DNA of 64,000 nt, taken from Mesonia mobilis DSM 19841. GTDB taxonomy: Bacteria; Bacteroidota; Bacteroidia; Flavobacteriales; Flavobacteriaceae. Below the pieces are notes generated by a model. It ran no database searches and was not told the origin of the DNA. It saw only the letters and a list, made by a program, of their open reading frames with translations. The translations under genes and the position numbers were made by a program. Where the stretch lies: positions 245,705-309,704 of the forward strand of contig NZ_KE384013.1 in NCBI RefSeq assembly GCF_000423405.1. Direction: 5' to 3'. Shown here piece by piece: positions 1-64,000 of the stretch. How positions within the stretch are numbered: the stretch's first letter is position 1; each line of letters opens with the position of its first letter.

Positions 1-122
1 TTTTATTCTATCAAAATTCATATTGATATGGATATATTACAAACTTATGGAATAATTCGTTAATTAGGGAAATAGTCCGATGAATAATTAGGATTTATTC
101 CTTTAATTGTTAACTTTACGAT

Positions 123-884
123 ATGGAATTAGGAATCGAGATTAAACGTTTTAAAGAAATAAGAGACGAAAATCAGTTTACACAAGCTGAATTTGCCGAG
201 CGTCTTGGAGTAAAAAATACTACTGCCGATATAGAACGCGGTCGTACTAAACTCTCCGGAACGGTGGTGATGGAATTGTTGAAACAATTCAACATTAATC
301 CACTTTGGTTATACGGGCAGAGTCATCAAAAGCATTTGCCATTGCATCAGGTCGACACCATGCCAAAAGTAATTACGGTCGATGTAGAAGATAACGAAAA
401 TATTACGATGGTTAACCAAAAAGCTGCTGCCGGCTATCCGCATAATATTCAAGATGTAGATTGGTACCGACAGTTGCCGGCCTTCGATTTTCCGCTTCCA
501 CAGTATAGAAACGCTACTTATCGTGGTTTTCAAGTAGAAGGAGATAGTATGATGCCGAATTTAAGGCCTGAAGATTGGGTGTTGGCAAAAGCCATCCCAA
601 GTTTATCGGATGCGAGTGATCATAAAATTTATGTAGTCGTGATGTACGATACGGTGGTAGTAAAAAAATTACACAAATTAGCAGACCCTTCTAAAATACG
701 ATTGGTTTCTTTAAATGAAGAATATGCTCCTTTTGAAGTGAAAGTTTCTGATATTCAAGAGTTGTGGCAAGTAACGAGTAAACTCACCTTTAGTTTAGAT
801 GCGAACTCAGAAAATAGTATGCTTCGACAATTACAAGCTTCAATGGAAGAATTAAAATCACAGCTTAATTCTTTTAAACGATAA
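123..884 (+). CDS. LexA/CI-like transcriptional regulator (XRE helix-turn-helix plus S24 peptidase domain)
   Basis: A 253-residue DNA-binding repressor of the LexA/CI type. Residues 5-65 form an XRE-like helix-turn-helix. Residues about 95-225 form an S24 peptidase fold with the serine motif GDSM (Ser142) and a lysine pair near 181 in VVVKKL, which would be the Ser/Lys dyad. The sequence KAAAGYP (100-106) resembles the Ala-Gly site that such proteins cleave in themselves. A C-terminal coiled-coil tail follows (about 228-253). In the family, self-cleavage after DNA damage or stress relieves repression. The target genes are not visible here. The upstream DNA carries a direct repeat TAATTAGG (61-68 and 87-94) and widely spaced arms GGAATAA/TTATTCC (49-55, 95-101), possibly an auto-operator. 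It is not LexA itself in any way I can show. Confidence 0.85.
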   Translation: MELGIEIKRFKEIRDENQFTQAEFAERLGVKNTTADIERGRTKLSGTVVMELLKQFNINPLWLYGQSHQKHLPLHQVDTMPKVITVDVEDNENITMVNQKAAAGYPHNIQDVDWYRQLPAFDFPLPQYRNATYRGFQVEGDSMMPNLRPEDWVLAKAIPSLSDASDHKIYVVVMYDTVVVKKLHKLADPSKIRLVSLNEEYAPFEVKVSDIQELWQVTSKLTFSLDANSENSMLRQLQASMEELKSQLNSFKR

Positions 885-918
885 CAAAAAAGGCTTTCAA
901 AATCTGAAAGCCTTTTTT
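885..918. terminator. Bidirectional rho-independent terminator
   Basis: A 14-bp perfect hairpin, AAAAAAGGCTTTCA (886-899) pairing with its complement (905-918), with A and T runs on both sides. It sits between two convergent genes and can serve both. Confidence 0.85.
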
Positions 919-936
919 ATGGAGATTATTTAAAAT

Positions 937-1815
937 TTACTTCCCATAAGTATCCGCTAAAAAAGTTTTTAAAGAAGTGGGTTCATTACCGGTGAAATCT
1001 CTGTAGGTTGTTGCTGTTTCATCAAATTCACCTTGAGCAATTCCTTTAGCAAACATCACAGTCATATCGATGGCCGGTTGAGGTACGCCATAACCTTGTA
1101 AAGTCTCTGCAAATTCTTCAGGATTTGGAGAAACATAATTAATTTCTGTTCCGCTTACTTCAGAAATAAGCGCTGCAATTTCAGCAAAGGTGAATGCTTT
1201 TTCGGCACTCACTTCGTAAGTTTTGTTTTCATGACCTTCACTGGTTAAAATTTCAGCAGCAAGAACAGCCATATCTTTTCTGGCCATAAATCCGGTTTTT
1301 CCATCTTTAGCAGGTAAGAAAAGCGTTTTACTTTCTAATAAATTCTCTCCGGCAAAAAGCGGGATGACTTCCATATATAAATTATGCTTTAAAATGGTGT
1401 AATCTAAAGAAGCATTCTTTAGAGCATCTTCGGCCGCTAAATGCCCTTTTGCTACGGGGTAAATCGGTGAATTTTCAGATTCATCTTTTCTACCGAAACT
1501 TGTATACACCACATGTTTTACACCTGCTTTTTCTGCAGCAGCAACAATGTTTTTGTGCTGAGCAACTCGCTTGTCTAAATCATTTCCCGAGATAAAATAG
1601 ATTTTTTCAACGCCACTAAAGGCTTTTTCTAACGAGCCTTCATCATCATAATTCCCTTCACGAATATCGATCCCTTTAGCTTGTAAAACTTCAGCTTTGT
1701 TGGTATCTCTTACTAAACCTGCGATTTGATTTGCTTCAATTTTGCTTAATAAGGCATCGATCACTAAACCTCCTAAATTTCCGGTAGCTCCGGTAATTAA
1801 AATTTTTCCTTTCAT
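937..1815 (-). CDS. qorB: NAD(P)H quinone oxidoreductase, QorB/NmrA-like SDR
   Basis: A 292-residue atypical short-chain dehydrogenase. The N-terminus has the Rossmann motif GATGNLGG (residues 9-16). The body follows the NmrA/QorB pattern, and the length is close to E. coli QorB (286 residues). QorB enzymes reduce quinones with NAD(P)H in the cytoplasm. The divergent neighbour is an HxlR-type regulator, the same arrangement as qorB (ytfG) and ytfH in E. coli, which supports the call. The intergenic DNA holds two inverted repeats that look like operators. The exact substrate is inferred, not shown. Confidence 0.8.
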   Translation of the reverse strand: MKGKILITGATGNLGGLVIDALLSKIEANQIAGLVRDTNKAEVLQAKGIDIREGNYDDEGSLEKAFSGVEKIYFISGNDLDKRVAQHKNIVAAAEKAGVKHVVYTSFGRKDESENSPIYPVAKGHLAAEDALKNASLDYTILKHNLYMEVIPLFAGENLLESKTLFLPAKDGKTGFMARKDMAVLAAEILTSEGHENKTYEVSAEKAFTFAEIAALISEVSGTEINYVSPNPEEFAETLQGYGVPQPAIDMTVMFAKGIAQGEFDETATTYRDFTGNEPTSLKTFLADTYGK

Positions 1816-1839
1816 AACTATAATTTATTTAAGTTTGTT

Positions 1840-1856
1840 ACTTACTTTTGGTAAGT
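1840..1856. promoter_or_regulatory. Candidate HxlR operator, site 1
   Basis: Perfect inverted repeat ACTTAC-N5-GTAAGT just upstream of the quinone reductase start (1815), in the region shared with the divergent regulator. It shares the AAGTA/TACTT core and the 5-bp spacer with a second repeat at 1900-1916. HxlR-family regulators are usually autoregulated from such divergent regions, so binding is inferred. Confidence 0.55.
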
Positions 1857-1899
1857 CAAAGATATTTAGTAATTAAGTATTAAACAAGAAGGCACTAAA

Positions 1900-1916
1900 A
1901 AGTAAAGTAGTTACTT
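1900..1916. promoter_or_regulatory. Candidate HxlR operator, site 2
   Basis: Perfect inverted repeat AAGTAA-N5-TTACTT, 32 bp upstream of the regulator start. Arm and spacer lengths match site 1 (6-5-6). Centre-to-centre distance is 60 bp. Confidence 0.5.
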
Positions 1917-1947
1917 AGAGGTTAGTTTTATTGAAAATCAATGAATT

Positions 1948-2325
1948 ATGAGATCAGAAAATTTGAAAATTTTTGCGGAAGCAGAAACTTGTCCTGCCAG
2001 AAATGTATTAGATCGTTTTGGAGATAAATGGTCGACGCTGGTGATTTTAGTTTTAAATGAAGAAGAAAAGCTGCGTTTTAACGAGCTACATAAAGTGATT
2101 GGAGATATTTCTCAAAAAATGCTTACGGTAACCCTAAGAAATTTGGAAGCTGACGGATTGGCGAGCAGAAAAGTATATCCTGAAATTCCGCCACGCGTAG
2201 AATATAAATTGACACCCTTAGGTAAAAGTTTGGTCCCCCACATTTCTAGTCTTTTAAAATGGGCAGACCAAAACTTTTCGAGCATTATGGCATCACGTTC
2301 AAAATATAACCAAAAGGTAAGTTAG
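1948..2325 (+). CDS. HxlR-family transcriptional regulator (QorR/YodB-like)
   Basis: A 125-residue winged-helix regulator of the HxlR family, with the family pattern CPARNVLDRFGDKWS at residues 15-29. Cys15 lies at the place where related sensors (YodB, HypR, QorR) carry the cysteine that reacts with quinones or disulfide stress. It is divergent from a QorB-like quinone reductase, so a quinone-sensing repressor of that gene is the natural reading. The last 4 bases overlap the convergent leuB end. Family assignment is firm; the inducer is inferred. Confidence 0.85.
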   Translation: MRSENLKIFAEAETCPARNVLDRFGDKWSTLVILVLNEEEKLRFNELHKVIGDISQKMLTVTLRNLEADGLASRKVYPEIPPRVEYKLTPLGKSLVPHISSLLKWADQNFSSIMASRSKYNQKVS

Positions 2326-3437
2326 ATAATCGTTGCTTGACCCAAGCTAAGATTATCACCGTTAATTTTTAGATCTTCATTATCTAAAATTAAACCTTCA
2401 ATAAAAGTTCCTACTTTCTCCGTAGAGTAGGAGCTTTCTTTATTAATATCGCTGGTACAAATATTCATTTCTAAACTTTTATCGACAGCCGCTTGAATGA
2501 TCGCTGCTTCTTCTAGTAAATTAAAATGTTCTAATAACATCGCCGCCGAAAGGATAGAAGCAATTGGGTTCGCAATTCCTTTTCCGGCAGCTTGCGGGTA
2601 AGAACCGTGAATCGGTTCAAAAAGTGCGTGTTCTTTCCCTACCGAAGCCGAAGCTAATAAGCCAATACTACCACCAATTACACTTGCTTCATCAGAAATA
2701 ATATCACCAAACATATTTTCAGTAAGAATCACATCAAATTGTTTCGGGTTAATAATCATTTGCATCGCTGCATTATCAACATATAAAAAGTCTAATTCTA
2801 CGTCTGGGTAGTCTTTGGCAATTTCTTTTACCGTGCGTCGCCAAAGTCGCGAAGTCTCTAGTACATTCGCTTTATCGACCAAGGTTACTTTGTTTCTTCG
2901 TTTCTGCGCCGCCTCAAATGCCAAATGCGTCATTCGTTCAATTTCTTCCGCAGTATATACGCAAAGATCCGAAGCTTCTCGCTCATCTTCACTCAAGGTT
3001 TTTTCGCCAAAATAAATGCCACCGGTCAATTCTCGATAGATCACCATGTCGGCACCTTCAATGCGATCGGGTCGTAAGGGCGAATGTTCCAATAAGCGTT
3101 CAAATGCACGAACCGGTCGAATATTAGCAAATAAACCTAACTCTTTGCGTAACTTTAGTAAACCTTGTTCCGGTCGTACTTTTGCTGCGGGATTGTTGTC
3201 GTATTTCGGGTCACCAATGGCGCCAAATAAAACCGCATCAGATTTTTTACACAAATCGAGTGTCGCATCGGGTAACGGATTTTCGGTGAGGTCGATAGCC
3301 GATGCACCTACCACGGCTTCTTCAAACAAAAACTCGTGATCAAAACGTTCGGCAATGGCTTTTAAAACCTTTATTGATTGCTGTGTGATTTCCGGCCCTA
3401 TGCCGTCTCCTGCTAATACTGCGATGTTCAACTTCAT
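2322..3437 (-). CDS. leuB: 3-isopropylmalate dehydrogenase
   Basis: A 371-residue LeuB, which oxidises and decarboxylates 3-isopropylmalate with NAD+ in leucine synthesis. The start is placed at the ATG giving MKLNIAVLAGDGIGPEI. A longer open frame reaches 3554, but its extra 39 codons are translated repeat DNA and should not be annotated. Visible motifs include GDGIGPE near the N-terminus, the substrate region RELTGGIYFG, the metal-site stretch DNAAMQMI and the C-terminal loop EPIHGSYPQAAGKGIANP. It is the last gene of leuA-leuC-leuD-leuB and is separated from leuD by a 143-bp gap filled by a repeat. The 3' end overlaps the convergent regulator by 4 bases. Confidence 0.97.
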   Translation of the reverse strand: MKLNIAVLAGDGIGPEITQQSIKVLKAIAERFDHEFLFEEAVVGASAIDLTENPLPDATLDLCKKSDAVLFGAIGDPKYDNNPAAKVRPEQGLLKLRKELGLFANIRPVRAFERLLEHSPLRPDRIEGADMVIYRELTGGIYFGEKTLSEDEREASDLCVYTAEEIERMTHLAFEAAQKRRNKVTLVDKANVLETSRLWRRTVKEIAKDYPDVELDFLYVDNAAMQMIINPKQFDVILTENMFGDIISDEASVIGGSIGLLASASVGKEHALFEPIHGSYPQAAGKGIANPIASILSAAMLLEHFNLLEEAAIIQAAVDKSLEMNICTSDINKESSYSTEKVGTFIEGLILDNEDLKINGDNLSLGQATII

Positions 3438-3453
3438 ATCTTCATTTTTTAGG

Positions 3454-3574
3454 TTGGGCGCAACCCTAGCGGGTCGGGCTTTCGCGAGTCGCTTTTTTAT
3501 TTTGTCTTTTCTTTCGACAAGCTCAAGAAGACAAAATAAAAAGAGCTCCAACAATCGCTCAATCCCTTGCGCAA
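3454..3574 (+). repeat. Flavobacterial intergenic repeat, copy 1 (leuD-leuB gap)
   Basis: A 121-bp element starting TTGGGCGCAACCC, followed by GGGTCGGGCTTTCG, and ending AATCCCTTGCGCAA. The centre is a hairpin with arms TTTTATTTTGTC/GACAAAATAAAA around a variable loop containing TTTCGACAAGCTCAAG. It is nearly identical to the inverted copy at 5571-5697. More distant relatives with the same left and right ends lie at 15367-15468, 26234-26337 and 36733-36833. Confidence 0.85.
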
Positions 3575-3580
3575 GTTAGT

Positions 3581-4171
3581 TTATACGGTTTGTTGCTTTT
3601 CAAAAGCTTTAATTTTATCAAGTTTGCTTACTAAAAAGTCAATATCATCCAAACCTTTGAGCAAGCACATTTTCTTATAGGCATCGATGTCAAATTTCTC
3701 TTCTAAATTTTTATCGATGAGTTTTATCGATTGATTTTCTAGATCTACTTTTAATTGTGTTTGTGGGTTTTCTTCGATCGCTTTAAAAAGCTCCGATAAA
3801 AACTGCGGACTCACCTGCACAGGAAGCAAACCATTGTTTAAGGAGTTTCCTTTAAAGATGTCGGCAAAATAACTGGAGACGACAACTTTAAAACCGTAAG
3901 CTTTAATTGCCCAAGCAGCGTGTTCTCGACTAGAACCACAACCAAAATTATCGCCGGCCACTAATACTTGTCCGTGATATCTTTCTTGATTCAGCGGAAA
4001 GTCTTCCTTTTCATTTCCTTCGTTATCAAAACGCCAATCTCGAAATAGATTTTCTCCAAATCCGGCTTTATCGGTCGCTTTTAAAAATCTTGCCGGTATG
4101 ATCTGATCGGTATCAATATTTTCAATCTCTAAAGGAACTGCGGTATCGGTAAGTGTGATAAATTTTTCCAT
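3581..4171 (-). CDS. leuD: 3-isopropylmalate dehydratase, small subunit
   Basis: A 196-residue LeuD, the swivel-domain partner of LeuC in isomerising 2- to 3-isopropylmalate. It shows the family signature [13 protein letters not shown] near the middle (about residues 77-89). Length fits the bacterial family. The start ATG overlaps the leuC stop by one base (TAATG), which implies translational coupling and equal production of both subunits. The downstream gap to leuB holds repeat copy 1. Confidence 0.97.
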
Positions 4172-5553
4172 TAGTTTAAGTTTTGGGTGTAATCAACAAT
4201 TTTTCCGGCAATCGCAGTGGCAGCAGCCGTTAACGGACTTGCTAAAATCGTGCGCGAACCTTGCCCTTGTCTTCCTTCAAAGTTTCGATTACTGGTAGAA
4301 ACGCAATATTCTCCGGCAGGTATTTTATCATCATTCATCGCTAAACATGCCGAACAACCCGGTTGCCGAAGTTGAAACCCGGCTTCTTCAAAAATAGTAT
4401 GTAAACCTTCGGCTTCAATTTGCGCAGCTACTTGCCGCGAACCCGGAACGATTAATGCGTTTACATTTTTAGCCTTTTGCTTTCCTTTAATATAATTGGC
4501 AGCGATTCTAAAATCTTCAATTCTAGAATTGGTACAACTCCCAATAAAAATGTAATTTATCGGTTTGTCGATGAGCGATTCTCCCGCCGTAAAACCCATA
4601 TATGCTAAAGCTTTCCCAGAACTTTTACTTTCGTTTTCGGGAATGGCCTGTGAAATTTTAATGCCCATTCCGGGATTGGTGCCATAAGTGACCATCGGTT
4701 CGATGGCTTCTGCTTCAAAGCTATATTCCTGGTCAAATGTAGCGCCTTCGTCAGTTTTTAAACTTTCCCAGTAGATTTTTAGCTTTTCAAAAGCTTCTCC
4801 TTTCGGAGCAAACTCTCGACCTTCCACATAATTGTAAGTGGTTTTGTCTGGAGCTATGAGTCCACCGCGAGCGCCCATTTCGATGCTCATGTTGCAGACG
4901 GTCATTCGACCTTCCATCGACATCTCTTCAAAGACATTTCCGGCATATTCACAAAAATATCCGGTACCGGAATTGGTGCCGAGTTCACTAATAATATATA
5001 AAATGACGTCCTTAGGAGTAACGCCATTTTTTAATTTTCCGTTTACGTTTACCCGTAATTTTTTAGGCTTTTGCACCAACACCGATTGGCTGGCAAAAAC
5101 TTGAGCAACTTGGCTTGTGCCGATTCCAAAAGCGATGGTGCCAAAAGCGCCATGCGTTGAGGTATGACTATCACCACAAACCATCGTCATTCCCGGTTGA
5201 GTAATGCCTAATTCTGGTGCCATCACATGAACAATACCATTGTAAGGATGACCTAAACCGTAAAGTGTAATGTTATTTTCTTCGCAGTTTTGGGTGAGTT
5301 CTTTTAATTGTTTCCGGGATAAAAGATCTTTTACCGGCAAATGCTGATTTTCCGTCGGTGTGTTATGATCTGCGGTGGCCACAATTTTATCGGGCCGAAA
5401 TACCGGAATGTTACGGTCTTTTAGCTCTTGAAAAGCTTGCGGACTCGTAACTTCATGGATTAAATGTTTATCGATGTATAAAATATCGGGACCGTTGGGA
5501 ATCGATTCGACCACGTGTGCATCCCAGATTTTATCAAAAAGTGTTTTTTTCAT
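4171..5553 (-). CDS. leuC: 3-isopropylmalate dehydratase, large subunit
   Basis: A 460-residue aconitase-family protein. The start is the ATG giving [16 protein letters not shown] longer frame to 5697 encodes translated repeat and is rejected. The [4Fe-4S] ligand cysteines are visible in [11 protein letters not shown] and in [11 protein letters not shown], and the substrate region has [14 protein letters not shown]. With LeuD it forms the isomerase for leucine synthesis. It follows leuA across a 145-bp gap containing repeat copy 2, so transcription of the operon must cross a strong hairpin before this gene. Confidence 0.97.
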
Positions 5554-5570
5554 TTTTGTTGATCTTCTAA

Positions 5571-5697
5571 TTGCGCAAGGGATTGAGTGATTTGTTGAAG
5601 CTCTTTTTATTTTGTCACCTTGAGCGGAGTCGAAAGGTTTTACAGACAAAATAAAAAAGCGACTCACGAAAGCCCGACCCGTTAGGGTTGCGCCCAA
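5571..5697 (-). repeat. Flavobacterial intergenic repeat, copy 2 (leuA-leuC gap)
   Basis: A 127-bp copy of the repeat at 3454-3574, in the opposite orientation. Read on the minus strand it starts TTGGGCGCAACCC and ends CAATCCCTTGCGCAA. The arms of the central hairpin, TTTTATTTTGTC and GACAAAATAAAA, are the same; only the loop differs (CTTTCGACTCCGCTCAAGG type). It fills nearly the whole gap between leuA and leuC, one base from the leuA stop codon. Confidence 0.85.
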
Positions 5698-5698
5698 A

Positions 5699-6871
5699 TT
5701 ATGCGCTTACTCGATGTTTACTTTGATAGATTTGCATGATCTCGTGAATATCACTGTCGAGCACTTCTTTGCGTGCATCGGCAAAATGAAGAAATTCTTG
5801 ATACACAACATCGAGTTCTAATTTGGTAAGGTTGTAACCGATTTTTTTGGCTTTATGCGCCAAGGCTGCGCGACCACTTCTGGCGGTTAGAATTATCGCA
5901 GATTCGGTAACGCCTACATCGGCAGGATTTATAATTTCGTAAGTTTCTCGGTTTTTAATTACGCCGTCTTGATGAATACCGGAACTATGCGCAAAAGCAT
6001 TGGCACCAACGATGGCTTTGTTGGGTTGCACGAACATTCCCATCTCGCGAGAGACCATTTTGCTGGTGTCGTACAATAGTTGCGTATTGATGTTGGTGTC
6101 TAGGTTTAATGCAGGATGTTGGCGTAAAATCATGACAATTTCTTCTAGCGCTGTATTTCCGGCACGTTCACCAATACCGTTAATGGTACATTCGATTTGG
6201 CGAGCTCCGTTGGTCATTCCGGCAACAGAATTGGCAGTCGCCATTCCTAGATCGTTATGGCAATGACAAGAAATAATTACATTTTCGATGCCCGGAACAT
6301 GTTCTTTTAAGTATTTTATTTTTTTACCATATTCTTCCGGTAGGCAATAACCGGTGGTGTCTGGAATATTTAAAACGGTTGCACCGGCTTTGACGGCTTC
6401 AGTACAGACGACAGCTAAAAATTCGTTATCGGTTCTGCCGGCATCTTCGGCGTAAAATTCGACATCATCTACAAAAGTTTTGGCGTAAGCAACGGCCTCG
6501 CCAGCACGCTCAATAATCTCCTGAGGCGTGGCTTTAAATTTATACTTAATGTGTGATGCAGAAGTGCCGATACCGGTATGAATTCTTGGTTTTTTAGCGT
6601 ATTTTAAAGCTTGCGCGGCCACTTCAATATCGTTTTTAACGGCGCGTGTTAAACCGCAAACCGTGGCATTTTTTACGAGTTTAGAAATTTCTGAAACTGA
6701 CTGAAAGTCTTGTGGACTTGATACCGGGAAACCGGCTTCGATCACATCTACTCCCAATTCATCTAAACGTTTGGCGATTTTTAATTTTTGCTCGGTGTTT
6801 AATTTACAACCGGGCACTTGCTCTCCATCTCTCAACGTGGTATCAAAAATTTCTACCTTTTCTGTACTCAT
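5699..6871 (-). CDS. leuA: 2-isopropylmalate synthase (short form)
   Basis: A 390-residue HMGL-like TIM-barrel enzyme condensing acetyl-CoA with 2-oxoisovalerate, the committed step to leucine. The N-terminal motif [13 protein letters not shown] and the metal-binding stretch [15 protein letters not shown] are clear; [10 protein letters not shown] is also present. Typical LeuA proteins exceed 500 residues because of a C-terminal leucine-binding domain. This one ends shortly after the linker subdomain, so classical feedback inhibition by leucine is unlikely (inference). It leads the leu operon and shares 149 bp with the divergent gene at 7021. I see no leader peptide in that region. Homocitrate synthase is the main alternative, but the leuCDB context favours LeuA. 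Confidence 0.93.
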
Positions 6872-7020
6872 AAACGCTAGTTTTTAGTTTATCTTTAGCT
6901 TAAAAGTAAGTAGCTTGTAGAGGTCTAGAAACCGACTTTTAAAAATGCTTACGATCGCTAAAGTTTGTTTTTGGTGTTTAATTAATTGTTTTTCAATGTT
7001 TTGTGTTTTAGGTAATTACG

Positions 7021-8571
7021 ATGTTAAAAGAATTTTCTGATCCTTTATTTTCTTTGGTGCAATCGCTTTCTGCTTCAGAAAAGCGTCAGTTTTCGTTATA
7101 TGCAGGAAGATTAGGAGGGAAGTCTGAACGTAAATTTGAACATCTTTTTAAATTGTTATCGAAACAGAAATATTATGATGAAGCTGAAATTCTTTCGAAA
7201 ACAAGTATTACCAAACAGCAACTTTCGAATGTAAAAGCACATTTGTACAAGCAAATTTTAACGAGTTTGCGCTTGCATACTTCGCAGCAAAGTATTCCGC
7301 TACAGTTGCGGGAGCAATACGATTTTGCTTATATTTTATATCGCAAAGGTTTGTACAAGCAGGCGTTGAAGTTGTTGGATAAAACTAAAACCACCGCTAT
7401 TGAATACGAAGAGAAAACCATCGCTTTTGAAGTGTTGGATCTCGAGAAAATTATCGAATCGCAATACATTACTCGAAGTTCTGAAAATCGCGCCGATCAG
7501 CTGGTAAGTCAAACGGAGGAGCTTTCTTTTTTGAATGTAATCGCGGGAAAACTTTCTAACTTATCGCTTCAGCTATATAATATTTTCTTGAAAATGGGTT
7601 ATGCGCGAACGGAGGAAGAGGCAAAGCAAATCACTAATTTTTTTGAAGAGAACTTACCCGATTATGATTATGCTCAGCTTAGTTTTCGGGAAAAGTTGTG
7701 GTTGTATCAGGCGTATTTATGGTATAGCTTTATCACCCAAGATTTTTTGTCTTGTTATCGTTATGCTTCGAAATGGGTAGATTTATTTCAGCAGAATTCC
7801 GCATTAATCCACGTGCATCCGGTCTTTTATTTAAAAGGAAACCATTATTTGTTAGAATCACTTTTTTACTTAAATAGTGTCGATCTATTTGAGCAAGTAC
7901 TTATCAAATTTGAAGAGAATATTGAGGATAAGCGTATACCTAAAGATGAGAATATTTCTGCCTTGTCTTTTATGTATTTGTATTTTAATAAACTGAATTT
8001 AAGGTTTATGAAAGGCGAGTTTGCCGATGGTGATGCGCTTGTCGATGAGATTATTAACGGAATAAAAGTCTATCAGCATACCTTAGATGAGCATCATTTA
8101 ATGGTCTTGTATTATAAAATTGCTTCGCTTTATTTTGGAGATGGTAATTATAAGAAGTGTATAGATTATCTACAGAAAATCATTCAGAATAAATCTTTAG
8201 AAATGCGGGAAGATCTGATGTGTTTTAGCCGTATTTTAAATTTGGTCGCGCATTATGAAGCGGGGCTCGATTATCATTTAGACCGATTGATTCGATCGAC
8301 TTATCGTTTTCTAATTAAGATGAATGACCTGCACGAAGTACAAAAAGAAATGATCAAGTTTTTGCGCGATCTTCCTAAAGTTTACCCTTCAGACATAAAA
8401 GCAGAATTTAAAAAATTACGCGATCGATTAAAAGTTTATGAAGAACATCCTTTTGAGCGTCGAGCTTTCTTGTATTTAGATATTATTTCTTGGCTGGAGA
8501 GCAATTATGAAAATCGCCCGGTAGCCGAGATCGTAAAAGAAAAGTTTAGAGAACAAAAACGCTTTGTTTAA
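7021..8571 (+). CDS. Conserved helical protein of unknown function
   Basis: A 516-residue protein I do not recognise by name. It is soluble, with no signal peptide or membrane segment, and appears almost entirely helical. Spaced aromatic and leucine positions (LYRKGLYKQALKLLDK, YFGDGNYKKCIDYLQK) resemble TPR-like helical hairpins. The N-terminus (residues 1-85) looks like a small separate helical domain. It is divergent from leuA. The 3' end overlaps the convergent acetyltransferase by 4 bases. A scaffolding or regulatory role is possible for a TPR-like protein, but nothing here identifies a partner. Confidence 0.8.
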   Translation: MLKEFSDPLFSLVQSLSASEKRQFSLYAGRLGGKSERKFEHLFKLLSKQKYYDEAEILSKTSITKQQLSNVKAHLYKQILTSLRLHTSQQSIPLQLREQYDFAYILYRKGLYKQALKLLDKTKTTAIEYEEKTIAFEVLDLEKIIESQYITRSSENRADQLVSQTEELSFLNVIAGKLSNLSLQLYNIFLKMGYARTEEEAKQITNFFEENLPDYDYAQLSFREKLWLYQAYLWYSFITQDFLSCYRYASKWVDLFQQNSALIHVHPVFYLKGNHYLLESLFYLNSVDLFEQVLIKFEENIEDKRIPKDENISALSFMYLYFNKLNLRFMKGEFADGDALVDEIINGIKVYQHTLDEHHLMVLYYKIASLYFGDGNYKKCIDYLQKIIQNKSLEMREDLMCFSRILNLVAHYEAGLDYHLDRLIRSTYRFLIKMNDLHEVQKEMIKFLRDLPKVYPSDIKAEFKKLRDRLKVYEEHPFERRAFLYLDIISWLESNYENRPVAEIVKEKFREQKRFV

Positions 8572-9056
8572 TTAAGCTGGAGTTGGAGAAAAACCAGATC
8601 GAACCAACGGTCAAATTTATAGCCGACTTCTTTTAGATACCCTACTTCTTGAAAGCCTAGTTTTTGATGAAATTGGATACTAAATTTATTTTCAGCATCG
8701 ATCCCGGCCACCATATTGTGGTAATTCTCTTTTTTGGCGATATCGATGAGCGCTAAAATAAGCTGCTTGCCAAAGCCTTTGCCTTGATGATCTGGCGAAA
8801 CGTAAACCGAATGTTCTACACAAAATTGATAAGCTTCGTGCGGTCTAAATTGGCCAAATGTTCCGTAGCCGGTAAGCTTCCCGTTTTCTTCGGTGACTAA
8901 AACGGGAAAATTCAGCTGTTGTTGTTGGCTTAACCAAGCTTCCATTTGAGCTAAGGTTCTCTTGTGGTAATGGTAGATCACCGTCGTATGTTCAATATGG
9001 TAATTGAAGATTTCTAAAATTTTTGGTATATCTTCAAGAGTAGCTTGGCGTATCAT
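8568..9056 (-). CDS. GNAT N-acetyltransferase, phosphinothricin acetyltransferase-like
   Basis: A 162-residue GCN5-type acetyltransferase. It starts MIRQATLEDIPKILEIFNYHI, as in the Pat/Bar/YwnH subgroup. The acetyl-CoA loop is VSPDHQGKGFGKQLI (about residues 91-105), and the typical NxxSIQFHQKLGFQEVG follows. The subgroup acetylates amine substrates such as phosphinothricin, methionine sulfoximine or related amino acids; the natural substrate here is unknown. Its start codon overlaps the end of the upstream esterase gene by 4 bases, so the two are probably co-transcribed and translationally coupled. Confidence 0.88.
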   Translation of the reverse strand: MIRQATLEDIPKILEIFNYHIEHTTVIYHYHKRTLAQMEAWLSQQQQLNFPVLVTEENGKLTGYGTFGQFRPHEAYQFCVEHSVYVSPDHQGKGFGKQLILALIDIAKKENYHNMVAGIDAENKFSIQFHQKLGFQEVGYLKEVGYKFDRWFDLVFLQLQLN

Positions 9057-10699
9057 TTTTTGCTTTTTTCTTTACGGTAAGCGTGATCTAAAAATAAATA
9101 TCGGTCGTCGGTGGTTGCTTGTTGCGCTTCGGTTTTTACGCCGATGTTGATGAAAATTGGACTTTTGGCAGTTGCTTTTACTGCCGGCCAAGTGGGTAAT
9201 TCATCAGTATTAGGATTCGCATTTTTGATGAAATTAGCAAAATAAGAGAACATCACTTGTGCAACTTGCTTATCTTCTTTACTCCACTCAAACTCTGTAG
9301 CAGTAGCTAAATTATTAAAAGCATATTCAATTTCTGCAGCGTGAGCGGCACCAATAGGTTTAGGTGGTGTGGTTGCTGTTTCTTCTTTCTTTTCTGAAGT
9401 GCCACCGGCTAAACCGGCTACTTTAGATTTGTCTTTTAAAGGCGGGCGAATTTTATCGAATACATAACGATACACCGGTTGATCACTATTTTTACGATGA
9501 AGGTCAAACCACTTCCACGTGCTATACACGATAAACCTGTCGGATGCGAGATCGGTAGCCGATTTTCTGATTTGAGCTGGATCACCCACCGGATATAAGG
9601 CTAGCACCCTTTCGTAATCTTCCGGGTAAAGTTCTTTGATGATTTGCGTATAGTTTTCTTTCGTGAATGCTTTTTCTTTCATTAAGCTTGCACCGGGAAT
9701 TTCAGCAGAATTCCAACCGACCAATAAAGGAATTTGTGCTTGTTTTTCTGCTTCAAAAATTTCAGGTAAGCTGTTCGGTAAAAAATAATTGTCGATCACT
9801 GATGGAAAACCAAACCTTCCGCTTTTTCCATAAAGTTGAAGTAATTCTTCTGCAGAAATACCTCTCATCTCTTCTAAAGATTTTAGTCCTAATTGATCTG
9901 TAAATTCTTTCCCGATGTTTTCCGCTTCGGTTAAACTTACCGGTGCCAAGGTAGGATATATGGCTGCTCCGCTTTCTCCAATAGCCGCAAATAAAAGATC
10001 TTTAGATAACGGGGAAGCCATTTGCGCACTTACCGAGATCGATCCGGCAGATTCACCACCAATAGTAATATGATCGGGATCGCCACCAAATTGTTCAATA
10101 TTATTTTTTACCCAAACCAAGGCCGCATGTTGGTCAAGCAATCCGTAATTACCAGAAGCACTGTATTTAGCTTCTTTACTTAAGGCAGGATGAGCTAACG
10201 AGCCAAACACATTTAGGCGATAGTTTACGGTCACCACCACAATACCTTCTTTGGCAAAGTTAGTCCCGTCGTAGCGAGGCTCAGAAGCGTCGCCGGCAAC
10301 AAAACCCCCACCATAAAAGTAAACCAATACAGGTAAGTTTTTCTTTTTTTGTGGTAATGGTGCCCAAATATTCAGGTAAAGACAATCTTCACTCATTCCG
10401 TTTCCGCGAGATTTCATATCACCAAAAATAGGTATTTGCATAGGAGCCGGGCCAAATGCTTTCGTTTCTTTTACGCCTTGCCAAGCTTTGGCAGGTTGTG
10501 GCGCTTTCCAACGTAAATCGCCTACCGGGGGTTGCGCAAAAGGCACTCCAAAAAACTGTGCTACTTGGTTTTCTTGATCGGTAAAACCTTCAATCATACC
10601 TTTATCGGTGGTTACTTGAAGTTGTCCTGCAGAAAGTTGCGCGTGCAACAAATTGGATTGAAAGCAAAGGCAAAGCAGGAGTAAGATATATTTTTTCAT
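9053..10699 (-). CDS. Secreted carboxylesterase, type B family
   Basis: A 548-residue alpha/beta hydrolase of the carboxylesterase B/para-nitrobenzyl esterase family. An N-terminal signal peptide runs through HAQL (about residues 1-21), so it is exported. The oxyanion-hole motif YGGGFVAG and the nucleophile elbow GGESAGS are present, with the expected disulfide-like pattern EDCLYLNIW. The family hydrolyses esters of many kinds. A Lys/Glu/Thr-rich insert (about residues 425-445) precedes the C-terminal part. It overlaps the acetyltransferase downstream and lies 27 bp from the MFS transporter stop, suggesting a three-gene minus-strand transcription unit. Confidence 0.9.
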   Translation of the reverse strand: MKKYILLLLCLCFQSNLLHAQLSAGQLQVTTDKGMIEGFTDQENQVAQFFGVPFAQPPVGDLRWKAPQPAKAWQGVKETKAFGPAPMQIPIFGDMKSRGNGMSEDCLYLNIWAPLPQKKKNLPVLVYFYGGGFVAGDASEPRYDGTNFAKEGIVVVTVNYRLNVFGSLAHPALSKEAKYSASGNYGLLDQHAALVWVKNNIEQFGGDPDHITIGGESAGSISVSAQMASPLSKDLLFAAIGESGAAIYPTLAPVSLTEAENIGKEFTDQLGLKSLEEMRGISAEELLQLYGKSGRFGFPSVIDNYFLPNSLPEIFEAEKQAQIPLLVGWNSAEIPGASLMKEKAFTKENYTQIIKELYPEDYERVLALYPVGDPAQIRKSATDLASDRFIVYSTWKWFDLHRKNSDQPVYRYVFDKIRPPLKDKSKVAGLAGGTSEKKEETATTPPKPIGAAHAAEIEYAFNNLATATEFEWSKEDKQVAQVMFSYFANFIKNANPNTDELPTWPAVKATAKSPIFINIGVKTEAQQATTDDRYLFLDHAYRKEKSKK

Positions 10700-10726
10700 T
10701 GCTATTGAAAATTAATGATGTTTAAT

Positions 10727-11863
10727 TTATTTCTGATACAGTTTAAATAGGCTTCTTGAAAACGGAATGAGCATGATACCGCAGCCTAAAAATAATAAGA
10801 AGGCTAGTTTTAAACTGAAAAGTTCTGCTAAATACCCAATAATTGGCGGTCCTAATAAGCGTCCTAAAATTCCGTAGGTTGAAATAATAGAAATCGCCAT
10901 TCCTGCAGAATATTTCGTAGAATCTCCTGCGGAAATAAAGATCATCGGGATCACGGCAGCAGTTCCTAAACCAATGAGACTAAAGCCAACTAAAGCCGGC
11001 CAAAAGTAAGGCAGCAAAATAACGGTCGCAATTCCTAACACGATAAGGATGGCACTGAGGTAATACGATTTTTGCATCCCAATTTTCTCAATCACCCTAT
11101 CGGAAGAAAATCTAGAAATAGCCATAAAAACCATAAAGGTAAAATAGCCTAAGGTGAAAATTTCTTCCCCTACCACATCTTTAAAATAAACGCTACTCCA
11201 GTCAAACATCCCGCCTTCACAAACCGAAGCGAAGAAAATTAAAATTCCTAAGTAAAAGATGAAAGGGTCGGGTTTACCAAATTTGATTTTATTACCCGAT
11301 GTGCTGCGGTCATTTTTCAGTAAATAAAAATAAGCAACACTTGCCCCTGTAAACGTAAATAGTGTTACAATAAGCATGTGCGTAGCGATCGAAATATTAA
11401 ACTTTAAAAGTAAGGTACATAAGGCAACACCGGTAAGTCCACCGGCGCTCCAAATCCCATGGAAAGACCCGATTATTTTTCGTTTAAATTTTTTCTGAAG
11501 CGTGATGGTTTGCGTATTCATAAATATATTGATGATCCGCATACAAAATGAAAATACCGCCACGGCAATGACCAAGGCCACAATGTTGGTGGTGTACCCC
11601 ACAACAAACAACGAAGCCGCGAAAAATAGCATCGATAATACTAACGGATTTCTGCTACTAAATTTACTTACCATCCAGCCAGAAATAGGTAACCCAATTA
11701 GGGAAGCAATAGGCATCACTAAGAGTAAATTCCCTAAATCTGCTTCACTAAAATTAAAAATAGCTTTGATGGTAGGGATGCGAGAAGCCCAAGAAGAAAA
11801 GCAAAATCCTGAGAGAAAAAAGCAAGTACTTAGCGCGATCCGCTGTTTAACTTTTAGCTGCAT
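10727..11863 (-). CDS. MFS transporter
   Basis: A 378-residue integral membrane protein with about 12 hydrophobic segments, typical of the major facilitator superfamily. The loop after the second helix has the family-like pattern GWMVSKFSSRNPLVLS. The start region, LSGFCFSSWASRIPTIKA, resembles the YbjJ-like group of MFS proteins of unknown substrate. It is the first gene of a probable unit with the esterase and the acetyltransferase, so import or export of an ester or amino-acid-like compound is conceivable, but no substrate can be named. Confidence 0.85.
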   Translation of the reverse strand: MQLKVKQRIALSTCFFLSGFCFSSWASRIPTIKAIFNFSEADLGNLLLVMPIASLIGLPISGWMVSKFSSRNPLVLSMLFFAASLFVVGYTTNIVALVIAVAVFSFCMRIINIFMNTQTITLQKKFKRKIIGSFHGIWSAGGLTGVALCTLLLKFNISIATHMLIVTLFTFTGASVAYFYLLKNDRSTSGNKIKFGKPDPFIFYLGILIFFASVCEGGMFDWSSVYFKDVVGEEIFTLGYFTFMVFMAISRFSSDRVIEKIGMQKSYYLSAILIVLGIATVILLPYFWPALVGFSLIGLGTAAVIPMIFISAGDSTKYSAGMAISIISTYGILGRLLGPPIIGYLAELFSLKLAFLLFLGCGIMLIPFSRSLFKLYQK

Positions 11864-11937
11864 AAACGATAATCAAGGTGAAAAGTGCAAAGATGCTTCA
11901 GTTTGAAGAAATAAGAAAAGCTTTTTCGTTTTTATAA

Positions 11938-11971
11938 CAAAAAAAGCCACTCTTTTTCTAGAGTGGCTTTG
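11938..11971 (-). terminator. Rho-independent terminator after acs
   Basis: Hairpin AAAGCCACTCT/AGAGTGGCTTT with a 6-nt loop, followed on the minus strand by a run of seven T. It lies 20 bp beyond the acs stop codon. Confidence 0.85.
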
Positions 11972-11990
11972 AAACAGATTAAAAATGAAT

Positions 11991-13904
11991 TTAATTGTTA
12001 AGTGAATTATCAATAATCTCCTGAACGATTTCCGGGTTAAGTAATGTACTGGTATCACCCAAACTACCGGTGTCGTTACTGGCAATTTTACGTAAGATTC
12101 GACGCATAATTTTACCAGAACGGGTTTTAGGCAAACCAGACACAAACTGAATTTTATCAAGCTTCGCAATGGGCCCGATATGTTCAGTAATTAATTGGTT
12201 AATTTCTTTACGTACATTTTCGTGTTTACGTGATTCTCCAGCTTCTTTTAAAATCACGTAACCATAAAGCGCATTTCCTTTTACATCGTGTGGAAAACCT
12301 ACGATCGCAGATTCTGCCACCGCTTGGTGTTCGTTGATGGCATCTTCAATTGGAGCAGTTCCTAGGTTATGACCAGAAACAATCACCACATCATCGGCAC
12401 GACCGGTAATTCGGTAATACCCCACATTATCACGCAAAGCACCATCTCCGGAGAAATATTTGTTTTCGTAGGCAGAGAAATAGGTGTCTTTGTAGCGTTG
12501 ATGATCGCCCCAAACGGTTCTTGCCATTCCCGGCCATGGGAATTTAATACATAATTTTCCTTGTACTTGATAGCCTTTCATTTCATTTCCTTCTTCATCC
12601 ATCAACGCAGGTTGAATTCCCGGTAGTGGTAAAGTTGCATAGGTAGGAATGGTTGGCGTGGAGTGGGGAAGTGGAGAAATCATAATTCCGCCGGTTTCGG
12701 TTTGCCACCACGTATCGACGATCGGACAGTTTTTCTGCCCGACATTATCGTTATACCAGTGCCAAGCCTCTTCGTTAATCGGTTCACCTACAGTTCCTAA
12801 AACTTTTAAAGAAGAAAGATCGCGAGATTCTACGTAATCTAAGTTTTCTTTAGCTAACGCACGAATAGCGGTTGGTGCGGTGTAAAATTGATTCACTTTA
12901 TGCTTTTCAACAATATCCCAAAAGCGACCAAAATCAGGATAACTTGGGACCCCTTCAAACATCACGGTCGTTGCACAATTGGCTAACGGACCGTAAACAA
13001 TATAACTGTGACCGGTAATCCAACCAATATCGGCCGTACACCAATACACATCGCCGGTTCTATAATTAAATACGTTTTTAAACGTATAAGCGGTATACAC
13101 CATATAACCACCGCAGGTATGCATCATCCCTTTAGGTTTTCCCGTTGAGCCGGAAGTGTAAAGAATAAACAACGGATCTTCTGCATCCATCATTTCGGGT
13201 TTGCAATCTTCTTCTGCTTCATCTAATAAAGGTTGTAACCATTCGTCGCGCCCTTCTTTTAATTCGATATCACTGTCAATACGCTTGGCTATCAAAACAG
13301 TCTCTACATCAGGACATTTTTCTAAAGCCGCATCGACAATCCCTTTTAAATCGATGGTTTTAGAACCCCGATACGATCCGTCTGAAGTGATCACCATTTT
13401 ACAATCGCTATCTAAAATTCTAGTAGCTAAGGCTGATGAAGAAAACCCTGCAAATACGATCGAATGTATCGCACCAATTCGGGCGCAAGCGAGCATCGCC
13501 ACCGAGAGTTCAGGAATCATCGGTAAATAAATACAGACTCGATCTCCTTTTTTAATGCCTTTGCTTTTGAGAACATTGGCAAATTTACACACACGTCGGT
13601 GCAATTCGTTATACGAGATGTGTTGTGCTTCTTCATCGGGATCATTAGGTTCAAAAATAATCGCCGTATCGTCGCCGTGAGAAAATAGATGTTTATCGAT
13701 ACAGTTTTCGGTAATGTTTAATTTGGCACCTTCAAACCATTTTACTTCAGGTTTAGAAAAATCCCATTCCAGCACTTTATCCCAACGTTTACGCCAGAGA
13801 AAATGCTCTTCTGCGATTTCTTCCCAAAACTTTTCAGGATAGCGAACCGATTTTCTATAGACTTGAAAATATTCTTCTAAATGTTTAATGTGATAATTAC
13901 TCAT
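11991..13904 (-). CDS. acs: Acetyl-CoA synthetase (AMP-forming)
   Basis: A 637-residue ANL-superfamily ligase making acetyl-CoA from acetate, ATP and CoA in the cytoplasm. Motifs in order: the P-loop-like YTSGSTGKPKGMMHT, the acetate-pocket/adenylate stretch VDTWWQTETGG, the hinge region YRITGRADDVVIVSGHNLGT, and near the C-terminus RSGKIMRRIL, whose lysine is the catalytic residue that is acetylated in other bacteria. Length matches Acs. It has its own strong terminator. The 161-bp gap upstream separates it from ilvA, so it probably has its own promoter. Confidence 0.97.
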   Translation of the reverse strand: MSNYHIKHLEEYFQVYRKSVRYPEKFWEEIAEEHFLWRKRWDKVLEWDFSKPEVKWFEGAKLNITENCIDKHLFSHGDDTAIIFEPNDPDEEAQHISYNELHRRVCKFANVLKSKGIKKGDRVCIYLPMIPELSVAMLACARIGAIHSIVFAGFSSSALATRILDSDCKMVITSDGSYRGSKTIDLKGIVDAALEKCPDVETVLIAKRIDSDIELKEGRDEWLQPLLDEAEEDCKPEMMDAEDPLFILYTSGSTGKPKGMMHTCGGYMVYTAYTFKNVFNYRTGDVYWCTADIGWITGHSYIVYGPLANCATTVMFEGVPSYPDFGRFWDIVEKHKVNQFYTAPTAIRALAKENLDYVESRDLSSLKVLGTVGEPINEEAWHWYNDNVGQKNCPIVDTWWQTETGGIMISPLPHSTPTIPTYATLPLPGIQPALMDEEGNEMKGYQVQGKLCIKFPWPGMARTVWGDHQRYKDTYFSAYENKYFSGDGALRDNVGYYRITGRADDVVIVSGHNLGTAPIEDAINEHQAVAESAIVGFPHDVKGNALYGYVILKEAGESRKHENVRKEINQLITEHIGPIAKLDKIQFVSGLPKTRSGKIMRRILRKIASNDTGSLGDTSTLLNPEIVQEIIDNSLNN

Positions 13905-14020
13905 AAATAATATGTGGTTAATTTTACTTATCGAACTCTAGAAAATGATGAAGAATTCAGATAATAAATTATTATTCCTTAAAAATAAAGTAATAACATA
14001 ATAAATCAGCTAAATTTTAA

Positions 14021-14064
14021 TGAATTATTCTATCATATTCATTAGGTATTGATAGAATAGTTCA
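14021..14064 (-). terminator. Long hairpin directly after ilvA
   Basis: Arms TGAATTATTCTATCA (14021-14035) and TGATAGAATAGTTCA (14050-14064) pair over 15 positions with a single G-U, around a 14-nt loop. It begins one base after the ilvA stop codon. The following T run is weak, so it may act as a 3' stabilising hairpin as much as a terminator of the ilv operon. Confidence 0.6.
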
Positions 14065-14065
14065 T

Positions 14066-15328
14066 TTACACCAAAATATTCATCAAACTTTCCTTAGGAT
14101 TAATGTAATCCCCAAAGAATTGTAAATCTTTCATTCGGCTTAATAGCGGTTCAAAATCTTTTTTAGCCTTTAATTCGATGCCCACGACCGCATAACCTTT
14201 TTCGCGAGAATTTTTTTTGATGTATTCAAAATGGGTAATATCATCCGTTGCGCCTAACACTTCTACCACAAATTGTTTTAAAGCCCCGGCACGTTGCGGA
14301 AATCGAACCAAAAAATAATGTTTAAGTCCGTTATACAACAAGGCTCGTTCTTTAATTTCTTCCATGCGGGTAATATCGTTGTTGCCGCCGCTAACCACGC
14401 AAACCACATGTTTCCCTTTTATTTCTTCAGAAAACTGTTCGAGTGCGGCTAAGGTTAAGGCTCCGGCAGGTTCTACCACGATCGCATCTTTGTTGTAGAG
14501 GTTCAGGATGGTTTCACAAATTTTACCTTCGTCTACGGTAAGCACTTTTTCTAAATTTTGCTTACAGATCTGAAAAGTAAGGTCGCCCACTTTTTTTACG
14601 GCCGCTCCATCTACAAATTTATCGATGAGGTGTAGCTCTGTATTTTCATTTTTATCGATCGAGATCGACATCGAGGCAGCACCTTTCGGTTCTACCCCAA
14701 TAATTTTGGTGTGTGGTGAAAGGGCTTTAAACACACTGCTTACGCCAGAAGCGACGCCCCCACCGCCAATCGGTACAAAAACATAATCGATCGAGTCTTT
14801 AGCAGCGGCTAAAATCTCTAAGGCAATTGTGCCTTGCCCTTCCATAATTTTAGGATCATCAAACGGATGGATCACCGTACTTTGGTGTAGCTCGCTATAC
14901 CGCATGGCTTCTACCTTGGCATCATCAAAGGTATCGCCTACTAAAATCACTTCTACGCGATCTTCCCCAAACATGCGAACCTGCTGTACTTTTTGAAGTG
15001 GAGTAGGCGTAGGCATAAAAATTTTAGCATCGATATTTAACTTTTTACAAGAATACGCCACGCCTTGCGCGTGATTGCCCGCGCTGGCACAAACCACACC
15101 TTTTGCTCTTTCTTCCGCCGTTAACGAAACAATTTTATGATATGCGCCTCTAATTTTATACGAGCGCACCCGTTGCTGGTCTTCTCTTTTTAAAAAGATT
15201 TGCGCCTCGAAATCCTTAGAATAACTTCGGTTCTTCTCTAGCGGCGTGTTTTTAGCGACGCCTTCTAAATTCTTTTGCGCTTTTTTGATTTCTGCTAAAG
15301 AAAGTTGCGGTAAAGTTTGCGTTTTCAT
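14066..15328 (-). CDS. ilvA: Threonine ammonia-lyase (threonine dehydratase)
   Basis: A 420-residue PLP enzyme converting threonine to 2-oxobutanoate, the first step to isoleucine. The PLP lysine lies in RVRSYKIRGAYHKI (about residues 53-66), and the phosphate loop is the glycine-rich GGGGVASGVS. The C-terminal ~80 residues form one ACT-like regulatory unit (FLVRFPQRAGALKQF), matching the shorter biosynthetic form with a single regulatory domain that senses isoleucine and valine. It is the last gene of the ilvDBNCA order and is separated from ilvC by a 250-bp gap full of repeats, so partial uncoupling from the attenuated promoter is possible. Confidence 0.96.
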   Translation of the reverse strand: MKTQTLPQLSLAEIKKAQKNLEGVAKNTPLEKNRSYSKDFEAQIFLKREDQQRVRSYKIRGAYHKIVSLTAEERAKGVVCASAGNHAQGVAYSCKKLNIDAKIFMPTPTPLQKVQQVRMFGEDRVEVILVGDTFDDAKVEAMRYSELHQSTVIHPFDDPKIMEGQGTIALEILAAAKDSIDYVFVPIGGGGVASGVSSVFKALSPHTKIIGVEPKGAASMSISIDKNENTELHLIDKFVDGAAVKKVGDLTFQICKQNLEKVLTVDEGKICETILNLYNKDAIVVEPAGALTLAALEQFSEEIKGKHVVCVVSGGNNDITRMEEIKERALLYNGLKHYFLVRFPQRAGALKQFVVEVLGATDDITHFEYIKKNSREKGYAVVGIELKAKKDFEPLLSRMKDLQFFGDYINPKESLMNILV

Positions 15329-15366
15329 GATGATTTTAAATTAGTACAGCGACAGATTGGATTTAT

Positions 15367-15468
15367 TTGGGCGTTTCCCTGCGTGTCGGGCTTTGCGTTA
15401 CAATTCCTCACAAATTTTCGCTAAGGCTTCAATTTGTTGCGGGATTTTCACTACTATCCCTAACGCAA
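15367..15468 (+). repeat. Flavobacterial intergenic repeat, copy 3 (ilvC-ilvA gap)
   Basis: A 102-bp divergent member of the family seen in the leu operon: left end TTGGGCGTTTCCC, then GTGTCGGGCTTTGCG, and right end ATCCCTAACGCAA. The centre holds a different hairpin, ACAAATT-N14-AATTTGT. Confidence 0.75.
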
Positions 15469-15481
15469 TCAAAACCACCCC

Positions 15482-15514
15482 GCCCTTTGGGCACCCCTCC
15501 TTTATAAGGAGGGG
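15482..15514. repeat. Double GC-rich hairpin repeat
   Basis: Two adjacent palindromes, GCCC-TTT-GGGC (15482-15492) and CCCCTCCTT-TAT-AAGGAGGGG (15494-15514). They stand out by GC content from the AT-rich surroundings. I remember similar CACCCC...AAGGAGGGG strings between genes in other flavobacteria (from memory). It follows directly on repeat copy 3 in the same gap. Confidence 0.7.
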
Positions 15515-15578
15515 AACTTTTTCTAATATCTAGGACCTAACACCTCATCCCTATTTCCTAACACCTATCAACCTGTTT

Positions 15579-16625
15579 TTAGTTGTTTTCCGGTCTTAAT
15601 TTTCTTACTTGCGCACCGGTTTGCCATAATTCAGATTCGCGTAATTCTTTTAACTCTTCTTCCAGTTTTACACGGTAATCTTCTTTTTCATTGGCTTTAA
15701 TCGTTACGCGAGCTTCTTCTCCGGTTTTTACACTATCGTAAAGATCGTCAAACACCGGGAGGGTCGCTTCTCTAAATTTATGGCGCCAGTCTAAAGCTCC
15801 GCGTTGCGCGGTGGTCGAGCAATTGGCATACATCCAATCCATTCCGTTTTCGGCGACTAAAGGCATTAAACTTTGGGTAAGTTCTTCCACCGTTTCATTA
15901 AAGGCTTCTGAAGGTGAATGTCCGTTTTTACGTAAAACTTCATATTGCGCTTCAAAAACTCCGGCTAAAGCTCCCATTAAGATTCCGCGTTCTCCGGTAA
16001 GATCGGAGTAGACTTCTTTCTGAAAATCGGTTTCAAATAAATACCCCGAACCTACGCCAATGCCTAACGCAACGACACGGTCATAGGCTTTTCCCGTAGC
16101 ATCTTGAAAAATAGCATAACTCGAATTCAATCCTTTTCCTTCTACAAAAAGTCGGCGTAAAGACGTTCCCGAACCTTTTGGGGCGACTAAAATCACATCG
16201 ACATCTTTGGGCGGCACAATGCCGGTTTGGTCTTTATAGGTAATTCCGAAGCCGTGCGAAAAATAAAGCGCATCGCCGGGATTTAATTGATTTTTTACGG
16301 TTTCCCACTGAGCGATTTGTCCGGCATCAGAAAGTAAGTATTGCACAATCGTTCCGCGTTTGGCAGCTTCTTCTACTTCAAAAAGCGTTTCACCGGGAAC
16401 CCAGCCATCGGCAACAGCCTTGTCCCAAGTTTTAGAGTTTTTACGTTGGCCTACGATCACGTTAAAGCCGTTGTCTTTTAGGTTAAGCGCTTGCCCTGGA
16501 CCTTGAACTCCGTACCCGATAACCGCGATGGTTTCTTCTTTTAAAGTTGCTACTGCTTTAGCTAAAGGGAACTCCTCTCGAGTGACTACATTTTCTTCTA
16601 CGCCGCCAAAATTTAATTTTGCCAT
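15579..16625 (-). CDS. ilvC: Ketol-acid reductoisomerase
   Basis: A 348-residue IlvC, which isomerises and reduces acetolactate or acetohydroxybutyrate with NADPH and Mg2+. The Rossmann motif is IAVIGYGVQGPGQALNLKDNG (G-Y-G-V-Q-G), with the cofactor loop QRKNSKT. The C-terminal knotted domain has the metal-site stretch SDLTGERGIL and E-rich helices. It lies downstream of ilvN but is separated from it by a 245-bp spacer made largely of palindromic repeats; ilvA follows after another repeat-filled gap. Both gaps are unusual for an operon, yet the order ilvDBNCA and shared strand argue for joint control. Confidence 0.96.
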   Translation of the reverse strand: MAKLNFGGVEENVVTREEFPLAKAVATLKEETIAVIGYGVQGPGQALNLKDNGFNVIVGQRKNSKTWDKAVADGWVPGETLFEVEEAAKRGTIVQYLLSDAGQIAQWETVKNQLNPGDALYFSHGFGITYKDQTGIVPPKDVDVILVAPKGSGTSLRRLFVEGKGLNSSYAIFQDATGKAYDRVVALGIGVGSGYLFETDFQKEVYSDLTGERGILMGALAGVFEAQYEVLRKNGHSPSEAFNETVEELTQSLMPLVAENGMDWMYANCSTTAQRGALDWRHKFREATLPVFDDLYDSVKTGEEARVTIKANEKEDYRVKLEEELKELRESELWQTGAQVRKLRPENN

Positions 16626-16673
16626 GATTTTTGTATTTAAGTTTTATGAATTGTATTAAGGTTAATTTTTGAT

Positions 16674-16708
16674 GTCATCTTGAAGCACTTCGACAAGCTC
16701 CGTGTGAC
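16674..16708. repeat. GTCA...TGAC hairpin repeat
   Basis: GTCATCTTGAAGCACTTCGA and its continuation to TGAC form a short imperfect hairpin with the CTTCGACAAGCTC core. The same core occurs in the loop of repeat copy 1 and, inverted, in copy 4 (GAGCTTGTCGAAGCA). It looks like a module shared among several intergenic repeats here. Confidence 0.6.
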
Positions 16709-16752
16709 AACACTGAATTAATTTATTGATAGTATTTATTGAACTTTTCGTC

Positions 16753-16773
16753 ATTCCGGACTTGATCCGGAAT
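16753..16773. repeat. ATTCCGGA palindromic repeat
   Basis: Perfect inverted repeat ATTCCGGA-CTTGA-TCCGGAAT, preceded by CGTC. From memory, this GTCATTCCGGACTTGATCC word is a widespread intergenic repeat in several bacterial groups. It lies in the ilvN-ilvC spacer. Confidence 0.65.
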
Positions 16774-16809
16774 CTCATTATATTTTTTAAAATTTATTCT
16801 GAGGATGCG

Positions 16810-16854
16810 ACCCTGAATCAACATTTCGACTCCGCTCTATGTGACAAGCAGGGT
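16810..16854. repeat. ACCCT...AGGGT hairpin repeat
   Basis: Outer arms ACCCT and AGGGT enclose CATTTCGACTCCGCTCTATG, the same CGACTCCGCTC core found in the loop of repeat copy 2. It is the third palindrome in the ilvN-ilvC spacer. Confidence 0.55.
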
Positions 16855-16870
16855 GACGTTAATATGAACT

Positions 16871-17410
16871 TTAGTATCTAAAGGTGGAAGCCTTTTCGAC
16901 TTCTGCCATGTATTCTTTAAATTCTTTCATCTGTTTGGGGATCGCTACGCGCCCAGATCGTACAAAGCCTAACAAGCCGTAGGGTTCTAACTTGTTATAA
17001 AGCGCCTGTGTATCGGTTTTATGACCTGTCTTTTCGATGATCGTAAATTCAGCTTCGACCGTTAAAATGCGAGCATTACTACTTCTAATGATCTCTTCCA
17101 CATCTTCTCCGGAAGCTAACGCTGAAGTAGGCACTTTATAAAGTGCGATTTCCTGATGGACCATCTCGTCGTTGCGGTGGTAAAAAGCTTTCACCACATC
17201 GACCTGTTTTTCGATTTGCTGAATTACTTTAACGACCAAGCTTTCTTCTTCTTCCACTACAATGAAGTAGCGGTGAACGCCTTCAACCTCACTAGCCGAA
17301 GCGGTGATGCTTTCAATATTAATATGTCTTCGGGTGAAGATGATGCTTACCCGATTTAGTAAGCCAATTTTATCTTCGGTAAATACCGATATGGTGAATT
17401 CTTCTTTCAT
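16871..17410 (-). CDS. ilvN: Acetolactate synthase, small (regulatory) subunit
   Basis: A 179-residue regulatory subunit. The N-terminal ACT domain (residues about 4-75) begins FTISVFTEDKIGLLNRVSIIFTRR, the usual valine-binding fold with NxESIT. A second domain typical of IlvH-type subunits follows to about residue 160. It activates IlvB and gives valine feedback inhibition. The length is slightly above the ~160 residues of E. coli IlvH. It lies 7 bp from ilvB on the same strand, consistent with co-production. Downstream is the repeat-rich spacer before ilvC. Confidence 0.94.
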   Translation of the reverse strand: MKEEFTISVFTEDKIGLLNRVSIIFTRRHINIESITASASEVEGVHRYFIVVEEEESLVVKVIQQIEKQVDVVKAFYHRNDEMVHQEIALYKVPTSALASGEDVEEIIRSSNARILTVEAEFTIIEKTGHKTDTQALYNKLEPYGLLGFVRSGRVAIPKQMKEFKEYMAEVEKASTFRY

Positions 17411-17417
17411 CTTTTTT

Positions 17418-19127
17418 TTATTTTAATCGCACTTCAGAAACACAGCATCCGGTAGGAATCATGGGGAATACATTGTTTTCTCTCCCTACCATCACTTCTA
17501 ATAAATAGCTGCCTTTGTGATTTAAAAATCCGTTGAGCGCTTCTTCTAAGTGTTCTCGTTGTTCTACACGTTCGGTTTCGATATGATAACCTTTGGCGAT
17601 GGTTTGAAAATCTGGGTTCACCATTTCGGTGAACGAATAGCGACGCTCAAAAAACAGTTCTTGCCATTGGCGAACCATGCCTAGAAATTCATTATTCAAT
17701 ACCAAGATTTTCACATCGATCTGCGATTGGAAAATGGTGCCTAACTCTTGGATCGTCATTTGAAAACCGCCGTCGCCCACTACACAGATCACTTCACGAT
17801 CGGGAGCTCCTAATTTGGCACCGATCGCTGCCGGAAGGCCAAAGCCCATCGTGCCTAAACCACCGGAAGTCACATGACTTCGCCATTGGTCGTGCTCGTA
17901 GTACCGTTGTGCTGCCATTTGATGCTGCCCCACATCGGTCACGATCACTGCTTTTCCTAGGGTTTTATCCGAGATTTTTTTGATCACTTCACCCATCGTC
18001 ATTTCTTTTTCTAACGAAGGAGAAAGTTCTTCTTCTACGACTTCTAAAAACTCTTTTTGCTTGCAGTTGTAGAATTCTTGCTTCCAGTCGTCGTGCTTTT
18101 TTTCTTCTAAAAGCTCGGTAAGCATTTGCAGCGATTGTTTACAATTGCCAAGAACCGGCACCTCGGCATATACGTTTTTATTGATTTCTGCCGGATCAAT
18201 TTCGAGATGAATGACTTTGGCTTGTTTGGCATAGCGACTTAAATCTCCGGTCACCCGATCGTCAAAACGCATGCCGACAGCTATTAACACATCACATTCG
18301 TTGGTGAGTAAATTAGGGCCGTAATTACCGTGCATCCCTAACATGCCCATATTGAGTGGGTGATGTGAAGAAAGTGCAGAAATTCCTAAAATGGTCCACG
18401 CCGAAGGAAGGTCTCCTTTTTCAATAAATTTTCTAAATTCTTCCTGCGCTTCTGCCAACACCACTCCTTGGCCAAAAAGCACATAAGGTTTTTTCGCTTG
18501 ATTGATTAAGGCGGCCGCTTTTTTAATTTGTGCTTCGTTTACCGGATTATCGGGAACATAGCTGCGAACACTTTGGCAAGCTTCATATTCAAATTCAAAA
18601 CTTTCAAACTGTGCATCTTTGGTAATATCGATCAATACCGGTCCCGGTCTTCCGGTTTTTGCCACATAAAAAGCTTTGGCTAAGGCCTGCGGAATATCTT
18701 TCGCTTGGGTCACTTGGATGTTCCATTTGGTCACCGGCGTCGAAATGCCGACCACATCGGTTTCCTGAAAAGCATCGGTACCCAAAAGATTGCTGCCTAC
18801 TTGCCCGGTGATGCAAACTAAGGGCGTTGAATCGATCTGCGCATCGGCCAAACCGGTAATAAGATTGGTTGCTCCCGGCCCCGATGTAGCGATGCAAACA
18901 CCAACTTTCCCCGAGACGCGTGCGTAACCTTGTGCGGCGTGAATAGCACCTTGTTCGTGTCGTGTTAAAATGTGTGCTAACCGATCGCGATAATCGTACA
19001 TCGAATCGTACACCGGCATAATGGCTCCGCCGGGATAGCCAAACAAATATTCCGTTTCTTCTAGCAAAAGACATTTCACCACGGCTTCCGCTCCTGTGAT
19101 GACTGTTGTTTTAGTTGATACTTCCAT
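17418..19127 (-). CDS. ilvB: Acetolactate synthase, large (catalytic) subunit
   Basis: A 569-residue TPP- and FAD-dependent enzyme forming acetolactate or acetohydroxybutyrate. The catalytic glutamate lies in [16 protein letters not shown] (about residue 58). The TPP/Mg motif runs from GDGGFQMT to LNNEFLGM, and the FAD region contains [12 protein letters not shown]. Its start lies 17 bases inside the end of ilvD, indicating tight translational coupling, and ilvN follows after 7 bp. The ATG choice ([17 protein letters not shown]) fits the family, though an internal start past the overlap cannot be excluded. Confidence 0.96.
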
Positions 19128-20802
19128 GAGCTTTATCGGTTACGCATCCTAAGGATGCAGAGGTTACAGATTGTGCATATTTAAAGAGCGCTCCCCGGGA
19201 TACTTTTAGTGGTGGCGCTTTCCATTCTTTTTGGCGTTCTTGTAATTCTTCTTCAGACAGGTGAACGTCGATCGTATTTTTTTCAGCATCGATGGTAATT
19301 TGATCACCATCTTTCAGTAAACCAATTGTGCCGCCAACTTGTGCTTCGGGAGTAATGTGCCCCACCACAAAACCGTGCGTACCACCGGAAAATCTTCCAT
19401 CGGTAATTAAAGCCACTTTCTTCCCTAAACCTCTTCCCATAATGGCCGAAGTAGGTTTGAGCATTTCCGGCATTCCGGGTCCGCCTTTAGGACCTTCATA
19501 ACGGATCACCACCACATCGCCTTCTTTTACTTCTCCGTTAGCAATCCCATCGTTGGCTTCATATTCGCCATTGTAGATTTTAGCGGTTCCCGAAAAGAGT
19601 AAACCTTCTTTTCCGGTGATTTTTGCTACGGCACCTTCCGGAGCTAAGTTTCCTTTTAGAATTCGTAAATGACCGGTAGGTTTTAAAGGTTGTTCTACGG
19701 AATGAAGAATCTCTTGTTCCGAAGAAAGTGAAGGAACCTCTGCTAAATTTTCGGCTAAGGTTTTCCCAGTTACGGTAAGGCAATCGCCATGTAAATAGCC
19801 TTTTTCTAATAAATATTTCATCACGGCGGGTGTTCCGCCAATTTGATGCAGGTCTTCCATCAAGTATTTACCGCTCGGTTTAAGATCGGCTAAATAGGGA
19901 ACTTGATCGCTAATACGCTGAAAATCGTCTATCTTAAAATCGACGCCTGCGGCATCGGCGATCGCTAAAAAGTGGAGCACCGCATTGGTCGAACCGCCTA
20001 AGGCAATGACGACGGTAATCGCGTTTTCAAATGATTTTTTTGAAACGATATCGGAAGGTTTTAAATCTTTTTTCAGTAACTCCATCACGGCTTCTCCGGC
20101 TTTGGTACATTCGGCTACTTTTGCATTTCCCACCGCAGGATTAGAAGCATTGTAGGGCAATGAAAAGCCCAAGGCTTCAATCGCGGAAGCCATGGTGTTG
20201 GCTGTGTACATCCCACCGCAAGCGCCGGGACCGGGACAAGCATGATGAATTACTTTTTTAAATTCGCACTCCTTCATTTTTCCGGCAGATTTTTCTCCCC
20301 AAGCTTCAAAGGCAGAAACAATATCTAGCTTTTTATCGCCTAATTTTCCGGAAGCAATCGTGCCACCGTATACCATCACGGAAGGTCTGTTTAACCGAAA
20401 CATGGCCATTAACGCACCTGGCATGTTCTTATCGCAACCTACGACGGTGACGAGCGCATCGTAGCTCATGCCTTGGATCACGGTTTCCATAGAATCGGCG
20501 ATAATATCGCGGGAAGGAAGTGAAAAGCGCATTCCCGGAGTTCCCATCGATATCCCGTCACTTACGCCAATGGTATTGAATACGAGACCCACACCATCAT
20601 TACTGTTGATCCCGGTTTTTACATGTTGCGCGAGGTCGTTGAGGTGCATATTGCACGGGTTGCCTTCAAAGCCTGTACTGCCAATGCCGATGAAGGGTTT
20701 GTCTAAATCTTCATCGGTTAATCCTAAAGCGTGTAGCATGGCTTGCGAAGCAGGCTGGGAGGGATCTTGGGTGACGCGCTGACTAAATTTGTTGAGTTTC
20801 AT
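19111..20802 (-). CDS. ilvD: Dihydroxy-acid dehydratase
   Basis: A 563-residue iron-sulfur dehydratase, making the 2-oxo acids of valine and isoleucine synthesis. Cluster-ligand cysteines are visible in [19 protein letters not shown] and [16 protein letters not shown]. The conserved [14 protein letters not shown] region is near the C-terminus. It is the first structural gene of the ilv block. Its start codon lies only 18 bp beyond a strong intrinsic terminator, which itself follows two leader peptides rich in branched-chain codons. Expression of the whole operon should therefore be controlled by attenuation. The 3' end overlaps ilvB by 17 bases. Confidence 0.97.
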
Positions 20803-20820
20803 GGTTTTGTTCTTTAACTA

Positions 20821-20851
20821 AAAAGCCCTTCTCGGTAGGAGAAGGGCTTTT
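20821..20851 (-). terminator. Attenuator 2 terminator, in front of ilvD
   Basis: On the minus strand AAAAGCCCTTCTC, loop CTACC, GAGAAGGGCTTTT, then TAGTT: a perfect 13-bp stem, 5-nt loop and a five-T run. Its 5' arm segment CCTTCTC can instead pair with GAGAAGG (20883-20877), which starts inside the stop codon of leader peptide 2. Confidence 0.92.
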
Positions 20852-20881
20852 ATTTATACTTTCAATGATAGCAATACCTTC

Positions 20882-20950
20882 TCAGCTCATTATTGGAATA
20901 ATAATGACTAAAAGAATAATGCTAATTACGATGTTATTGTTTGTTTTCAT
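20882..20950 (-). CDS. ilv operon leader peptide 2
   Basis: A 22-codon open frame, ATG to TGA. After MKTNNN it contains IVISIILLVIII, then PIMS. Twelve of 22 residues are Ile, Val or Leu, an extreme bias expected only for a sensing peptide. It lies between terminator 1 and terminator 2. The TGA stop overlaps the strand GAGAAGG, which can disrupt terminator 2. If the ribosome stalls on the Ile/Val/Leu codons this strand is free and the terminator is blocked. If the ribosome reaches the stop codon it hides the strand and the terminator forms. The peptide itself probably has no other function. Confidence 0.88.
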   Translation of the reverse strand: MKTNNNIVISIILLVIIIPIMS

Positions 20951-20964
20951 CTCGGTAAATAAAA

Positions 20965-20988
20965 AAACCATCCGAAAAAGGATGGCTT
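20965..20988 (-). terminator. Attenuator 1 terminator
   Basis: On the minus strand AAGCCATCC, loop TTTTTC, GGATGGTTT, then further T to a run of seven: a 9-bp stem counting one G-U pair. It lies between the two leader peptides. Its 5' arm CCATCC can instead pair with GGATGG (21006-21001). Confidence 0.88.
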
Positions 20989-21011
20989 CAATTTTGGGTA
21001 CCATCCATCTG

Positions 21012-21074
21012 TTAATTTCTAATAATAGAAATGACTAAGCAGTTGATGGATCTATTTTTATTTAATTTCTTCAT
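21012..21074 (-). CDS. ilv operon leader peptide 1
   Basis: A 20-codon open frame, ATG to TAA, starting MKKLNKN and containing the run CLVISII before RN. An in-frame ATG at 21104 would add ten residues; I prefer the shorter frame because it leaves room for a 5' untranslated region. Codons 8-12 contain ATCCATC, which can pair with GATGGAT just after the stop codon (21009-21003). That second segment can also pair with the 5' arm of terminator 1. This is the classical four-segment attenuator layout. The control codons Leu-Val-Ile-Ser-Ile-Ile lie just downstream of the first segment, as expected for a stalling switch. Confidence 0.8.
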   Translation of the reverse strand: MKKLNKNRSINCLVISIIRN

Positions 21075-21104
21075 AATTGTTTGATGAAAGTATATAACTC
21101 TCAT

Positions 21105-21441
21105 TGATTGACCAAAATAAAATTCAATTAAAATGTTAAAATCATTTATTTTTGTAGATATTTTATTTTTAGGTATCTCAAATTGAGAATCTTTTAATTT
21201 AAAATTTATGAACTTCTAATATTTACTTCTACCATTTCAAGACGAATGAATTTTTAAATAAATGATAAGGTTCATTTTACGATTCTAAGTGTTACTTCTT
21301 AAGTAGTTATTTGTATGATTATATAACACGTCGTTATATAATTACCGTTTGTTGATAAAAATTTACCGTTGGTCGTTTTTGAGGCTGCTCAAAGGCTTAT
21401 CTAAATACTTTTATCGCTCTAAACCACTTAACAACAACGGT
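21105..21441. other. AT-rich divergent intergenic region, no further gene seen
   Basis: This stretch separates the ilv leader from the response regulator gene. It is very AT-rich, carries the presumed promoters for both directions, and includes a short GC-containing island (ACACGTCGT near 21327). A TTG-started extension of the downstream gene into this region (from 21349) is not supported. I see no RNA gene or repeat. Confidence 0.6.
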
Positions 21442-21819
21442 ATGAAAAAACAAATACTCATCGTAGACGATAAGCAAAGTTTAAGTGCTTTGGTCGCTCA
21501 ATTTCTACATCAAAATTTTGAAGTGATCACGAAAAAGAACGGGATGGAAGCTATGTTGTGGTTGCAAGATTCTCATCTTCCCGATTTAATTATTACCGAC
21601 CTAGAAATGCCGAAAATGGACGGGCTAGAGTTGATCAAACGTATAAAAGAAAGCGGTTTTTTCGCCGAGATCCCCGTCATGGTACTCAGCTGTAAATACA
21701 CCAGCAAAGACCGTATCGAATGTTTAAAAGCCGGCGCTACCGATTATATGGTGAAACCTTTTAATCCGGAAGAATTACTTATTCGCTTAGAGAATATTTT
21801 ACAGAAGTCTATTGCCTAA
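21442..21819 (+). CDS. Single-domain response regulator (CheY-like)
   Basis: A 125-residue stand-alone receiver domain. The start is the ATG giving MKKQILIVDDKQS. The acidic pocket DD is at residues 9-10, the phospho-acceptor Asp53 lies in IITDLEMPKMDG, and Thr/Ser and Lys positions follow (VMVLSCK, DYMVKPF). It has no output domain, so it must act through a partner protein. No kinase is encoded next to it. The next gene, 14 bp on, encodes a fragment of a degenerate receiver domain, hinting that the partner gene has been lost or truncated. Confidence 0.88.
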   Translation: MKKQILIVDDKQSLSALVAQFLHQNFEVITKKNGMEAMLWLQDSHLPDLIITDLEMPKMDGLELIKRIKESGFFAEIPVMVLSCKYTSKDRIECLKAGATDYMVKPFNPEELLIRLENILQKSIA

Positions 21820-21833
21820 ATTACCCAAAGATC

Positions 21834-22064
21834 ATGAAAGCTAAGCACCACCCACCATTATCGATCGTATATGTAGGAAATGACGAAAGCGTGATCGCTG
21901 CTTTTCAGCAGTTAGAGGCGATTCGTTTTCATACTTTCAAAAACACTTACGAGACTTTTAAAGGTCTTGAAGAAATTGAACCTATAGATGCGTTCGTATG
22001 TGAGAACGATTTGCCGGGGCAAAGCGGACTTTCTTTTTATGATCAGTTTTTTCAGCACTTTTAG
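21834..22064 (+). CDS. Truncated, degenerate receiver-like protein
   Basis: A 76-residue frame 14 bp after the response regulator. The N-terminus PLSIVYVGNDESVIAAFQQL has the first strand and helix of a receiver fold, and FVCENDLPGQSGLSFYDQF resembles the region around the phospho-acceptor, but the first acidic pair is replaced by GND. The frame stops after about 70 of the ~120 residues of a full domain. Receiver-like modules of this type can be N-terminal parts of larger proteins, so this may be the surviving head of a decayed gene. The following 280 bp contain no clear continuation. It may also be a genuine small protein; I cannot decide. Confidence 0.5.
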   Translation: MKAKHHPPLSIVYVGNDESVIAAFQQLEAIRFHTFKNTYETFKGLEEIEPIDAFVCENDLPGQSGLSFYDQFFQHF

Positions 22065-22343
22065 CGGAAAGCAAAAATTTAATTTATCTTAATTAGTGAC
22101 TATTTCTCAGACGATTTTATTAAGAAATCTGCTGCGAGAGATAGCGACGATTGTTATATAAAATCCATAATTGCGCAACGTTTGATAAATCGTGTATTGT
22201 TTTTAAAGTATTATCCAGCTTGATTTGAAGTTATTACCAAAATAGAAGCCTAGCTGCTATTTTAAACTTTTAGCTTTTTATGATTGAAGTATTTTTAGAA
22301 ATATCTTCAACTTTGAGTAGAAACTATAGAAAAATTTTCAACT
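22065..22343. other. Intergenic stretch without recognisable gene
   Basis: AT-rich DNA between the receiver fragment and the tRNA terminator. Short open stretches in the plus frames (for example around 22110-22165) could be decayed coding sequence continuing the truncated gene, but stop codons interrupt them and I recognise no domain. Confidence 0.5.
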
Positions 22344-22344
22344 A

Positions 22345-22373
22345 AAAAACCACGCTTTTAGAGCGTGGTTTTT
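22345..22373 (-). terminator. Terminator of tRNA-Arg
   Basis: Hairpin AAAAACCACGCT/AGCGTGGTTTTT with a 5-nt loop. On the minus strand it ends in six T, 11 bp beyond the tRNA 3' end. Confidence 0.88.
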
Positions 22374-22383
22374 AAAATTTTTG

Positions 22384-22457
22384 TGACCTCGGCAGGATTC
22401 AAACCTGCAACCTTCTGAGCCGTAATCAGATGCGCTATTCAGTTGCGCCACGAGGCC
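22384..22457 (-). tRNA. tRNA-Arg (anticodon ACG)
   Basis: A complete cloverleaf on the minus strand. The acceptor stem pairs GGCCTCG with CGAGGTC, the D stem is GCGC/GCGC, the anticodon stem is TCTGA/TCAGA with loop TTACGGC, and the T arm contains GGTTTGAATCC. The loop places ACG at the anticodon, decoding CGN arginine codons after A34-to-inosine editing. The 3' CCA is not encoded; the discriminator base A is followed by CA. A terminator follows directly. Confidence 0.96.
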
Positions 22458-22570
22458 TTTTTGCGGGTGCAAATATATTTCTTTTCTACAATAATACAAA
22501 GCCTTTTGCGAGAAAATTCTTATTTTAATTTTCAGGTCTTATGTTTATCTTCGAATCTACAACATAAGCT

Positions 22571-23080
22571 ATGAATTTAGAAGACTATATTAGAATTGTA
22601 CCCGACTTTCCTAAGGAAGGGATTTCTTATAAAGATATTACCCCGCTATTGCAAAATCCTAAGGCTTTAGACTACTGTGTGCAAAAGTTCACAGAAAGCA
22701 TCTCTGCTGAAATCGATTTGGTGGTGGGCATAGAATCTCGAGGTTATTTTTTAGCGACCTTATTGGCAAAACATTTTGATGCAGGTTTTGTACCGATTCG
22801 GAAAAAAGGAAAATTACCCTATACTACTTTACAAGAAAGTTACGATCTAGAATACGGTCAAGATGTTTTAGAAATCCATGAAGATGCGATACAAGCGAGC
22901 CAAAAAGTTTTAATTCACGACGATGTACTGGCCACCGGCGGGACGGCAAAAGCGGCTTGTAATTTGGTTGAACGCTTGGGCGGAGAAATTGTTCAGTGTA
23001 ACTTTTTGATTGAGTTGGCTTTTCTAGAAGGAAGAAAAAAGTTAAGTACTGTTGAAGTCAACTCACTTTTACAATATTAG
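22571..23080 (+). CDS. apt: Adenine phosphoribosyltransferase
   Basis: A 169-residue type I phosphoribosyltransferase that salvages adenine to AMP using PRPP. The PRPP-binding motif is VLIHDDVLATGGTAKAA (about residues 116-132), and the N-terminal hood region YIRIVPDFPKEGISYKDITPLL is typical of Apt. Length fits the family. A perfect inverted repeat CTTATGTT-N15-AACATAAG ends two bases before the start codon and may influence initiation. The 3' end overlaps the small convergent gene by 4 bases. Confidence 0.95.
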   Translation: MNLEDYIRIVPDFPKEGISYKDITPLLQNPKALDYCVQKFTESISAEIDLVVGIESRGYFLATLLAKHFDAGFVPIRKKGKLPYTTLQESYDLEYGQDVLEIHEDAIQASQKVLIHDDVLATGGTAKAACNLVERLGGEIVQCNFLIELAFLEGRKKLSTVEVNSLLQY

Positions 23081-23262
23081 TTGCTTAATAGTTTCTGGTT
23101 CGGGTTCGTAGCAGCATGTTTAGTTACCCAAGTTTTCCAAGCAATGATCGCCAATTGAAGTTTACTGGCTTTCTGCAGGTCTAACCCTTTTTTGGTGTAA
23201 TTAGGCAAGACCAATTTATTGAGTTTTGAAAGTCCTCTAAAAATGGAAGTTTTAAGATTCAT
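23077..23262 (-). CDS. Small conserved basic protein
   Basis: A 61-residue lysine-rich protein starting MNLKTSIFRGLSKLNKLVLP, then YTKKGLDLQKASKLQLAIIAWKTWVT. From memory, small proteins of this pattern (LSRLNKLLLP...DLAKASKLQKAIIGYRYWVT) are common in flavobacteria and are sometimes mislabelled as SsrA-binding proteins; they are far too short to be SmpB. The basic charge would suit nucleic-acid binding, but that is speculation. It converges on apt with a 4-base overlap and lies downstream of its own AT-rich upstream region. Confidence 0.7.
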   Translation of the reverse strand: MNLKTSIFRGLSKLNKLVLPNYTKKGLDLQKASKLQLAIIAWKTWVTKHAATNPNQKLLSN

Positions 23263-23285
23263 GATTTTTCTTTTAAAAATACAAA

Positions 23286-23311
23286 AACCTCAACGAAAAG
23301 AAGTTGAGGTT
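23286..23311 (-). terminator. Terminator after the M56 peptidase gene
   Basis: Hairpin AACCTCAAC/GTTGAGGTT with an 8-nt loop. On the minus strand it is followed by TTTTTG. It lies 24 bp past the stop codon. Confidence 0.8.
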
Positions 23312-23334
23312 ATGAAGTTTAGCAAATTTTTAAG

Positions 23335-25860
23335 CTATTTTGTATTGATGACTATCACACCTGCTTTAGCTTTTTCTCCGAATTTTTTTATTGCAATGTC
23401 TCCGTCTGCAGAAAATACTGTTTTAATTTTAGTTTGATCTAATTGTTGGAGCTGTCTCCGTGAGGTTTCTTTTCCGTCTACCAGAATTAAGAGATTTTTG
23501 TTTTTAATGAGGTCTTGGTATTTTTTCTGTTTTAAAATGTCTTCCGGTAAAAGTCTATCTTTTTCATTTTTACCATACAGCTCAAATTCCATTACCTTTT
23601 TACCTTTTGCATCAATATTCAGAATCTTTTTAGCATCTTCAGATGTGTAAACACGTATGTTTTTAATTTTGTCTGCTTTAATTTTATCTAATTCTTCTTT
23701 TTCAATAAGACTGTTGCCAACCACAAAGAGGTAATCCCCATCTTCATAATTTTTACCTTTTGAAATAAACCATACATCATCAGCTTGATTTTTAGATTCT
23801 AATAAAGATATCACGACCACGCCATTTTTTCCTTCTTCACCATATTTTTCGATGGCATTTTCATCTTTCAGTACATTTATACTTTTGATGGTTGAAGGAT
23901 CTAACTCATTTAACTCTTCTTTTTCAACTTTTTTACCGTCGATTAAATAAAGAGGTGCTGGAAGGTCACTTTTGTAAGTGAGACTATTCTTTGTTTTTGA
24001 AATTTCAACAGTATTGCTTTTTTTTGAATTCGTATGGGTAGTTGAATTTTTTATTTCCTCTTCTGTTTTAAGGGTAATTTCGATCACACCATTTTTTCCT
24101 TTTTCACCATATTTCTCTGTAGCATTTTCACCTTTAAGTATATTCATACTTTTAATGAGTGAAGGCTCTAGATTTTTCATTTCTTCTTGCGTAGCTTCTT
24201 TTCCATCGATAAGAATTAGAGGATCTTTTTGTTGAGAAGTCATTATGCTGTTAGCTATTTGTTCATTTTCTTGTGGTGAACCGGTAGCATGAATGTTTTC
24301 AGCTTTTTTAATAAATACTTGATCTGAAAATTTATCATGCTTTTGTGAGCTTACTTTTATTCCTGAAAATTGAATGATGCTGGCTTTGGCTTCTTCGTTA
24401 ATTTTAATAAAGGTCATTGGTTTCGAACCTTTCATTTCCTCAGTATAGTTAGGAATTATTTTACCTTCAATGTAAAGGATTCCATTTTTTTCTGAAGAAT
24501 TTGATACTTTTATAGTGTTGTTTTTTAGTTCATCTAAGTTTTTTATATTTCCGTTTAAAACAATTTTTTCACCATTAGTTATTAACTTGCTTAAAGTTAA
24601 AGTATTTGATTCACTGCGATTCTGCTTAGGTATATTATTACTATGGGTTGTTTTACCGGTATAAAAATTTATTTGCCCATCTGTTTCTACACTATTTATA
24701 AATAATCGATCGATAGGCTTATTACCATTATTAGAAGAAGCGGTACTAGTTGATTTTTCTTGTTTTATCTCAATTGTTAAACTAGTCAATTCATTCTTTT
24801 TATTGTAGTTAACATCGCTAAAATTCATAATGACATTAAACTCATCTTTCAAGAATTTTTGATCAGCATTTAATTGTTCTTTAGTAGTGTTGCCATCATA
24901 ATTAATTTTAATTTCTTTGATGAAGCTTTTACTTTCAATAGAATCAGTTAATATTTCCTCTTGAAATTTTTCTGAAGTTTCTTCAAGTTGAACATACTCA
25001 ACCTCTTCATTTACATTAAAACTCCATAAGAAGAAACCTAATAGAGGTAAAATAATAAGACTTTTAAAAAAGACTGTTTTTTGTGATGGTTTTTTGTTTA
25101 ACATAACGATTCGTTTTTTGATTAATGATTGATAAAATTGATTCGCCAAGCTTGGAGCTTTATAATTGGTAGAAACTTTTAATAAAGTTAATTCGTAGTT
25201 TTTTTGCTGCAGATTACTTTCATTAGCAACCTCATGATCGGCGATAAACTCTAAATTTTCTAAAATTCTTTTTTGGTATCCCCAGGCTAGTGGATTAAAC
25301 CAAAATGCAATAAGTAGAAACTGGTTAAGCAATACATCGATCGAATGGTATTGGCGACCGTGAATTTTTTCATGCTGAATAATAAAATTTAATTCCTCCC
25401 GGTTATACGATTTTAGGTAGTAAGCAATGTATTTAAAAAATGAAAATGGCGAGATTTTCTCGTGTAGTTCTATATGGTAAAAACCATCAGTGTCTTTATA
25501 TTTTGGCTTGTTTAAGATCTTGATTAAGCCAATTAATTGCGCACTAAACCGAATAAACATGACCACAACTCCGGCTATATAAATATAAAAAAGGAGTTGC
25601 CACCAATTAAAAGGTTCAGGTCCTTCCGAATTATAATTAGTGATCGGTATATCACCGAAATTAAATGCAGTAGGTGCACGCTCGATATAAGTAACTTGCG
25701 TAAACTCGATCAACGGAAAAACTAACGCACAAATCACGCCTGCTAATAAAAAATAGCGGTTTTGATTAAAAAGCGTCTCTTTTTTGAGCAAGAAAAAATC
25801 GACTAAGAAAAATAAACTCAGTATCGCCGTGCTTTTCCATAAGTAAACATAAAATTCCAT
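23335..25860 (-). CDS. BlaR1/MecR1-like M56 membrane peptidase with TonB-plug-like repeats
   Basis: An 841-residue membrane protein. The first ~285 residues hold four hydrophobic segments and the zinc-protease motif HEKIH (residues 163-167), as in BlaR1/MecR1 sensors, ending with the last membrane segment at about 265-285. The remaining ~550 residues face the periplasm. From about residue 546 there are four modules of the kind LILIDGKE...L..L.P..IKSM.ILK...A.EKYGEKGKNGVI.I. (near 546, 635, 710 and 792; the third is degenerate). They resemble the plug-domain segment of SusC/TonB-dependent receptors. The gene overlaps the BlaI-like repressor gene by one base. In known pairs the peptidase inactivates the repressor on sensing a signal; here the ligand is unknown. 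Confidence 0.88.
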   Translation of the reverse strand: MEFYVYLWKSTAILSLFFLVDFFLLKKETLFNQNRYFLLAGVICALVFPLIEFTQVTYIERAPTAFNFGDIPITNYNSEGPEPFNWWQLLFYIYIAGVVVMFIRFSAQLIGLIKILNKPKYKDTDGFYHIELHEKISPFSFFKYIAYYLKSYNREELNFIIQHEKIHGRQYHSIDVLLNQFLLIAFWFNPLAWGYQKRILENLEFIADHEVANESNLQQKNYELTLLKVSTNYKAPSLANQFYQSLIKKRIVMLNKKPSQKTVFFKSLIILPLLGFFLWSFNVNEEVEYVQLEETSEKFQEEILTDSIESKSFIKEIKINYDGNTTKEQLNADQKFLKDEFNVIMNFSDVNYNKKNELTSLTIEIKQEKSTSTASSNNGNKPIDRLFINSVETDGQINFYTGKTTHSNNIPKQNRSESNTLTLSKLITNGEKIVLNGNIKNLDELKNNTIKVSNSSEKNGILYIEGKIIPNYTEEMKGSKPMTFIKINEEAKASIIQFSGIKVSSQKHDKFSDQVFIKKAENIHATGSPQENEQIANSIMTSQQKDPLILIDGKEATQEEMKNLEPSLIKSMNILKGENATEKYGEKGKNGVIEITLKTEEEIKNSTTHTNSKKSNTVEISKTKNSLTYKSDLPAPLYLIDGKKVEKEELNELDPSTIKSINVLKDENAIEKYGEEGKNGVVVISLLESKNQADDVWFISKGKNYEDGDYLFVVGNSLIEKEELDKIKADKIKNIRVYTSEDAKKILNIDAKGKKVMEFELYGKNEKDRLLPEDILKQKKYQDLIKNKNLLILVDGKETSRRQLQQLDQTKIKTVFSADGDIAIKKFGEKAKAGVIVINTK

Positions 25861-26219
25861 TACTTTTTATTTTCGATAATTTCTAAAATTTCCCGTAACT
25901 CTTCCGCGCTAATTTTCTCTTCCTTCGCAAAAAACGAAACCATTTTTTTATACGAATTATCAAAAAATTTCTGAGAAGCATTTTTCATAAAATACGAGCT
26001 GTAAGCCTCTATACTAATGGTAGGGTAATAGCGATGAGTATTCCCAAAAGCCTCGTGCGCTACAAAATTTTTATCTTCTAGTTTGCGTACTAGGGTCGAC
26101 ACCGTATTGTAATGCAATTTGCTATTAGGCATTTCAGCTAAGATCTCTTTCACAAAAGCCTTTTTAAGCTTCCATAGGGCCTGCATCACTTCTTCTTCTT
26201 TGTTGGTAAGTTTTTCCAT
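25860..26219 (-). CDS. BlaI/MecI/CopY-family repressor
   Basis: A 119-residue winged-helix repressor. The start MEKLTNKEEEVMQALWKLKKAFVKEIL and the segment LHYNTVSTLVRKLEDKNFVAHEAFGNTHRYYP match the DNA-binding part (residues 1-75) of BlaI/MecI. The C-terminal helical part is for dimerisation, and cleavage there would be expected when the partner peptidase is active. It is translationally coupled to the M56 gene (ATGGAATTT start overlapping the stop by one base). Such pairs in Bacteroidota are frequent and usually not linked to beta-lactam resistance. No resistance gene is nearby. Confidence 0.92.
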   Translation of the reverse strand: MEKLTNKEEEVMQALWKLKKAFVKEILAEMPNSKLHYNTVSTLVRKLEDKNFVAHEAFGNTHRYYPTISIEAYSSYFMKNASQKFFDNSYKKMVSFFAKEEKISAEELREILEIIENKK

Positions 26220-26233
26220 TTTGTAAAATATAT

Positions 26234-26337
26234 TTGGGCGTTTCCCTTCGGGTCAGGCTATTCGCTATATCTTTTTTGTTGTCATGCTGAGCTTGTCGAA
26301 GCACAACAAAAAAGGATGCCGCTTCTATCCTTAACGC
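26234..26337 (+). repeat. Flavobacterial intergenic repeat, copy 4
   Basis: Left end TTGGGCGTTTCCC, then CGGGTCAGGCTATTCGCTATATC. The centre is the perfect hairpin CTTTTTTGTTG/CAACAAAAAAG around a loop carrying GTCATGCTGAGCTTGTCGAA. The right end is GGATGCCGCTTCTATCCTTAACGC. It lies between the divergent repressor and antiporter genes, 14 bp upstream of the repressor start, so it forms that gene's 5' region or sits upstream of its promoter. Confidence 0.8.
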
Positions 26338-26475
26338 TTTTCAAACTTATAACTAAAAAATAAGTTATGCAACTATTTTTGTAGTTAACCAACTAAAGGT
26401 GTAGTTTTTGTTTGTTTTTCAATATTTTACTAATCCATAATAAAACGATTATCTTCGCAAGAAAAATAGCTTACT

Positions 26476-27420
26476 ATGTCTATAGTTTTAATAGTTGCCG
26501 GTTTTATTTTGTTAGTGGTAGGAGGAGAGTATTTAGTGCGATCTTCCGTAGCCTTATCTTTTAAATTCAACATCTCTAAAATGGTGATCGGGCTAACCGT
26601 GGTTTCTTTTGCAACTTCGTTACCAGAGTTGCTCGTGAGTTTGCAAGCTGCTTTAGATGGATTTTCAGATATAAGTTTAGGTAATGTGATTGGCTCTAAT
26701 ATTGCGAACATAGGTCTGGTGTTAGGGATCACTTCCATCATTAGTTCGATCGATGTCGATAAAGATTTTTATAAATTCAATTGGCCGGTAATGGTCTTGT
26801 TTTCTTTAGCGCTTTATGTCTTTTTGCAAAGCGGTTATCAGATATCTCGACTTGAAGGCGGAATTTTCTTAGCGGCTATTGTACTTTATTTATTCATTTT
26901 AATACGAAGAGCCAGAAAACACGATGAGGTCGCTACGGAGGAAGTCGATGATAGTTTGCAGGGTGTTTCTGGATTTAAAATTGTGATTTGGCTATTAATT
27001 GGTGGAGCGGCACTTTATTTTGGATCTGAATGGCTGGTAGAAGGTTCGGTAGATCTAGCGAAAAAATTAGGCGTAAGCGAGCGCGTAATTTCAGTAACCA
27101 TGATCGCTATTGGTACGAGCGTTCCCGAGTTAGCAGCTTCCGTGATTGCGGCGCTTAAAAAAGAAAAAGCACTTTCGTTAGGTAATTTAATTGGTTCTAA
27201 TATTTTTAATATTGCTTCAGTTTTAGGAGTAACTGCGCTTATTAATCCCATTAACTTAGAATCTAAAGCAGTCTTAACTAACGATATATTTTGGATGTTG
27301 GGGTTTGCCATAATTTTATTACCTTTAGTGTTCCTTCCGAAGCGTTACATCTTCAGCAGATATAAAGGTTTAATTATCTTTATAGGGTATGCTGTGTTTG
27401 TAGGGCTTACTTTTTCTTAG
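26476..27420 (+). CDS. Calcium/sodium antiporter (CaCA family, YrbG-like)
   Basis: A 314-residue membrane protein with about ten hydrophobic segments and two inverted halves. Each half has the alpha-repeat core: FATSLPELLVS...GSNIANIGLVLG in the first (about residues 51-80) and GTSVPELAASV...GSNIFNIASVLG in the second. The acidic residues in these PE motifs bind the cations. A charged cytoplasmic linker (HDEVATEEVDD) separates the halves. It would exchange Ca2+ for Na+ or H+ at the inner membrane. The start at MSIVLIVAGFILLVVGGEYLV is typical for the family. Confidence 0.93.
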   Translation: MSIVLIVAGFILLVVGGEYLVRSSVALSFKFNISKMVIGLTVVSFATSLPELLVSLQAALDGFSDISLGNVIGSNIANIGLVLGITSIISSIDVDKDFYKFNWPVMVLFSLALYVFLQSGYQISRLEGGIFLAAIVLYLFILIRRARKHDEVATEEVDDSLQGVSGFKIVIWLLIGGAALYFGSEWLVEGSVDLAKKLGVSERVISVTMIAIGTSVPELAASVIAALKKEKALSLGNLIGSNIFNIASVLGVTALINPINLESKAVLTNDIFWMLGFAIILLPLVFLPKRYIFSRYKGLIIFIGYAVFVGLTFS

Positions 27421-27508
27421 CAGCTCTTCAAATTTAGGGGTAAGATAATTTTAAGAATACTTTTTTAAGAACTTAATGAAAAAAATTAGGGGGTATTTAT
27501 AAAAATAC

Positions 27509-27516
27509 TATTTTTG
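27509..27516 (+). promoter_or_regulatory. Bacteroidota -7 box of the glutamine synthetase gene
   Basis: TATTTTTG fits the TAnnTTTG -7 consensus exactly, 30 bp before the start codon. No clear TTG -33 box is visible upstream. Confidence 0.5.
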
Positions 27517-27545
27517 TGCCTAGCAACACAAAAAGTTAATTATAA

Positions 27546-29732
27546 ATGTCAACGCTAAGATTTCAAGCTTTAAAGAAAACATTAAACAGAAAGCCGATAG
27601 AGGTAGAAGAACCTGCCAGGCGATCTGAAATTTTTGGTAAAAACGTATTCAATGAACCGGCTATGCGCCAATACCTTACCAAAGATTCTTACAATAGTGT
27701 GATGGATGCTATCGAAAAAGGTTCTAAAATCGATAGAAATTTAGCCGATCATATTTCAACCGGATTAAAAGAGTGGGCGATCTCTAAAGGAGCAACGCAT
27801 TACACACACTGGTTTCAACCTTTAACAGGTTCTACTGCAGAGAAACACGATGCCTTTTTTGAGCCAACCGGTAACGGTTCTGCGATCGAAAAATTTGGCG
27901 GTAGTGCTTTAGTACAGCAAGAACCAGATGCATCTAGTTTCCCTAACGGCGGAATTAGAAATACTTTTGAAGCAAGAGGTTATACTGCTTGGGATCCTAC
28001 TTCTCCTGCATTTATTTTAGGAACTACACTTTGTATTCCTACCGTATTTGTATCATATACAGGAGAAGCGTTAGATTATAAAGTGCCATTATTACGTTCG
28101 TTGCAAGCTTTAGATAGTGCAGCGACAGAAGTAGCGAAATATTTTGATAAAAAAGTAACTAAAGTAAATGCTACTTTAGGATGGGAGCAAGAATATTTCT
28201 TGGTAGATTCGGCATTAGCAGCTTCTCGCCCAGACTTAGTTTTAGCGGAAAGAACTTTATTAGGTCACGCACCGGCTAAAGGTCAGCAGTTAGACGACCA
28301 TTATTTTGGTTCTATCCCAACACGTGTAATTAACTATATGCGTGATTTGGAAACCGAATGTATGTTATTAGGTATTCCTGTAAAAACGCGTCATAACGAG
28401 GTGGCACCTAACCAATTTGAGTTAGCGCCAATTTTTGAAGAAGTAAACTTAGCGGTAGATCACAACTTATTATTAATGGATGTGATGGATAAGGTTGCTG
28501 AGCGCCACCATTTCAAAGTGCTTTTCCACGAGAAACCATTTGCAGGAGTAAACGGTAGTGGTAAGCATAACAACTGGTCGTTAGCAACAAACACAGGAGT
28601 TAATTTGTTAAGTCCTGGTAGCACGCCAATGAAGAACCTTCAGTTTTTAACTTTCTTTATTAATACGATCAAAGCGGTTTACGATAACGAAGAGTTAATC
28701 CGTTCTTCTATTGCAACAGCATCTAACGATCACCGTTTAGGAGCGAACGAAGCGCCACCGGCAATTATTTCGGTTTTCATCGGTTCTCAGTTAACTAAAG
28801 TTCTTGATGAATTAGAAAAAGTAACCGATGGTAAACTTTCTCCGCAAGAAAAAACAGATCTTAAATTAAACGTAGTAGGTAAAATTCCAGAAATTTTACT
28901 AGATAACACCGATCGTAACAGAACTTCACCTTTCGCCTTTACCGGGAATAAATTTGAGTTTAGAGCCGTAGGTTCAACTGCAAACTGCTCTAACCCAATG
29001 ACCGTTTTAAACGCGGCGGTAGCGAAGCAACTTCAAGATTTTAAAGTTGAAGTAGATAAGCTTGTGAAAGATAAGAAGATGAAGAAAGACGATGCGATCT
29101 TCAATGTGCTTAGAGAATACATCAAAAAATCTAAGAAAATTAGATTTGAAGGTGATGGTTACGGGGAAGCTTGGGAAAAAGAAGCTGAAAAGCGTGGCTT
29201 AAGCAATAACAAGAAAACTCCGGAAGCTTTAAAAGTTAAAATCGCAGACAAAACCATTAAGTTGTTTGAAGATTTAGGAGTAATGAACCGTGTAGAGATG
29301 GAAGCACGTCACGAAATTGAAGTAGAAGAATATGCAATGCATATCCAGATCGAAGGTCGTGTGTTAGGTGACATCGCGAGAAATCACGTGATTCCAACTG
29401 CAATTAGATACCAAAACATTCTAATTAAAAACGTACAAGGGCTTAAAGAAATTTACGGAAGTGAATTTAAAACGCACGCAGCAGAGCAATTAACGATCAT
29501 TGAAGATATTTCGGGTCATATTGCTAAGATCAATAAAGGGATCACCGAAATGATCGATGCACGTCGTGAAGCAAACAAGTTAGAAGATGCTGAAGAAAAA
29601 GCATTTGCTTATTGCGATAAAGTAAGACCTTATTTTGACGATATTAGATATCACTGCGATAAATTAGAGATCTTGGTTGACGATGAATTATGGCCAATCA
29701 CTAAATACAGAGAATTGTTATTCACGTATTAA
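27546..29732 (+). CDS. glnN: Glutamine synthetase, type III
   Basis: A 728-residue GSIII, the large glutamine synthetase typical of Bacteroidota, which assimilates ammonium into glutamine using ATP. Landmarks are the N-terminal GSIII-specific part (FGKNVFNEPAMRQYL, then KEWAISKGATHYTHWFQP with GSTAEKHDAF), the metal-binding GWEQEYFLVD, the substrate stretch KTRHNEVAPNQFELAPIFEE, and VNGSGKHNNWSLATNTG with the catalytic histidine region. The C-terminal ~150 residues are helical. It stands alone, with its own -7 box and a strong terminator. No nitrogen regulator gene is adjacent. Confidence 0.97.
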   Translation: MSTLRFQALKKTLNRKPIEVEEPARRSEIFGKNVFNEPAMRQYLTKDSYNSVMDAIEKGSKIDRNLADHISTGLKEWAISKGATHYTHWFQPLTGSTAEKHDAFFEPTGNGSAIEKFGGSALVQQEPDASSFPNGGIRNTFEARGYTAWDPTSPAFILGTTLCIPTVFVSYTGEALDYKVPLLRSLQALDSAATEVAKYFDKKVTKVNATLGWEQEYFLVDSALAASRPDLVLAERTLLGHAPAKGQQLDDHYFGSIPTRVINYMRDLETECMLLGIPVKTRHNEVAPNQFELAPIFEEVNLAVDHNLLLMDVMDKVAERHHFKVLFHEKPFAGVNGSGKHNNWSLATNTGVNLLSPGSTPMKNLQFLTFFINTIKAVYDNEELIRSSIATASNDHRLGANEAPPAIISVFIGSQLTKVLDELEKVTDGKLSPQEKTDLKLNVVGKIPEILLDNTDRNRTSPFAFTGNKFEFRAVGSTANCSNPMTVLNAAVAKQLQDFKVEVDKLVKDKKMKKDDAIFNVLREYIKKSKKIRFEGDGYGEAWEKEAEKRGLSNNKKTPEALKVKIADKTIKLFEDLGVMNRVEMEARHEIEVEEYAMHIQIEGRVLGDIARNHVIPTAIRYQNILIKNVQGLKEIYGSEFKTHAAEQLTIIEDISGHIAKINKGITEMIDARREANKLEDAEEKAFAYCDKVRPYFDDIRYHCDKLEILVDDELWPITKYRELLFTY

Positions 29733-29754
29733 TCTGAATAACTTTTAAGAATAC

Positions 29755-29783
29755 AACCCCGTTTTTGTAAACGGGGTTTTTTT
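29755..29783 (+). terminator. Terminator after glutamine synthetase
   Basis: Hairpin AACCCCGTTT/AAACGGGGTT with a 4-nt loop followed by T up to 29783. Confidence 0.92.
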
Positions 29784-29790
29784 AATTCCT

Positions 29791-29798
29791 TATTTTTG
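29791..29798 (+). promoter_or_regulatory. Bacteroidota -7 box of purM
   Basis: TATTTTTG, an exact TAnnTTTG match, 21 bp before the purM start and just after the preceding terminator. Confidence 0.5.
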
Positions 29799-29818
29799 CA
29801 ATTCCAATATCAAATAAA

Positions 29819-31000
29819 ATGAGTCAAGAAGTAAGTAAACGTTACGCGCAAAGAGGCGTTTCCGCAGGAAAAGAAGATGTACATAACGCCATTAAGAACG
29901 TAGATAAAGGTTTGTTTCCTAAAGCCTTTTGTAAAATTGTTCCCGATCATTTAACCCAAGATGAAGACTATTGTCTTATTATGCACGCCGATGGCGCCGG
30001 TACAAAATCTTCACTAGCATATATGTATTGGAAAGAAACCGGAGATATTTCTGTGTGGAAAGGGATAGCACAGGATGCACTTATTATGAATATCGACGAT
30101 CTTTTGTGCGTGGGAGCAACCGATAATATTTTACTTTCTTCTACCATTGGTAGAAATAAAAACTTAGTTCCGGGTGAGGTGATTTCAGCTATCATTAATG
30201 GAACGGAAGAACTAATTGCAGAATTAAAAAGCTTGGGTGTAGAAATTCATTCTACCGGTGGTGAAACGGCAGATGTAGGAGATTTGGTAAGAACCATTAT
30301 TGTCGATTCTACCGTAACTGCAAGAATGAAGCGTAGCAAGGTAATTGATAATGCCAATATTAAAGCCGGCGATGTAATTGTTGGTTTGTCTTCTTCTGGT
30401 CAAGCTTCTTACGAAAAAGAATATAATGGCGGGATGGGAAGTAACGGACTTACTTCTGCACGTCACGACGTGTTCAATAAAGAATTAGCAGAAAAATATC
30501 CTGAGAGTTTCGATAACTCGATTCCTTCAGAATTAATTTATTCAGGAACAAAAAAACTAACTTCAACGGTTGAAGATTCGGTATTGGATGCCGGAAAATT
30601 AGTGCTTTCTCCAACGAGAACTTACGCACCGATTATCAAGAAAATTCTTTCAAAATATACTTCAGAAGAAATTCACGGGATGGTACATTGTAGCGGTGGA
30701 GCGCAAACCAAAATACTTCACTTTATCGGTGACGATCTACACGTGATCAAAGACAATATGTTTGCGGTGCCGCCATTGTTTAAATTAATTCAGCAAGAAA
30801 GTAAAACCGATTGGAAAGAGATGTATCAGGTATTTAATATGGGACACAGAATGGAAATTTACGTGCCTCAGGAATATGCTGAAGAAATTATAGAAATATC
30901 TAAATCTTTTGATGTTGATGCTCAGATTGTAGGAAGGGTTGAAGCTTCAGCAGAAAAAAAGTTAACAATAAATAGCGAATTTGGAAGTTTTACTTACTAG
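29819..31000 (+). CDS. purM: Phosphoribosylformylglycinamidine cyclo-ligase (AIR synthetase)
   Basis: A 393-residue PurM-like protein. It closes FGAM to AIR with ATP in purine synthesis. Characteristic segments are YAQRGVSAGKEDVHNAI near the start, HADGAGTKSSLAYMYW (in place of the usual DGVGTK), MNIDDLLCVGA, and IHSTGGETADVGDLVRTI, followed by GLSSSGQASYEKEYNGGMGSNGLTSARHDV. It is somewhat longer than the ~345-residue E. coli protein. It has its own -7 box and precedes a DUF3078 gene by 19 bp. Confidence 0.92.
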   Translation: MSQEVSKRYAQRGVSAGKEDVHNAIKNVDKGLFPKAFCKIVPDHLTQDEDYCLIMHADGAGTKSSLAYMYWKETGDISVWKGIAQDALIMNIDDLLCVGATDNILLSSTIGRNKNLVPGEVISAIINGTEELIAELKSLGVEIHSTGGETADVGDLVRTIIVDSTVTARMKRSKVIDNANIKAGDVIVGLSSSGQASYEKEYNGGMGSNGLTSARHDVFNKELAEKYPESFDNSIPSELIYSGTKKLTSTVEDSVLDAGKLVLSPTRTYAPIIKKILSKYTSEEIHGMVHCSGGAQTKILHFIGDDLHVIKDNMFAVPPLFKLIQQESKTDWKEMYQVFNMGHRMEIYVPQEYAEEIIEISKSFDVDAQIVGRVEASAEKKLTINSEFGSFTY

Positions 31001-31019
31001 ACTTTTAAAGTGAGTGATA

Positions 31020-32048
31020 ATGTTGAAGAAGTTTATTTTAGTACTTATCGTTTTTGTCGCAAGTTTTGCCACTGCTCAAACTAGAGATAGCGTCCAGCCG
31101 GTGAATGAATTAACGGCTTATGCAGTGAAACCTTTTTACCCGGTAACGGCTACCGATAAATTAAAACGCTTAAGTAAATATCACCCAACCATTAAATTCT
31201 GGAAAGAACTTAATCGAGTAGGCTTAGATTTAAGTGAAGTTGCTTTTGTAAACTGGAATGCCGGTGGTGCTAACTCTGTTTCAGGATTGTTGAGCGTAGA
31301 TATAAAGAGAATTTACGAGCGCAAAAACATTAGGTGGAATAACGAGTTTATTGGTCGCTACGGGATCAACGACCAAAAAGGACAGGAAGTAAGAAAAACC
31401 GACGATCAATTAGAGATCAACTCTACCTTTGGTTATCGAAAAGATACGCTTTCTAATTGGTATAGCTCTGCTAAAATGAATTTTAGCACGCAGTTCTCTA
31501 ACGGATATAATTATCCCGATAGGTCTAATAAAATTTCAACCATTATGGCGCCGGCTTATTTATTTATTGGTGCAGGATCAGAATATAACAACGAAGATCT
31601 TCATTTAAACGTTTATGCTTCGCCTTTAACGATGCGTTCTACTTTTGTGCTCGATCAAGAGTTGGCAAATTCCGGAGCATTTGGGGTTGAGCCCGCGGTT
31701 TACGATGAAGATGGGAATTTGATTAGAGAAGGTGATAATGTTCGTACAGAACTGGGGATTCTGTTGACCAACGAGTATCGAACCCAACTTTTTGAAAATA
31801 TTGGGTTGAGCAATAAACTCAGCTTGTATACCGATTACATCAATAATTTTGGAAATATAGATGTAAACTGGGAGCTTAATTTCAATTTTAAAGTCAACCA
31901 ATACGTATTGGCAAAATTGGGTTCTCACCTAAAATATGATGACGATATTAAGGTGCAAGAAGAAAATGCCGAAGGCGAGTTGGTAGATGCCGGGCCTAGA
32001 ATACAATGGAAACAGCAATTAGGTATTGGTGTTATTGTTGAATTGTAG
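31020..32048 (+). CDS. DUF3078 outer-membrane beta-barrel protein
   Basis: A 342-residue exported protein with a signal peptide (MLKKFILVLIVFVASFATAQ). The body has the DUF3078 hallmarks WNAGGANSVSGLLSVDI and, later, alternating beta strands such as NWYSSAKMNFSTQFSNGYN and ending GIGVIVEL, as expected for a barrel that ends in the outer membrane. I chose the ATG at 31020; a GTG six bases upstream is less likely. Function of the family is unknown. The 3' end overlaps the convergent ABC ATPase gene by 17 bases. Confidence 0.85.
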   Translation: MLKKFILVLIVFVASFATAQTRDSVQPVNELTAYAVKPFYPVTATDKLKRLSKYHPTIKFWKELNRVGLDLSEVAFVNWNAGGANSVSGLLSVDIKRIYERKNIRWNNEFIGRYGINDQKGQEVRKTDDQLEINSTFGYRKDTLSNWYSSAKMNFSTQFSNGYNYPDRSNKISTIMAPAYLFIGAGSEYNNEDLHLNVYASPLTMRSTFVLDQELANSGAFGVEPAVYDEDGNLIREGDNVRTELGILLTNEYRTQLFENIGLSNKLSLYTDYINNFGNIDVNWELNFNFKVNQYVLAKLGSHLKYDDDIKVQEENAEGELVDAGPRIQWKQQLGIGVIVEL

Positions 32049-32706
32049 CCTTTTGCGCTGAAGTTAAGTAGCCGAAATTCACCAAATCGTTTTCATCTTT
32101 AATTAAATGCGATCGTTTGTGATGGATGGTGTAGAGAACATCGGCTACTTCGAGTACATCTTCATAAAAGTGATCGGTAAGCACGATGATTTTCTCTTCT
32201 TTTTGTTGCTGAATGATTTGTTTGATCTTTTCTATTTGAAGCGGAGCGATATTTGAAAACGGTTCATCTAGCAATAATACTTTTGCCTTCGATTGCAAGA
32301 CCAAATAAGTTTCTATAATTCGACGTTCGCCTCCAGAGAGTTCATTGATTTTTGCATTTTTATGGACTAAAAAACTATCAAAGTCTTTTAAAAACGCTTC
32401 CCAAGAACAGCTGTAAAGCTGAAAAGCTTTTTTTACCGATACCTCTTTAGGAATGTAATGATGCTGAGGTAAATAATTAACCAATCCCGTTTGAAAGAAT
32501 TTTTTAGTAATGGGGTTTTTATTCAGTCGAACCAAGCTGTATTTTGGTTTTAGACTCCCGAAAATTATTTTGAGTAAACTGCTTTTTCCGCAGCCGTTTC
32601 TCCCTAAAACACAAGTTACTTTTTGTGTTTCAGCTTTAAGGTAAATTCCTTGTAAAATACTGGTTTGGTCAAAATTCAATTCAACATTGTCAACTTCTAA
32701 GATCAT
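32032..32706 (-). CDS. ABC transporter ATP-binding protein
   Basis: A 224-residue ABC ATPase. Walker A is GRNGCGKSS (about residues 35-43), the Q-loop lies around NYLPQHH, the signature is LSGGERR (about 124-130), Walker B is VLLLDEP, and the H-loop histidine is in VLTDHFYED. The C-terminal extension (about 30 residues) has no membrane part. Its only adjacent candidate partner is the 96-residue membrane protein encoded just upstream, whose gene overlaps by 4 bases. Substrate and direction are unknown. Confidence 0.9.
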   Translation of the reverse strand: MILEVDNVELNFDQTSILQGIYLKAETQKVTCVLGRNGCGKSSLLKIIFGSLKPKYSLVRLNKNPITKKFFQTGLVNYLPQHHYIPKEVSVKKAFQLYSCSWEAFLKDFDSFLVHKNAKINELSGGERRIIETYLVLQSKAKVLLLDEPFSNIAPLQIEKIKQIIQQQKEEKIIVLTDHFYEDVLEVADVLYTIHHKRSHLIKDENDLVNFGYLTSAQKATIQQ

Positions 32707-32993
32707 AAAATAACTTCGGTAAGTTTATAAATAAAGACCAAGCCAAGAAGTTCAAGAACAAAACTCCCAAGCAATAACTGAATGCTGGAAACTCCTAAAT
32801 TTTGATAAAACACCAAGGGTGAAAAGTTCTTCTTCAATTTACCCTGCATCGTAATGATGATAACCAATAGAAATTTAAATAGAATAGCTGCGGCAAGTGG
32901 AAGATTAAAAAATGCCAATGCAACATTAATCAGTAAACCGGCAAGGAAAAATTTTCGATAGAAAATCCAGAAGAGTTCAAGTTTTATGCGCAT
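32703..32993 (-). CDS. Small membrane protein, partner of the ABC ATPase
   Basis: A 96-residue protein with about three hydrophobic segments (near residues 15-30, 33-50 and 72-92) separated by a basic loop QGKLKKNFSPLVFYQNLG. It is coupled to the ABC ATPase by a 4-base overlap, so the two should form one complex. At under 100 residues it is far smaller than normal ABC permeases and would have to oligomerise or dock on another protein. I do not recognise the family. Confidence 0.7.
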   Translation of the reverse strand: MRIKLELFWIFYRKFFLAGLLINVALAFFNLPLAAAILFKFLLVIIITMQGKLKKNFSPLVFYQNLGVSSIQLLLGSFVLELLGLVFIYKLTEVIL

Positions 32994-33056
32994 TCTTCTA
33001 AACTACAAAAATTTTATAACTTGTCGTTCAATCTTAAATAATCATTAAAAATATCG

Positions 33057-33064
33057 TAAATTTG
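33057..33064 (+). promoter_or_regulatory. Bacteroidota -7 box of prfA
   Basis: TAAATTTG, an exact TAnnTTTG match, 21 bp before the chosen prfA ATG. Transcription would start near 33071, which excludes the longer reading frame from 33062. Confidence 0.5.
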
Positions 33065-33085
33065 TCGCACTTACGAGGAAGAATT

Positions 33086-34162
33086 ATGATAGATAAATTA
33101 AATATAGTTAAGCAGCGCTACGATGAGGTGAATGATTTAATTATTCAGCCCGATATTATTTCAGATCAAAAAAGATACGTAGAGCTTACTAAAGAATACA
33201 AAGATCTTAAAGACCTGATGGTCGAAAGAGATAAATATATAGAGCTTACCAATAATATTGCAGAAGCTGAAGAAATTATTGCCGATGGCAGCGATGCTGA
33301 AATGGTCGATATGGCAAAAATGCAGTTAGAGGAAGCCAAAGAAGAATTACCGGCTTTAGAAGAAAAAATTAGAATGATGTTGGTGCCTAAAGATCCGGAA
33401 GATGCAAAGAATGCTGTGGTCGAAGTACGTGCAGGAACCGGTGGAGATGAAGCTAGTATTTTTGCAGGAGATATTTATAAGATGCTTACCAAGTATTGTG
33501 AAAGCAAAGGTTGGAGCGTAAGTACCGTAGATTTTTCTGAAGGAACCAACGGTGGTTTTAAAGAAATTCAATTTGAAGTTTCTGGAGAAGATGTCTACGG
33601 AACTTTAAAATATGAAGCCGGAGTACATCGTGTTCAACGTGTACCGCAAACAGAAACTCAAGGTCGAGTGCATACCAGTGCGGCGACTGTAATGGTTTTT
33701 CCGGAAGCCGAAGAGTTTGATGTACAGATCGATCCTAAAGACGTACGTATTGATTATTTCTGTTCTTCAGGACCTGGAGGTCAGTCGGTAAACACTACTT
33801 ATTCTGCGGTTCGATTAACGCACGAACCTACCGGAATTGTAGCGCAGTGTCAAGATCAGAAATCACAGCATAAAAATAAAGAAAAAGCCTTTAAAGTATT
33901 ACGTTCGCGTTTATACGATATGGAGTTGGCTAAAAAGCAGGAAGAAGATGCTGCTAAACGAGGTTCGATGGTAACCAGTGGAGACCGTAGTGCGAAGATT
34001 AGAACGTATAACTATCCGCAAGGTCGTGTAACCGATCACCGTATTAACTTAACGCTTTACGATCTACAAAATATTATTAATGGTGATATTCAGAAGATCA
34101 TTGATGAGTTAAAGTTAGTCGCTAATACCGAAAAACTTAAAGAAGCTTCAGATTCGTTATAA
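33086..34162 (+). CDS. prfA: Peptide chain release factor 1
   Basis: A 358-residue RF1, which recognises UAA and UAG and releases the finished protein. The start is the ATG giving [15 protein letters not shown]; a TTG-started frame from 33062 overlaps the promoter. The catalytic GGQ lies in [25 protein letters not shown] (about residues 231-233). The codon-reading tripeptide sits in [14 protein letters not shown], that is PQT rather than the E. coli PAT, still a P-x-T. Length fits RF1 rather than RF2, and no frameshift site is present. Confidence 0.96.
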
Positions 34163-34203
34163 ATCAATTTTTGTATCTTTAGTTGAAAGGTAATTTATGT
34201 AAG

Positions 34204-34431
34204 ATGAATATCGAAAACACAAAATTAGAGTTGATACAGCGACTTCAGAAAACGAAGGATAAAGATATATTGCTTAAAATTAGAAAAGTTTTTGAAGAAG
34301 AGTCTGCTGATTGGTATGATGAATTATCTGAAGAAGAAAAAAAAGAAATTGAATTAGGTATTAGACAAGCTAACGAAGGAAAATTAGTTTCTCATGAAAG
34401 TGTAATGGCGAAACTAAAAAAATGGCATTAA
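34204..34431 (+). CDS. Antitoxin of a RelE/ParE-type module
   Basis: A 75-residue acidic, helical protein, starting MNIENTKLELIQRLQKTKDKD. The motif ADWYDELSEEEKKEIELGIRQANEGK matches the addiction-module antitoxins (Unstab_antitox-like) that pair with RelE/ParE toxins in Bacteroidota, including the final SHESVMAKLKKW. A TTG-started extension from 34183 is less likely. It overlaps the toxin gene by 10 bases, the standard layout that keeps antitoxin made first. It lies between prfA and pyrF. Confidence 0.85.
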   Translation: MNIENTKLELIQRLQKTKDKDILLKIRKVFEEESADWYDELSEEEKKEIELGIRQANEGKLVSHESVMAKLKKWH

Positions 34432-34709
34432 CGGTAGTTTGGACAACTCAAGCTGAAAATGGACTTTTAGCAGTTATTGATTATCTAGAAAGGCAATGGA
34501 GTGTAAATGAAATTCTTCAATTAGAAAAAAACCTTATAGAAGTAATTTCTTTAATTTCTATCAACCCAGAATTATTTCCTCTTCATGAGAATTTGATGTT
34601 GCGCAAAGCTTTAATTGATAAAAATAATTATATCGTCTATAGAGTGAATTCAGAAAAACACAATGTAGAGATTATTAATTTTCGAGGAACAAAACAAAAA
34701 CCACTATAG
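34422..34709 (+). CDS. RelE/ParE-family toxin
   Basis: A 95-residue toxin of the RelE/ParE fold. It starts MALTVVWTTQAENGLLAVIDYLERQW, and the C-terminal half has the typical FPLHENLMLRKALIDKNNYIVYRVN followed by VEIINFRGTKQKP. Family members either cleave mRNA on the ribosome or poison gyrase; this sequence alone does not decide which. Coding overlap with the antitoxin shows co-expression. A hairpin terminator spans the stop codon. Confidence 0.87.
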   Translation: MALTVVWTTQAENGLLAVIDYLERQWSVNEILQLEKNLIEVISLISINPELFPLHENLMLRKALIDKNNYIVYRVNSEKHNVEIINFRGTKQKPL

Positions 34710-34722
34710 TTTAGTGGTTTTT
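34696..34722 (+). terminator. Terminator overlapping the toxin stop codon
   Basis: Hairpin AAAAACCACTA/TAGTGGTTTTT with a 5-nt loop and a T run. The 5' arm is part of the last toxin codons, and the TAG stop lies at the loop. Confidence 0.82.
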
Positions 34723-34739
34723 ATTTTAACTAAAATACT

Positions 34740-35558
34740 ATGACAACAACAGAACTTGTAACTCAAATCAAAAAGAAAAAATCGTTTCTATGCATTGGTT
34801 TAGATGTAGATCTAGAGAAAATACCAACGCATTTATTAGCTGAAGAAGACCCGATTTTTGAGTTCAATAAAGCGATCATCGATGCAACCCATCATTTAAC
34901 CGTGGCTTACAAACCAAATATTGCTTTTTATGAAGCTTATGGGATAAAAGGTTGGCAGGCTTTAGAAAAAACCATTAATTATTTAAATGAAAAGCATCCC
35001 GATATTTTCACGATCGCCGATGCTAAACGTGGTGATATCGGGAACACTTCTACGCGTTATGCAAAAGCCTTTTTTAGCGATTTAAATTTTGATTCGATTA
35101 CCGTGGCTCCGTATATGGGAGAAGATTCTGTGGTGCCATTTTTAGAGTTTGAGAATAAACATACCATTTTATTAGCTTTAACCTCTAATCGTGGAGCATT
35201 CGATTTTCAAACCAAGAAAGTCGATGGGGAAGAAGTTTATAAAAAAGTGCTACAAACCTCACAAACTTGGAAAAATCATCACAATTTGATGTATGTGGTA
35301 GGGGCGACCAAAGCCAAATATTTTGCAGCTATTAGAAAAATAATTCCAGATAGTTTTATTTTAGTTCCCGGAGTGGGAGCACAGGGTGGAAGCGTTGCTG
35401 AAGTTTGTAAATACGGTTTAAACGATCAAGTAGGATTGCTTATAAATTCTGCCCGTGGAATTATTTATGCTTCTACTGAAGAAAATTTTGCAGAAGCCGC
35501 TGCTGAAAAGGCAAAAGAATTACAACAAGAGATGCAGGACGTTATAAAGAATATGTAA
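34740..35558 (+). CDS. pyrF: Orotidine 5'-phosphate decarboxylase
   Basis: A 272-residue decarboxylase making UMP from OMP. The catalytic D-x-K-x-x-D appears in [13 protein letters not shown] (Asp94, Lys96, Asp99), followed by the mycobacterial-type length and loops ([23 protein letters not shown]). It belongs to the longer PyrF type 2 family. It is preceded by the toxin-antitoxin terminator and followed by a 380-bp gap, so it is likely transcribed alone. Confidence 0.95.
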
Positions 35559-35622
35559 TAACGTGAGTTCGATACAAATATAAGGTTAATGAATTTATTT
35601 TCAATTAATTAAATATTTTAAA

Positions 35623-35707
35623 ACTCCTGCGAGGTCTTTTTTCGACCTCGTAGGTATGATTTTTTAATGGTAAAATACCTACAAGGTTTTAAAAACCTTG
35701 CAGGAGT
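35623..35707. repeat. Nested cruciform repeat
   Basis: An outer stem ACTCCTGC (35623-35630)/GCAGGAGT (35700-35707) encloses two side hairpins, GAGGTC-N7-GACCTC (35631-35649) and AAGGTTTT-A-AAAACCTT (35683-35699), and an inner stem GTAGGTAT (35650-35657)/ATACCTAC (35675-35682). All arms are perfect. The layout gives a branched, cloverleaf-like fold on either strand. From memory, similar ACTCCTGC...GTAGGTAT strings recur in flavobacterial genomes. It borders a gene remnant. Confidence 0.8.
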
Positions 35708-35848
35708 GACCAGTTCAATAAAACTTTTGATCAGTGGAATTACATTATCGATCGTTGGGGGCTTTTTAATCCGCCGGGTGTGAATTATGACGATAAAGAT
35801 CCTGATGACGACTTTCCTTTTAACCCACCAGATTTAGAAGATTTATAA
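35708..35848 (+). pseudogene. C-terminal remnant of an unknown gene
   Basis: An open frame without any start codon runs from the edge of the cruciform repeat to a TAA at 35846. It reads DQFNKTFDQWNYIIDRWGLF, then an Asp/Pro-rich tail (NPPGV, DDKDPDDDFPFNPPDLEDL). The composition (Trp, Tyr, acidic tail) looks like true protein rather than random AT-rich DNA. The 5' part is missing and the repeat begins exactly where the frame loses meaning, so the gene was probably truncated there. I do not recognise the family. Confidence 0.5.
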
Positions 35849-35938
35849 GTCGATATTTAGATTTTCTTGCGAGATTTTATACTCTTGTAGGTATTCGAAG
35901 ATGTTCTAATTTCAATAAATAATCCGTACTTTGTCTTT

Positions 35939-36739
35939 ATGCAAGTTCAAGATCAATTAGGGCGAAATTTTCAGTTGAAGGAAACTCCGAAGCGAATTAT
36001 CTCTTTAGTGCCAAGCCAAACCGAATTGTTGGTCGATTTAGGTCTGCGAGAACAATTGGTAGGCATTACCAAGTTTTGTGTGCATCCGGTAGAATTACGA
36101 AAAGAAGTTGAAATTGTTGGCGGAACCAAAGAGGTGAAACTTGAAAAGATCGCCCAACTTCAGCCGGATCTTATTCTTTGTAATAAAGAAGAAAATACGT
36201 TTGATATGGTGACTCAACTAGAACCAATAGCCCCGGTTCACGTATCTAATATTTCTACTATTGAAGAAAGTTTAGTCTTGATCAAACAATACGGTGAAAT
36301 TTTTTCTGTGGAAGAAAAAGCAAAAACGCTCATTGCTAAGATTCAGGCGGGATTAAAAGATTTTCAGGAATTCGTAAGAGATAAAAAGCCACTAAAAGTA
36401 GCTTATTTTATTTGGCGAAAACCTTGGATGGTGGCCGGTGGTGATACGTTTATCGATCATTTGCTGCAGCAAAATCATTTTGAAAATATATTTGCTGAAA
36501 TACCTCGTTACCCTGAAGTTGACTTGCATCGTTTAGCTGAAGCAGATTTGGTGCTACTTTCTTCAGAACCTTTTCCGTTTCAAGAGAAACATATTGAAGA
36601 GCTTTCTAAATTTATAGAGCCGGAAAAAATAAAACTGATCGATGGAGAGTTTTTTAGTTGGTACGGCTCGCGATTAGCAAAGGCTTTTAGTTATTTTAAA
36701 AAGTGGCATCGGGCTGAGTTGCCTTTGCGAAAGGGATAG
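35939..36739 (+). CDS. BtuF-like helical-backbone metal-receptor protein without signal peptide
   Basis: A 266-residue protein of the periplasmic-binding superfamily for vitamin B12 or iron chelates. Typical segments are PKRIISLVPSQTELLVDLGL (residues 18-37), VGGTKEVKLEKIAQLQPDLIL, and VAYFIWRKPWMVAGGDTFIDHLL. There is no signal peptide, lipobox or hydrophobic N-terminus, so it appears cytosolic, unusual for a family normally exported. No B12 transport genes are adjacent, but a B12-dependent mutase lies 4.4 kb downstream. The stop codon lies inside an intergenic repeat. Cobalamin binding is inferred from family resemblance. Confidence 0.8.
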   Translation: MQVQDQLGRNFQLKETPKRIISLVPSQTELLVDLGLREQLVGITKFCVHPVELRKEVEIVGGTKEVKLEKIAQLQPDLILCNKEENTFDMVTQLEPIAPVHVSNISTIEESLVLIKQYGEIFSVEEKAKTLIAKIQAGLKDFQEFVRDKKPLKVAYFIWRKPWMVAGGDTFIDHLLQQNHFENIFAEIPRYPEVDLHRLAEADLVLLSSEPFPFQEKHIEELSKFIEPEKIKLIDGEFFSWYGSRLAKAFSYFKKWHRAELPLRKG

Positions 36740-36833
36740 CAGCGGCATCCTTTTTATATTTTTGATGAAAAATTTAAAAAGATATAGCGTATAGCCCGGT
36801 TTTGTAGCTTTTCGCTACAAAATTTGCCCTGCT
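36733..36833 (-). repeat. Flavobacterial intergenic repeat, copy 5
   Basis: Read on the minus strand: GCAGGGCAAATTTTGTAGCG, then GAAAAGCTACAAAACCGGGC, TATACGCTATATC, an AT-rich centre, and AAAAAGGATGCCGCTGCTATCCC. The right end is shared with copy 4 (AAAGGATGCCGCTTCTATCC). The left end has a different hairpin, TTTTGTAGC/GCTACAAAA. It fills the gap between two convergent genes and contains both stop codons. Confidence 0.8.
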
Positions 36834-37749
36834 AAGAATTACTTAAAAGATCACGCGGATCTTTTCTTAACTTCAACGGAATGTCTTCTTCGGTGCTGTA
36901 CAATTTTAATTCGGTAATATCTGCCGGTAAATTAAAGCCGTTGAGGTCGAGTGCTTCTTTTACTTCTTTGATAATTAAACCTCTTAAAACGCTAGAAGTT
37001 ACTCGGTAATCTAAAGTGTTTATCCAAAAGAAAACTTTTAGGTTTACGGTGCTAGCTGCAAGTTCGTCTTCGATCACAAAAGATTCGTGTGTTTCGTCTT
37101 GAACAATATTTTCATTTCTGCCGAGCACTGTTTTTATAATCGATTTGGCCTGCTCGATATTATTTTCATAACCAATGCCCACCACAAATTCGAGTCGAAA
37201 AAATCCGTCTGCGGTATAGTTTTCTACAGGTTTGGTGAGCACATCGCTGTTGGGAAGGTAAATGTCTCGACCATCGGTGGTTTTAATATGGGTATATCTA
37301 AAGTTGAGTGCTTTTACCTTCCCGAACATACTATCGATTTTGATGGTGTCGTTAATGCGAAAAGGTCTGTTAAAGGCTAAAATGATTCCGGCTAAAAAGT
37401 TTTTACCAATGTCTTGAAACGCAAACCCGAGGATGATTGCAGCTCCGCCCGCGGCGGTTAAAATTCCGGCACCAATACCGCTAAGTCCGGCAACTTGCAG
37501 CGCGATCATGATCGCAATAAGAATTAATATGATTTTAATGGCTTGTGCTAAAAACCGAGCCATTAGCGGGTCGTTTGCTTTTTTTAGAATTCTTCGTTTA
37601 TAGAAATTGGTGATGAATTGAGCAATAAGTACTCCGGCGACTATAATAAAAATCCCTAAGGCAATTTTAGGCAAAAGCTCTAGAAATTCGTGATAGTATC
37701 TGTCGATTGCTTGCGTGATGGTTTGCGTTGGCGATTGAAATAAAAACAT
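36832..37749 (-). CDS. Small-conductance mechanosensitive channel (MscS family)
   Basis: A 305-residue MscS-type channel of the inner membrane that opens on osmotic down-shock. Three hydrophobic segments lie in residues about 25-110. The pore helix is glycine/alanine-rich (GIGAGILTAAGGAAIILGFAFQ, then DIGKNFLAGIILAFNRPF). The beta domain (FGKVKALNFRYTHIKTTDGR) and the cytosolic vestibule follow. Length is close to E. coli MscS (286). Its stop codon lies in the end of repeat copy 5. It is probably a single-gene unit. Confidence 0.93.
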   Translation of the reverse strand: MFLFQSPTQTITQAIDRYYHEFLELLPKIALGIFIIVAGVLIAQFITNFYKRRILKKANDPLMARFLAQAIKIILILIAIMIALQVAGLSGIGAGILTAAGGAAIILGFAFQDIGKNFLAGIILAFNRPFRINDTIKIDSMFGKVKALNFRYTHIKTTDGRDIYLPNSDVLTKPVENYTADGFFRLEFVVGIGYENNIEQAKSIIKTVLGRNENIVQDETHESFVIEDELAASTVNLKVFFWINTLDYRVTSSVLRGLIIKEVKEALDLNGFNLPADITELKLYSTEEDIPLKLRKDPRDLLSNS

Positions 37750-37813
37750 TAGTGAAATTTATGCAGGAAGATAAAGAAAGAATGAATGCCGGTGTGGTAA
37801 AGAGTTCATAAAA

Positions 37814-37837
37814 AAAATCAGCCGTCAAGCTGATTTT
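37814..37837 (-). terminator. Terminator of the Lacal_2735-like gene
   Basis: AAAATCAGC/GCTGATTTT with a 6-nt loop, followed on the minus strand by a run of eight T, 7 bp past the stop codon. Confidence 0.88.
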
Positions 37838-37844
37838 ATGGATT

Positions 37845-38024
37845 TTAATGTAAATGATTGAGTTCTAATTTTCGTAATTCTTGTAAAATTTGTCTCGCTT
37901 CTCGATTTAGATAATCGCTTTTTTGTTTGTTTTTTGGGGCAATCTCATAAGCTTTACGCATTAAGCGTGAGTATTTTTCTCGCAGTTTTTGTATTCTGTC
38001 ATTATTTTTTTTCCAACTAAACAT
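37845..38024 (-). CDS. Small Lacal_2735-like protein
   Basis: A 59-residue charged, helical protein starting MFSWKKNNDRIQKLREKYSRLMRKAYE, then a serine/asparagine-containing turn and REARQILQELRKLEL. The pattern (short aromatic start, K-rich, two helices with YxxLMxxA) matches the flavobacterial mini-protein family named after Lacal_2735. The family is widespread and of unknown function. An ATG two codons upstream is possible. It has its own strong terminator. Confidence 0.72.
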   Translation of the reverse strand: MFSWKKNNDRIQKLREKYSRLMRKAYEIAPKNKQKSDYLNREARQILQELRKLELNHLH

Positions 38025-38152
38025 AATCATTCTATCTTTTGTTCAATTACAAAGTTAGTAGATATTGTTGCTTAGGATTTATTAAAAATCGTTAACCGAG
38101 TAATAAAGATTTGTGTTTGTTACTATAGATTGGTTAAATTTTTAACAAAAAA

Positions 38153-38174
38153 AGCCGCGGAAGAATCCTCGGCT
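38153..38174 (-). terminator. Terminator downstream of the DUF4197 gene
   Basis: AGCCGCGGA/TCCTCGGCT with one internal mismatch and a 4-nt loop. On the minus strand it ends in seven T. It lies 114 bp beyond the stop codon, leaving a long 3' untranslated region. Confidence 0.75.
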
Positions 38175-38287
38175 CTTTTGAACTTAACCCAAATAAATAG
38201 TGAGACACCCTAAATCTCGCTGCAAATATCAGCTAGAAATCCCGTTTAGATGTTACCTAAATATTACGGAGTATTAGCTTAGCGTTA

Positions 38288-38998
38288 TTAATCTTGTAAG
38301 GCAAAAACACGTTTTAAAACATCGGTGGTTCTGCTGGCAATATTAGTTCTAATTTCTTGTTCTTCAATAGCGATCATCGTGTAAACACCGTCTAAAGCTT
38401 GTTGGGTAACATAATCGGTTAAATCTGGATTTACATTTTGTGTAAAAGGGATGTTGTTGTACTTCGTGATAATATTAGACCAGATTTGATCGGCACCTAC
38501 TTTGCTAAATGAATTTTTTATAACCGGATTAAATTTGTTGTATAATTCTTGGTTGGTCTTTTGCTCTAAATAAGTTGTAGCTGCACGGTCATCGCCCAAT
38601 AAAATATTCTTGGCATCATTAAAAGTCATTTCTTTAATGGCATTTACAAAAATAGGAGTCGCCTCTTTAGTCGCATCTTCTGCTGCACGATTTAAGGCTT
38701 TGATCCCTTCATCTGCTAAACTTCCTAAGCCAACATCGCGTAGCCCTTTTTCAACTTTTTGCAATTCTTCCGGTAGTAAAATTTTTACCAACTGGTTTTT
38801 ATAAAAGCCATCGGTTTGTGTGAGTTTAGAAACTTGTTCATCAATGCCTTTGTCTAAAGCTTGTTTTAAGCCATTGGCGATTTGTTCTTGGGTTAGTCCA
38901 AAACCTTGCTGCGGATAATTTTCGGCAATAGTTTGCAATTCGGCACAAGAAATAAGAGAAAAACATACGAAGCAGCTCAGGAAAATACGTTTTATCAT
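38288..38998 (-). CDS. DUF4197 lipoprotein
   Basis: A 236-residue exported protein. The lipobox is SLISC (Cys18), after a hydrophobic N-terminus, so it is a lipoprotein. The body matches DUF4197: LTQEQIANGLKQALDKGIDEQVSKL, then YKNQLVKILLPEELQKVEKGLRDVG, and the distinctive TFNDAKNILLGDDRAATTYLEQKT. The family is found across Proteobacteria and Bacteroidota and has no assigned function. It is a single-gene unit here, upstream of and divergent from catalase. Confidence 0.88.
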   Translation of the reverse strand: MIKRIFLSCFVCFSLISCAELQTIAENYPQQGFGLTQEQIANGLKQALDKGIDEQVSKLTQTDGFYKNQLVKILLPEELQKVEKGLRDVGLGSLADEGIKALNRAAEDATKEATPIFVNAIKEMTFNDAKNILLGDDRAATTYLEQKTNQELYNKFNPVIKNSFSKVGADQIWSNIITKYNNIPFTQNVNPDLTDYVTQQALDGVYTMIAIEEQEIRTNIASRTTDVLKRVFALQD

Positions 38999-39160
38999 AA
39001 TGATGATTTTTTGTTAAAATTCAGAATTAAATTGAAAAAATTATTGCTTATTATCCCTGATTTTGAGGATTTATAATCAAATCTTATTAAGTAATATAAA
39101 TTATCGATTTTATGGTGGTACAAAAATAACGTATATTTAATCAAACTAAAAATTCAAATT

Positions 39161-40636
39161 ATGAGCGAAGAAAAAAAACTAACCACGGCTTCCGGAAGAC
39201 CTTTTTATGAAAAAGAAGATTCTTTAACAGTAGGACGTCGCGGACCTATATTATTAGAAGATTATGTGTTGCACGAAAGTATGGCACATTTTAATAGGGA
39301 ACGTATTCCCGAGCGTGTAGTTCACGCAAAGGGTTCAGGTGCTTTCGGTACCTTTACAGTTACCAATGATATTACGAAGTATACAAGAGCAAAAATGTTT
39401 TCTGAAGTAGGTAAAAAAACCGATATGCTAGCTCGTTTCTCTACTGTTGGTGGTGAAAAAGGTTCAGCAGATTCAGATCGAGACCCTAGAGGTTTTGCTT
39501 TAAAATTTTATACCGAAGATGGTAACTGGGATCTAGTAGGTAATAATACTCCCGTTTTCTTTATTAAAGATCCTAAAAAGTTTGCCGATTTTATTCATAC
39601 TCAAAAAAGACATCCATTTACCAATATGAAATCACAAACCATGCGTTGGGATTTTTGGTCGTTAAACCCGGAGTCACTTCATCAGGTTTTAATTTTAATG
39701 AGTGATCGTGGTACGCCATACGGATACCGTCATATGAATGGTTATGGATCACATACCTTTTCGATGATAAATGCCAATGATGAACGCTTTTATGTGAAGT
39801 TTCATTTTAAAACCGATCAAGGAATTAAAAATTTTACCGATGAAGAATCTGTGAAAATGGCAGGAGAGAATCCAGACTTTGCACAGCAAGATCTATTAGA
39901 ACATATTGAAGAAGGAAAATTCCCATCTTGGACTCTTAAAATTCAGGTAATGCCAGAAGAAGAAGCGAAAAATTATGAGTGGAATCCTTTCGACCTATCT
40001 AAAGTTTGGCCACATTCAGATTATCCGTTAATCGAAGTAGGAAAAATGGAGCTGAATAAAAATGCAGATAATTACTTCGCTCAAATTGAACAATCTGCTT
40101 TTGCGCCGGCTCATATTGTAGATGGTATTGGTTATTCACCTGATAAAATGTTACAAGGTCGACTGCTATCTTATCCCGATGCTCACCGTTATCGTTTGGG
40201 AGCAAACTACGAGCAAATTCCTGTAAATCGTTGTCCGTATGCGGTAAATAACTATCAACGTGATGGATTTATGACAGTAACCGATAATGGTGGAAGATCT
40301 GAAAATTACTTCCCAAACAGTTTCGATAACATTACTAAAGCTGAAGAATACAAACAGAAACCACCAAGAGTAACAGATGCTGAAGCAGATTGGTACGATC
40401 GTAATGCATCAGTTAGTGGAGATGATGATCATTATACCCAACCGGGAAATCTTTTTCGATTAATGAATGATGAAGCGAAATCGAATTTAGTGAAAAATAC
40501 GGTAGGTTCTATGAGCCAGATCGACGGACCTAAAAAAGAACAAATCACTCAACGACAATTGATGCATTGGTATAAAGCAGACCAAGAATTAGGTGAAAGA
40601 ATAGCTGAAGGTTTAGGAGTTAAAATTAAGCACTAA
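39161..40636 (+). CDS. katA: Catalase (heme, small-subunit monofunctional)
   Basis: A 491-residue clade 3 catalase breaking down hydrogen peroxide. The catalytic histidine is in HFNRERIPERVVHAKGSGAFG, the asparagine in DLVGNNTPVFF, and the heme-binding tyrosine in RLLSYPDAHRYRLG. The RFSTVGGEKGSADSDRDPRGF region is fully conserved. It has its own terminator and is divergent from the DUF4197 gene. No OxyR-like gene is nearby. Confidence 0.97.
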   Translation: MSEEKKLTTASGRPFYEKEDSLTVGRRGPILLEDYVLHESMAHFNRERIPERVVHAKGSGAFGTFTVTNDITKYTRAKMFSEVGKKTDMLARFSTVGGEKGSADSDRDPRGFALKFYTEDGNWDLVGNNTPVFFIKDPKKFADFIHTQKRHPFTNMKSQTMRWDFWSLNPESLHQVLILMSDRGTPYGYRHMNGYGSHTFSMINANDERFYVKFHFKTDQGIKNFTDEESVKMAGENPDFAQQDLLEHIEEGKFPSWTLKIQVMPEEEAKNYEWNPFDLSKVWPHSDYPLIEVGKMELNKNADNYFAQIEQSAFAPAHIVDGIGYSPDKMLQGRLLSYPDAHRYRLGANYEQIPVNRCPYAVNNYQRDGFMTVTDNGGRSENYFPNSFDNITKAEEYKQKPPRVTDAEADWYDRNASVSGDDDHYTQPGNLFRLMNDEAKSNLVKNTVGSMSQIDGPKKEQITQRQLMHWYKADQELGERIAEGLGVKIKH

Positions 40637-40656
40637 TTAAAAGATATCTTATAATC

Positions 40657-40688
40657 AAAAAGCGCTCGACCCACGAGCGCTTTTTTTT
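40657..40688 (+). terminator. Terminator after katA
   Basis: AAAAAGCGCTCG/CGAGCGCTTTTT with a 5-nt loop and eight T, 20 bp after the stop codon. Confidence 0.93.
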
Positions 40689-40789
40689 GGTTAACCCATA
40701 ACCCATAAAGTAAGTTAAGTTAAATCGTTAATACCCACCCTTAAAGAATATTAACAGTGTAAAATTACGTTTATCTTTAATATAGACCT

Positions 40790-40807
40790 ATACCCGTTAT
40801 TCGGTAT
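40790..40807. promoter_or_regulatory. NarL-type palindrome, site A
   Basis: ATACCC-GTTATT-CGGTAT, one mismatch from a perfect inverted repeat. Written as heptamers it is TACCCGT-TA-TTCGGTA, the 7-2-7 layout used by NarL-type regulators. Two further copies lie at 40932-40949 and 52174-52191. Confidence 0.5.
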
Positions 40808-40823
40808 ATTTATAAAAAAAGAA

Positions 40824-40843
40824 AAGGGCTCGTGAGAGCCCTT
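40824..40843 (-). terminator. Orphan terminator on the minus strand
   Basis: AAGGGCTC/GAGCCCTT with a 4-nt loop. On the minus strand it is followed by TTCTTTTTTT; on the plus strand there is no T run. No minus-strand protein gene ends here, so it may end a small RNA starting between here and about 40950. Confidence 0.6.
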
Positions 40844-40928
40844 GTTGCAAATTGTCTTTTCTAAGAACATACCCCACGAATATTCGTTAAATAAGACTTT
40901 GTAAATATACAATCATGTTCTAGATATT

Positions 40929-40952
40929 AAAATACCCATTATCGGGTATTTT
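40929..40952. promoter_or_regulatory. NarL-type palindrome, site B
   Basis: AAAATACCC-ATTATC-GGGTATTTT, perfect 9-bp arms. As heptamers: TACCCAT-TA-TCGGGTA. It is the best copy of the three. A weak terminator role for a plus-strand transcript cannot be ruled out, since it ends in T. Confidence 0.55.
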
Positions 40953-41161
40953 TAGAATTTTATCAATAAAATTGGGCATTTAGCCATTTTATTAGCTAAA
41001 TAATATAGCTTCAGAATGAAGCGATAATTGTTTTTTCTTGAATTTTGGAATTTAATCGAAAAATTATCATCCTAAATTTAAAAAATAATTCCAAATAAGG
41101 AATAACTTCTACTTTGATAGGTTTTTCGTAAATTTACGCACCTTAAATTAAGAATTTTTCA

Positions 41162-44100
41162 ATGGAACAAGTAAAGCCTTATAAACCCAAACATAAAGTA
41201 AGAATTGTCACTGCAGCCTCATTATTCGATGGGCACGATGCAGCGATCAATATAATGCGTCGTATCATTCAGTCTACCGGCGTAGAAGTTATTCACTTAG
41301 GTCACGATCGTAGTGTAGAAGAAGTGGTGAACACCGCAATCCAAGAAGACGCAAATGCGATTGCGATGACCTCTTACCAAGGTGGTCATACCGAATATTT
41401 TAAATATATGTACGATTTGCTGAAAGAAAAAGGAGCAGATCATATTAAAATTTTCGGCGGCGGTGGCGGAGTAATTCTTCCGGAAGAAATTAGTGAACTT
41501 CACGAATACGGAATTACTAGAATTTACTCTCCCGATGATGGTCGTGAATTAGGCTTGCAAGGAATGATCAACGAGTTGGTGCAACAAGCAGATTTCGCAA
41601 TTGGAGATGCGTTGAATGGTGAGTTGAAAGAATTACCTTCAAAAAATGATAAAGCGATCGCTAGAATTATTTCTTCCGCAGAAAATTTTCCGGAAGTAGC
41701 AAAATCAACATTAGATCAAATTCATGATAAAAATAAAAGTATTAAAACTCCGGTTCTAGGAATTACAGGAACCGGTGGTGCCGGTAAATCTTCATTGGTC
41801 GATGAATTAGTGCGTCGATTTTTAGTCGATTTTGAAGAGAAAACAATCGGGATCATCTCGGTAGATCCATCTAAAAGAAAAACAGGAGGAGCTTTATTAG
41901 GTGACCGTATTCGTATGAATGCGATTAATTCACCTCGAGTTTATATGCGTTCATTGGCTACTCGACAATCAAATTTGGCACTTTCTAAATATGTGCAAGA
42001 AGCGATTGAAGTGTTGAAAGCAGCAGAATACGATTTAATTATTCTCGAGACTTCAGGAATCGGGCAAAGTGATACCGAAATTTTAGATCATTCAGATGTT
42101 TCGTTATATGTAATGACGCCTGAGTTTGGTGCGGCAACACAGTTAGAAAAAATCGACATGCTCGATTTTGCAGATATAGTCGCCATAAATAAATTTGATA
42201 AACGTGGTGCGTTAGATGCGTTACGTGATGTAAAAAAGCAGTACCAACGCAATCACCAATTATGGCACGAAGATGCTGAAAAACTTCCGGTTTACGGTAC
42301 GATCGCATCGCAGTTTAACGATCCCGGGATGAATAATCTTTACAAAAAGATTATGGACACCTTAGTCGAGAAAACAGAGACTTCATTAAAAAGCGATTAT
42401 CATATTTCAGATGAAATGTCTGAAAAAATTTATGTAATTCCTCCGAAACGAGTCCGTTACCTTTCAGAAATCGCAGAAAATAACCGCGGTTATGATGAGA
42501 CGGTTGAAACACAGGTGGAAGTCGCTCAAAAACTTTATGGGATTTATAAAACCTTAGAGTCGGCGACCAATACAAAAATTGAGCTGACTAAAAATGGTTT
42601 AGATGAAGAAGCTCTAGAAGCAGCGACTTCTTCAGAAAATGAAGATTTAGTTGGTTTGTTGAAGAAAGAGTTTGACCGCGTAAAAATGGATTTTGATCCT
42701 TACAACTGGGAAGAGATTTTAAAGTGGGAAGCTACCGTTAAAAAATACGAAGATCCTATTTATACCTTCAAGGTTCGAGATAAAGAAATTAAAATTGAAA
42801 CGCATACCGAGTCACTTTCACATTTACAAATTCCGAAGGTAGCTTTACCAAAATATAAAGCTTGGGGCGATTTACTCAAGTGGCTTTTACAAGAAAATGT
42901 TCCGGGAGAATTCCCATACACGGCAGGTTTGTATCCGTTTAAACGTCAAGGGGAAGATCCTACAAGAATGTTTGCCGGTGAAGGCGGACCGGAGCGTACC
43001 AACCGTCGTTTTCACTATGTAAGTTTAGGCTTACCGGCTAAGCGACTTTCCACCGCATTCGATTCGGTTACTTTATATGGTAACGATCCCGATGAACGTC
43101 CGGATATTTACGGGAAAATTGGTAATGCCGGAGTTTCGATTTGTTGTTTAGATGATGCGAAGAAATTATATTCCGGGTTCGATTTGGCGCATCACCTCAC
43201 TTCGGTTAGTATGACGATTAACGGTCCTGCGCCAATGTTACTTGGTTTCTTTATGAATGCCGCTATCGATCAGCAATGTGAGAAATACATTAAAGAAAAT
43301 GATCTTGAAGCTGAAGTGGAAGAAAAAATTAAAGCCATTTATAAAGAAAGTGGTTTAGAGCGCCCAACCTATCGCGGTGAACTTCCTGAAGGGAATGATG
43401 GTCTTGGGTTAATGCTGTTAGGTGTTACAGGAGATCGCGTTTTGCCAGAAGAAGTTTACGCAAAGATCAAAGAAGAAACCATGGCGGTAGTTCGTGGTAC
43501 GGTTCAAGCCGATATCTTAAAAGAAGATCAGGCGCAAAACACGTGTATTTTTTCTACTGAATTCGCGCTGCGTTTAATGGGCGATGTGCAGGAATATTTC
43601 ATTCAGAATAAAGTAAGAAATTTCTATTCGGTTTCTATTTCGGGTTATCATATTGCTGAAGCAGGAGCGAACCCAATTACGCAATTGGCGTTAACATTGG
43701 CAAATGGTTTCACTTATGTAGAATATTACCTGAGCCGCGGAATGGATATCAATAAATTTGGACCAAACCTTTCGTTCTTTTTCTCTAACGGAATCGATCC
43801 TGAATATGCCGTAATTGGTCGTGTGGCAAGAAGAATTTGGTCAAAAGCTTTAAAACATAAATACGGAGCTAACCCGCGTGCGCAAATGCTGAAGTATCAT
43901 ATTCAAACTTCAGGAAGATCGTTACACGCGCAAGAAATAGACTTCAACGATATTCGTACGACGCTTCAGGCACTTTATGCGATTTACGATAACTGTAATT
44001 CGTTACACACCAATGCTTACGATGAAGCCATTACAACACCAACTGAAGAATCGGTAAGACGTGCGATGGCGATTCAGTTGATCATCAACAAAGAATTAGG

Positions 44101-44593
44101 ATTGGCGAAGAACGAAAACCCGATTCAAGGTTCTTTTATTATTGAAGAATTAACCGAGTTGGTTGAAGAAGCTGTTCTGCAAGAATTTGATAGAATTACA
44201 GAGCGTGGTGGCGTTTTAGGTGCGATGGAAACAATGTACCAACGTTCTAAAATTCAGGAAGAGAGTTTGTATTATGAAACGTTGAAACATAATGGAGATT
44301 TCCCAATCATTGGTGTAAATACATTCTTAAGTAGTAAAGGTTCGCCAACGGTAACTCCGGGAGAAGTGATTAGAGCTACCGAAGAAGAAAAACAGTTTCA
44401 GTTAACGACACTTCAGAAACTACACAAAACTTACGAAAATAGCGCAGACGCAGCTTTAGAAAAAGTACAAAAAGCGGCAGTTCAAAATGAAAATATTTTT
44501 GAAGAGTTGATGGAAGCGACTAAAGTTTGTTCATTAGGTCAGATTACCGAAGCTTTATTTGAAGTAGGAGGGCAGTACCGAAGAAATATGTAG
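41162..44593 (+). CDS. icmF: Fused isobutyryl-CoA mutase with G-protein chaperone domain
   Basis: A 1143-residue adenosylcobalamin-dependent mutase in three parts. Residues 12-145 bind B12, with the ligand histidine in [10 protein letters not shown] (His25). Residues about 195-420 form a MeaB/ArgK-type GTPase with Walker [10 protein letters not shown] (203-211). Residues about 590-1130 form the acyl-CoA mutase barrel, including [34 protein letters not shown] split across the active site. This order is that of IcmF, which rearranges isobutyryl-CoA and butyryl-CoA and carries its own chaperone. Methylmalonyl-CoA mutase is the alternative, but its domain order differs. The gene is single, with an unusual regulatory-looking gap upstream. 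Confidence 0.94.
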
Positions 44594-44615
44594 GATTTTT
44601 TAAAATAACCCTATC

Positions 44616-44652
44616 AAAAAACCTCTCGAAAAATTAATTCGGGAGGTTTTTT
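44616..44652 (+). terminator. Terminator after icmF
   Basis: AAAAAACCTCTCG/CGGGAGGTTTTTT with one G-U pair and an 11-nt loop, ending in seven T. Confidence 0.88.
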
Positions 44653-44785
44653 TGTTTTAGCCCTATCAAGTTAACAAGTTTTAACGAATTGATTATGTTT
44701 TGGTTAAATAAACTTCAATTAGTAATTTGTTAATATAAATACGTCTGTCTCTAAGTTATCTTTACCAAAAACAAATAGATAGATC

Positions 44786-44983
44786 ATGAAAGAGAAAAGT
44801 ATTACATTTTTAGTATTAGCATTGGTAACAGGAGTTTTAGGATTTGCGTTAGGTAATTTTACCGGAAGCCAAATTCTAAGAGTTTTATTTATAGTTTTTG
44901 CAGATCTTTTTGTGGTTTCAATTTTGGCTAAAGGACTTTTTAGCAATTCTACGCAACTTAAAAAAGTAAAAGTTAGAAAATAA
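44786..44983 (+). CDS. Small membrane protein, DUF1328-like
   Basis: A 65-residue protein with two hydrophobic segments (residues 6-24 and 30-52): FLVLALVTGVLGFALGNFTG, then ILRVLFIVFADLFVVSILAKGLF. The first half strongly resembles DUF1328/YtjA mini membrane proteins. The C-terminus is basic (KKVKVRK). Function unknown; some relatives respond to envelope stress. A shadow frame on the other strand has no support. Confidence 0.75.
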   Translation: MKEKSITFLVLALVTGVLGFALGNFTGSQILRVLFIVFADLFVVSILAKGLFSNSTQLKKVKVRK

Positions 44984-45047
44984 TAACTTCAAAATTACTT
45001 AGTGAAATTATGTATTTCAAATTACCTTTGCTTTAAAGATTTAAAGG

Positions 45048-45686
45048 TTGAAAAGCATCTACTTTACCATATTTATATTGATATCCTTTTGTACAAAAGC
45101 GCAAAAGGATTCTTTAGTTTCTTCTTTAGACTACCAAAATCATTTAAATGAAGAATTTGCGAATCAAGAAACTTCACCTTTAACCGAAGACGATCTCGAA
45201 TCTTTCCAGAGTCTATCCTTTTTTGATATTGATGAAGCGTATATTGTAAAAGCAAAATTCATCCAAACAGAATCGGCTTCCCCTTTTGTGATGCCTACCA
45301 CAACGGAGCGTAAACCTATTTATGTGAAATATGGTGAATTGCATTTTACATTGAAAGGAAAAAAGCTGAGCTTAAATGTTTATCAAAGTCAGCGTTTGTT
45401 AACCGATCCTAAATACAAAGATTATTTATTTATACCGTTTACAGATTTGACTAATGGTGAAAGCACTTATGGCGGAGGAAGGTATTTAGATTTTAAAATC
45501 CCTACTTCGTCAGAAGTAATTTTAGATTTCAATAAAGCTTACAATCCGTATTGCGCGTATAATGGTATTTATTCTTGCCCGATTCCTCCTAAGGAAAATG
45601 ATTTGCCTATAAAGATCGAATCCGGCGTGAAAAAATATGAAAAGCAGGTGGCAAAATCTACTTCCAAAGAATCTTCAGTTAAATAA
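45048..45686 (+). CDS. DUF1684 exported protein
   Basis: A 212-residue protein with a signal peptide (IYFTIFILISFCTKAQ). The C-terminal half is the DUF1684 core: KPIYVKYGELHFTLKGKKLSL, LFIPFTDLTNGESTYGGGRYLDF and DFNKAYNPYCAYN...SCPIPPKENDLPIKIESG. The apparent start is TTG at 45048, since there is no ATG before the signal peptide and an in-frame stop lies just upstream. The family is of unknown function. The 3' end overlaps the convergent crcB gene by 8 bases. Confidence 0.85.
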   Translation: MKSIYFTIFILISFCTKAQKDSLVSSLDYQNHLNEEFANQETSPLTEDDLESFQSLSFFDIDEAYIVKAKFIQTESASPFVMPTTTERKPIYVKYGELHFTLKGKKLSLNVYQSQRLLTDPKYKDYLFIPFTDLTNGESTYGGGRYLDFKIPTSSEVILDFNKAYNPYCAYNGIYSCPIPPKENDLPIKIESGVKKYEKQVAKSTSKESSVK

Positions 45687-46050
45687 ACTTTACCAGCCAC
45701 ATTCCTAAAAATACTGCAGCAAAGCCAACAACGATACTAGCTAAAGCGTAGGCAGCAAAACTTAAGAAGTCTCCAGATTTTAAAAATAAATGACTCTCGT
45801 AAGCAAAGGTTGAAAAGGTGGTAAAGCCTCCACAAAAACCGGTCGCGAGAAGTAAGGTTGTTTCTTGGGAAAGATTTTCAGATTTGGCAAAATATCCTAA
45901 AATAAGTCCGATAAGTAAGCTTCCCAGAATATTCGCTAAAAAAGTACCATAAGGGATTCCCGTGGTTGAATTGTTTAAAAATTTGCCGAGCAGGTAACGA
46001 GCCATACTTCCGGTGCCGCCACCAATAAATACGAGCGCTAAATTTTTCAT
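45679..46050 (-). CDS. crcB: Fluoride channel CrcB
   Basis: A 123-residue membrane protein with four hydrophobic segments. The Fluc/CrcB signature GGGTGSMARYLLGKFLN (residues 10-26) and LLATGFCGGFTTFSTFAYES (67-86) are complete. It forms a dimeric channel that lets fluoride leave the cell. Its start codon directly follows the stop of the upstream SRPBCC gene (TAAATG), so they are co-transcribed. I looked for a fluoride riboswitch upstream of the pair and saw none. Confidence 0.95.
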   Translation of the reverse strand: MKNLALVFIGGGTGSMARYLLGKFLNNSTTGIPYGTFLANILGSLLIGLILGYFAKSENLSQETTLLLATGFCGGFTTFSTFAYESHLFLKSGDFLSFAAYALASIVVGFAAVFLGMWLVKFI

Positions 46051-47133
46051 TTAAATACTTTCGTTTTCAGCCGTCAATAAAGCGTTTTCCTTTCGCTGGA
46101 TCGGAATATAAATTTCGGTTTCCCAATTTGCCGGGTTTGGTTCTAAACCGGGATCGGTTACATAAATTTCAAACGGAGCGATTTCTGTATTCTTTTCAAA
46201 ATCGGTTTTCTGTAAATAACTTTCAGCCTTTTCCCAAGCTTCGGGAAGATTGCTGTAATCACCTTTTAAAGTTACTTTTAGTGCAGTAGTTTTAGGATTG
46301 TAATCACATAAAACATCGCTAGTTGGCGGAGTTGCCATTTCTGTAGGTGTTGGGATGGCGCACGAGAAAATTACCGTATTATTTTCTTCGTTAATTTGGT
46401 TATAGATCGTCATTGGTTGGCCACTCATTTCAATATCCATTTCACTCATAAAGTTAGCTACCGTAGGGAAGAGTTGTTCCATTTTAGCGCTCAAAGCTTT
46501 CGGATTGTTTTTTGAAGCGGTTGTGAGATACATATAATAAGTGCCGCCATATTCAGTTACTCCATCAATATTGATCGAGTATTTTTTCATTTTTTCAGTT
46601 AAAACATCATTTAAGTTATTGAGTCCGCTTTCAAACATTGGATGTAGCATTTCGCTCATCGATTCTTCTTCAAAAGCCATAAAAAGTTTTTCAAAAAAAC
46701 CTTGCTCACCTTTCATTCCCCAAGTCACTTTCGTTTTATTTTCAACAGGTTCAAACTTCCAATAGACATCGCTGGTAGAATTTCCGATAGGCGTTTCAAA
46801 AGTAATTTCTTGATCGATCGATTTATTTGGGATCACCTTTAGGGTTTTCATAGAACCATCCATAGGTTCTTTATCTCCTTTCCAAGAATACGATGCACCT
46901 TCGCCACTTGTATTTTCTGGGTAATTAATTATCATTTTTGGGTCTTCTTCTTTCCAAGGTCCCCAATCTTCCCAAGTTCTATATTCGTTTACTTCATTAA
47001 AAACCATTGTTACGGGAACATTCATCACCATTGTTTCTTCAGCTTGATATTCACCATCGATCGTTGCTACATAGATAGAACCCCCAATAATCACAATAAG
47101 AATTAAGAAAAATAAGTACTTGAAAATCTTCAT
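46051..47133 (-). CDS. Membrane-anchored SRPBCC plus GyrI-like domain protein
   Basis: A 360-residue protein. An N-terminal hydrophobic anchor (IFKYLFFLILIVIIGGSIYVA) is followed by an SRPBCC/polyketide-cyclase-like fold (residues about 30-180: VPVTMVFNEVNEYRTWEDWGPW, then YSWKGDKEPMDGSM) and a GyrI-like small-molecule-binding fold (about 190-350: VTEYGGTYYMYLTT, ending EIYIPIQ). Such two-domain proteins may bind hydrophobic ligands, but their role is unknown. It sits directly in front of crcB. Confidence 0.82.
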   Translation of the reverse strand: MKIFKYLFFLILIVIIGGSIYVATIDGEYQAEETMVMNVPVTMVFNEVNEYRTWEDWGPWKEEDPKMIINYPENTSGEGASYSWKGDKEPMDGSMKTLKVIPNKSIDQEITFETPIGNSTSDVYWKFEPVENKTKVTWGMKGEQGFFEKLFMAFEEESMSEMLHPMFESGLNNLNDVLTEKMKKYSINIDGVTEYGGTYYMYLTTASKNNPKALSAKMEQLFPTVANFMSEMDIEMSGQPMTIYNQINEENNTVIFSCAIPTPTEMATPPTSDVLCDYNPKTTALKVTLKGDYSNLPEAWEKAESYLQKTDFEKNTEIAPFEIYVTDPGLEPNPANWETEIYIPIQRKENALLTAENESI

Positions 47134-47223
47134 TCGATAAATTGTTGAATTTTGTTAAGCTAATATACGTAATTTACAAAAGCTTAATCATTACATTTGT
47201 GAAAACAATTAATAATCTATACA

Positions 47224-49275
47224 ATGAAATTTAAATTTATACCGATGCTTTTAGCGGCATCACTTTTTGTGGTTTCCTGTGAAGATCATAAAAAGGAAGA
47301 AAAAGCTCAAACTTCTACCGAGCAAACAGAAGAAAAAAATAGTGAAGATTTCGACTTTACCGCAGAAGAGTTTGCCGATCTAAAAATACTTCGCTACCAA
47401 ATACCGGGTTGGGAAAACCTTTCACTTAAAGAGCAAAAGTTAGTTTATTATTTAACTCAAGCCGGACTTTCTGGTCGCGATATTATCTGGGATCAAAACT
47501 ACAAGCATAACCTAACGATTAGAAAAGCATTCGAAAACATTTATACCAATTTCGAAGGCGATAAAACCACCGAAAATTGGAAGTTTTTTGAAGAATACTT
47601 AAAAAGAGTTTGGTTCTCTAACGGAATTCATCACCATTACTCGATGGATAAAATGATGCCAGAATTCTCTAAAGAATATTTAAACACGCTTTTAAAAGAA
47701 ACCAATACGCAACTTACCGGTGAAGCTTTTGAAGTTTTATTTAACGATAAAGCGATGAAAAAAGTAAACCTAAATGAAGAGAAAGGTTTAATTAAAGGTT
47801 CTGCGGTTAATTTTTATGGTGAAAATATTACTGCGGAAGAAGTAGATGCTTTTTATGCTGAAAAAAAATCACCGAACCCTCAACAACCCCTTTCTTTTGG
47901 TTTAAACTCTAAACTCGTAAAAGAAAACGGAAAATTAGTTGAAAAAGTTTGGAAAAGCGGCGGAATGTATGGTGAAGCCATCGATGAAATTATCAAGTGG
48001 TTAGAAAAAACACAAGATGTTGCAGAAAACCAAAAGCAAGCCGATGCACTTGGTTTATTGATCAAGTATTACCAAACCGGCGATTTACAAACTTGGGACG
48101 ATTACAACGTCGCTTGGGTTGAAGCTACTGAAGGAAACATCGATTACATCAACAGTTTTATTGAAGTATATAACGACCCGAAAGGTTATCGCGGTTCTTA
48201 CGAAACGATTGTGCAGATCAAAGATTTTGATATGTCTGAAAAAATGAAAGTTTTAGAAGAGAATGTACAGTGGTTCGAAGATAACTCGCCTATTATGGAT
48301 GAGCACAAAAAAGATTCTGTGGTTGGGGTAACTTACAAAACGGTGATCGTTGCTGGAGAAGCGGGTGATGCTTCACCAAGCACACCAATCGGAGTAAATT
48401 TACCAAACGCCAACTGGATTAGAACGCAACACGGAAGTAAATCGGTTTCTTTAGGAAATATCATTCACGCTTACGAAAATGCAGGAGGTTCAGATAAGCT
48501 GAAAGAATTTGCGCACGATGAAGAAGAAATTCAACTTTCTGAAAAATACGGAGCGCAAGCCGATAAATTACATACCGCTCTACACGAAGTAGTTGGTCAC
48601 GCTTCCGGAAAAATTAATCCGGGAATTGGTGAAACGAAAGAAACCTTGAAAAATTATGCCTCGACTATGGAAGAAGGTCGTGCAGATTTAGTAGGGCTTT
48701 ATTTTTTAATGGATCCGAAATTAGAAGAACTTGGCTTAACCGACGACTATGAAAAACTAGGAAAAGCAGCGTATAACGATTACATTAGAAACGGATTAAT
48801 GACGCAATTAACCCGAATCGAACTAGGTAAGGATATTGAAGAGGCTCATATGCGTAACCGCCAATGGGTGAGTGCTTGGGTTTTTGAAAAAGGAAAAGAA
48901 GCCGGAGTAATTACAAAAAAAACGGTTGATGGGAAAACTTCTTTCAAGATCAACGATTACGAAAAATTACGTGAATTATTTGGTGAACTTTTAAAAGAAG
49001 CACAGCGAATTAAATCTGAAGGTGATTTTAAAGCAGCGCAAAATTTAGTTGAAACCTACGGTGTAAAAGTCGATCAAGAAGTTCATGCAGAAGTTTTAGA
49101 AAGAAACAAGAAATTTAAATCGGCTCCGTATAGCGGATTTATAAATCCGGTACTTGTGACAGAAACAGATGAGAATGGCGAGATCAAAACCATTAAAGTA
49201 ACTCAGCCTGAAAGTTTCGAAGAGCAAATGATGATGTATTCTAAAGAATACGGCTTCTTACCAGAAGTTAACTAA
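47224..49275 (+). CDS. Dipeptidyl-peptidase III-like lipoprotein (M49 family)
   Basis: A 683-residue zinc peptidase. The lipobox SLFVVSCED places it as a lipoprotein (Cys19). The zinc motif HEVVGH (about residues 454-459, in LHEVVGHASGKINPG) is the HEXXGH hallmark of family M49, and the second zinc-ligand motif is EEGRAD (about 482-487; EECRAE in well-studied members). M49 enzymes remove dipeptides from peptide N-termini. The related Bacteroidota group often carries a signal sequence, unlike the cytosolic mammalian enzyme. It is a single-gene unit. Confidence 0.9.
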   Translation: MKFKFIPMLLAASLFVVSCEDHKKEEKAQTSTEQTEEKNSEDFDFTAEEFADLKILRYQIPGWENLSLKEQKLVYYLTQAGLSGRDIIWDQNYKHNLTIRKAFENIYTNFEGDKTTENWKFFEEYLKRVWFSNGIHHHYSMDKMMPEFSKEYLNTLLKETNTQLTGEAFEVLFNDKAMKKVNLNEEKGLIKGSAVNFYGENITAEEVDAFYAEKKSPNPQQPLSFGLNSKLVKENGKLVEKVWKSGGMYGEAIDEIIKWLEKTQDVAENQKQADALGLLIKYYQTGDLQTWDDYNVAWVEATEGNIDYINSFIEVYNDPKGYRGSYETIVQIKDFDMSEKMKVLEENVQWFEDNSPIMDEHKKDSVVGVTYKTVIVAGEAGDASPSTPIGVNLPNANWIRTQHGSKSVSLGNIIHAYENAGGSDKLKEFAHDEEEIQLSEKYGAQADKLHTALHEVVGHASGKINPGIGETKETLKNYASTMEEGRADLVGLYFLMDPKLEELGLTDDYEKLGKAAYNDYIRNGLMTQLTRIELGKDIEEAHMRNRQWVSAWVFEKGKEAGVITKKTVDGKTSFKINDYEKLRELFGELLKEAQRIKSEGDFKAAQNLVETYGVKVDQEVHAEVLERNKKFKSAPYSGFINPVLVTETDENGEIKTIKVTQPESFEEQMMMYSKEYGFLPEVN

Positions 49276-49300
49276 GACAAATAGTTAAGTGTAATAAAAA

Positions 49301-49326
49301 AATCCCTTTCTAATTAGAAAGGGATT
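49301..49326. terminator. Bidirectional terminator
   Basis: AATCCCTTTCT/AGAAAGGGATT with a 4-nt loop between convergent genes. The T run is longer on the minus strand (seven), so it mainly serves the response regulator gene. Confidence 0.87.
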
Positions 49327-49329
49327 CTT

Positions 49330-49953
49330 TTAAAAATCATATTTCTTTTCAAGAGCGTAGCGAAGTAGCTCACCTTTGCCGTGTAAGTCTAATTTACGCA
49401 TCATGTTTTTTCGGTGAGTTTCTACGGTTGAAACAGAACAAAACCGAATTTCTGCAATCTCATTAGAAGTTTTTCCTTCGCCAATAAGTCGAAGAATTTC
49501 TCGTTCTGTTTTAGATAAAATAGATTTTTCTTTAGGAGTAGGTTCAGCATCTAAAAAAGAAATATCGAGGCCGGCGTCAAAATAAGAATCTCCATTAATA
49601 ACAGTTTCAATTCCTTTTTTAACATCATTAAGACCAGAGTTCTTAAGAATGTAAGCATCTGCGCCTGCATCTAGCATTTGGCTTACTGCTTCTTGTTGAT
49701 CGAACATCGTAAAGGCAATGACTTTAGTCTTTGGGAATTTCTTTTTGATGATCTTAGTTGCTGTAATGCCATCGATTTTAGGCATACGAATATCGGTAAT
49801 TACTACGTTTGGTTGCTTTTGCTCTATAAGGTCGATTAGTTTTTCACCATCATTTGCCATTCCGATAATTTCGAAATTAGGATCATATTCAAATAATAGG
49901 TTAATACCGTCGATTAAAGATTGATGGTCTTCTGCAATTACAATGGTCGTCAT
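49330..49953 (-). CDS. NarL/FixJ-family response regulator
   Basis: A 207-residue response regulator. The receiver domain (1-120) has EDH at residues 8-10 and the phospho-acceptor Asp54 in VVITDIRMPKIDG. The LuxR-type helix-turn-helix (about 143-205) reads LSKTEREILRLIGEGKTSNEIAEIRFCSVSTVETHRKNMMRKL. It overlaps the kinase gene by 4 bases (ATGA), so the two are a cognate pair. Regulators of this family often bind heptamers arranged 7-2-7, and three such palindromes occur in the window, one upstream of this operon. Confidence 0.94.
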   Translation of the reverse strand: MTTIVIAEDHQSLIDGINLLFEYDPNFEIIGMANDGEKLIDLIEQKQPNVVITDIRMPKIDGITATKIIKKKFPKTKVIAFTMFDQQEAVSQMLDAGADAYILKNSGLNDVKKGIETVINGDSYFDAGLDISFLDAEPTPKEKSILSKTEREILRLIGEGKTSNEIAEIRFCSVSTVETHRKNMMRKLDLHGKGELLRYALEKKYDF

Positions 49954-51710
49954 ATCGGTAAATTTATGATAATACTACTGCCTCGTTCAGGATGAGAGTC
50001 AATTTCTAAACTTCCACCTAAATTTTCAATTCTTTTTTCAATGGTGGTGATACCCACACCTTTTGATTTGGAGAAATTTTGCTTAAAACCTCTACCGTTA
50101 TCTTCCACAATAATGTTTAAGATTGAATTGTGATTGGTAAGTGAAATGTTAGCTTCTGTAGCATTTGCGTGTTTGATAATATTTGTAATGAGTTCTTGTA
50201 TGATTCTGAAAATTTTAATTTCTAATGAATTTTCAAGTCTATTTTTTAGACCAAAATGATCAATTTCAATCTTAATTTTTTCAGAAGAAATATTATTAGT
50301 GAAATTTTGTATCGCCGGCAATAAACCTTGACTGGCAACAACTCCACTACTTTTTTCGTGCGCCATTGTTCTCACGCTTTGATAAGCGTCATTAATTAGA
50401 TTTAGACTGTTGTTGATCGATTTATTGACGATGTTGGGGTCAGATTGATGTTGCTCTAGATTTTGAAGGTTTAATTTTAAAGCAGCTAAAGTGCCACCTA
50501 AATTATCGTGTAAGTTTTCAGCAAGTCGCTGTCGCTCTTTTTCTTGTCCTTCAATAAGAACATCGATACTTCTTAGTTCTTGTTCTTTTAATTCTTTTTC
50601 AATCTTTTGGATTCTAATTTTTTCTTTTTGCTTGGCTAGTAATTGTTTTCTTTTAGCATTTTTAGCGATTAAAATACTAATGCCGGTTCCTAAAATTATA
50701 GAGGCAATTACGACGATAATAAGAATGTTTTGCGTTTGTTTTTTTTCTACAATATCATTTTTTAGCAGCGCGTTTTCTTTCTCTTTTTTCTCTGTTTCAT
50801 ATTTGGTTTGTAACTCATTAATAGCAATGCTTTGGTTAACTTGGTTAAGGCTATCTTGCATCGCTGTATATTTGTTTTTATAGGTTAAAGCTTTCTCGAA
50901 ATTTTGCGTTGCTTTGTAGTAGTTAGATAATTTACCGTAAATTACTTTTTTATAAAATGCAACATTCTCAGTGATTTTAAGGCTGTCTGCTTTTCTTAAA
51001 AAAACTAAAGCTTGGCTTATATTACCTTCTTTTTCATAACTATTTCCTAAGTTTATATAAGAGGTAACTAAGCGCTCTTTAGCTGCATTAGAGTTTTGGT
51101 AAAAATTTAAAACTTTCTTATAATGGTATCTGGCAGAATCTTGTTTGTTTTCAAAACCAGATAATAATAGCGCTAGGTTATTGGTGGTTTTTGCCCATAA
51201 TATGCTATCGTTACTTTTAGCAGCAAAATCTATCGCTTTTTGAAAGTGTTTCTTCGAAGTTTTGTAGGTTTTCGGGCTCCAGAAAACGACACCGTAAGCT
51301 TTGTGGGCGATGGCAAGTTTTTGGGTGTCTCTAACTTTTTTAGCATATTGAAAATAACGGTCTAAAAACTTTTTAGCAGTCTCATTATTTTTACCAGCTC
51401 CATTTTTATGATGTAATTGTAAATTACATTCTGCAACCATTTCTTCATTTCCGATAGTTTCGAAAATTTTAAGCGCCTTAAAAATTTCTTCAGAAGAAGC
51501 TTTTATTTTGTCTTGAGCATCTAAATAATTAGAATAGTTATAATAAAGATAGGCTTTTTTTAAAGCATCGGTTTCATTATTAATTCTTTGCTCATAGTAA
51601 GCAATAGAGTCATTGGTTTCAGTTTTTTGAGCAAAAAATGAAATTGAATAAAGTAGAAATATAAAAATTATTGCTTTACGATACTTCGAGTACGCCGCCA
51701 CATCCTTCAT
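49950..51710 (-). CDS. TPR-containing sensor histidine kinase (HisKA_3)
   Basis: A 586-residue sensor. A signal-like hydrophobic stretch (IIFIFLLYSISFFAQ) precedes about 280 residues of tetratricopeptide repeats in the periplasm, then one membrane segment (ILIIVVIASIILGTGISILI) and a coiled coil. The phospho-accepting His lies in RLAENLHDNLGGTLAALKLN near residue 400. The ATPase domain has DNGRGF near residue 543. The start overlaps the upstream 147-residue gene by 35 bases, unusually long. The signal is unknown; TPRs suggest protein contact. Confidence 0.92.
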   Translation of the reverse strand: MKDVAAYSKYRKAIIFIFLLYSISFFAQKTETNDSIAYYEQRINNETDALKKAYLYYNYSNYLDAQDKIKASSEEIFKALKIFETIGNEEMVAECNLQLHHKNGAGKNNETAKKFLDRYFQYAKKVRDTQKLAIAHKAYGVVFWSPKTYKTSKKHFQKAIDFAAKSNDSILWAKTTNNLALLLSGFENKQDSARYHYKKVLNFYQNSNAAKERLVTSYINLGNSYEKEGNISQALVFLRKADSLKITENVAFYKKVIYGKLSNYYKATQNFEKALTYKNKYTAMQDSLNQVNQSIAINELQTKYETEKKEKENALLKNDIVEKKQTQNILIIVVIASIILGTGISILIAKNAKRKQLLAKQKEKIRIQKIEKELKEQELRSIDVLIEGQEKERQRLAENLHDNLGGTLAALKLNLQNLEQHQSDPNIVNKSINNSLNLINDAYQSVRTMAHEKSSGVVASQGLLPAIQNFTNNISSEKIKIEIDHFGLKNRLENSLEIKIFRIIQELITNIIKHANATEANISLTNHNSILNIIVEDNGRGFKQNFSKSKGVGITTIEKRIENLGGSLEIDSHPERGSSIIINLPI

Positions 51711-52119
51711 CTGGTTGTATGTTGTTTAATATGCTAAAACTTCCGTCACATAGATCTTCCCAAGCTTTTAATCGTTTATCGTTAACTAATCTAATAAATT
51801 GTGATAAAACAGTGGAGGGAGAAAAATCTTGTGGTTTTTGGTTATAAATTAATACTTGTAACTTATTGTTAGGGAAATTGTTAATTCCGAAATTAGATAA
51901 GATTATATGCAAATTTATACTTGTGGCAGAAGGTTGGCCGCTGTAAGAATTAGAGGTGTTGTCTGAAATAGCAACTAATAAGCTGGTACAAGCTTGAGAA
52001 TTTATAGCGTTGATAGAATAGCTGTAAAAGTTTGTGTTAGGTACCGGGATAGTTAAATTTAAAATACCATTTTGTACGCTACTCGTATTGCTGTTAATTC
52101 TAAAATTTACTACACTCAT
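51676..52119 (-). CDS. Unknown 147-residue protein upstream of the two-component system
   Basis: A protein I do not recognise, starting MSVVNFRINSNTSSVQNGIL. It is rich in Ser/Asn and alternating hydrophobic residues (LNLTIPVPNTNFYSYSIN, SINLHIILSNFGIN), suggesting a beta-sandwich, with a short helical C-terminal part (LSQFIRLVNDKRLKAWEDLC) and the end PDEGCGGVLEVS. There is no signal peptide. Its end overlaps the kinase start by 35 bases, so the three genes form one operon. A palindrome at 52174-52191 lies just upstream. It may be a partner or target of the kinase, but this is inference from position. Confidence 0.65.
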   Translation of the reverse strand: MSVVNFRINSNTSSVQNGILNLTIPVPNTNFYSYSINAINSQACTSLLVAISDNTSNSYSGQPSATSINLHIILSNFGINNFPNNKLQVLIYNQKPQDFSPSTVLSQFIRLVNDKRLKAWEDLCDGSFSILNNIQPDEGCGGVLEVS

Positions 52120-52173
52120 TTTTGGAAGATTTTGATTAGAAAGTAAAAATGAACATTTGCAAAGATTTAAAGC

Positions 52174-52191
52174 ATACCCGATTGAGGGTAT
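52174..52191. promoter_or_regulatory. NarL-type palindrome, site C
   Basis: ATACCC-GATTGA-GGGTAT, a perfect inverted repeat 55 bp upstream of the 147-residue gene. As heptamers it is TACCCGA-TT-GAGGGTA. On the minus strand a -7-like TAAATCTTTG lies a few bases downstream, so the site would overlap the -33 region. Same layout as sites A and B. Confidence 0.6.
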
Positions 52192-52327
52192 ATTTGTTTC
52201 GAAAGTAAAAAGATCAGATTATAAAACCTAAAGTTTATTATTTATAACCAATTTTTTTGAATTCTTTTTAATCGCTCATTGCGTTTTAAGGGTAAAGTTG
52301 AATATGAGAAAAGCTTCGTTTAAAAAA

Positions 52328-53584
52328 TCACATTCCTGTTCTAATCGCTTCTACAGGATCTAGTTTCGAAGCAGAGATAGCCGGAATAATGCCAGAAATG
52401 AGCCCTATTGCTCCCGATACAGAAATACCGATCATAATATTGGTGAAGGATAAGACGAATTGAAAATCACCGGTAAATTGAGAGAGAATAAGAGTGATGA
52501 TCCAAACTAAAAAAATACCTATAAGCCCACCAAAAATGGAGAGAATTACCGCTTCAAATAAAAATTGAAGTAAAATAAATTTATTCTTCGCTCCCAACGA
52601 TTTTTGTATCCCGATAAGGTTGGTTCGTTCTTTTACACTTACAAACATAATATTAGCAATTCCAAAACCACCAACAAGTAGGGAGAAACCACTAATTATA
52701 AGTCCGAACAAATTCATTTGTCCGGTAATGTTATCGATAAAATCGGTTAAACCTTTGAGCTGATTTACAAAAAAGTTGTTTACTTGATCGGGTTTTAAAC
52801 CGCGATATAAACGTAAGCTTTGTTCAACTTGGGCGATGTAAGCTGCGTGATCTACATCGTCTTCCGGTTTGAGAATGATCTGCGGAAAAGTTTGCTTGTT
52901 ATTATCGCCATAAATTCTTCGGGTAACATTCACCGGTAAAAATATAGCGCCGTCTTTCGATTGACTGAACATACTATTTCCTTCTTTTTCAAGAACGCCG
53001 ATCACCGCAAATTTTCTTCCGTATAAACGAACTTTGTTACCCATCGCGGCTTCAGGATTTCCGAAAAGATTTTCAGCAACTTCATTTCCTAACACCACAA
53101 CCGGAGCGCCACTATTCGATTCAGCTTCATTAAAAAATCGTCCTTCTTGTAACTGTAAAGCTTCAATAAAATAATATTCACTGGTTACTGCGCCAATCTC
53201 TACACCTTGTACTTGTTTGCCGCCATAGGTTACCGGTTCAGATTTTACATTTAGCGTGTAAGTGGCTGCGGCGGTTTGAGGTAAACTTCTTTTTAGATGT
53301 TGGTATTCATCATAACTTACATCGGGAAATTGCTCTCTTTTCCACTGCGGAATATCGGTTGGTGAAAACGAAAATCGCATAACGATCATCGTACTGGTAT
53401 CTAACGAACTTAAACTGCCTTCGATTTCTTTTTTTAGAGAATCTACCGCCGCCAGAATAGCGATAATAGAAAATATACCAATGGTAACTCCTAAGAGCGA
53501 TAAGAAAGTTCGCAACTTATTGTTCTTTAATGCGTTTATCGCAAAAAACAAACTTTCTTTAAGAATTCTCAAGTAAATTAGCAT
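52328..53584 (-). CDS. MacB/FtsX-type ABC transporter permease
   Basis: A 418-residue permease with one N-terminal membrane helix, a periplasmic MacB core domain (about residues 45-285) and three C-terminal helices of the FtsX domain (about 290-415). The start ALNALKNNKLRTFLSLLGV-like pattern (ALKNNKLRTFLSLLGVTIGIFSI) and the end PAISASKLDPVEAIR are family hallmarks. It has no ATPase domain and no ATPase gene next to it. MacB relatives drive efflux or lipoprotein handling by mechanotransmission; the substrate is unknown. Confidence 0.92.
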   Translation of the reverse strand: MLIYLRILKESLFFAINALKNNKLRTFLSLLGVTIGIFSIIAILAAVDSLKKEIEGSLSSLDTSTMIVMRFSFSPTDIPQWKREQFPDVSYDEYQHLKRSLPQTAAATYTLNVKSEPVTYGGKQVQGVEIGAVTSEYYFIEALQLQEGRFFNEAESNSGAPVVVLGNEVAENLFGNPEAAMGNKVRLYGRKFAVIGVLEKEGNSMFSQSKDGAIFLPVNVTRRIYGDNNKQTFPQIILKPEDDVDHAAYIAQVEQSLRLYRGLKPDQVNNFFVNQLKGLTDFIDNITGQMNLFGLIISGFSLLVGGFGIANIMFVSVKERTNLIGIQKSLGAKNKFILLQFLFEAVILSIFGGLIGIFLVWIITLILSQFTGDFQFVLSFTNIMIGISVSGAIGLISGIIPAISASKLDPVEAIRTGM

Positions 53585-53732
53585 AGGTGTTTGCTCGTCA
53601 ATTTATAATGCCGCTTAAAGATAGGACGTTTAGTTGTTTTTTTTGTTACAACTTTTGCTGAAAAATGAGGAATTAGGCTAGCTTTTTTTGGCATAAAAAT
53701 ATTACTTTCGCACTTTTAAACAACACAGCAAC

Positions 53733-55265
53733 ATGAGCGATATTAAAACTGCAAAATCAGCATTAATTTCTGTATTCCATAAAGATGGTTTAGAGCCAAT
53801 TGTAAAGAAATTGGATGAACTTGGAGTAACTATTTATTCTACCGGTGGTACCGAAACTTTTATTAAAGATTTAGGAATAAATGTAGTTCCTGTAGAAGAT
53901 GTAACTTATTATCCTTCAATTTTAGGCGGAAGAGTAAAAACCCTTCATCCAAAAGTTTTTGGAGGGATCTTAAATCGTCAAGATCACGAAGGTGATGTGG
54001 CAGAAATGGAGCAGTATGAAATTCCGCAGTTAGATATCGTGATTGTAGATTTATATCCGTTTGAAAAAACCGTAGCTTCTGGAGCTTCAGAACAAGATAT
54101 TATCGAGAAAATAGATATTGGAGGTATTTCTTTAATTCGTGCAGCAGCAAAGAATTTTAAAGACGTACTTTGTGTTTCTTCGATGAATGATTATGATGAA
54201 TTTTTACAAGTAATCACAGAAGGCGAAGGGAAAACCAGCTTAAAAGATAGAAAGCGTTTTGCTGCAAAATCTTTCAATATTTCTTCTCACTACGATACAG
54301 CGATCTTCAACTATTTTAATGCAGAAAATGAAGAAGTTGTTTACAAGGCAAGTATCACTGAAGGTAAAAAATTACGTTACGGAGAAAACCCTCACCAAGA
54401 AGGGTTTTTCTTTGGAGATTTTGATGCGATGTTCGATAAACTTCACGGTAAAGAGCTTTCGTATAACAACTTATTAGATGTAGATGCTGCTGTAAATTTA
54501 ATGAATGAGTTTAAAGGTGAAGCACCGACATTTGCTATTTTAAAACATAACAATGCTTGTGGTTTAGCGCAACGTGAAACTTTACACCAAGCTTACGTAG
54601 ATGCTCTAGCAGGAGATCCTGTTTCTGCTTTCGGCGGAATTTTAATTAGCAATACTACTATCGATGCTTCAACCGCAGAAGAAATTCATAAATTGTTTTG
54701 TGAAGTAGTGATCGCTCCGGCTTTCGATGCCGATGCGTTAGAAATCTTAAAAGGAAAGAAAAACAGAATTCTTCTTATTCAGAAAGAAACCGAGCAGCCA
54801 AACAAAACCGTAAGAACTTGTTTAAACGGAGTTTTAGTTCAAGATAAAGATGCTAAAACAGATGCTGCAGAAGATTTAAAAGAAGTAACTTCAGAAAAAC
54901 CTTCAGCATCGCAAATTGAAGATCTATTATTTGCATCAAAAATCTGTAAGCATACCAAATCGAATACGATTGTTCTGGCTAAAGGAAAACAACTTTGCGC
55001 TAGCGGAACCGGGCAAACCTCTCGTGTAGATGCGTTGCGTCAAGCGATTGAAAAAGCAAAATCTTTCGATTTCGATCTAGAAGGAGCGGTTATGGCAAGT
55101 GATGCTTTTTTCCCTTTTCCAGACTGTGTAGAGATCGCAGACAATGCAGGTATTAAATCGGTGATTCAACCGGGAGGTTCTATAAAAGATGAATTAAGTA
55201 TAGATTATTGCAATAAAAACAATATTTCTATGGTTATGACAGGAACGCGTCATTTTAAGCATTAA
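53733..55265 (+). CDS. purH: Bifunctional AICAR transformylase / IMP cyclohydrolase
   Basis: A 510-residue enzyme carrying out the last two steps to IMP. The N-terminal cyclohydrolase domain (about 1-190) has YSTGGTETFIKDLG and ILGGRVKTLHPKVFGGIL. The transformylase domain shows KLRYGENPHQEG, ILKHNNACGLA, and toward the C-terminus SDAFFPFPDCVEIADNAGI followed by IKSVIQPGGSIKD. Length fits. It lies 42 bp before mreB on the same strand, so readthrough into the shape genes is plausible. Confidence 0.97.
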   Translation: MSDIKTAKSALISVFHKDGLEPIVKKLDELGVTIYSTGGTETFIKDLGINVVPVEDVTYYPSILGGRVKTLHPKVFGGILNRQDHEGDVAEMEQYEIPQLDIVIVDLYPFEKTVASGASEQDIIEKIDIGGISLIRAAAKNFKDVLCVSSMNDYDEFLQVITEGEGKTSLKDRKRFAAKSFNISSHYDTAIFNYFNAENEEVVYKASITEGKKLRYGENPHQEGFFFGDFDAMFDKLHGKELSYNNLLDVDAAVNLMNEFKGEAPTFAILKHNNACGLAQRETLHQAYVDALAGDPVSAFGGILISNTTIDASTAEEIHKLFCEVVIAPAFDADALEILKGKKNRILLIQKETEQPNKTVRTCLNGVLVQDKDAKTDAAEDLKEVTSEKPSASQIEDLLFASKICKHTKSNTIVLAKGKQLCASGTGQTSRVDALRQAIEKAKSFDFDLEGAVMASDAFFPFPDCVEIADNAGIKSVIQPGGSIKDELSIDYCNKNNISMVMTGTRHFKH

Positions 55266-55307
55266 TTTTTATACTTTTATATACGCTTATAAGCTTTAAA
55301 ATATTAT

Positions 55308-56336
55308 ATGGGATTTTTTGATTTTTTAACGGAAGAGATTGCGATAGATTTAGGGACGGCCAATACGTTAGTGATTCATAATGATAAGGTGGTTGTCGAT
55401 AGTCCGTCGATTGTAGCAAGAGACCGAGTATCTGGTAAAATTATTGCCGCTGGTAAAGAGGCTGCCATGATGCAAGGAAAAACCCATGAAAATATAAAAA
55501 CCATACGCCCGCTTAAAGACGGAGTAATTGCAGATTTTGATGCCAGTGAGCAAATGCTTACACGTTTTATTAAAGACATACCGGCATTAAAAAAGAAAGT
55601 GTTTACTCCGGCTTTAAGAATGGTTATTTGTATTCCTTCAGGAATTACAGAAGTAGAAATGCGTGCGGTAAAAGAAAGTGCCGAGCGTGTGAATGGTAAA
55701 GAAGTTTATCTTATTCACGAACCGATGGCCGCAGCTATTGGTATTGGCGTAGATATTATGCAGCCAAAAGGGAACATGATCGTCGATATAGGTGGTGGTA
55801 CGACCGAAATTGCTGTAATTGCTTTAGGCGGTATTGTTTGTGATAAATCAGTAAAGATCGCCGGTGATGTATTTACCAACGATATTGTTTATTACATGCG
55901 TACGCAACACAACCTTTATGTAGGTGAACGTACTGCAGAAAAAATTAAAATTCAGATAGGAGCCGCAACAGAAGATCTAGAAGTTCCGCCGGAAGATATG
56001 AGCGTTCAAGGGCGAGATTTGTTAACCGGAAAACCAAAACAAGTTGAAATTTCGTATCGAGAAATTGCCAAAGCTTTAGATAAATCGATCTTGCGTATTG
56101 AAGATGCGGTGATGGAAACTTTATCGCAGACTCCTCCAGAATTAGCAGCAGATATTTATAACACCGGAGTGTATTTAGCCGGTGGTGGTTCTATGCTTAG
56201 AGGTTTAGATAAGCGTTTATCTCAAAAAACAGAATTACCGGTTTATATTGCTGAAGACCCTTTGCGAGCGGTTGTAAGAGGTACAGGGATTACCTTAAAA
56301 AATATTGGTAAATTTAAAAGTGTACTTATCAAGTAG
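55308..56336 (+). CDS. mreB: Rod shape-determining protein MreB
   Basis: A 342-residue bacterial actin that organises wall synthesis along the cell cylinder. The phosphate-1 motif is AIDLGTANTLV, phosphate-2 is VDIGGGTTEIAVIALGG, and the adenosine motif is YLAGGGSMLRGL. It is the first gene of mreB-mreC-mreD-mrdA-rodA on the plus strand, with 14 bp to mreC. Confidence 0.97.
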   Translation: MGFFDFLTEEIAIDLGTANTLVIHNDKVVVDSPSIVARDRVSGKIIAAGKEAAMMQGKTHENIKTIRPLKDGVIADFDASEQMLTRFIKDIPALKKKVFTPALRMVICIPSGITEVEMRAVKESAERVNGKEVYLIHEPMAAAIGIGVDIMQPKGNMIVDIGGGTTEIAVIALGGIVCDKSVKIAGDVFTNDIVYYMRTQHNLYVGERTAEKIKIQIGAATEDLEVPPEDMSVQGRDLLTGKPKQVEISYREIAKALDKSILRIEDAVMETLSQTPPELAADIYNTGVYLAGGGSMLRGLDKRLSQKTELPVYIAEDPLRAVVRGTGITLKNIGKFKSVLIK

Positions 56337-56350
56337 AAGAAGCTTAGTTT

Positions 56351-57175
56351 ATGCAGCAAATCATCAATTTTCTTATAAAGTATAAGAATACCTTATTATT
56401 TCTGCTATTACTTTTTATCTCGCTTGTATTTACGGTTCAATCTCATTCTTATCACAAAAGCAAATTTATAAATTCTGCAAACTCTTTAACGGGCGGTGTT
56501 TATAATTGGGCAAATGATATAGATGAATATTTTAATCTTAAAGAATATAACGATCGTTTAGTTGAAGAAAATAAATACCTGCGTTCTCGGTTAGGAGAAT
56601 TAAATGCGAAAAATTTAGATACCATTTATCAAGACACTTCAAGTTTCGATAACCCTTATCAATTTACTTCAGCAAAAGTTATTCGAAATCAATTTTCTAA
56701 TATCGATAACTATATTTTAGTCGATAAAGGTGAAAAAGATAGCATTCATAGTGATTTAGGTGTAATTACCAGTAGAGGTATCGTTGGTATTGTTGAAGAA
56801 AGTAGCCGTAATTTTTCACGGGTGATTTCTATTTTAAATACCAATTCTTCTATTTCGGTTCAGCTTAAAAACACTAATCACTTCGGAAGTTTATTGTGGA
56901 ATGGTAAAAACCCGAATATCGTTCAATTAGAAGAAGTACCACGTTTAGCTCCGGTAAAAAAAGGAGATACCATTACGACCGATGGCCGTTCCTATATTTT
57001 TCCAAAAGGTATTCCTGTTGGGGTCGTCGATAATTTTGAACTCGATGTAAATCAAAGTTATTACAAAATAAATGTGCGTTTGTTTAATGATATGACAAAT
57101 GTGGGTTACGTTTATATTATCGACAATCAAAACTTAGAAGAATTACAATCGTTAGAAACAGAGAATAATGAATAA
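56351..57175 (+). CDS. mreC: Rod shape-determining protein MreC
   Basis: A 274-residue bitopic protein. One membrane helix (about residues 14-28) is followed by a coiled coil (NDRLVEENKYLRSRLGELN) and the beta-barrel pair with VDKGEKDSIHSDLGVITSRGIVGIVEE and RLAPVKKGDTITTDGRSYIFPKGIPVG. MreC links MreB to the penicillin-binding protein. It overlaps mreD by 8 bases. Confidence 0.95.
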   Translation: MQQIINFLIKYKNTLLFLLLLFISLVFTVQSHSYHKSKFINSANSLTGGVYNWANDIDEYFNLKEYNDRLVEENKYLRSRLGELNAKNLDTIYQDTSSFDNPYQFTSAKVIRNQFSNIDNYILVDKGEKDSIHSDLGVITSRGIVGIVEESSRNFSRVISILNTNSSISVQLKNTNHFGSLLWNGKNPNIVQLEEVPRLAPVKKGDTITTDGRSYIFPKGIPVGVVDNFELDVNQSYYKINVRLFNDMTNVGYVYIIDNQNLEELQSLETENNE

Positions 57176-57674
57176 GCTGGTAACCACAAATATCACTCGG
57201 TTTATTCTTTTGGTATTGTTGCAGGTACTCATTTTGAGTAATATCAATTTTTTAGGATTTATCAATCCTTATTTATATGTGTTTTTTATTTTACTCTTAC
57301 CTCTAAATTTAGACCATTGGAAGGTTTTAATTTATTCTTTTCTTATTGGTATTGTTATTGATGTTTTTCAGGACAGCGGCGGTATAAATGCTGCAGCAAG
57401 CTTAGTGGCGGCCTACTTTAGGCCCAATATATTAAAGTTTGCGTTCGGAGTAAGTTACGAGTTTCAGACCATTAAGTTTTACCAAACACCTTTTACACAG
57501 CGGTTAACTTATATTTTGTTGATAGTTTTTATTCATCATTTCGTGCTTTTTTCATTCGCATACTTTAACTTTACTTATAGCTTAGAAATTTTGAAGAACA
57601 CCTTGTTCTCTGGCATTTTTACCGTACTGTTAATAGTAATTTCAATGATTTTATTTAGAAAGAGATATCGATGA
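57168..57674 (+). CDS. mreD: Rod shape-determining protein MreD
   Basis: A 168-residue membrane protein with about five hydrophobic segments. Sequence conservation in this family is low; the identification rests on length, the motif FQDSGGINAAASLVAAYFRP (about 65-85) typical of Bacteroidota MreD, and its place between mreC (8-base overlap) and mrdA (4-base overlap). Confidence 0.92.
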   Translation: MNKLVTTNITRFILLVLLQVLILSNINFLGFINPYLYVFFILLLPLNLDHWKVLIYSFLIGIVIDVFQDSGGINAAASLVAAYFRPNILKFAFGVSYEFQTIKFYQTPFTQRLTYILLIVFIHHFVLFSFAYFNFTYSLEILKNTLFSGIFTVLLIVISMILFRKRYR

Positions 57675-59533
57675 GAAGATTACTTCCTTTTATTTTAATT
57701 GTACTTACGGGCTTTGTTTTTTTAGGCCGCTTATTCTATATGCAAATTGTAGATGAATCTTCCGCAATTTTATCACAGAACAATGCAATAAAAATTGAGT
57801 ACGATTATCCGCAACGTGGGTATATTTTTGATAGAAATGGAGAACTTCTCGTTTCTAACCAACCTTCTTACGATGTGATGGCGATCCCGAGAGAAGTAGA
57901 ACGTTTTGATACGTTAGAGCTTTCAACACTATTAAATATAACTCCCGAGCGATTAGGAAAACGTTTAGATAAAGCGAAAATTTATTCCCCACGATTACCC
58001 TCTGTAATTGTGCCGCAGCTTACCAAAGAAGAATACGCTTACTTTCAGGAAAAACTAAGAAAATATAAAGGTTTTTATATTCAAAAAAGATCTTCCAGAG
58101 ACTATCAAATCGATTACGGCGCTAATTTTTTAGGCTATATTTCTGAAGCTAATACTGCAGAAATTAATAACAATTCTTATTATCAAGCCGGAGATTTAAT
58201 CGGTCGTCAAGGTGTCGAAAAACAATATGAAGAAATTCTTCGCGGTACCAAAGGTGTAAAATACATTCAAAAAGACCGTTTCAACAGAGAAATTGGTTCT
58301 TATAAAGAAGGAGTTTACGATACTTTACCGGTAAAAGGAAAAGACATCACGCTCACTATCGATGCTGAATTACAAGCATACGGAGAAAAACTTATGAAGA
58401 ATAAGCGTGGTGGTATTGTTGCTATCGAACCTCAAACCGGAGAAATTTTGAGTTTGGTAAGCGCGCCAAGCTACGATCCCGATCTTTTAGTAGGAAGAAA
58501 GCGGAGTAAAAACTTTAATAAACTTTGGTACGATACGATTGCTAAACCGCTTTACGACCGTAGTTTGCAAGCTATGTATCCGCCGGGATCACCATTTAAA
58601 ACAATGACGGCTTTAATTGCATTACAAGAAAATGTAATTGGTACAAAAGAACGTATCGACTGTCATCACGGGTTCTCTTACGGGCGAGCTTCGAGAATGA
58701 AATGCCATAGTCATCCTTCACCTTTAAGTATGTCTCCGGCAATTGCGCATTCTTGTAATGCTTACTTCGGAAAAGTTTACCGCAGAATTATAGAAAAATT
58801 CGATTCGCCTCAAGCCGGGATGGACGCTTGGCACGATCATTTGGCAAGTTTTGGTTTAGGAGATTTTTTAGGAAACGATTTACCGGTAGGTCAACCCGGA
58901 AGAATCCCCGATGCAGAATATTATAATAAATGGTATCCAGATAATCGTTGGCAAGCCACCTATACTTTATCTAACGGAATTGGTCAAGGAGAAGTAGCGA
59001 CCACGCCAATTCAATTAGCAAATATGACGGCGACGATTGCCAATAGAGGTTGGTATTATACGCCTCATATTTTAAAGAAGATTGATGAAGAGCCAATTCA
59101 GAATAAAAAATATACGACTAAAAATATCACCACCATCGATCCTGAAAATTTCGAACCCATAATTGAAGGAATGTTTGGTGTTTACGAATACGGTACGGCG
59201 CAATTCGCTCAAATTCCCGGAGTAGAAATCTGCGGAAAAACAGGAACTGCTGAAAATTACACGAAAATCAATGGGGAAAGAACACAACTCACCGATCACT
59301 CGATCTTTGTAGCTTTCGCTCCTAAAGATGACCCGAAGATTGCTCTAGCTGTTTTTGTTGAAAATGGTTATTGGGGCGCACGTTACGGCGGAAGAATTGC
59401 CAGTTTAATGATTGAAAAATATTTAAAAGATGAAATTACCCGAACAGATTTAGAAAGTTGGGTAATGTCTCATAGCCTAGAAGAAGAATATGAAAAACCC
59501 TACAGTGGCGAACCTTTTAAAATCAATCAGTAA
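57671..59533 (+). CDS. mrdA: Penicillin-binding protein 2
   Basis: A 620-residue class B transpeptidase for cell elongation. One N-terminal membrane helix is followed by the dimerisation domain (QRGYIFDRNGELLVSNQPSYDV). The catalytic serine is in PPGSPFKTMTA (SxxK near residue 307), the SxN motif is SCN in IAHSCNAYFGK (near 361), and KTG appears in CGKTGTAEN (near 522). It pairs with RodA, encoded directly after it with no gap. Confidence 0.96.
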   Translation: MRRLLPFILIVLTGFVFLGRLFYMQIVDESSAILSQNNAIKIEYDYPQRGYIFDRNGELLVSNQPSYDVMAIPREVERFDTLELSTLLNITPERLGKRLDKAKIYSPRLPSVIVPQLTKEEYAYFQEKLRKYKGFYIQKRSSRDYQIDYGANFLGYISEANTAEINNNSYYQAGDLIGRQGVEKQYEEILRGTKGVKYIQKDRFNREIGSYKEGVYDTLPVKGKDITLTIDAELQAYGEKLMKNKRGGIVAIEPQTGEILSLVSAPSYDPDLLVGRKRSKNFNKLWYDTIAKPLYDRSLQAMYPPGSPFKTMTALIALQENVIGTKERIDCHHGFSYGRASRMKCHSHPSPLSMSPAIAHSCNAYFGKVYRRIIEKFDSPQAGMDAWHDHLASFGLGDFLGNDLPVGQPGRIPDAEYYNKWYPDNRWQATYTLSNGIGQGEVATTPIQLANMTATIANRGWYYTPHILKKIDEEPIQNKKYTTKNITTIDPENFEPIIEGMFGVYEYGTAQFAQIPGVEICGKTGTAENYTKINGERTQLTDHSIFVAFAPKDDPKIALAVFVENGYWGARYGGRIASLMIEKYLKDEITRTDLESWVMSHSLEEEYEKPYSGEPFKINQ

Positions 59534-60787
59534 ATGAATAAAAGCACCGGCTTCGATTGGATTTCTATTATATTGTTTTTACTATTAGTCGCTTTTGGAT
59601 GGGTAAATATTTATTCTGCATCTCTAAACGATAGTGCGCAAGGCTTTTTTGATTTAAGTCAGACTTATGGTCGTCAAGGCTTGTTTATTGGCTTAAGTAT
59701 AGTGCTCATTATTTTTATTCTTTCGGTAGAAGCTAAGTTTTACGAACGTTTTTCTAGTGTGATTTATCTGGCTTCTTTGCTTTCCCTTTTAGGCTTATTT
59801 GTATTTGGCAAAACCATTTCCGGAGCCACTTCTTGGTATGCATTTGGAGGTTTTAGTATTCAGCCTTCAGAATTTGTAAAAGCTGCAACTGCATTGGCTT
59901 TGGCAAAATATTTAAGTGATATTCAAACCAATATCAATTCATTTAAGCATCAACTAGGAGCTTTTTTAATCATCGTTTTACCTGCAATACTTATTGTTTT
60001 ACAACCTGATGCTGGTAGTGCTTTAGTGCATGCAGCTTTCTTTTTTCCACTATATCGTGAGGGTCTTTCAGGTGGTTATTTGTTGGTAGGGCTTTCAAGT
60101 ATATCCTTATTTGTGTTTACCTTATTATTCGGGGCAATTTGGGTAAGTGTTGGTGTGGTGCTTTTAGCTTTGGCGATTTTATTTTTGAATAGAAAAAAGA
60201 AGAAGAAACACATCGGTCGGTATGTGGCGATCTCTGCTGTATCGATACTCTTTGCGTTTTCGGTTAATTATATTTTTTATAATTTATTTGAACAACATCA
60301 ACGCGATCGTTTCAATATTGTTTTAGGTAAAGAAGTCGATAGTAAAGGGATTGGTTATAACACCAATCAAAGTGAAATTGCCATTGGTAGCGGTGGCTGG
60401 ACTGGTAAAGGTTGGACGCAAGGAACACAAACTAAAGGTAATTTTGTGCCCGAGCAGCATACCGATTATATTTTTAGTACTGTTGGCGAAGAATGGGGTT
60501 TTGCAGGAACCGCAACGGTAGTTTTGTTATTTATCACCTTACTTATGCGTCTTATTTTCTTGGCAGAACGTCAAAAATCGAAATTTAGTCGGGTGTACGG
60601 TTATAGCGTCGTTGGTATTTTGTTTATTCACTTTTTTGTCAATATCGGGATGGTGATCGGTATTTTTCCGACGGTAGGGATTCCGCTTCCTTTCTTTAGT
60701 TATGGCGGTTCAGGGCTTTGGGGATTCACTATTTTGCTTTTTATTTTCATAAAATTAGACTCCAATAGAAAAGCGACTTACTATTAA
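59534..60787 (+). CDS. rodA: Peptidoglycan glycosyltransferase RodA (SEDS family)
   Basis: A 417-residue membrane protein with about ten hydrophobic segments that polymerises glycan strands together with PBP2. The SEDS hallmarks are present: GATSWYAFGGFSIQPSEFVK, then PDAGSALVHAAFFF, the extracellular NFVPEQHTDYIFSTVGEEWGF and FPTVGIPLPFFSYGGSG. It starts one base after the mrdA stop codon and closes the rod-shape operon; a basic loop KKKKKHIG lies in the middle. Confidence 0.96.
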   Translation: MNKSTGFDWISIILFLLLVAFGWVNIYSASLNDSAQGFFDLSQTYGRQGLFIGLSIVLIIFILSVEAKFYERFSSVIYLASLLSLLGLFVFGKTISGATSWYAFGGFSIQPSEFVKAATALALAKYLSDIQTNINSFKHQLGAFLIIVLPAILIVLQPDAGSALVHAAFFFPLYREGLSGGYLLVGLSSISLFVFTLLFGAIWVSVGVVLLALAILFLNRKKKKKHIGRYVAISAVSILFAFSVNYIFYNLFEQHQRDRFNIVLGKEVDSKGIGYNTNQSEIAIGSGGWTGKGWTQGTQTKGNFVPEQHTDYIFSTVGEEWGFAGTATVVLLFITLLMRLIFLAERQKSKFSRVYGYSVVGILFIHFFVNIGMVIGIFPTVGIPLPFFSYGGSGLWGFTILLFIFIKLDSNRKATYY

Positions 60788-60856
60788 GCGCTTTAACTTT
60801 TTTGTTGAATTTTTTCTACAAGAAGTTCTTACCTTTAAAACTTCAGAAAAACTACT

Positions 60857-62146
60857 ATGAGTCACGTTGTCATTATCGGAAACGGAATTGCAGGGATTAC
60901 TGCTGCACGACATATTCGAAAGTTTTCTGATAAGAAGATCACTGTTATTTCTGCTGAAACAGAATACTTTTTCTCGCGAACAGCCTTGATGTATGTTTTT
61001 ATGGGACATATGAAGTTGGAACATACACAACCTTATGAAAACTGGTTTTGGGAAAAAAATAGAATTGAGTTAAAGCAAGCTTATATAGATGAGGTTGACT
61101 TTAAAAATAAAGCACTTTTTTCTGTGGAAGGAGAAGAAATCACTTACGATCAACTTATTCTAGCAACCGGTTCCGTAACTAATTTTCGTGGTTGGAAAGG
61201 GCAAGAGTTGAAAGGAGTTCAGGGATTGGTAAGCAAACAAGATTTAGAGTTGCTCGAAGAAAATTCTGCTAACTTAACACACGCTGTGATCGTTGGCGGA
61301 GGTTTAATTGGTGTTGAATTGGCAGAAATGCTTCATACCAGAAATATCGAAGTCACGATGTTGGTACGAGAAAATCATTTCTGGGGAAGTGTGTTGCCTG
61401 CGGAAGAAGGAAAACTGATTAGTGATCACATTCAGCAACACGGAATTAATTTGTTGTTTGAAACGGAATTAGATGAAATTATTCCTGATGAAAATAAGCA
61501 CGTAAAAGCAATAACGACTAAAGATAGAAAGCAAATCGATTGTCAGTTGGTCGGGGTTGCCACCGGTGTAAAACCCAATATCTCTTTTCTGAAAAATACC
61601 GAATTAGAAACAGAAATAGGAATTTTAGTAAATCGAAATCTTGAAACCAATATTCCTGATGTTTATGCTATCGGTGATTGCGCGCAACAGCGAGAAGCGA
61701 TCGGCAATCGAAAATCGGTGGAAGCCGTTTGGTATACCGGAAGAATGATGGGAGAAGCCGTAGCGCAAACGATCTGCGGGAATCCTGCCGCTTACAACCC
61801 GGGAAATTGGTTCAATTCGGCGAAATTTTTCGATATCGAATACCAAACTTATGGTTGGGTTTTTCCGAAGAAAAAAGAAGGAGTTACCGATTTTTACTGG
61901 GAAGATAAAAAAAATCAACGAGCGCTTCATTTTCAATATAAAACCAATTCAAAAGAATTTTTAGGGATCAACGCTTTTGGGATTCGCTTGCGACACGAAG
62001 TGGTTGATACTTGGTTAACAGAAAAGATCTCGATCGAAAATGTGATTCAGCAATTACCAAAAGCTAATTTTGATAAAGAATTTTCTAAGAAATTCTCCAA
62101 GCAAGTACAAAAATCTTTTCAGCAATCGCAATTACAAAAGGCTTAG
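60857..62146 (+). CDS. FAD/NAD(P)-dependent oxidoreductase
   Basis: A 429-residue pyridine-nucleotide disulfide-type flavoprotein. FAD binding: VVIIGNGIAGITAARHI at the start and PDVYAIGDCAQQ near residue 275. NAD(P)H binding: HAVIVGGGLIGVELAEML (about 141-158). No redox-active CxxxxC pair is visible, so it resembles rubredoxin or ferredoxin reductases and nitrite reductase-like NADH modules. The C-terminal ~110 residues are an extra domain. It lies 3 bp before an iron-sulfur membrane protein gene, so it may feed electrons to that protein (inference). Confidence 0.88.
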   Translation: MSHVVIIGNGIAGITAARHIRKFSDKKITVISAETEYFFSRTALMYVFMGHMKLEHTQPYENWFWEKNRIELKQAYIDEVDFKNKALFSVEGEEITYDQLILATGSVTNFRGWKGQELKGVQGLVSKQDLELLEENSANLTHAVIVGGGLIGVELAEMLHTRNIEVTMLVRENHFWGSVLPAEEGKLISDHIQQHGINLLFETELDEIIPDENKHVKAITTKDRKQIDCQLVGVATGVKPNISFLKNTELETEIGILVNRNLETNIPDVYAIGDCAQQREAIGNRKSVEAVWYTGRMMGEAVAQTICGNPAAYNPGNWFNSAKFFDIEYQTYGWVFPKKKEGVTDFYWEDKKNQRALHFQYKTNSKEFLGINAFGIRLRHEVVDTWLTEKISIENVIQQLPKANFDKEFSKKFSKQVQKSFQQSQLQKA

Positions 62147-62149
62147 TTT

Positions 62150-63739
62150 ATGAGTAGAGTTCAATATAATATGGCTTTATCGGGGCAACCGCCTCAAGAA
62201 TTAACTGTTGCGCAAAAAGTCTTCGTGTTTGTAGGAATGTTAGGTCTTTTGGTCTTTTTATTGGCAACCTTTAATTTTCAATTTCCGAATAAAACTTTAT
62301 GGTTAAGCTTGTCGTTGGGCGCTATTTCTGTCGGGACGATCGGTTTTTCTTGGTCGTTATACGCCAACAAATCAAGCGGAATTAAAAATGATGGTGTCTG
62401 GTTTAAATCGTTAACCTCACGCGGACTTTGGGCTTGGGTATTCGGGATTTTAATTACGCTTTTTTACGTCGTTCTTTATTTCTTTCCGCAGTATTTAGGC
62501 TTAAATGCAGACGCAGAAAACACCGGTTTGATCGCTTTATTCGATCCGTTAAGTAAAATGTTAAGCGGAAATCCTGCGAGCCAGTGGTTTGTTTACGGGA
62601 CTTTATATACACTTTCAATTCTACTTTTCGGTATAAAATTCATTTGGAAATATCGTCACAGTCGCTACGAAATTATTCGTACCATTTCTGTAATGTTTTT
62701 TCAAACTGCTTTTGCGTTTATCATTCCGGAATTGATGGCACGTTTAAACGGAGAAAGTTTACAACTTCCGTATTACGATCTTAAAAATATCTGGCCGCTT
62801 AATTATTATAATTTTGAACAATATCGCATCGACGGTTTTCTCAATTCAGGAACGATCGGTTTAGCTTTACTTATTTTTGGCGTGATCTCTATTTTTGTGA
62901 TCACGCCCATTTTGACTTATAAATATGGGAAACGTTGGTATTGCTCTTGGGTTTGTGGTTGCGGTGGTTTAGCAGAAACAGCCGGCGATCCTTTTCGACA
63001 TTTAAGCGATAAACGACAAGTTGCTTGGAAAGTCGAACGTTGGATTGTGCATAGTGTGGTGGTTTTCGTAACCTTGATGACGACTGCCGTGATCTATTCT
63101 TACCTCGATTACGATGCTGCTAAATACTGGTTGAATAAAGACGTGTTTTTAGGTTTCGTGGCTTTATTGCTCACCTTGGTTTTTGGCTGGGCAATGTTAT
63201 TTAGACGAGAAGAATTGCAAAAAGATGCGCAATACGGAGCGATCGGTTATTTTGTAATCATACTCGGACTTATCGGAATTCATTTTTTCTTCGGAAATCA
63301 ATTATTTCTTTTTCAGGCAGAAACTTTACGTAAAACCTATGCATTTTTAATTGGTTCTGTTTTTAGCGGAGTAATCGGTGTTGGTTTTTACCCCATTTTT
63401 GGGAGTCGCGTTTGGTGTCGTTTCGGTTGTCCGATGGCGGCAATTTTAGGTTTTCAGCAGCGTTTATTTTCAAAATTTAGAATCTCTACCAATGGCGGAC
63501 AATGTATTTCTTGCGGAAATTGTTCTATTTATTGTGAAATGGGAATTGATGTTCGCTCGTATGCGCAAAAAGGCCAGAATATTGTACGTTCGTCTTGTGT
63601 AGGTTGTGGTATTTGTGCAGAAGTTTGTCCGCGTGGCGTTTTAAAACTTGAAAACGATTCACCTAACGGAAGAATTAATCCGAAAGATGTACTTTTGGGC
63701 AACGATGTAGATTTGATGAACTACGTCAACCAAAAGTAG
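62150..63739 (+). CDS. Polyferredoxin-like 4Fe-4S membrane protein (NapH/NosR-type)
   Basis: A 529-residue protein with about eight hydrophobic segments. Cysteine motifs are WYCSWVCGCGGLAETAGDP in the first half and GSRVWCRFGCPMAAILG before the C-terminus, as in NapH/NosR-like electron carriers. Two classical [4Fe-4S] motifs follow: CISCGNCSIYCEMGI and CVGCGICAEVCPRGVL. It can pass electrons across or along the inner membrane. It is coupled to the flavoprotein gene (3-bp gap) and to a glycosyltransferase gene (3-bp gap). The electron acceptor is not identifiable. Confidence 0.88.
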   Translation: MSRVQYNMALSGQPPQELTVAQKVFVFVGMLGLLVFLLATFNFQFPNKTLWLSLSLGAISVGTIGFSWSLYANKSSGIKNDGVWFKSLTSRGLWAWVFGILITLFYVVLYFFPQYLGLNADAENTGLIALFDPLSKMLSGNPASQWFVYGTLYTLSILLFGIKFIWKYRHSRYEIIRTISVMFFQTAFAFIIPELMARLNGESLQLPYYDLKNIWPLNYYNFEQYRIDGFLNSGTIGLALLIFGVISIFVITPILTYKYGKRWYCSWVCGCGGLAETAGDPFRHLSDKRQVAWKVERWIVHSVVVFVTLMTTAVIYSYLDYDAAKYWLNKDVFLGFVALLLTLVFGWAMLFRREELQKDAQYGAIGYFVIILGLIGIHFFFGNQLFLFQAETLRKTYAFLIGSVFSGVIGVGFYPIFGSRVWCRFGCPMAAILGFQQRLFSKFRISTNGGQCISCGNCSIYCEMGIDVRSYAQKGQNIVRSSCVGCGICAEVCPRGVLKLENDSPNGRINPKDVLLGNDVDLMNYVNQK

Positions 63740-63742
63740 CCC

Positions 63743-64000
63743 ATGAAAAACCCCCGCATAAAAGTCATCATTCCTGCTTTTAACGAAGCAGATTCTATTG
63801 GTTTAGTCATTCAAGATATTCCTGATTTAGTTGAAGAAGTGATCGTGGTGAGTAACAATTCAACCGATCAAACTGAAGAAAATGCCCGAAAAGCTGGAGC
63901 AAGCGTTTTAACCGAAACCCGAAAAGGTTATGGTTATGCTTGTTTAAAAGGAATGGATTATGTTGCTGAACAAGCAGAAAAGCCTGATGTTATTGTGTTT
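63743..64000 (+). CDS. Family 2 glycosyltransferase (5' part, runs off the window)
   Basis: The first 86 codons of a GT2 enzyme: MKNPRIKVIIPAFNEADSIG, then VIQDIPDLVEEVIVVSNNSTDQTEENARKAGASVLTE interrupted only by normal loops, and KGYGYACLKGMDYV. This is the nucleotide-sugar-binding half typical of dolichyl-phosphate mannosyltransferase-like enzymes. It starts 3 bp after the iron-sulfur gene, so it belongs to the same operon. The rest lies outside the window. Confidence 0.85.
   Translation, partial: MKNPRIKVIIPAFNEADSIGLVIQDIPDLVEEVIVVSNNSTDQTEENARKAGASVLTETRKGYGYACLKGMDYVAEQAEKPDVIVF

Follow-up and report, generated by a model that had tools for sequence, protein, structure and literature searches.

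Two complete leader-peptide modules, each with a short open reading frame (ORF), an antiterminator strand and a terminator hairpin, were found one behind the other immediately upstream of ilvD in Mesonia mobilis DSM 19841. They very probably act as serial transcription attenuators, each complete and ribosome-controlled, within a single leader RNA. Their parts, pairing, conservation, geometry and recurrence among relatives were established by sequence analysis and computation. The window denotes here the whole 64,000-nt stretch of DNA that was analysed. The classical ribosome-mediated attenuators, those of the trp, his, ilv, leu and thr leaders of enteric bacteria, consist of a single leader and terminator.

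The modules precede a minus-strand cluster with the order ilvD-ilvB-ilvN-ilvC-ilvA. With ilvD at its head as the first gene past the attenuators, this cluster comprises ilvD (dihydroxy-acid dehydratase, 19111-20802; TIGR00110, 767.9 bits), ilvB (acetolactate synthase large subunit, 17418-19127; TIGR00118, 722.7 bits), ilvN (acetolactate synthase small subunit, 16871-17410; TIGR00119, 101.6 bits), ilvC (ketol-acid reductoisomerase, 15579-16625; TIGR00465, 322 bits) and ilvA (threonine ammonia-lyase, 14066-15328; TIGR02079, 609 bits), all scoring above the cut-off. leuA is present farther along the same window, and inspection of the 450 nt upstream of it revealed no module of leader and terminator. 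Read along the minus strand from 21150 to 20802, the ilvD upstream segment contains a promoter-like region, leader 1, hairpin 1 with its U-tract, leader 2, hairpin 2 with its U-tract, and then ilvD. The promoter-like region, 5' of the leaders, holds a conserved box TTTAACATTTTAA (21128-21140), a putative -33 element TTTG (21113-21116) and a putative -7 element TATAcTTT (21087-21094). Among six genus genomes with either one or two modules, the box and TTTG are invariant and the -7 element reads TATAnTTT. By comparison with the consensus TTG / TAnnTTTG, we take TTTG plus TATAnTTT to be a putative Bacteroidota promoter.

Leader peptide 1 of the distal module, MKKLNKNRSINCLVISIIRN, is encoded at 21012-21074, and leader peptide 2 of the proximal module, MKTNNNIVISIILLVIIIPIMS, at 20882-20950 (both on the minus strand). 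In the ORF listing both sit inside longer frames, which start at 21104 and 21004 respectively, so that leader 2 is the 3' part of its frame; the alternative start at 21104 lies upstream of the putative -7 element. Ahead of ilvDBNCA, translation is predicted to run over clustered branched-chain codons, namely LVISII in leader 1 and IILLVIII in leader 2. Ile, Leu and Val make up 12 of 21 residues in leader 2 (binomial p 0.0008) and 7 of 19 in leader 1 (p 0.13). As the overall enrichment in leader 1 is not significant, the case for this peptide rests on the LVISII cluster, its conservation in four genomes and the pairing described below. Each module carries a predicted intrinsic terminator between its leader and ilvD, as judged by sequence pattern and folding: hairpin 1 with its U-tract at 20964-20989 and hairpin 2 with its U-tract at 20821-20851, the latter listed by the terminator search under the plus strand because it is symmetrical, with A/T runs on both sides. 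The two ORF-hairpin units that an initial annotation had placed ahead of ilvD were thus confirmed by sequence, ORFs, terminators and folding.

These features stand out against shuffled sequence. Positions 20700-21600 contained four terminator-like sites versus 0.3 (sd 0.5) in shuffled sequence, the other two being an opposite-strand sub-stem of hairpin 1 and an upstream site at 21476-21455. The 308-nt leader RNA had a folding z-score of -7.7 relative to shuffles, and a module detector that found two modules in the real region found none in 2988, one in 12 and two in 0 of 3000 dinucleotide shuffles. An Rfam scan of the region for T-box elements, riboswitches and amino-acid leaders gave no match at the curated score (the best sub-threshold matches were Thr_leader, 32 of 55 bits, and Phe_leader, 29.4 of 55), and membership of a described riboswitch, T-box or leader family was rejected on this basis. 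A promoter of its own for leader 2 is likewise disfavoured, since the leader 2 ATG lies 13 nt past terminator 1, leaving no room for such a promoter unless it overlaps module 1.

Both modules were predicted to form either an antiterminator (2:3) or a terminator (3:4), the two pairings excluding each other. In module 1, region 2 is GGATGGT (21000-21006, minus strand), which lies five bases past the stop codon. The 5' arm of terminator 1 contains its complement GCCATCC, with which it pairs at 20986-20980. In module 2, region 2 is GAGAAGG (20877-20883, minus strand), which overlaps the TGA stop codon and whose complement CCTTCTC lies within the 5' arm of terminator 2. We folded the modules separately in a model where the ribosome footprint extends 15 bases, counted from the P-site codon's first base. 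When codons 13-18 of leader 1 or codons 11-18 of leader 2 occupied the A site, regions 2 and 3 were predicted to pair before region 4 is made, with fold energies of -9.6 kcal/mol or lower and 2:3 probabilities of 0.67-0.70; a stall at codon 20, the final Ile codon in leader 2, gave an intermediate value of -5.5. With the ribosome on the stop codon, the modelled energy before region 4 was only -1.2 in module 1 and 0.0 in module 2, and the terminator was then predicted to form (-13.5 and -20.1, respectively). The modules differed in the model when no ribosome was present. Leader 2 RNA folded on itself and hid region 2 (0.01), so that untranslated module 2 RNA should terminate. In module 1, the 2:3 pairing was still favoured before region 4 is made (0.68), which means that untranslated RNA may read through gate 1 and that module 1 may be without the safeguard of module 2. 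In the complete RNA the predicted terminator was more stable than the antiterminator at all ribosome positions tried; antitermination would therefore have to be kinetic, i.e. depend on the order of synthesis. Antitermination in known attenuators is held to be won in the same way.

A match to ilvD was found in 6 of the 16 genus genomes examined, including that of the window, which suggests that the others have lost branched-chain amino acid synthesis. Four of the six carry both modules and two carry the proximal module only. The box TTTAACATTTTAA, TTTG and TATAnTTT are common to all six, tandem or single, and in the two single-module species the promoter-like region is followed directly by leader 2. 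This arrangement suggests that the distal module was inserted between promoter and leader 2 in one subclade. In an ilvD nucleotide tree the four tandem genomes were set apart from the two single-module genomes and the outgroups with an ultrafast bootstrap of 77; a single acquisition of the distal module is therefore the more economical interpretation, moderately supported. Beyond the four tandem ilv loci, a search of the genus for the source of the distal module, in which up to 40 candidates were scored per genome, returned nothing but short matches of 29-41 bases.

The initial annotation had proposed aligning relatives for both peptides and for covariation in both hairpins. Both modules are kept in four of the six genomes, and terminator 2 shows three two-sided compensatory changes alongside some broken pairs at its base (outer) and loop ends. 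The seven 2:3 pairs of module 1 are invariant in all four genomes that have it, and the two remaining genomes lack the distal module. In leader 1, the N-terminal part varies while LVISIIRN and the 2:3 pairs are kept (4/4), and in terminator 1 the outermost pair is broken in L084 and one pair is gapped in L083. The tail (L/I)LVIIIPIM(S/N) of leader 2 is present in 6/6 genomes, and the 2:3 pairing of module 2 is kept in all six except for one deleted base in L085. The suggestion that the two modules of the window arose by an old duplication was not upheld: their likeness is not significant, with 83 of 1000 shuffles scoring as high or higher, and the congener comparison points to the addition of a distal module in one subclade rather than to duplication. 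The two near-identical leaders of an Aquimarina locus (L023) do look, from their sequences, like the product of a recent duplication.

The wider survey covered 195 ilvD upstream regions, consisting of the window's own, five from the genus, 80 named records (the best 80 of at least 595) and 109 family members. For the latter, 233 of 299 genomes had ilvD; those listed contributed 29 new loci plus another 80 places, ranked by similarity to the IlvD of the window and hence not a random sample. We read the sampled family as Flavobacteriaceae because four upstream regions were identical to named records (including Meridianimaribacter and Muriicola); with these four identical pairs, 191 of the 195 regions are unique. 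The detector reported 18 two-module, 57 single and 120 module-free regions within 700 nt upstream. After hand edits by eye, which discarded the first module at both L064 and L111 and the only module at both L025 and L089, the counts within 750 nt upstream (the range also used for the region 2 statistics and the leader 2 spacing) were 16 tandem, 57 single and 122 without a module. Shuffled controls gave 15 single and 0 double detections in 1950. The reverse-strand control was not clean, with 13 single and 2 double among 195, and these matches may stem from symmetrical hairpins.

Only 2 of 4672 flank windows contained two or more modules. One of them (L056) was judged spurious, and the other (L049) proved to be a Myroides ilv leader, in which one additional module was spurious. 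This locus, in the ilv cluster of Myroides sp. 1354 (L049:4559-5070), has tandem ilv leaders ahead of a gene that we take to be ilvE-like; an N-filled assembly gap there repeats the second module, and a third copy is uncertain. The tandems at ilvD occurred in Gaetbulibacter, Lutibacter, Aquimarina, a metagenome-assembled genome labelled Ignavibacteriae, eight other family members and the four window-genus genomes. In 10 of the 16, a distal terminator of the CCTTCC kind (one CCTTCT) was combined with a proximal terminator of the CTGTATC kind. These CCTTCC-then-CTGTATC tandems were interspersed with singles of both kinds across the ilvD tree, and could represent an old pair with losses or repeated gains.

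The geometry of the tandems was uniform: in 16/16, terminator 1 is followed after 2-20 nt by the first in-frame ATG of leader 2. With this spacing a transcript would have to pass both gates, and a separate promoter would overlap module 1; the spacing and the conserved upstream region together point to one transcript through both modules. No module was detected in 122 of the 195 regions, and 57 of the 73 with a module were not tandem; with so many single or module-free regions, a tandem is evidently not required for ilv control in the family. Several further observations were made in these upstream regions. About 170-300 bases separate the last terminator from ilvD in L019, L011, L175, L120 and others, and this stretch contains recurrent motifs in relatives, such as GAACATCAT and a palindrome like CTGATnnTCAGT. 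A SAM-II riboswitch was seen at L161:217-276 (-) and at L165:232-291 (-), in both cases upstream of the tandem ilv leader but on the other strand.

We also examined the signature expected of a ribosome-controlled switch across relatives. In 85 modules, the median start of region 2 was at -3, the first base of the stop codon, with a search range that opened 15 bases ahead of the stop codon's end. The match between region 2 and its own hairpin scored 10.05, versus a permuted value of 8.04 (sd 0.20) and a maximum of 8.75 in 2000 permutations. Thirty modules selected for a hairpin of the CTGTATC kind (type A) were aligned. Here 96.3% of 240 cells show pairing between the element TGATACAG and region 3, compared with 21-43% for slid versions; the slides are the only discriminating control, as region 3 hardly varies and the 2:3 shuffle control is therefore uninformative. 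The TGA within TGATACAG is the leader stop codon in 22 of these 30 modules. For the same reason, i.e. the near-constancy of region 3, no two-sided 2:3 covariation was seen in type A. Where a cell departs from the commonest pair, pairing survives in 30 of 39 cases across the eight columns, and in columns 47-49 a G-U pair is kept in 25 of 27. Two-sided changes did occur at three pairs of the type-A terminator helix. Codon choice was skewed as well: GTC accounts for 96 of 191 Val codons in the leaders versus 299 of 3149 in 80 ilvD genes, and for 13.9% of Val codons in twelve ORFs of the window. Slow codons would aid stalling.

The his loci examined for comparison showed no tandem leaders. Among the best 30 of 49 his places, 29 had one His-rich leader and 0 had two, so that tandems among leader-bearing loci amounted to 16/73 for ilv versus 0/29 for his (Fisher p 0.005, with relatedness ignored). 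The hisG locus of the same genome (L276) has a single His leader, MRQINLHHHHIHFHAQAR, with a terminator. The aspartokinase gene of this genome (L279) has a Thr/Ile-rich short ORF ending in ISTITTITPFGV; no terminator was detected after this ORF.

Anatomy, alternative pairing, congeners and other lineages all agree with the initial reading of two leader-peptide attenuators in series before ilvD, from which we infer a single transcript, ribosome stalling, termination, antitermination and a regulatory gain. A ribosome finishing a leader peptide would cover region 2 at the stop codon, leaving regions 3 and 4 to form the terminator. When charged tRNA is short, the ribosome would stall on Leu, Val or Ile codons and leave region 2 free to pair with region 3 ahead of region 4 synthesis; RNA polymerase would then read on. 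Since terminator 1 abuts the start of leader 2, polymerase would reach ilvD only past both gates. The two leaders share codon kinds, and the likeliest effect of the second gate is consequently tighter repression when branched-chain amino acids are plentiful, together with a steeper response over a wider range during a shortage. It is possible, but tentative, that this represents a recurrent Bacteroidota design in which ilv leaders gain an abutting second complete attenuator. Two stalling events on one RNA would then make control multiplicative and switch-like, possibly with coupling of the gates, where antitermination at gate 1 leaves the U-rich start of leader 2 unstructured for ribosome loading.

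The initial annotation had raised the possibility that the two gates respond to different amino acids; they could then form a logic gate rather than a multiplier. Val is indeed somewhat commoner in distal leaders (28 versus 20 over 14 pairs), but no significant difference between distal and proximal leaders emerged for Ile (p 0.34), Val (p 0.11) or Leu (p 0.90) in this small sample, made up of the ten CCTTCC-then-CTGTATC (B-then-A) tandems, L023, L026, L049 and one row for the window genus. In the window, Leu, Val and Ile codons occur in both effective stretches, and serial gates needing two shortages would presumably block the response to a single one. We regard such two-signal logic as unlikely. 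Since the leaders of two-gate loci lack a significant Ile/Val/Leu difference, tighter repression with a steeper response is favoured over it, at a confidence of roughly even odds.

It is more doubtful still that the proximal module alone regulates, the distal one being a recent insertion with a partly idle terminator and a decaying or chance leader. Its absence from two of the six ilvD-bearing genomes would fit this, as would the non-significant Ile/Leu/Val richness of leader 1 taken by itself and the short matches of the terminator 1 stretch elsewhere in other genus genomes. A decaying leader would not, however, be expected to keep LVISIIRN and all seven 2:3 pairs in four genomes while its N-terminal part varies; a terminator standing idle ahead of the operon, downstream of its promoter, would presumably carry a cost, and the distal leaders of tandems in other lineages are convincing. 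Hardly credible, finally, is that the ORFs encode working small hydrophobic proteins and that the hairpins merely end small transcripts as ordinary terminators do. Such a reading would suit the partial hydrophobicity of the peptides and the position of each ORF ahead of its own terminator, but it is the codon stretch beside region 2 and region 2 itself that are kept while the N-terminal parts vary. Tandem matches are, moreover, rare away from ilv genes, one of the two in the flank windows being an ilv leader, and the hisG leader in the same genome is rich in His instead. Two serial attenuators thus remain the preferred reading.

These modules share with the classical attenuators, of which the trp case is summarised in PMC3641672, the codons for the controlling amino acids in the leader, the alternative 2:3 and 3:4 pairing and an intrinsic terminator before the first gene; they differ in that two complete units stand in series, in Bacteroidota, with region 2 at or just past the stop codon. 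The initial annotation knew of few or no tandem attenuators, and this needs qualifying, as one close precedent is in print. In the account given in PMC3641672 (Lee and Groisman), the Salmonella mgtCBR operon has two serial leader ORFs, mgtM and mgtP, on one leader RNA, each of which governs elongation into the operon. Its stem-loops do not resemble intrinsic terminators, its two signals, ATP and proline, differ and act additively, and it is not an amino-acid biosynthesis operon (PMC3641672); it is the closest precedent found in print. The Bacillus clausii metE tandem riboswitches, according to the same account, likewise comprise two serial sensors with two expected intrinsic-terminator sites, but there the RNA senses metabolites directly and leader peptides are lacking (PMC3641672). 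Closer by descent is Flavobacterium psychrophilum, of the same family, whose transcriptome gave strong clues to leader-peptide attenuation before amino-acid operons (PMC9723704); the main text of that paper contains no match for ilv and, in the parts dealing with attenuation, names no tandem arrangement. A Bacteroides map describes short ORFs in long 5' untranslated regions (PMC7366714), and a Veillonella ilvD motif is given as a weak riboswitch candidate (PMC8632094). Our literature search found no tandem ilv leader, although one may be in print, e.g. in the comparative survey of Lopatovskaya et al. 2010 (cited in PMC4833913). What appears to be new is the doubling of apparently classical attenuators in series, recurrent in one bacterial family, with a mechanism proposed from sequence.

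Relatives with one and two units behind apparently the same promoter offer a ready comparison of how repeated gates affect repression, range and steepness. Amino-acid attenuation in Bacteroidota, which transcriptome surveys mention briefly, can now be tested gene by gene. Elsewhere in the window, two copies of the structured RNA Flavo-1 (RF01705) were detected, at 26247-26358 on the minus strand and at 36716-36805 on the plus strand.
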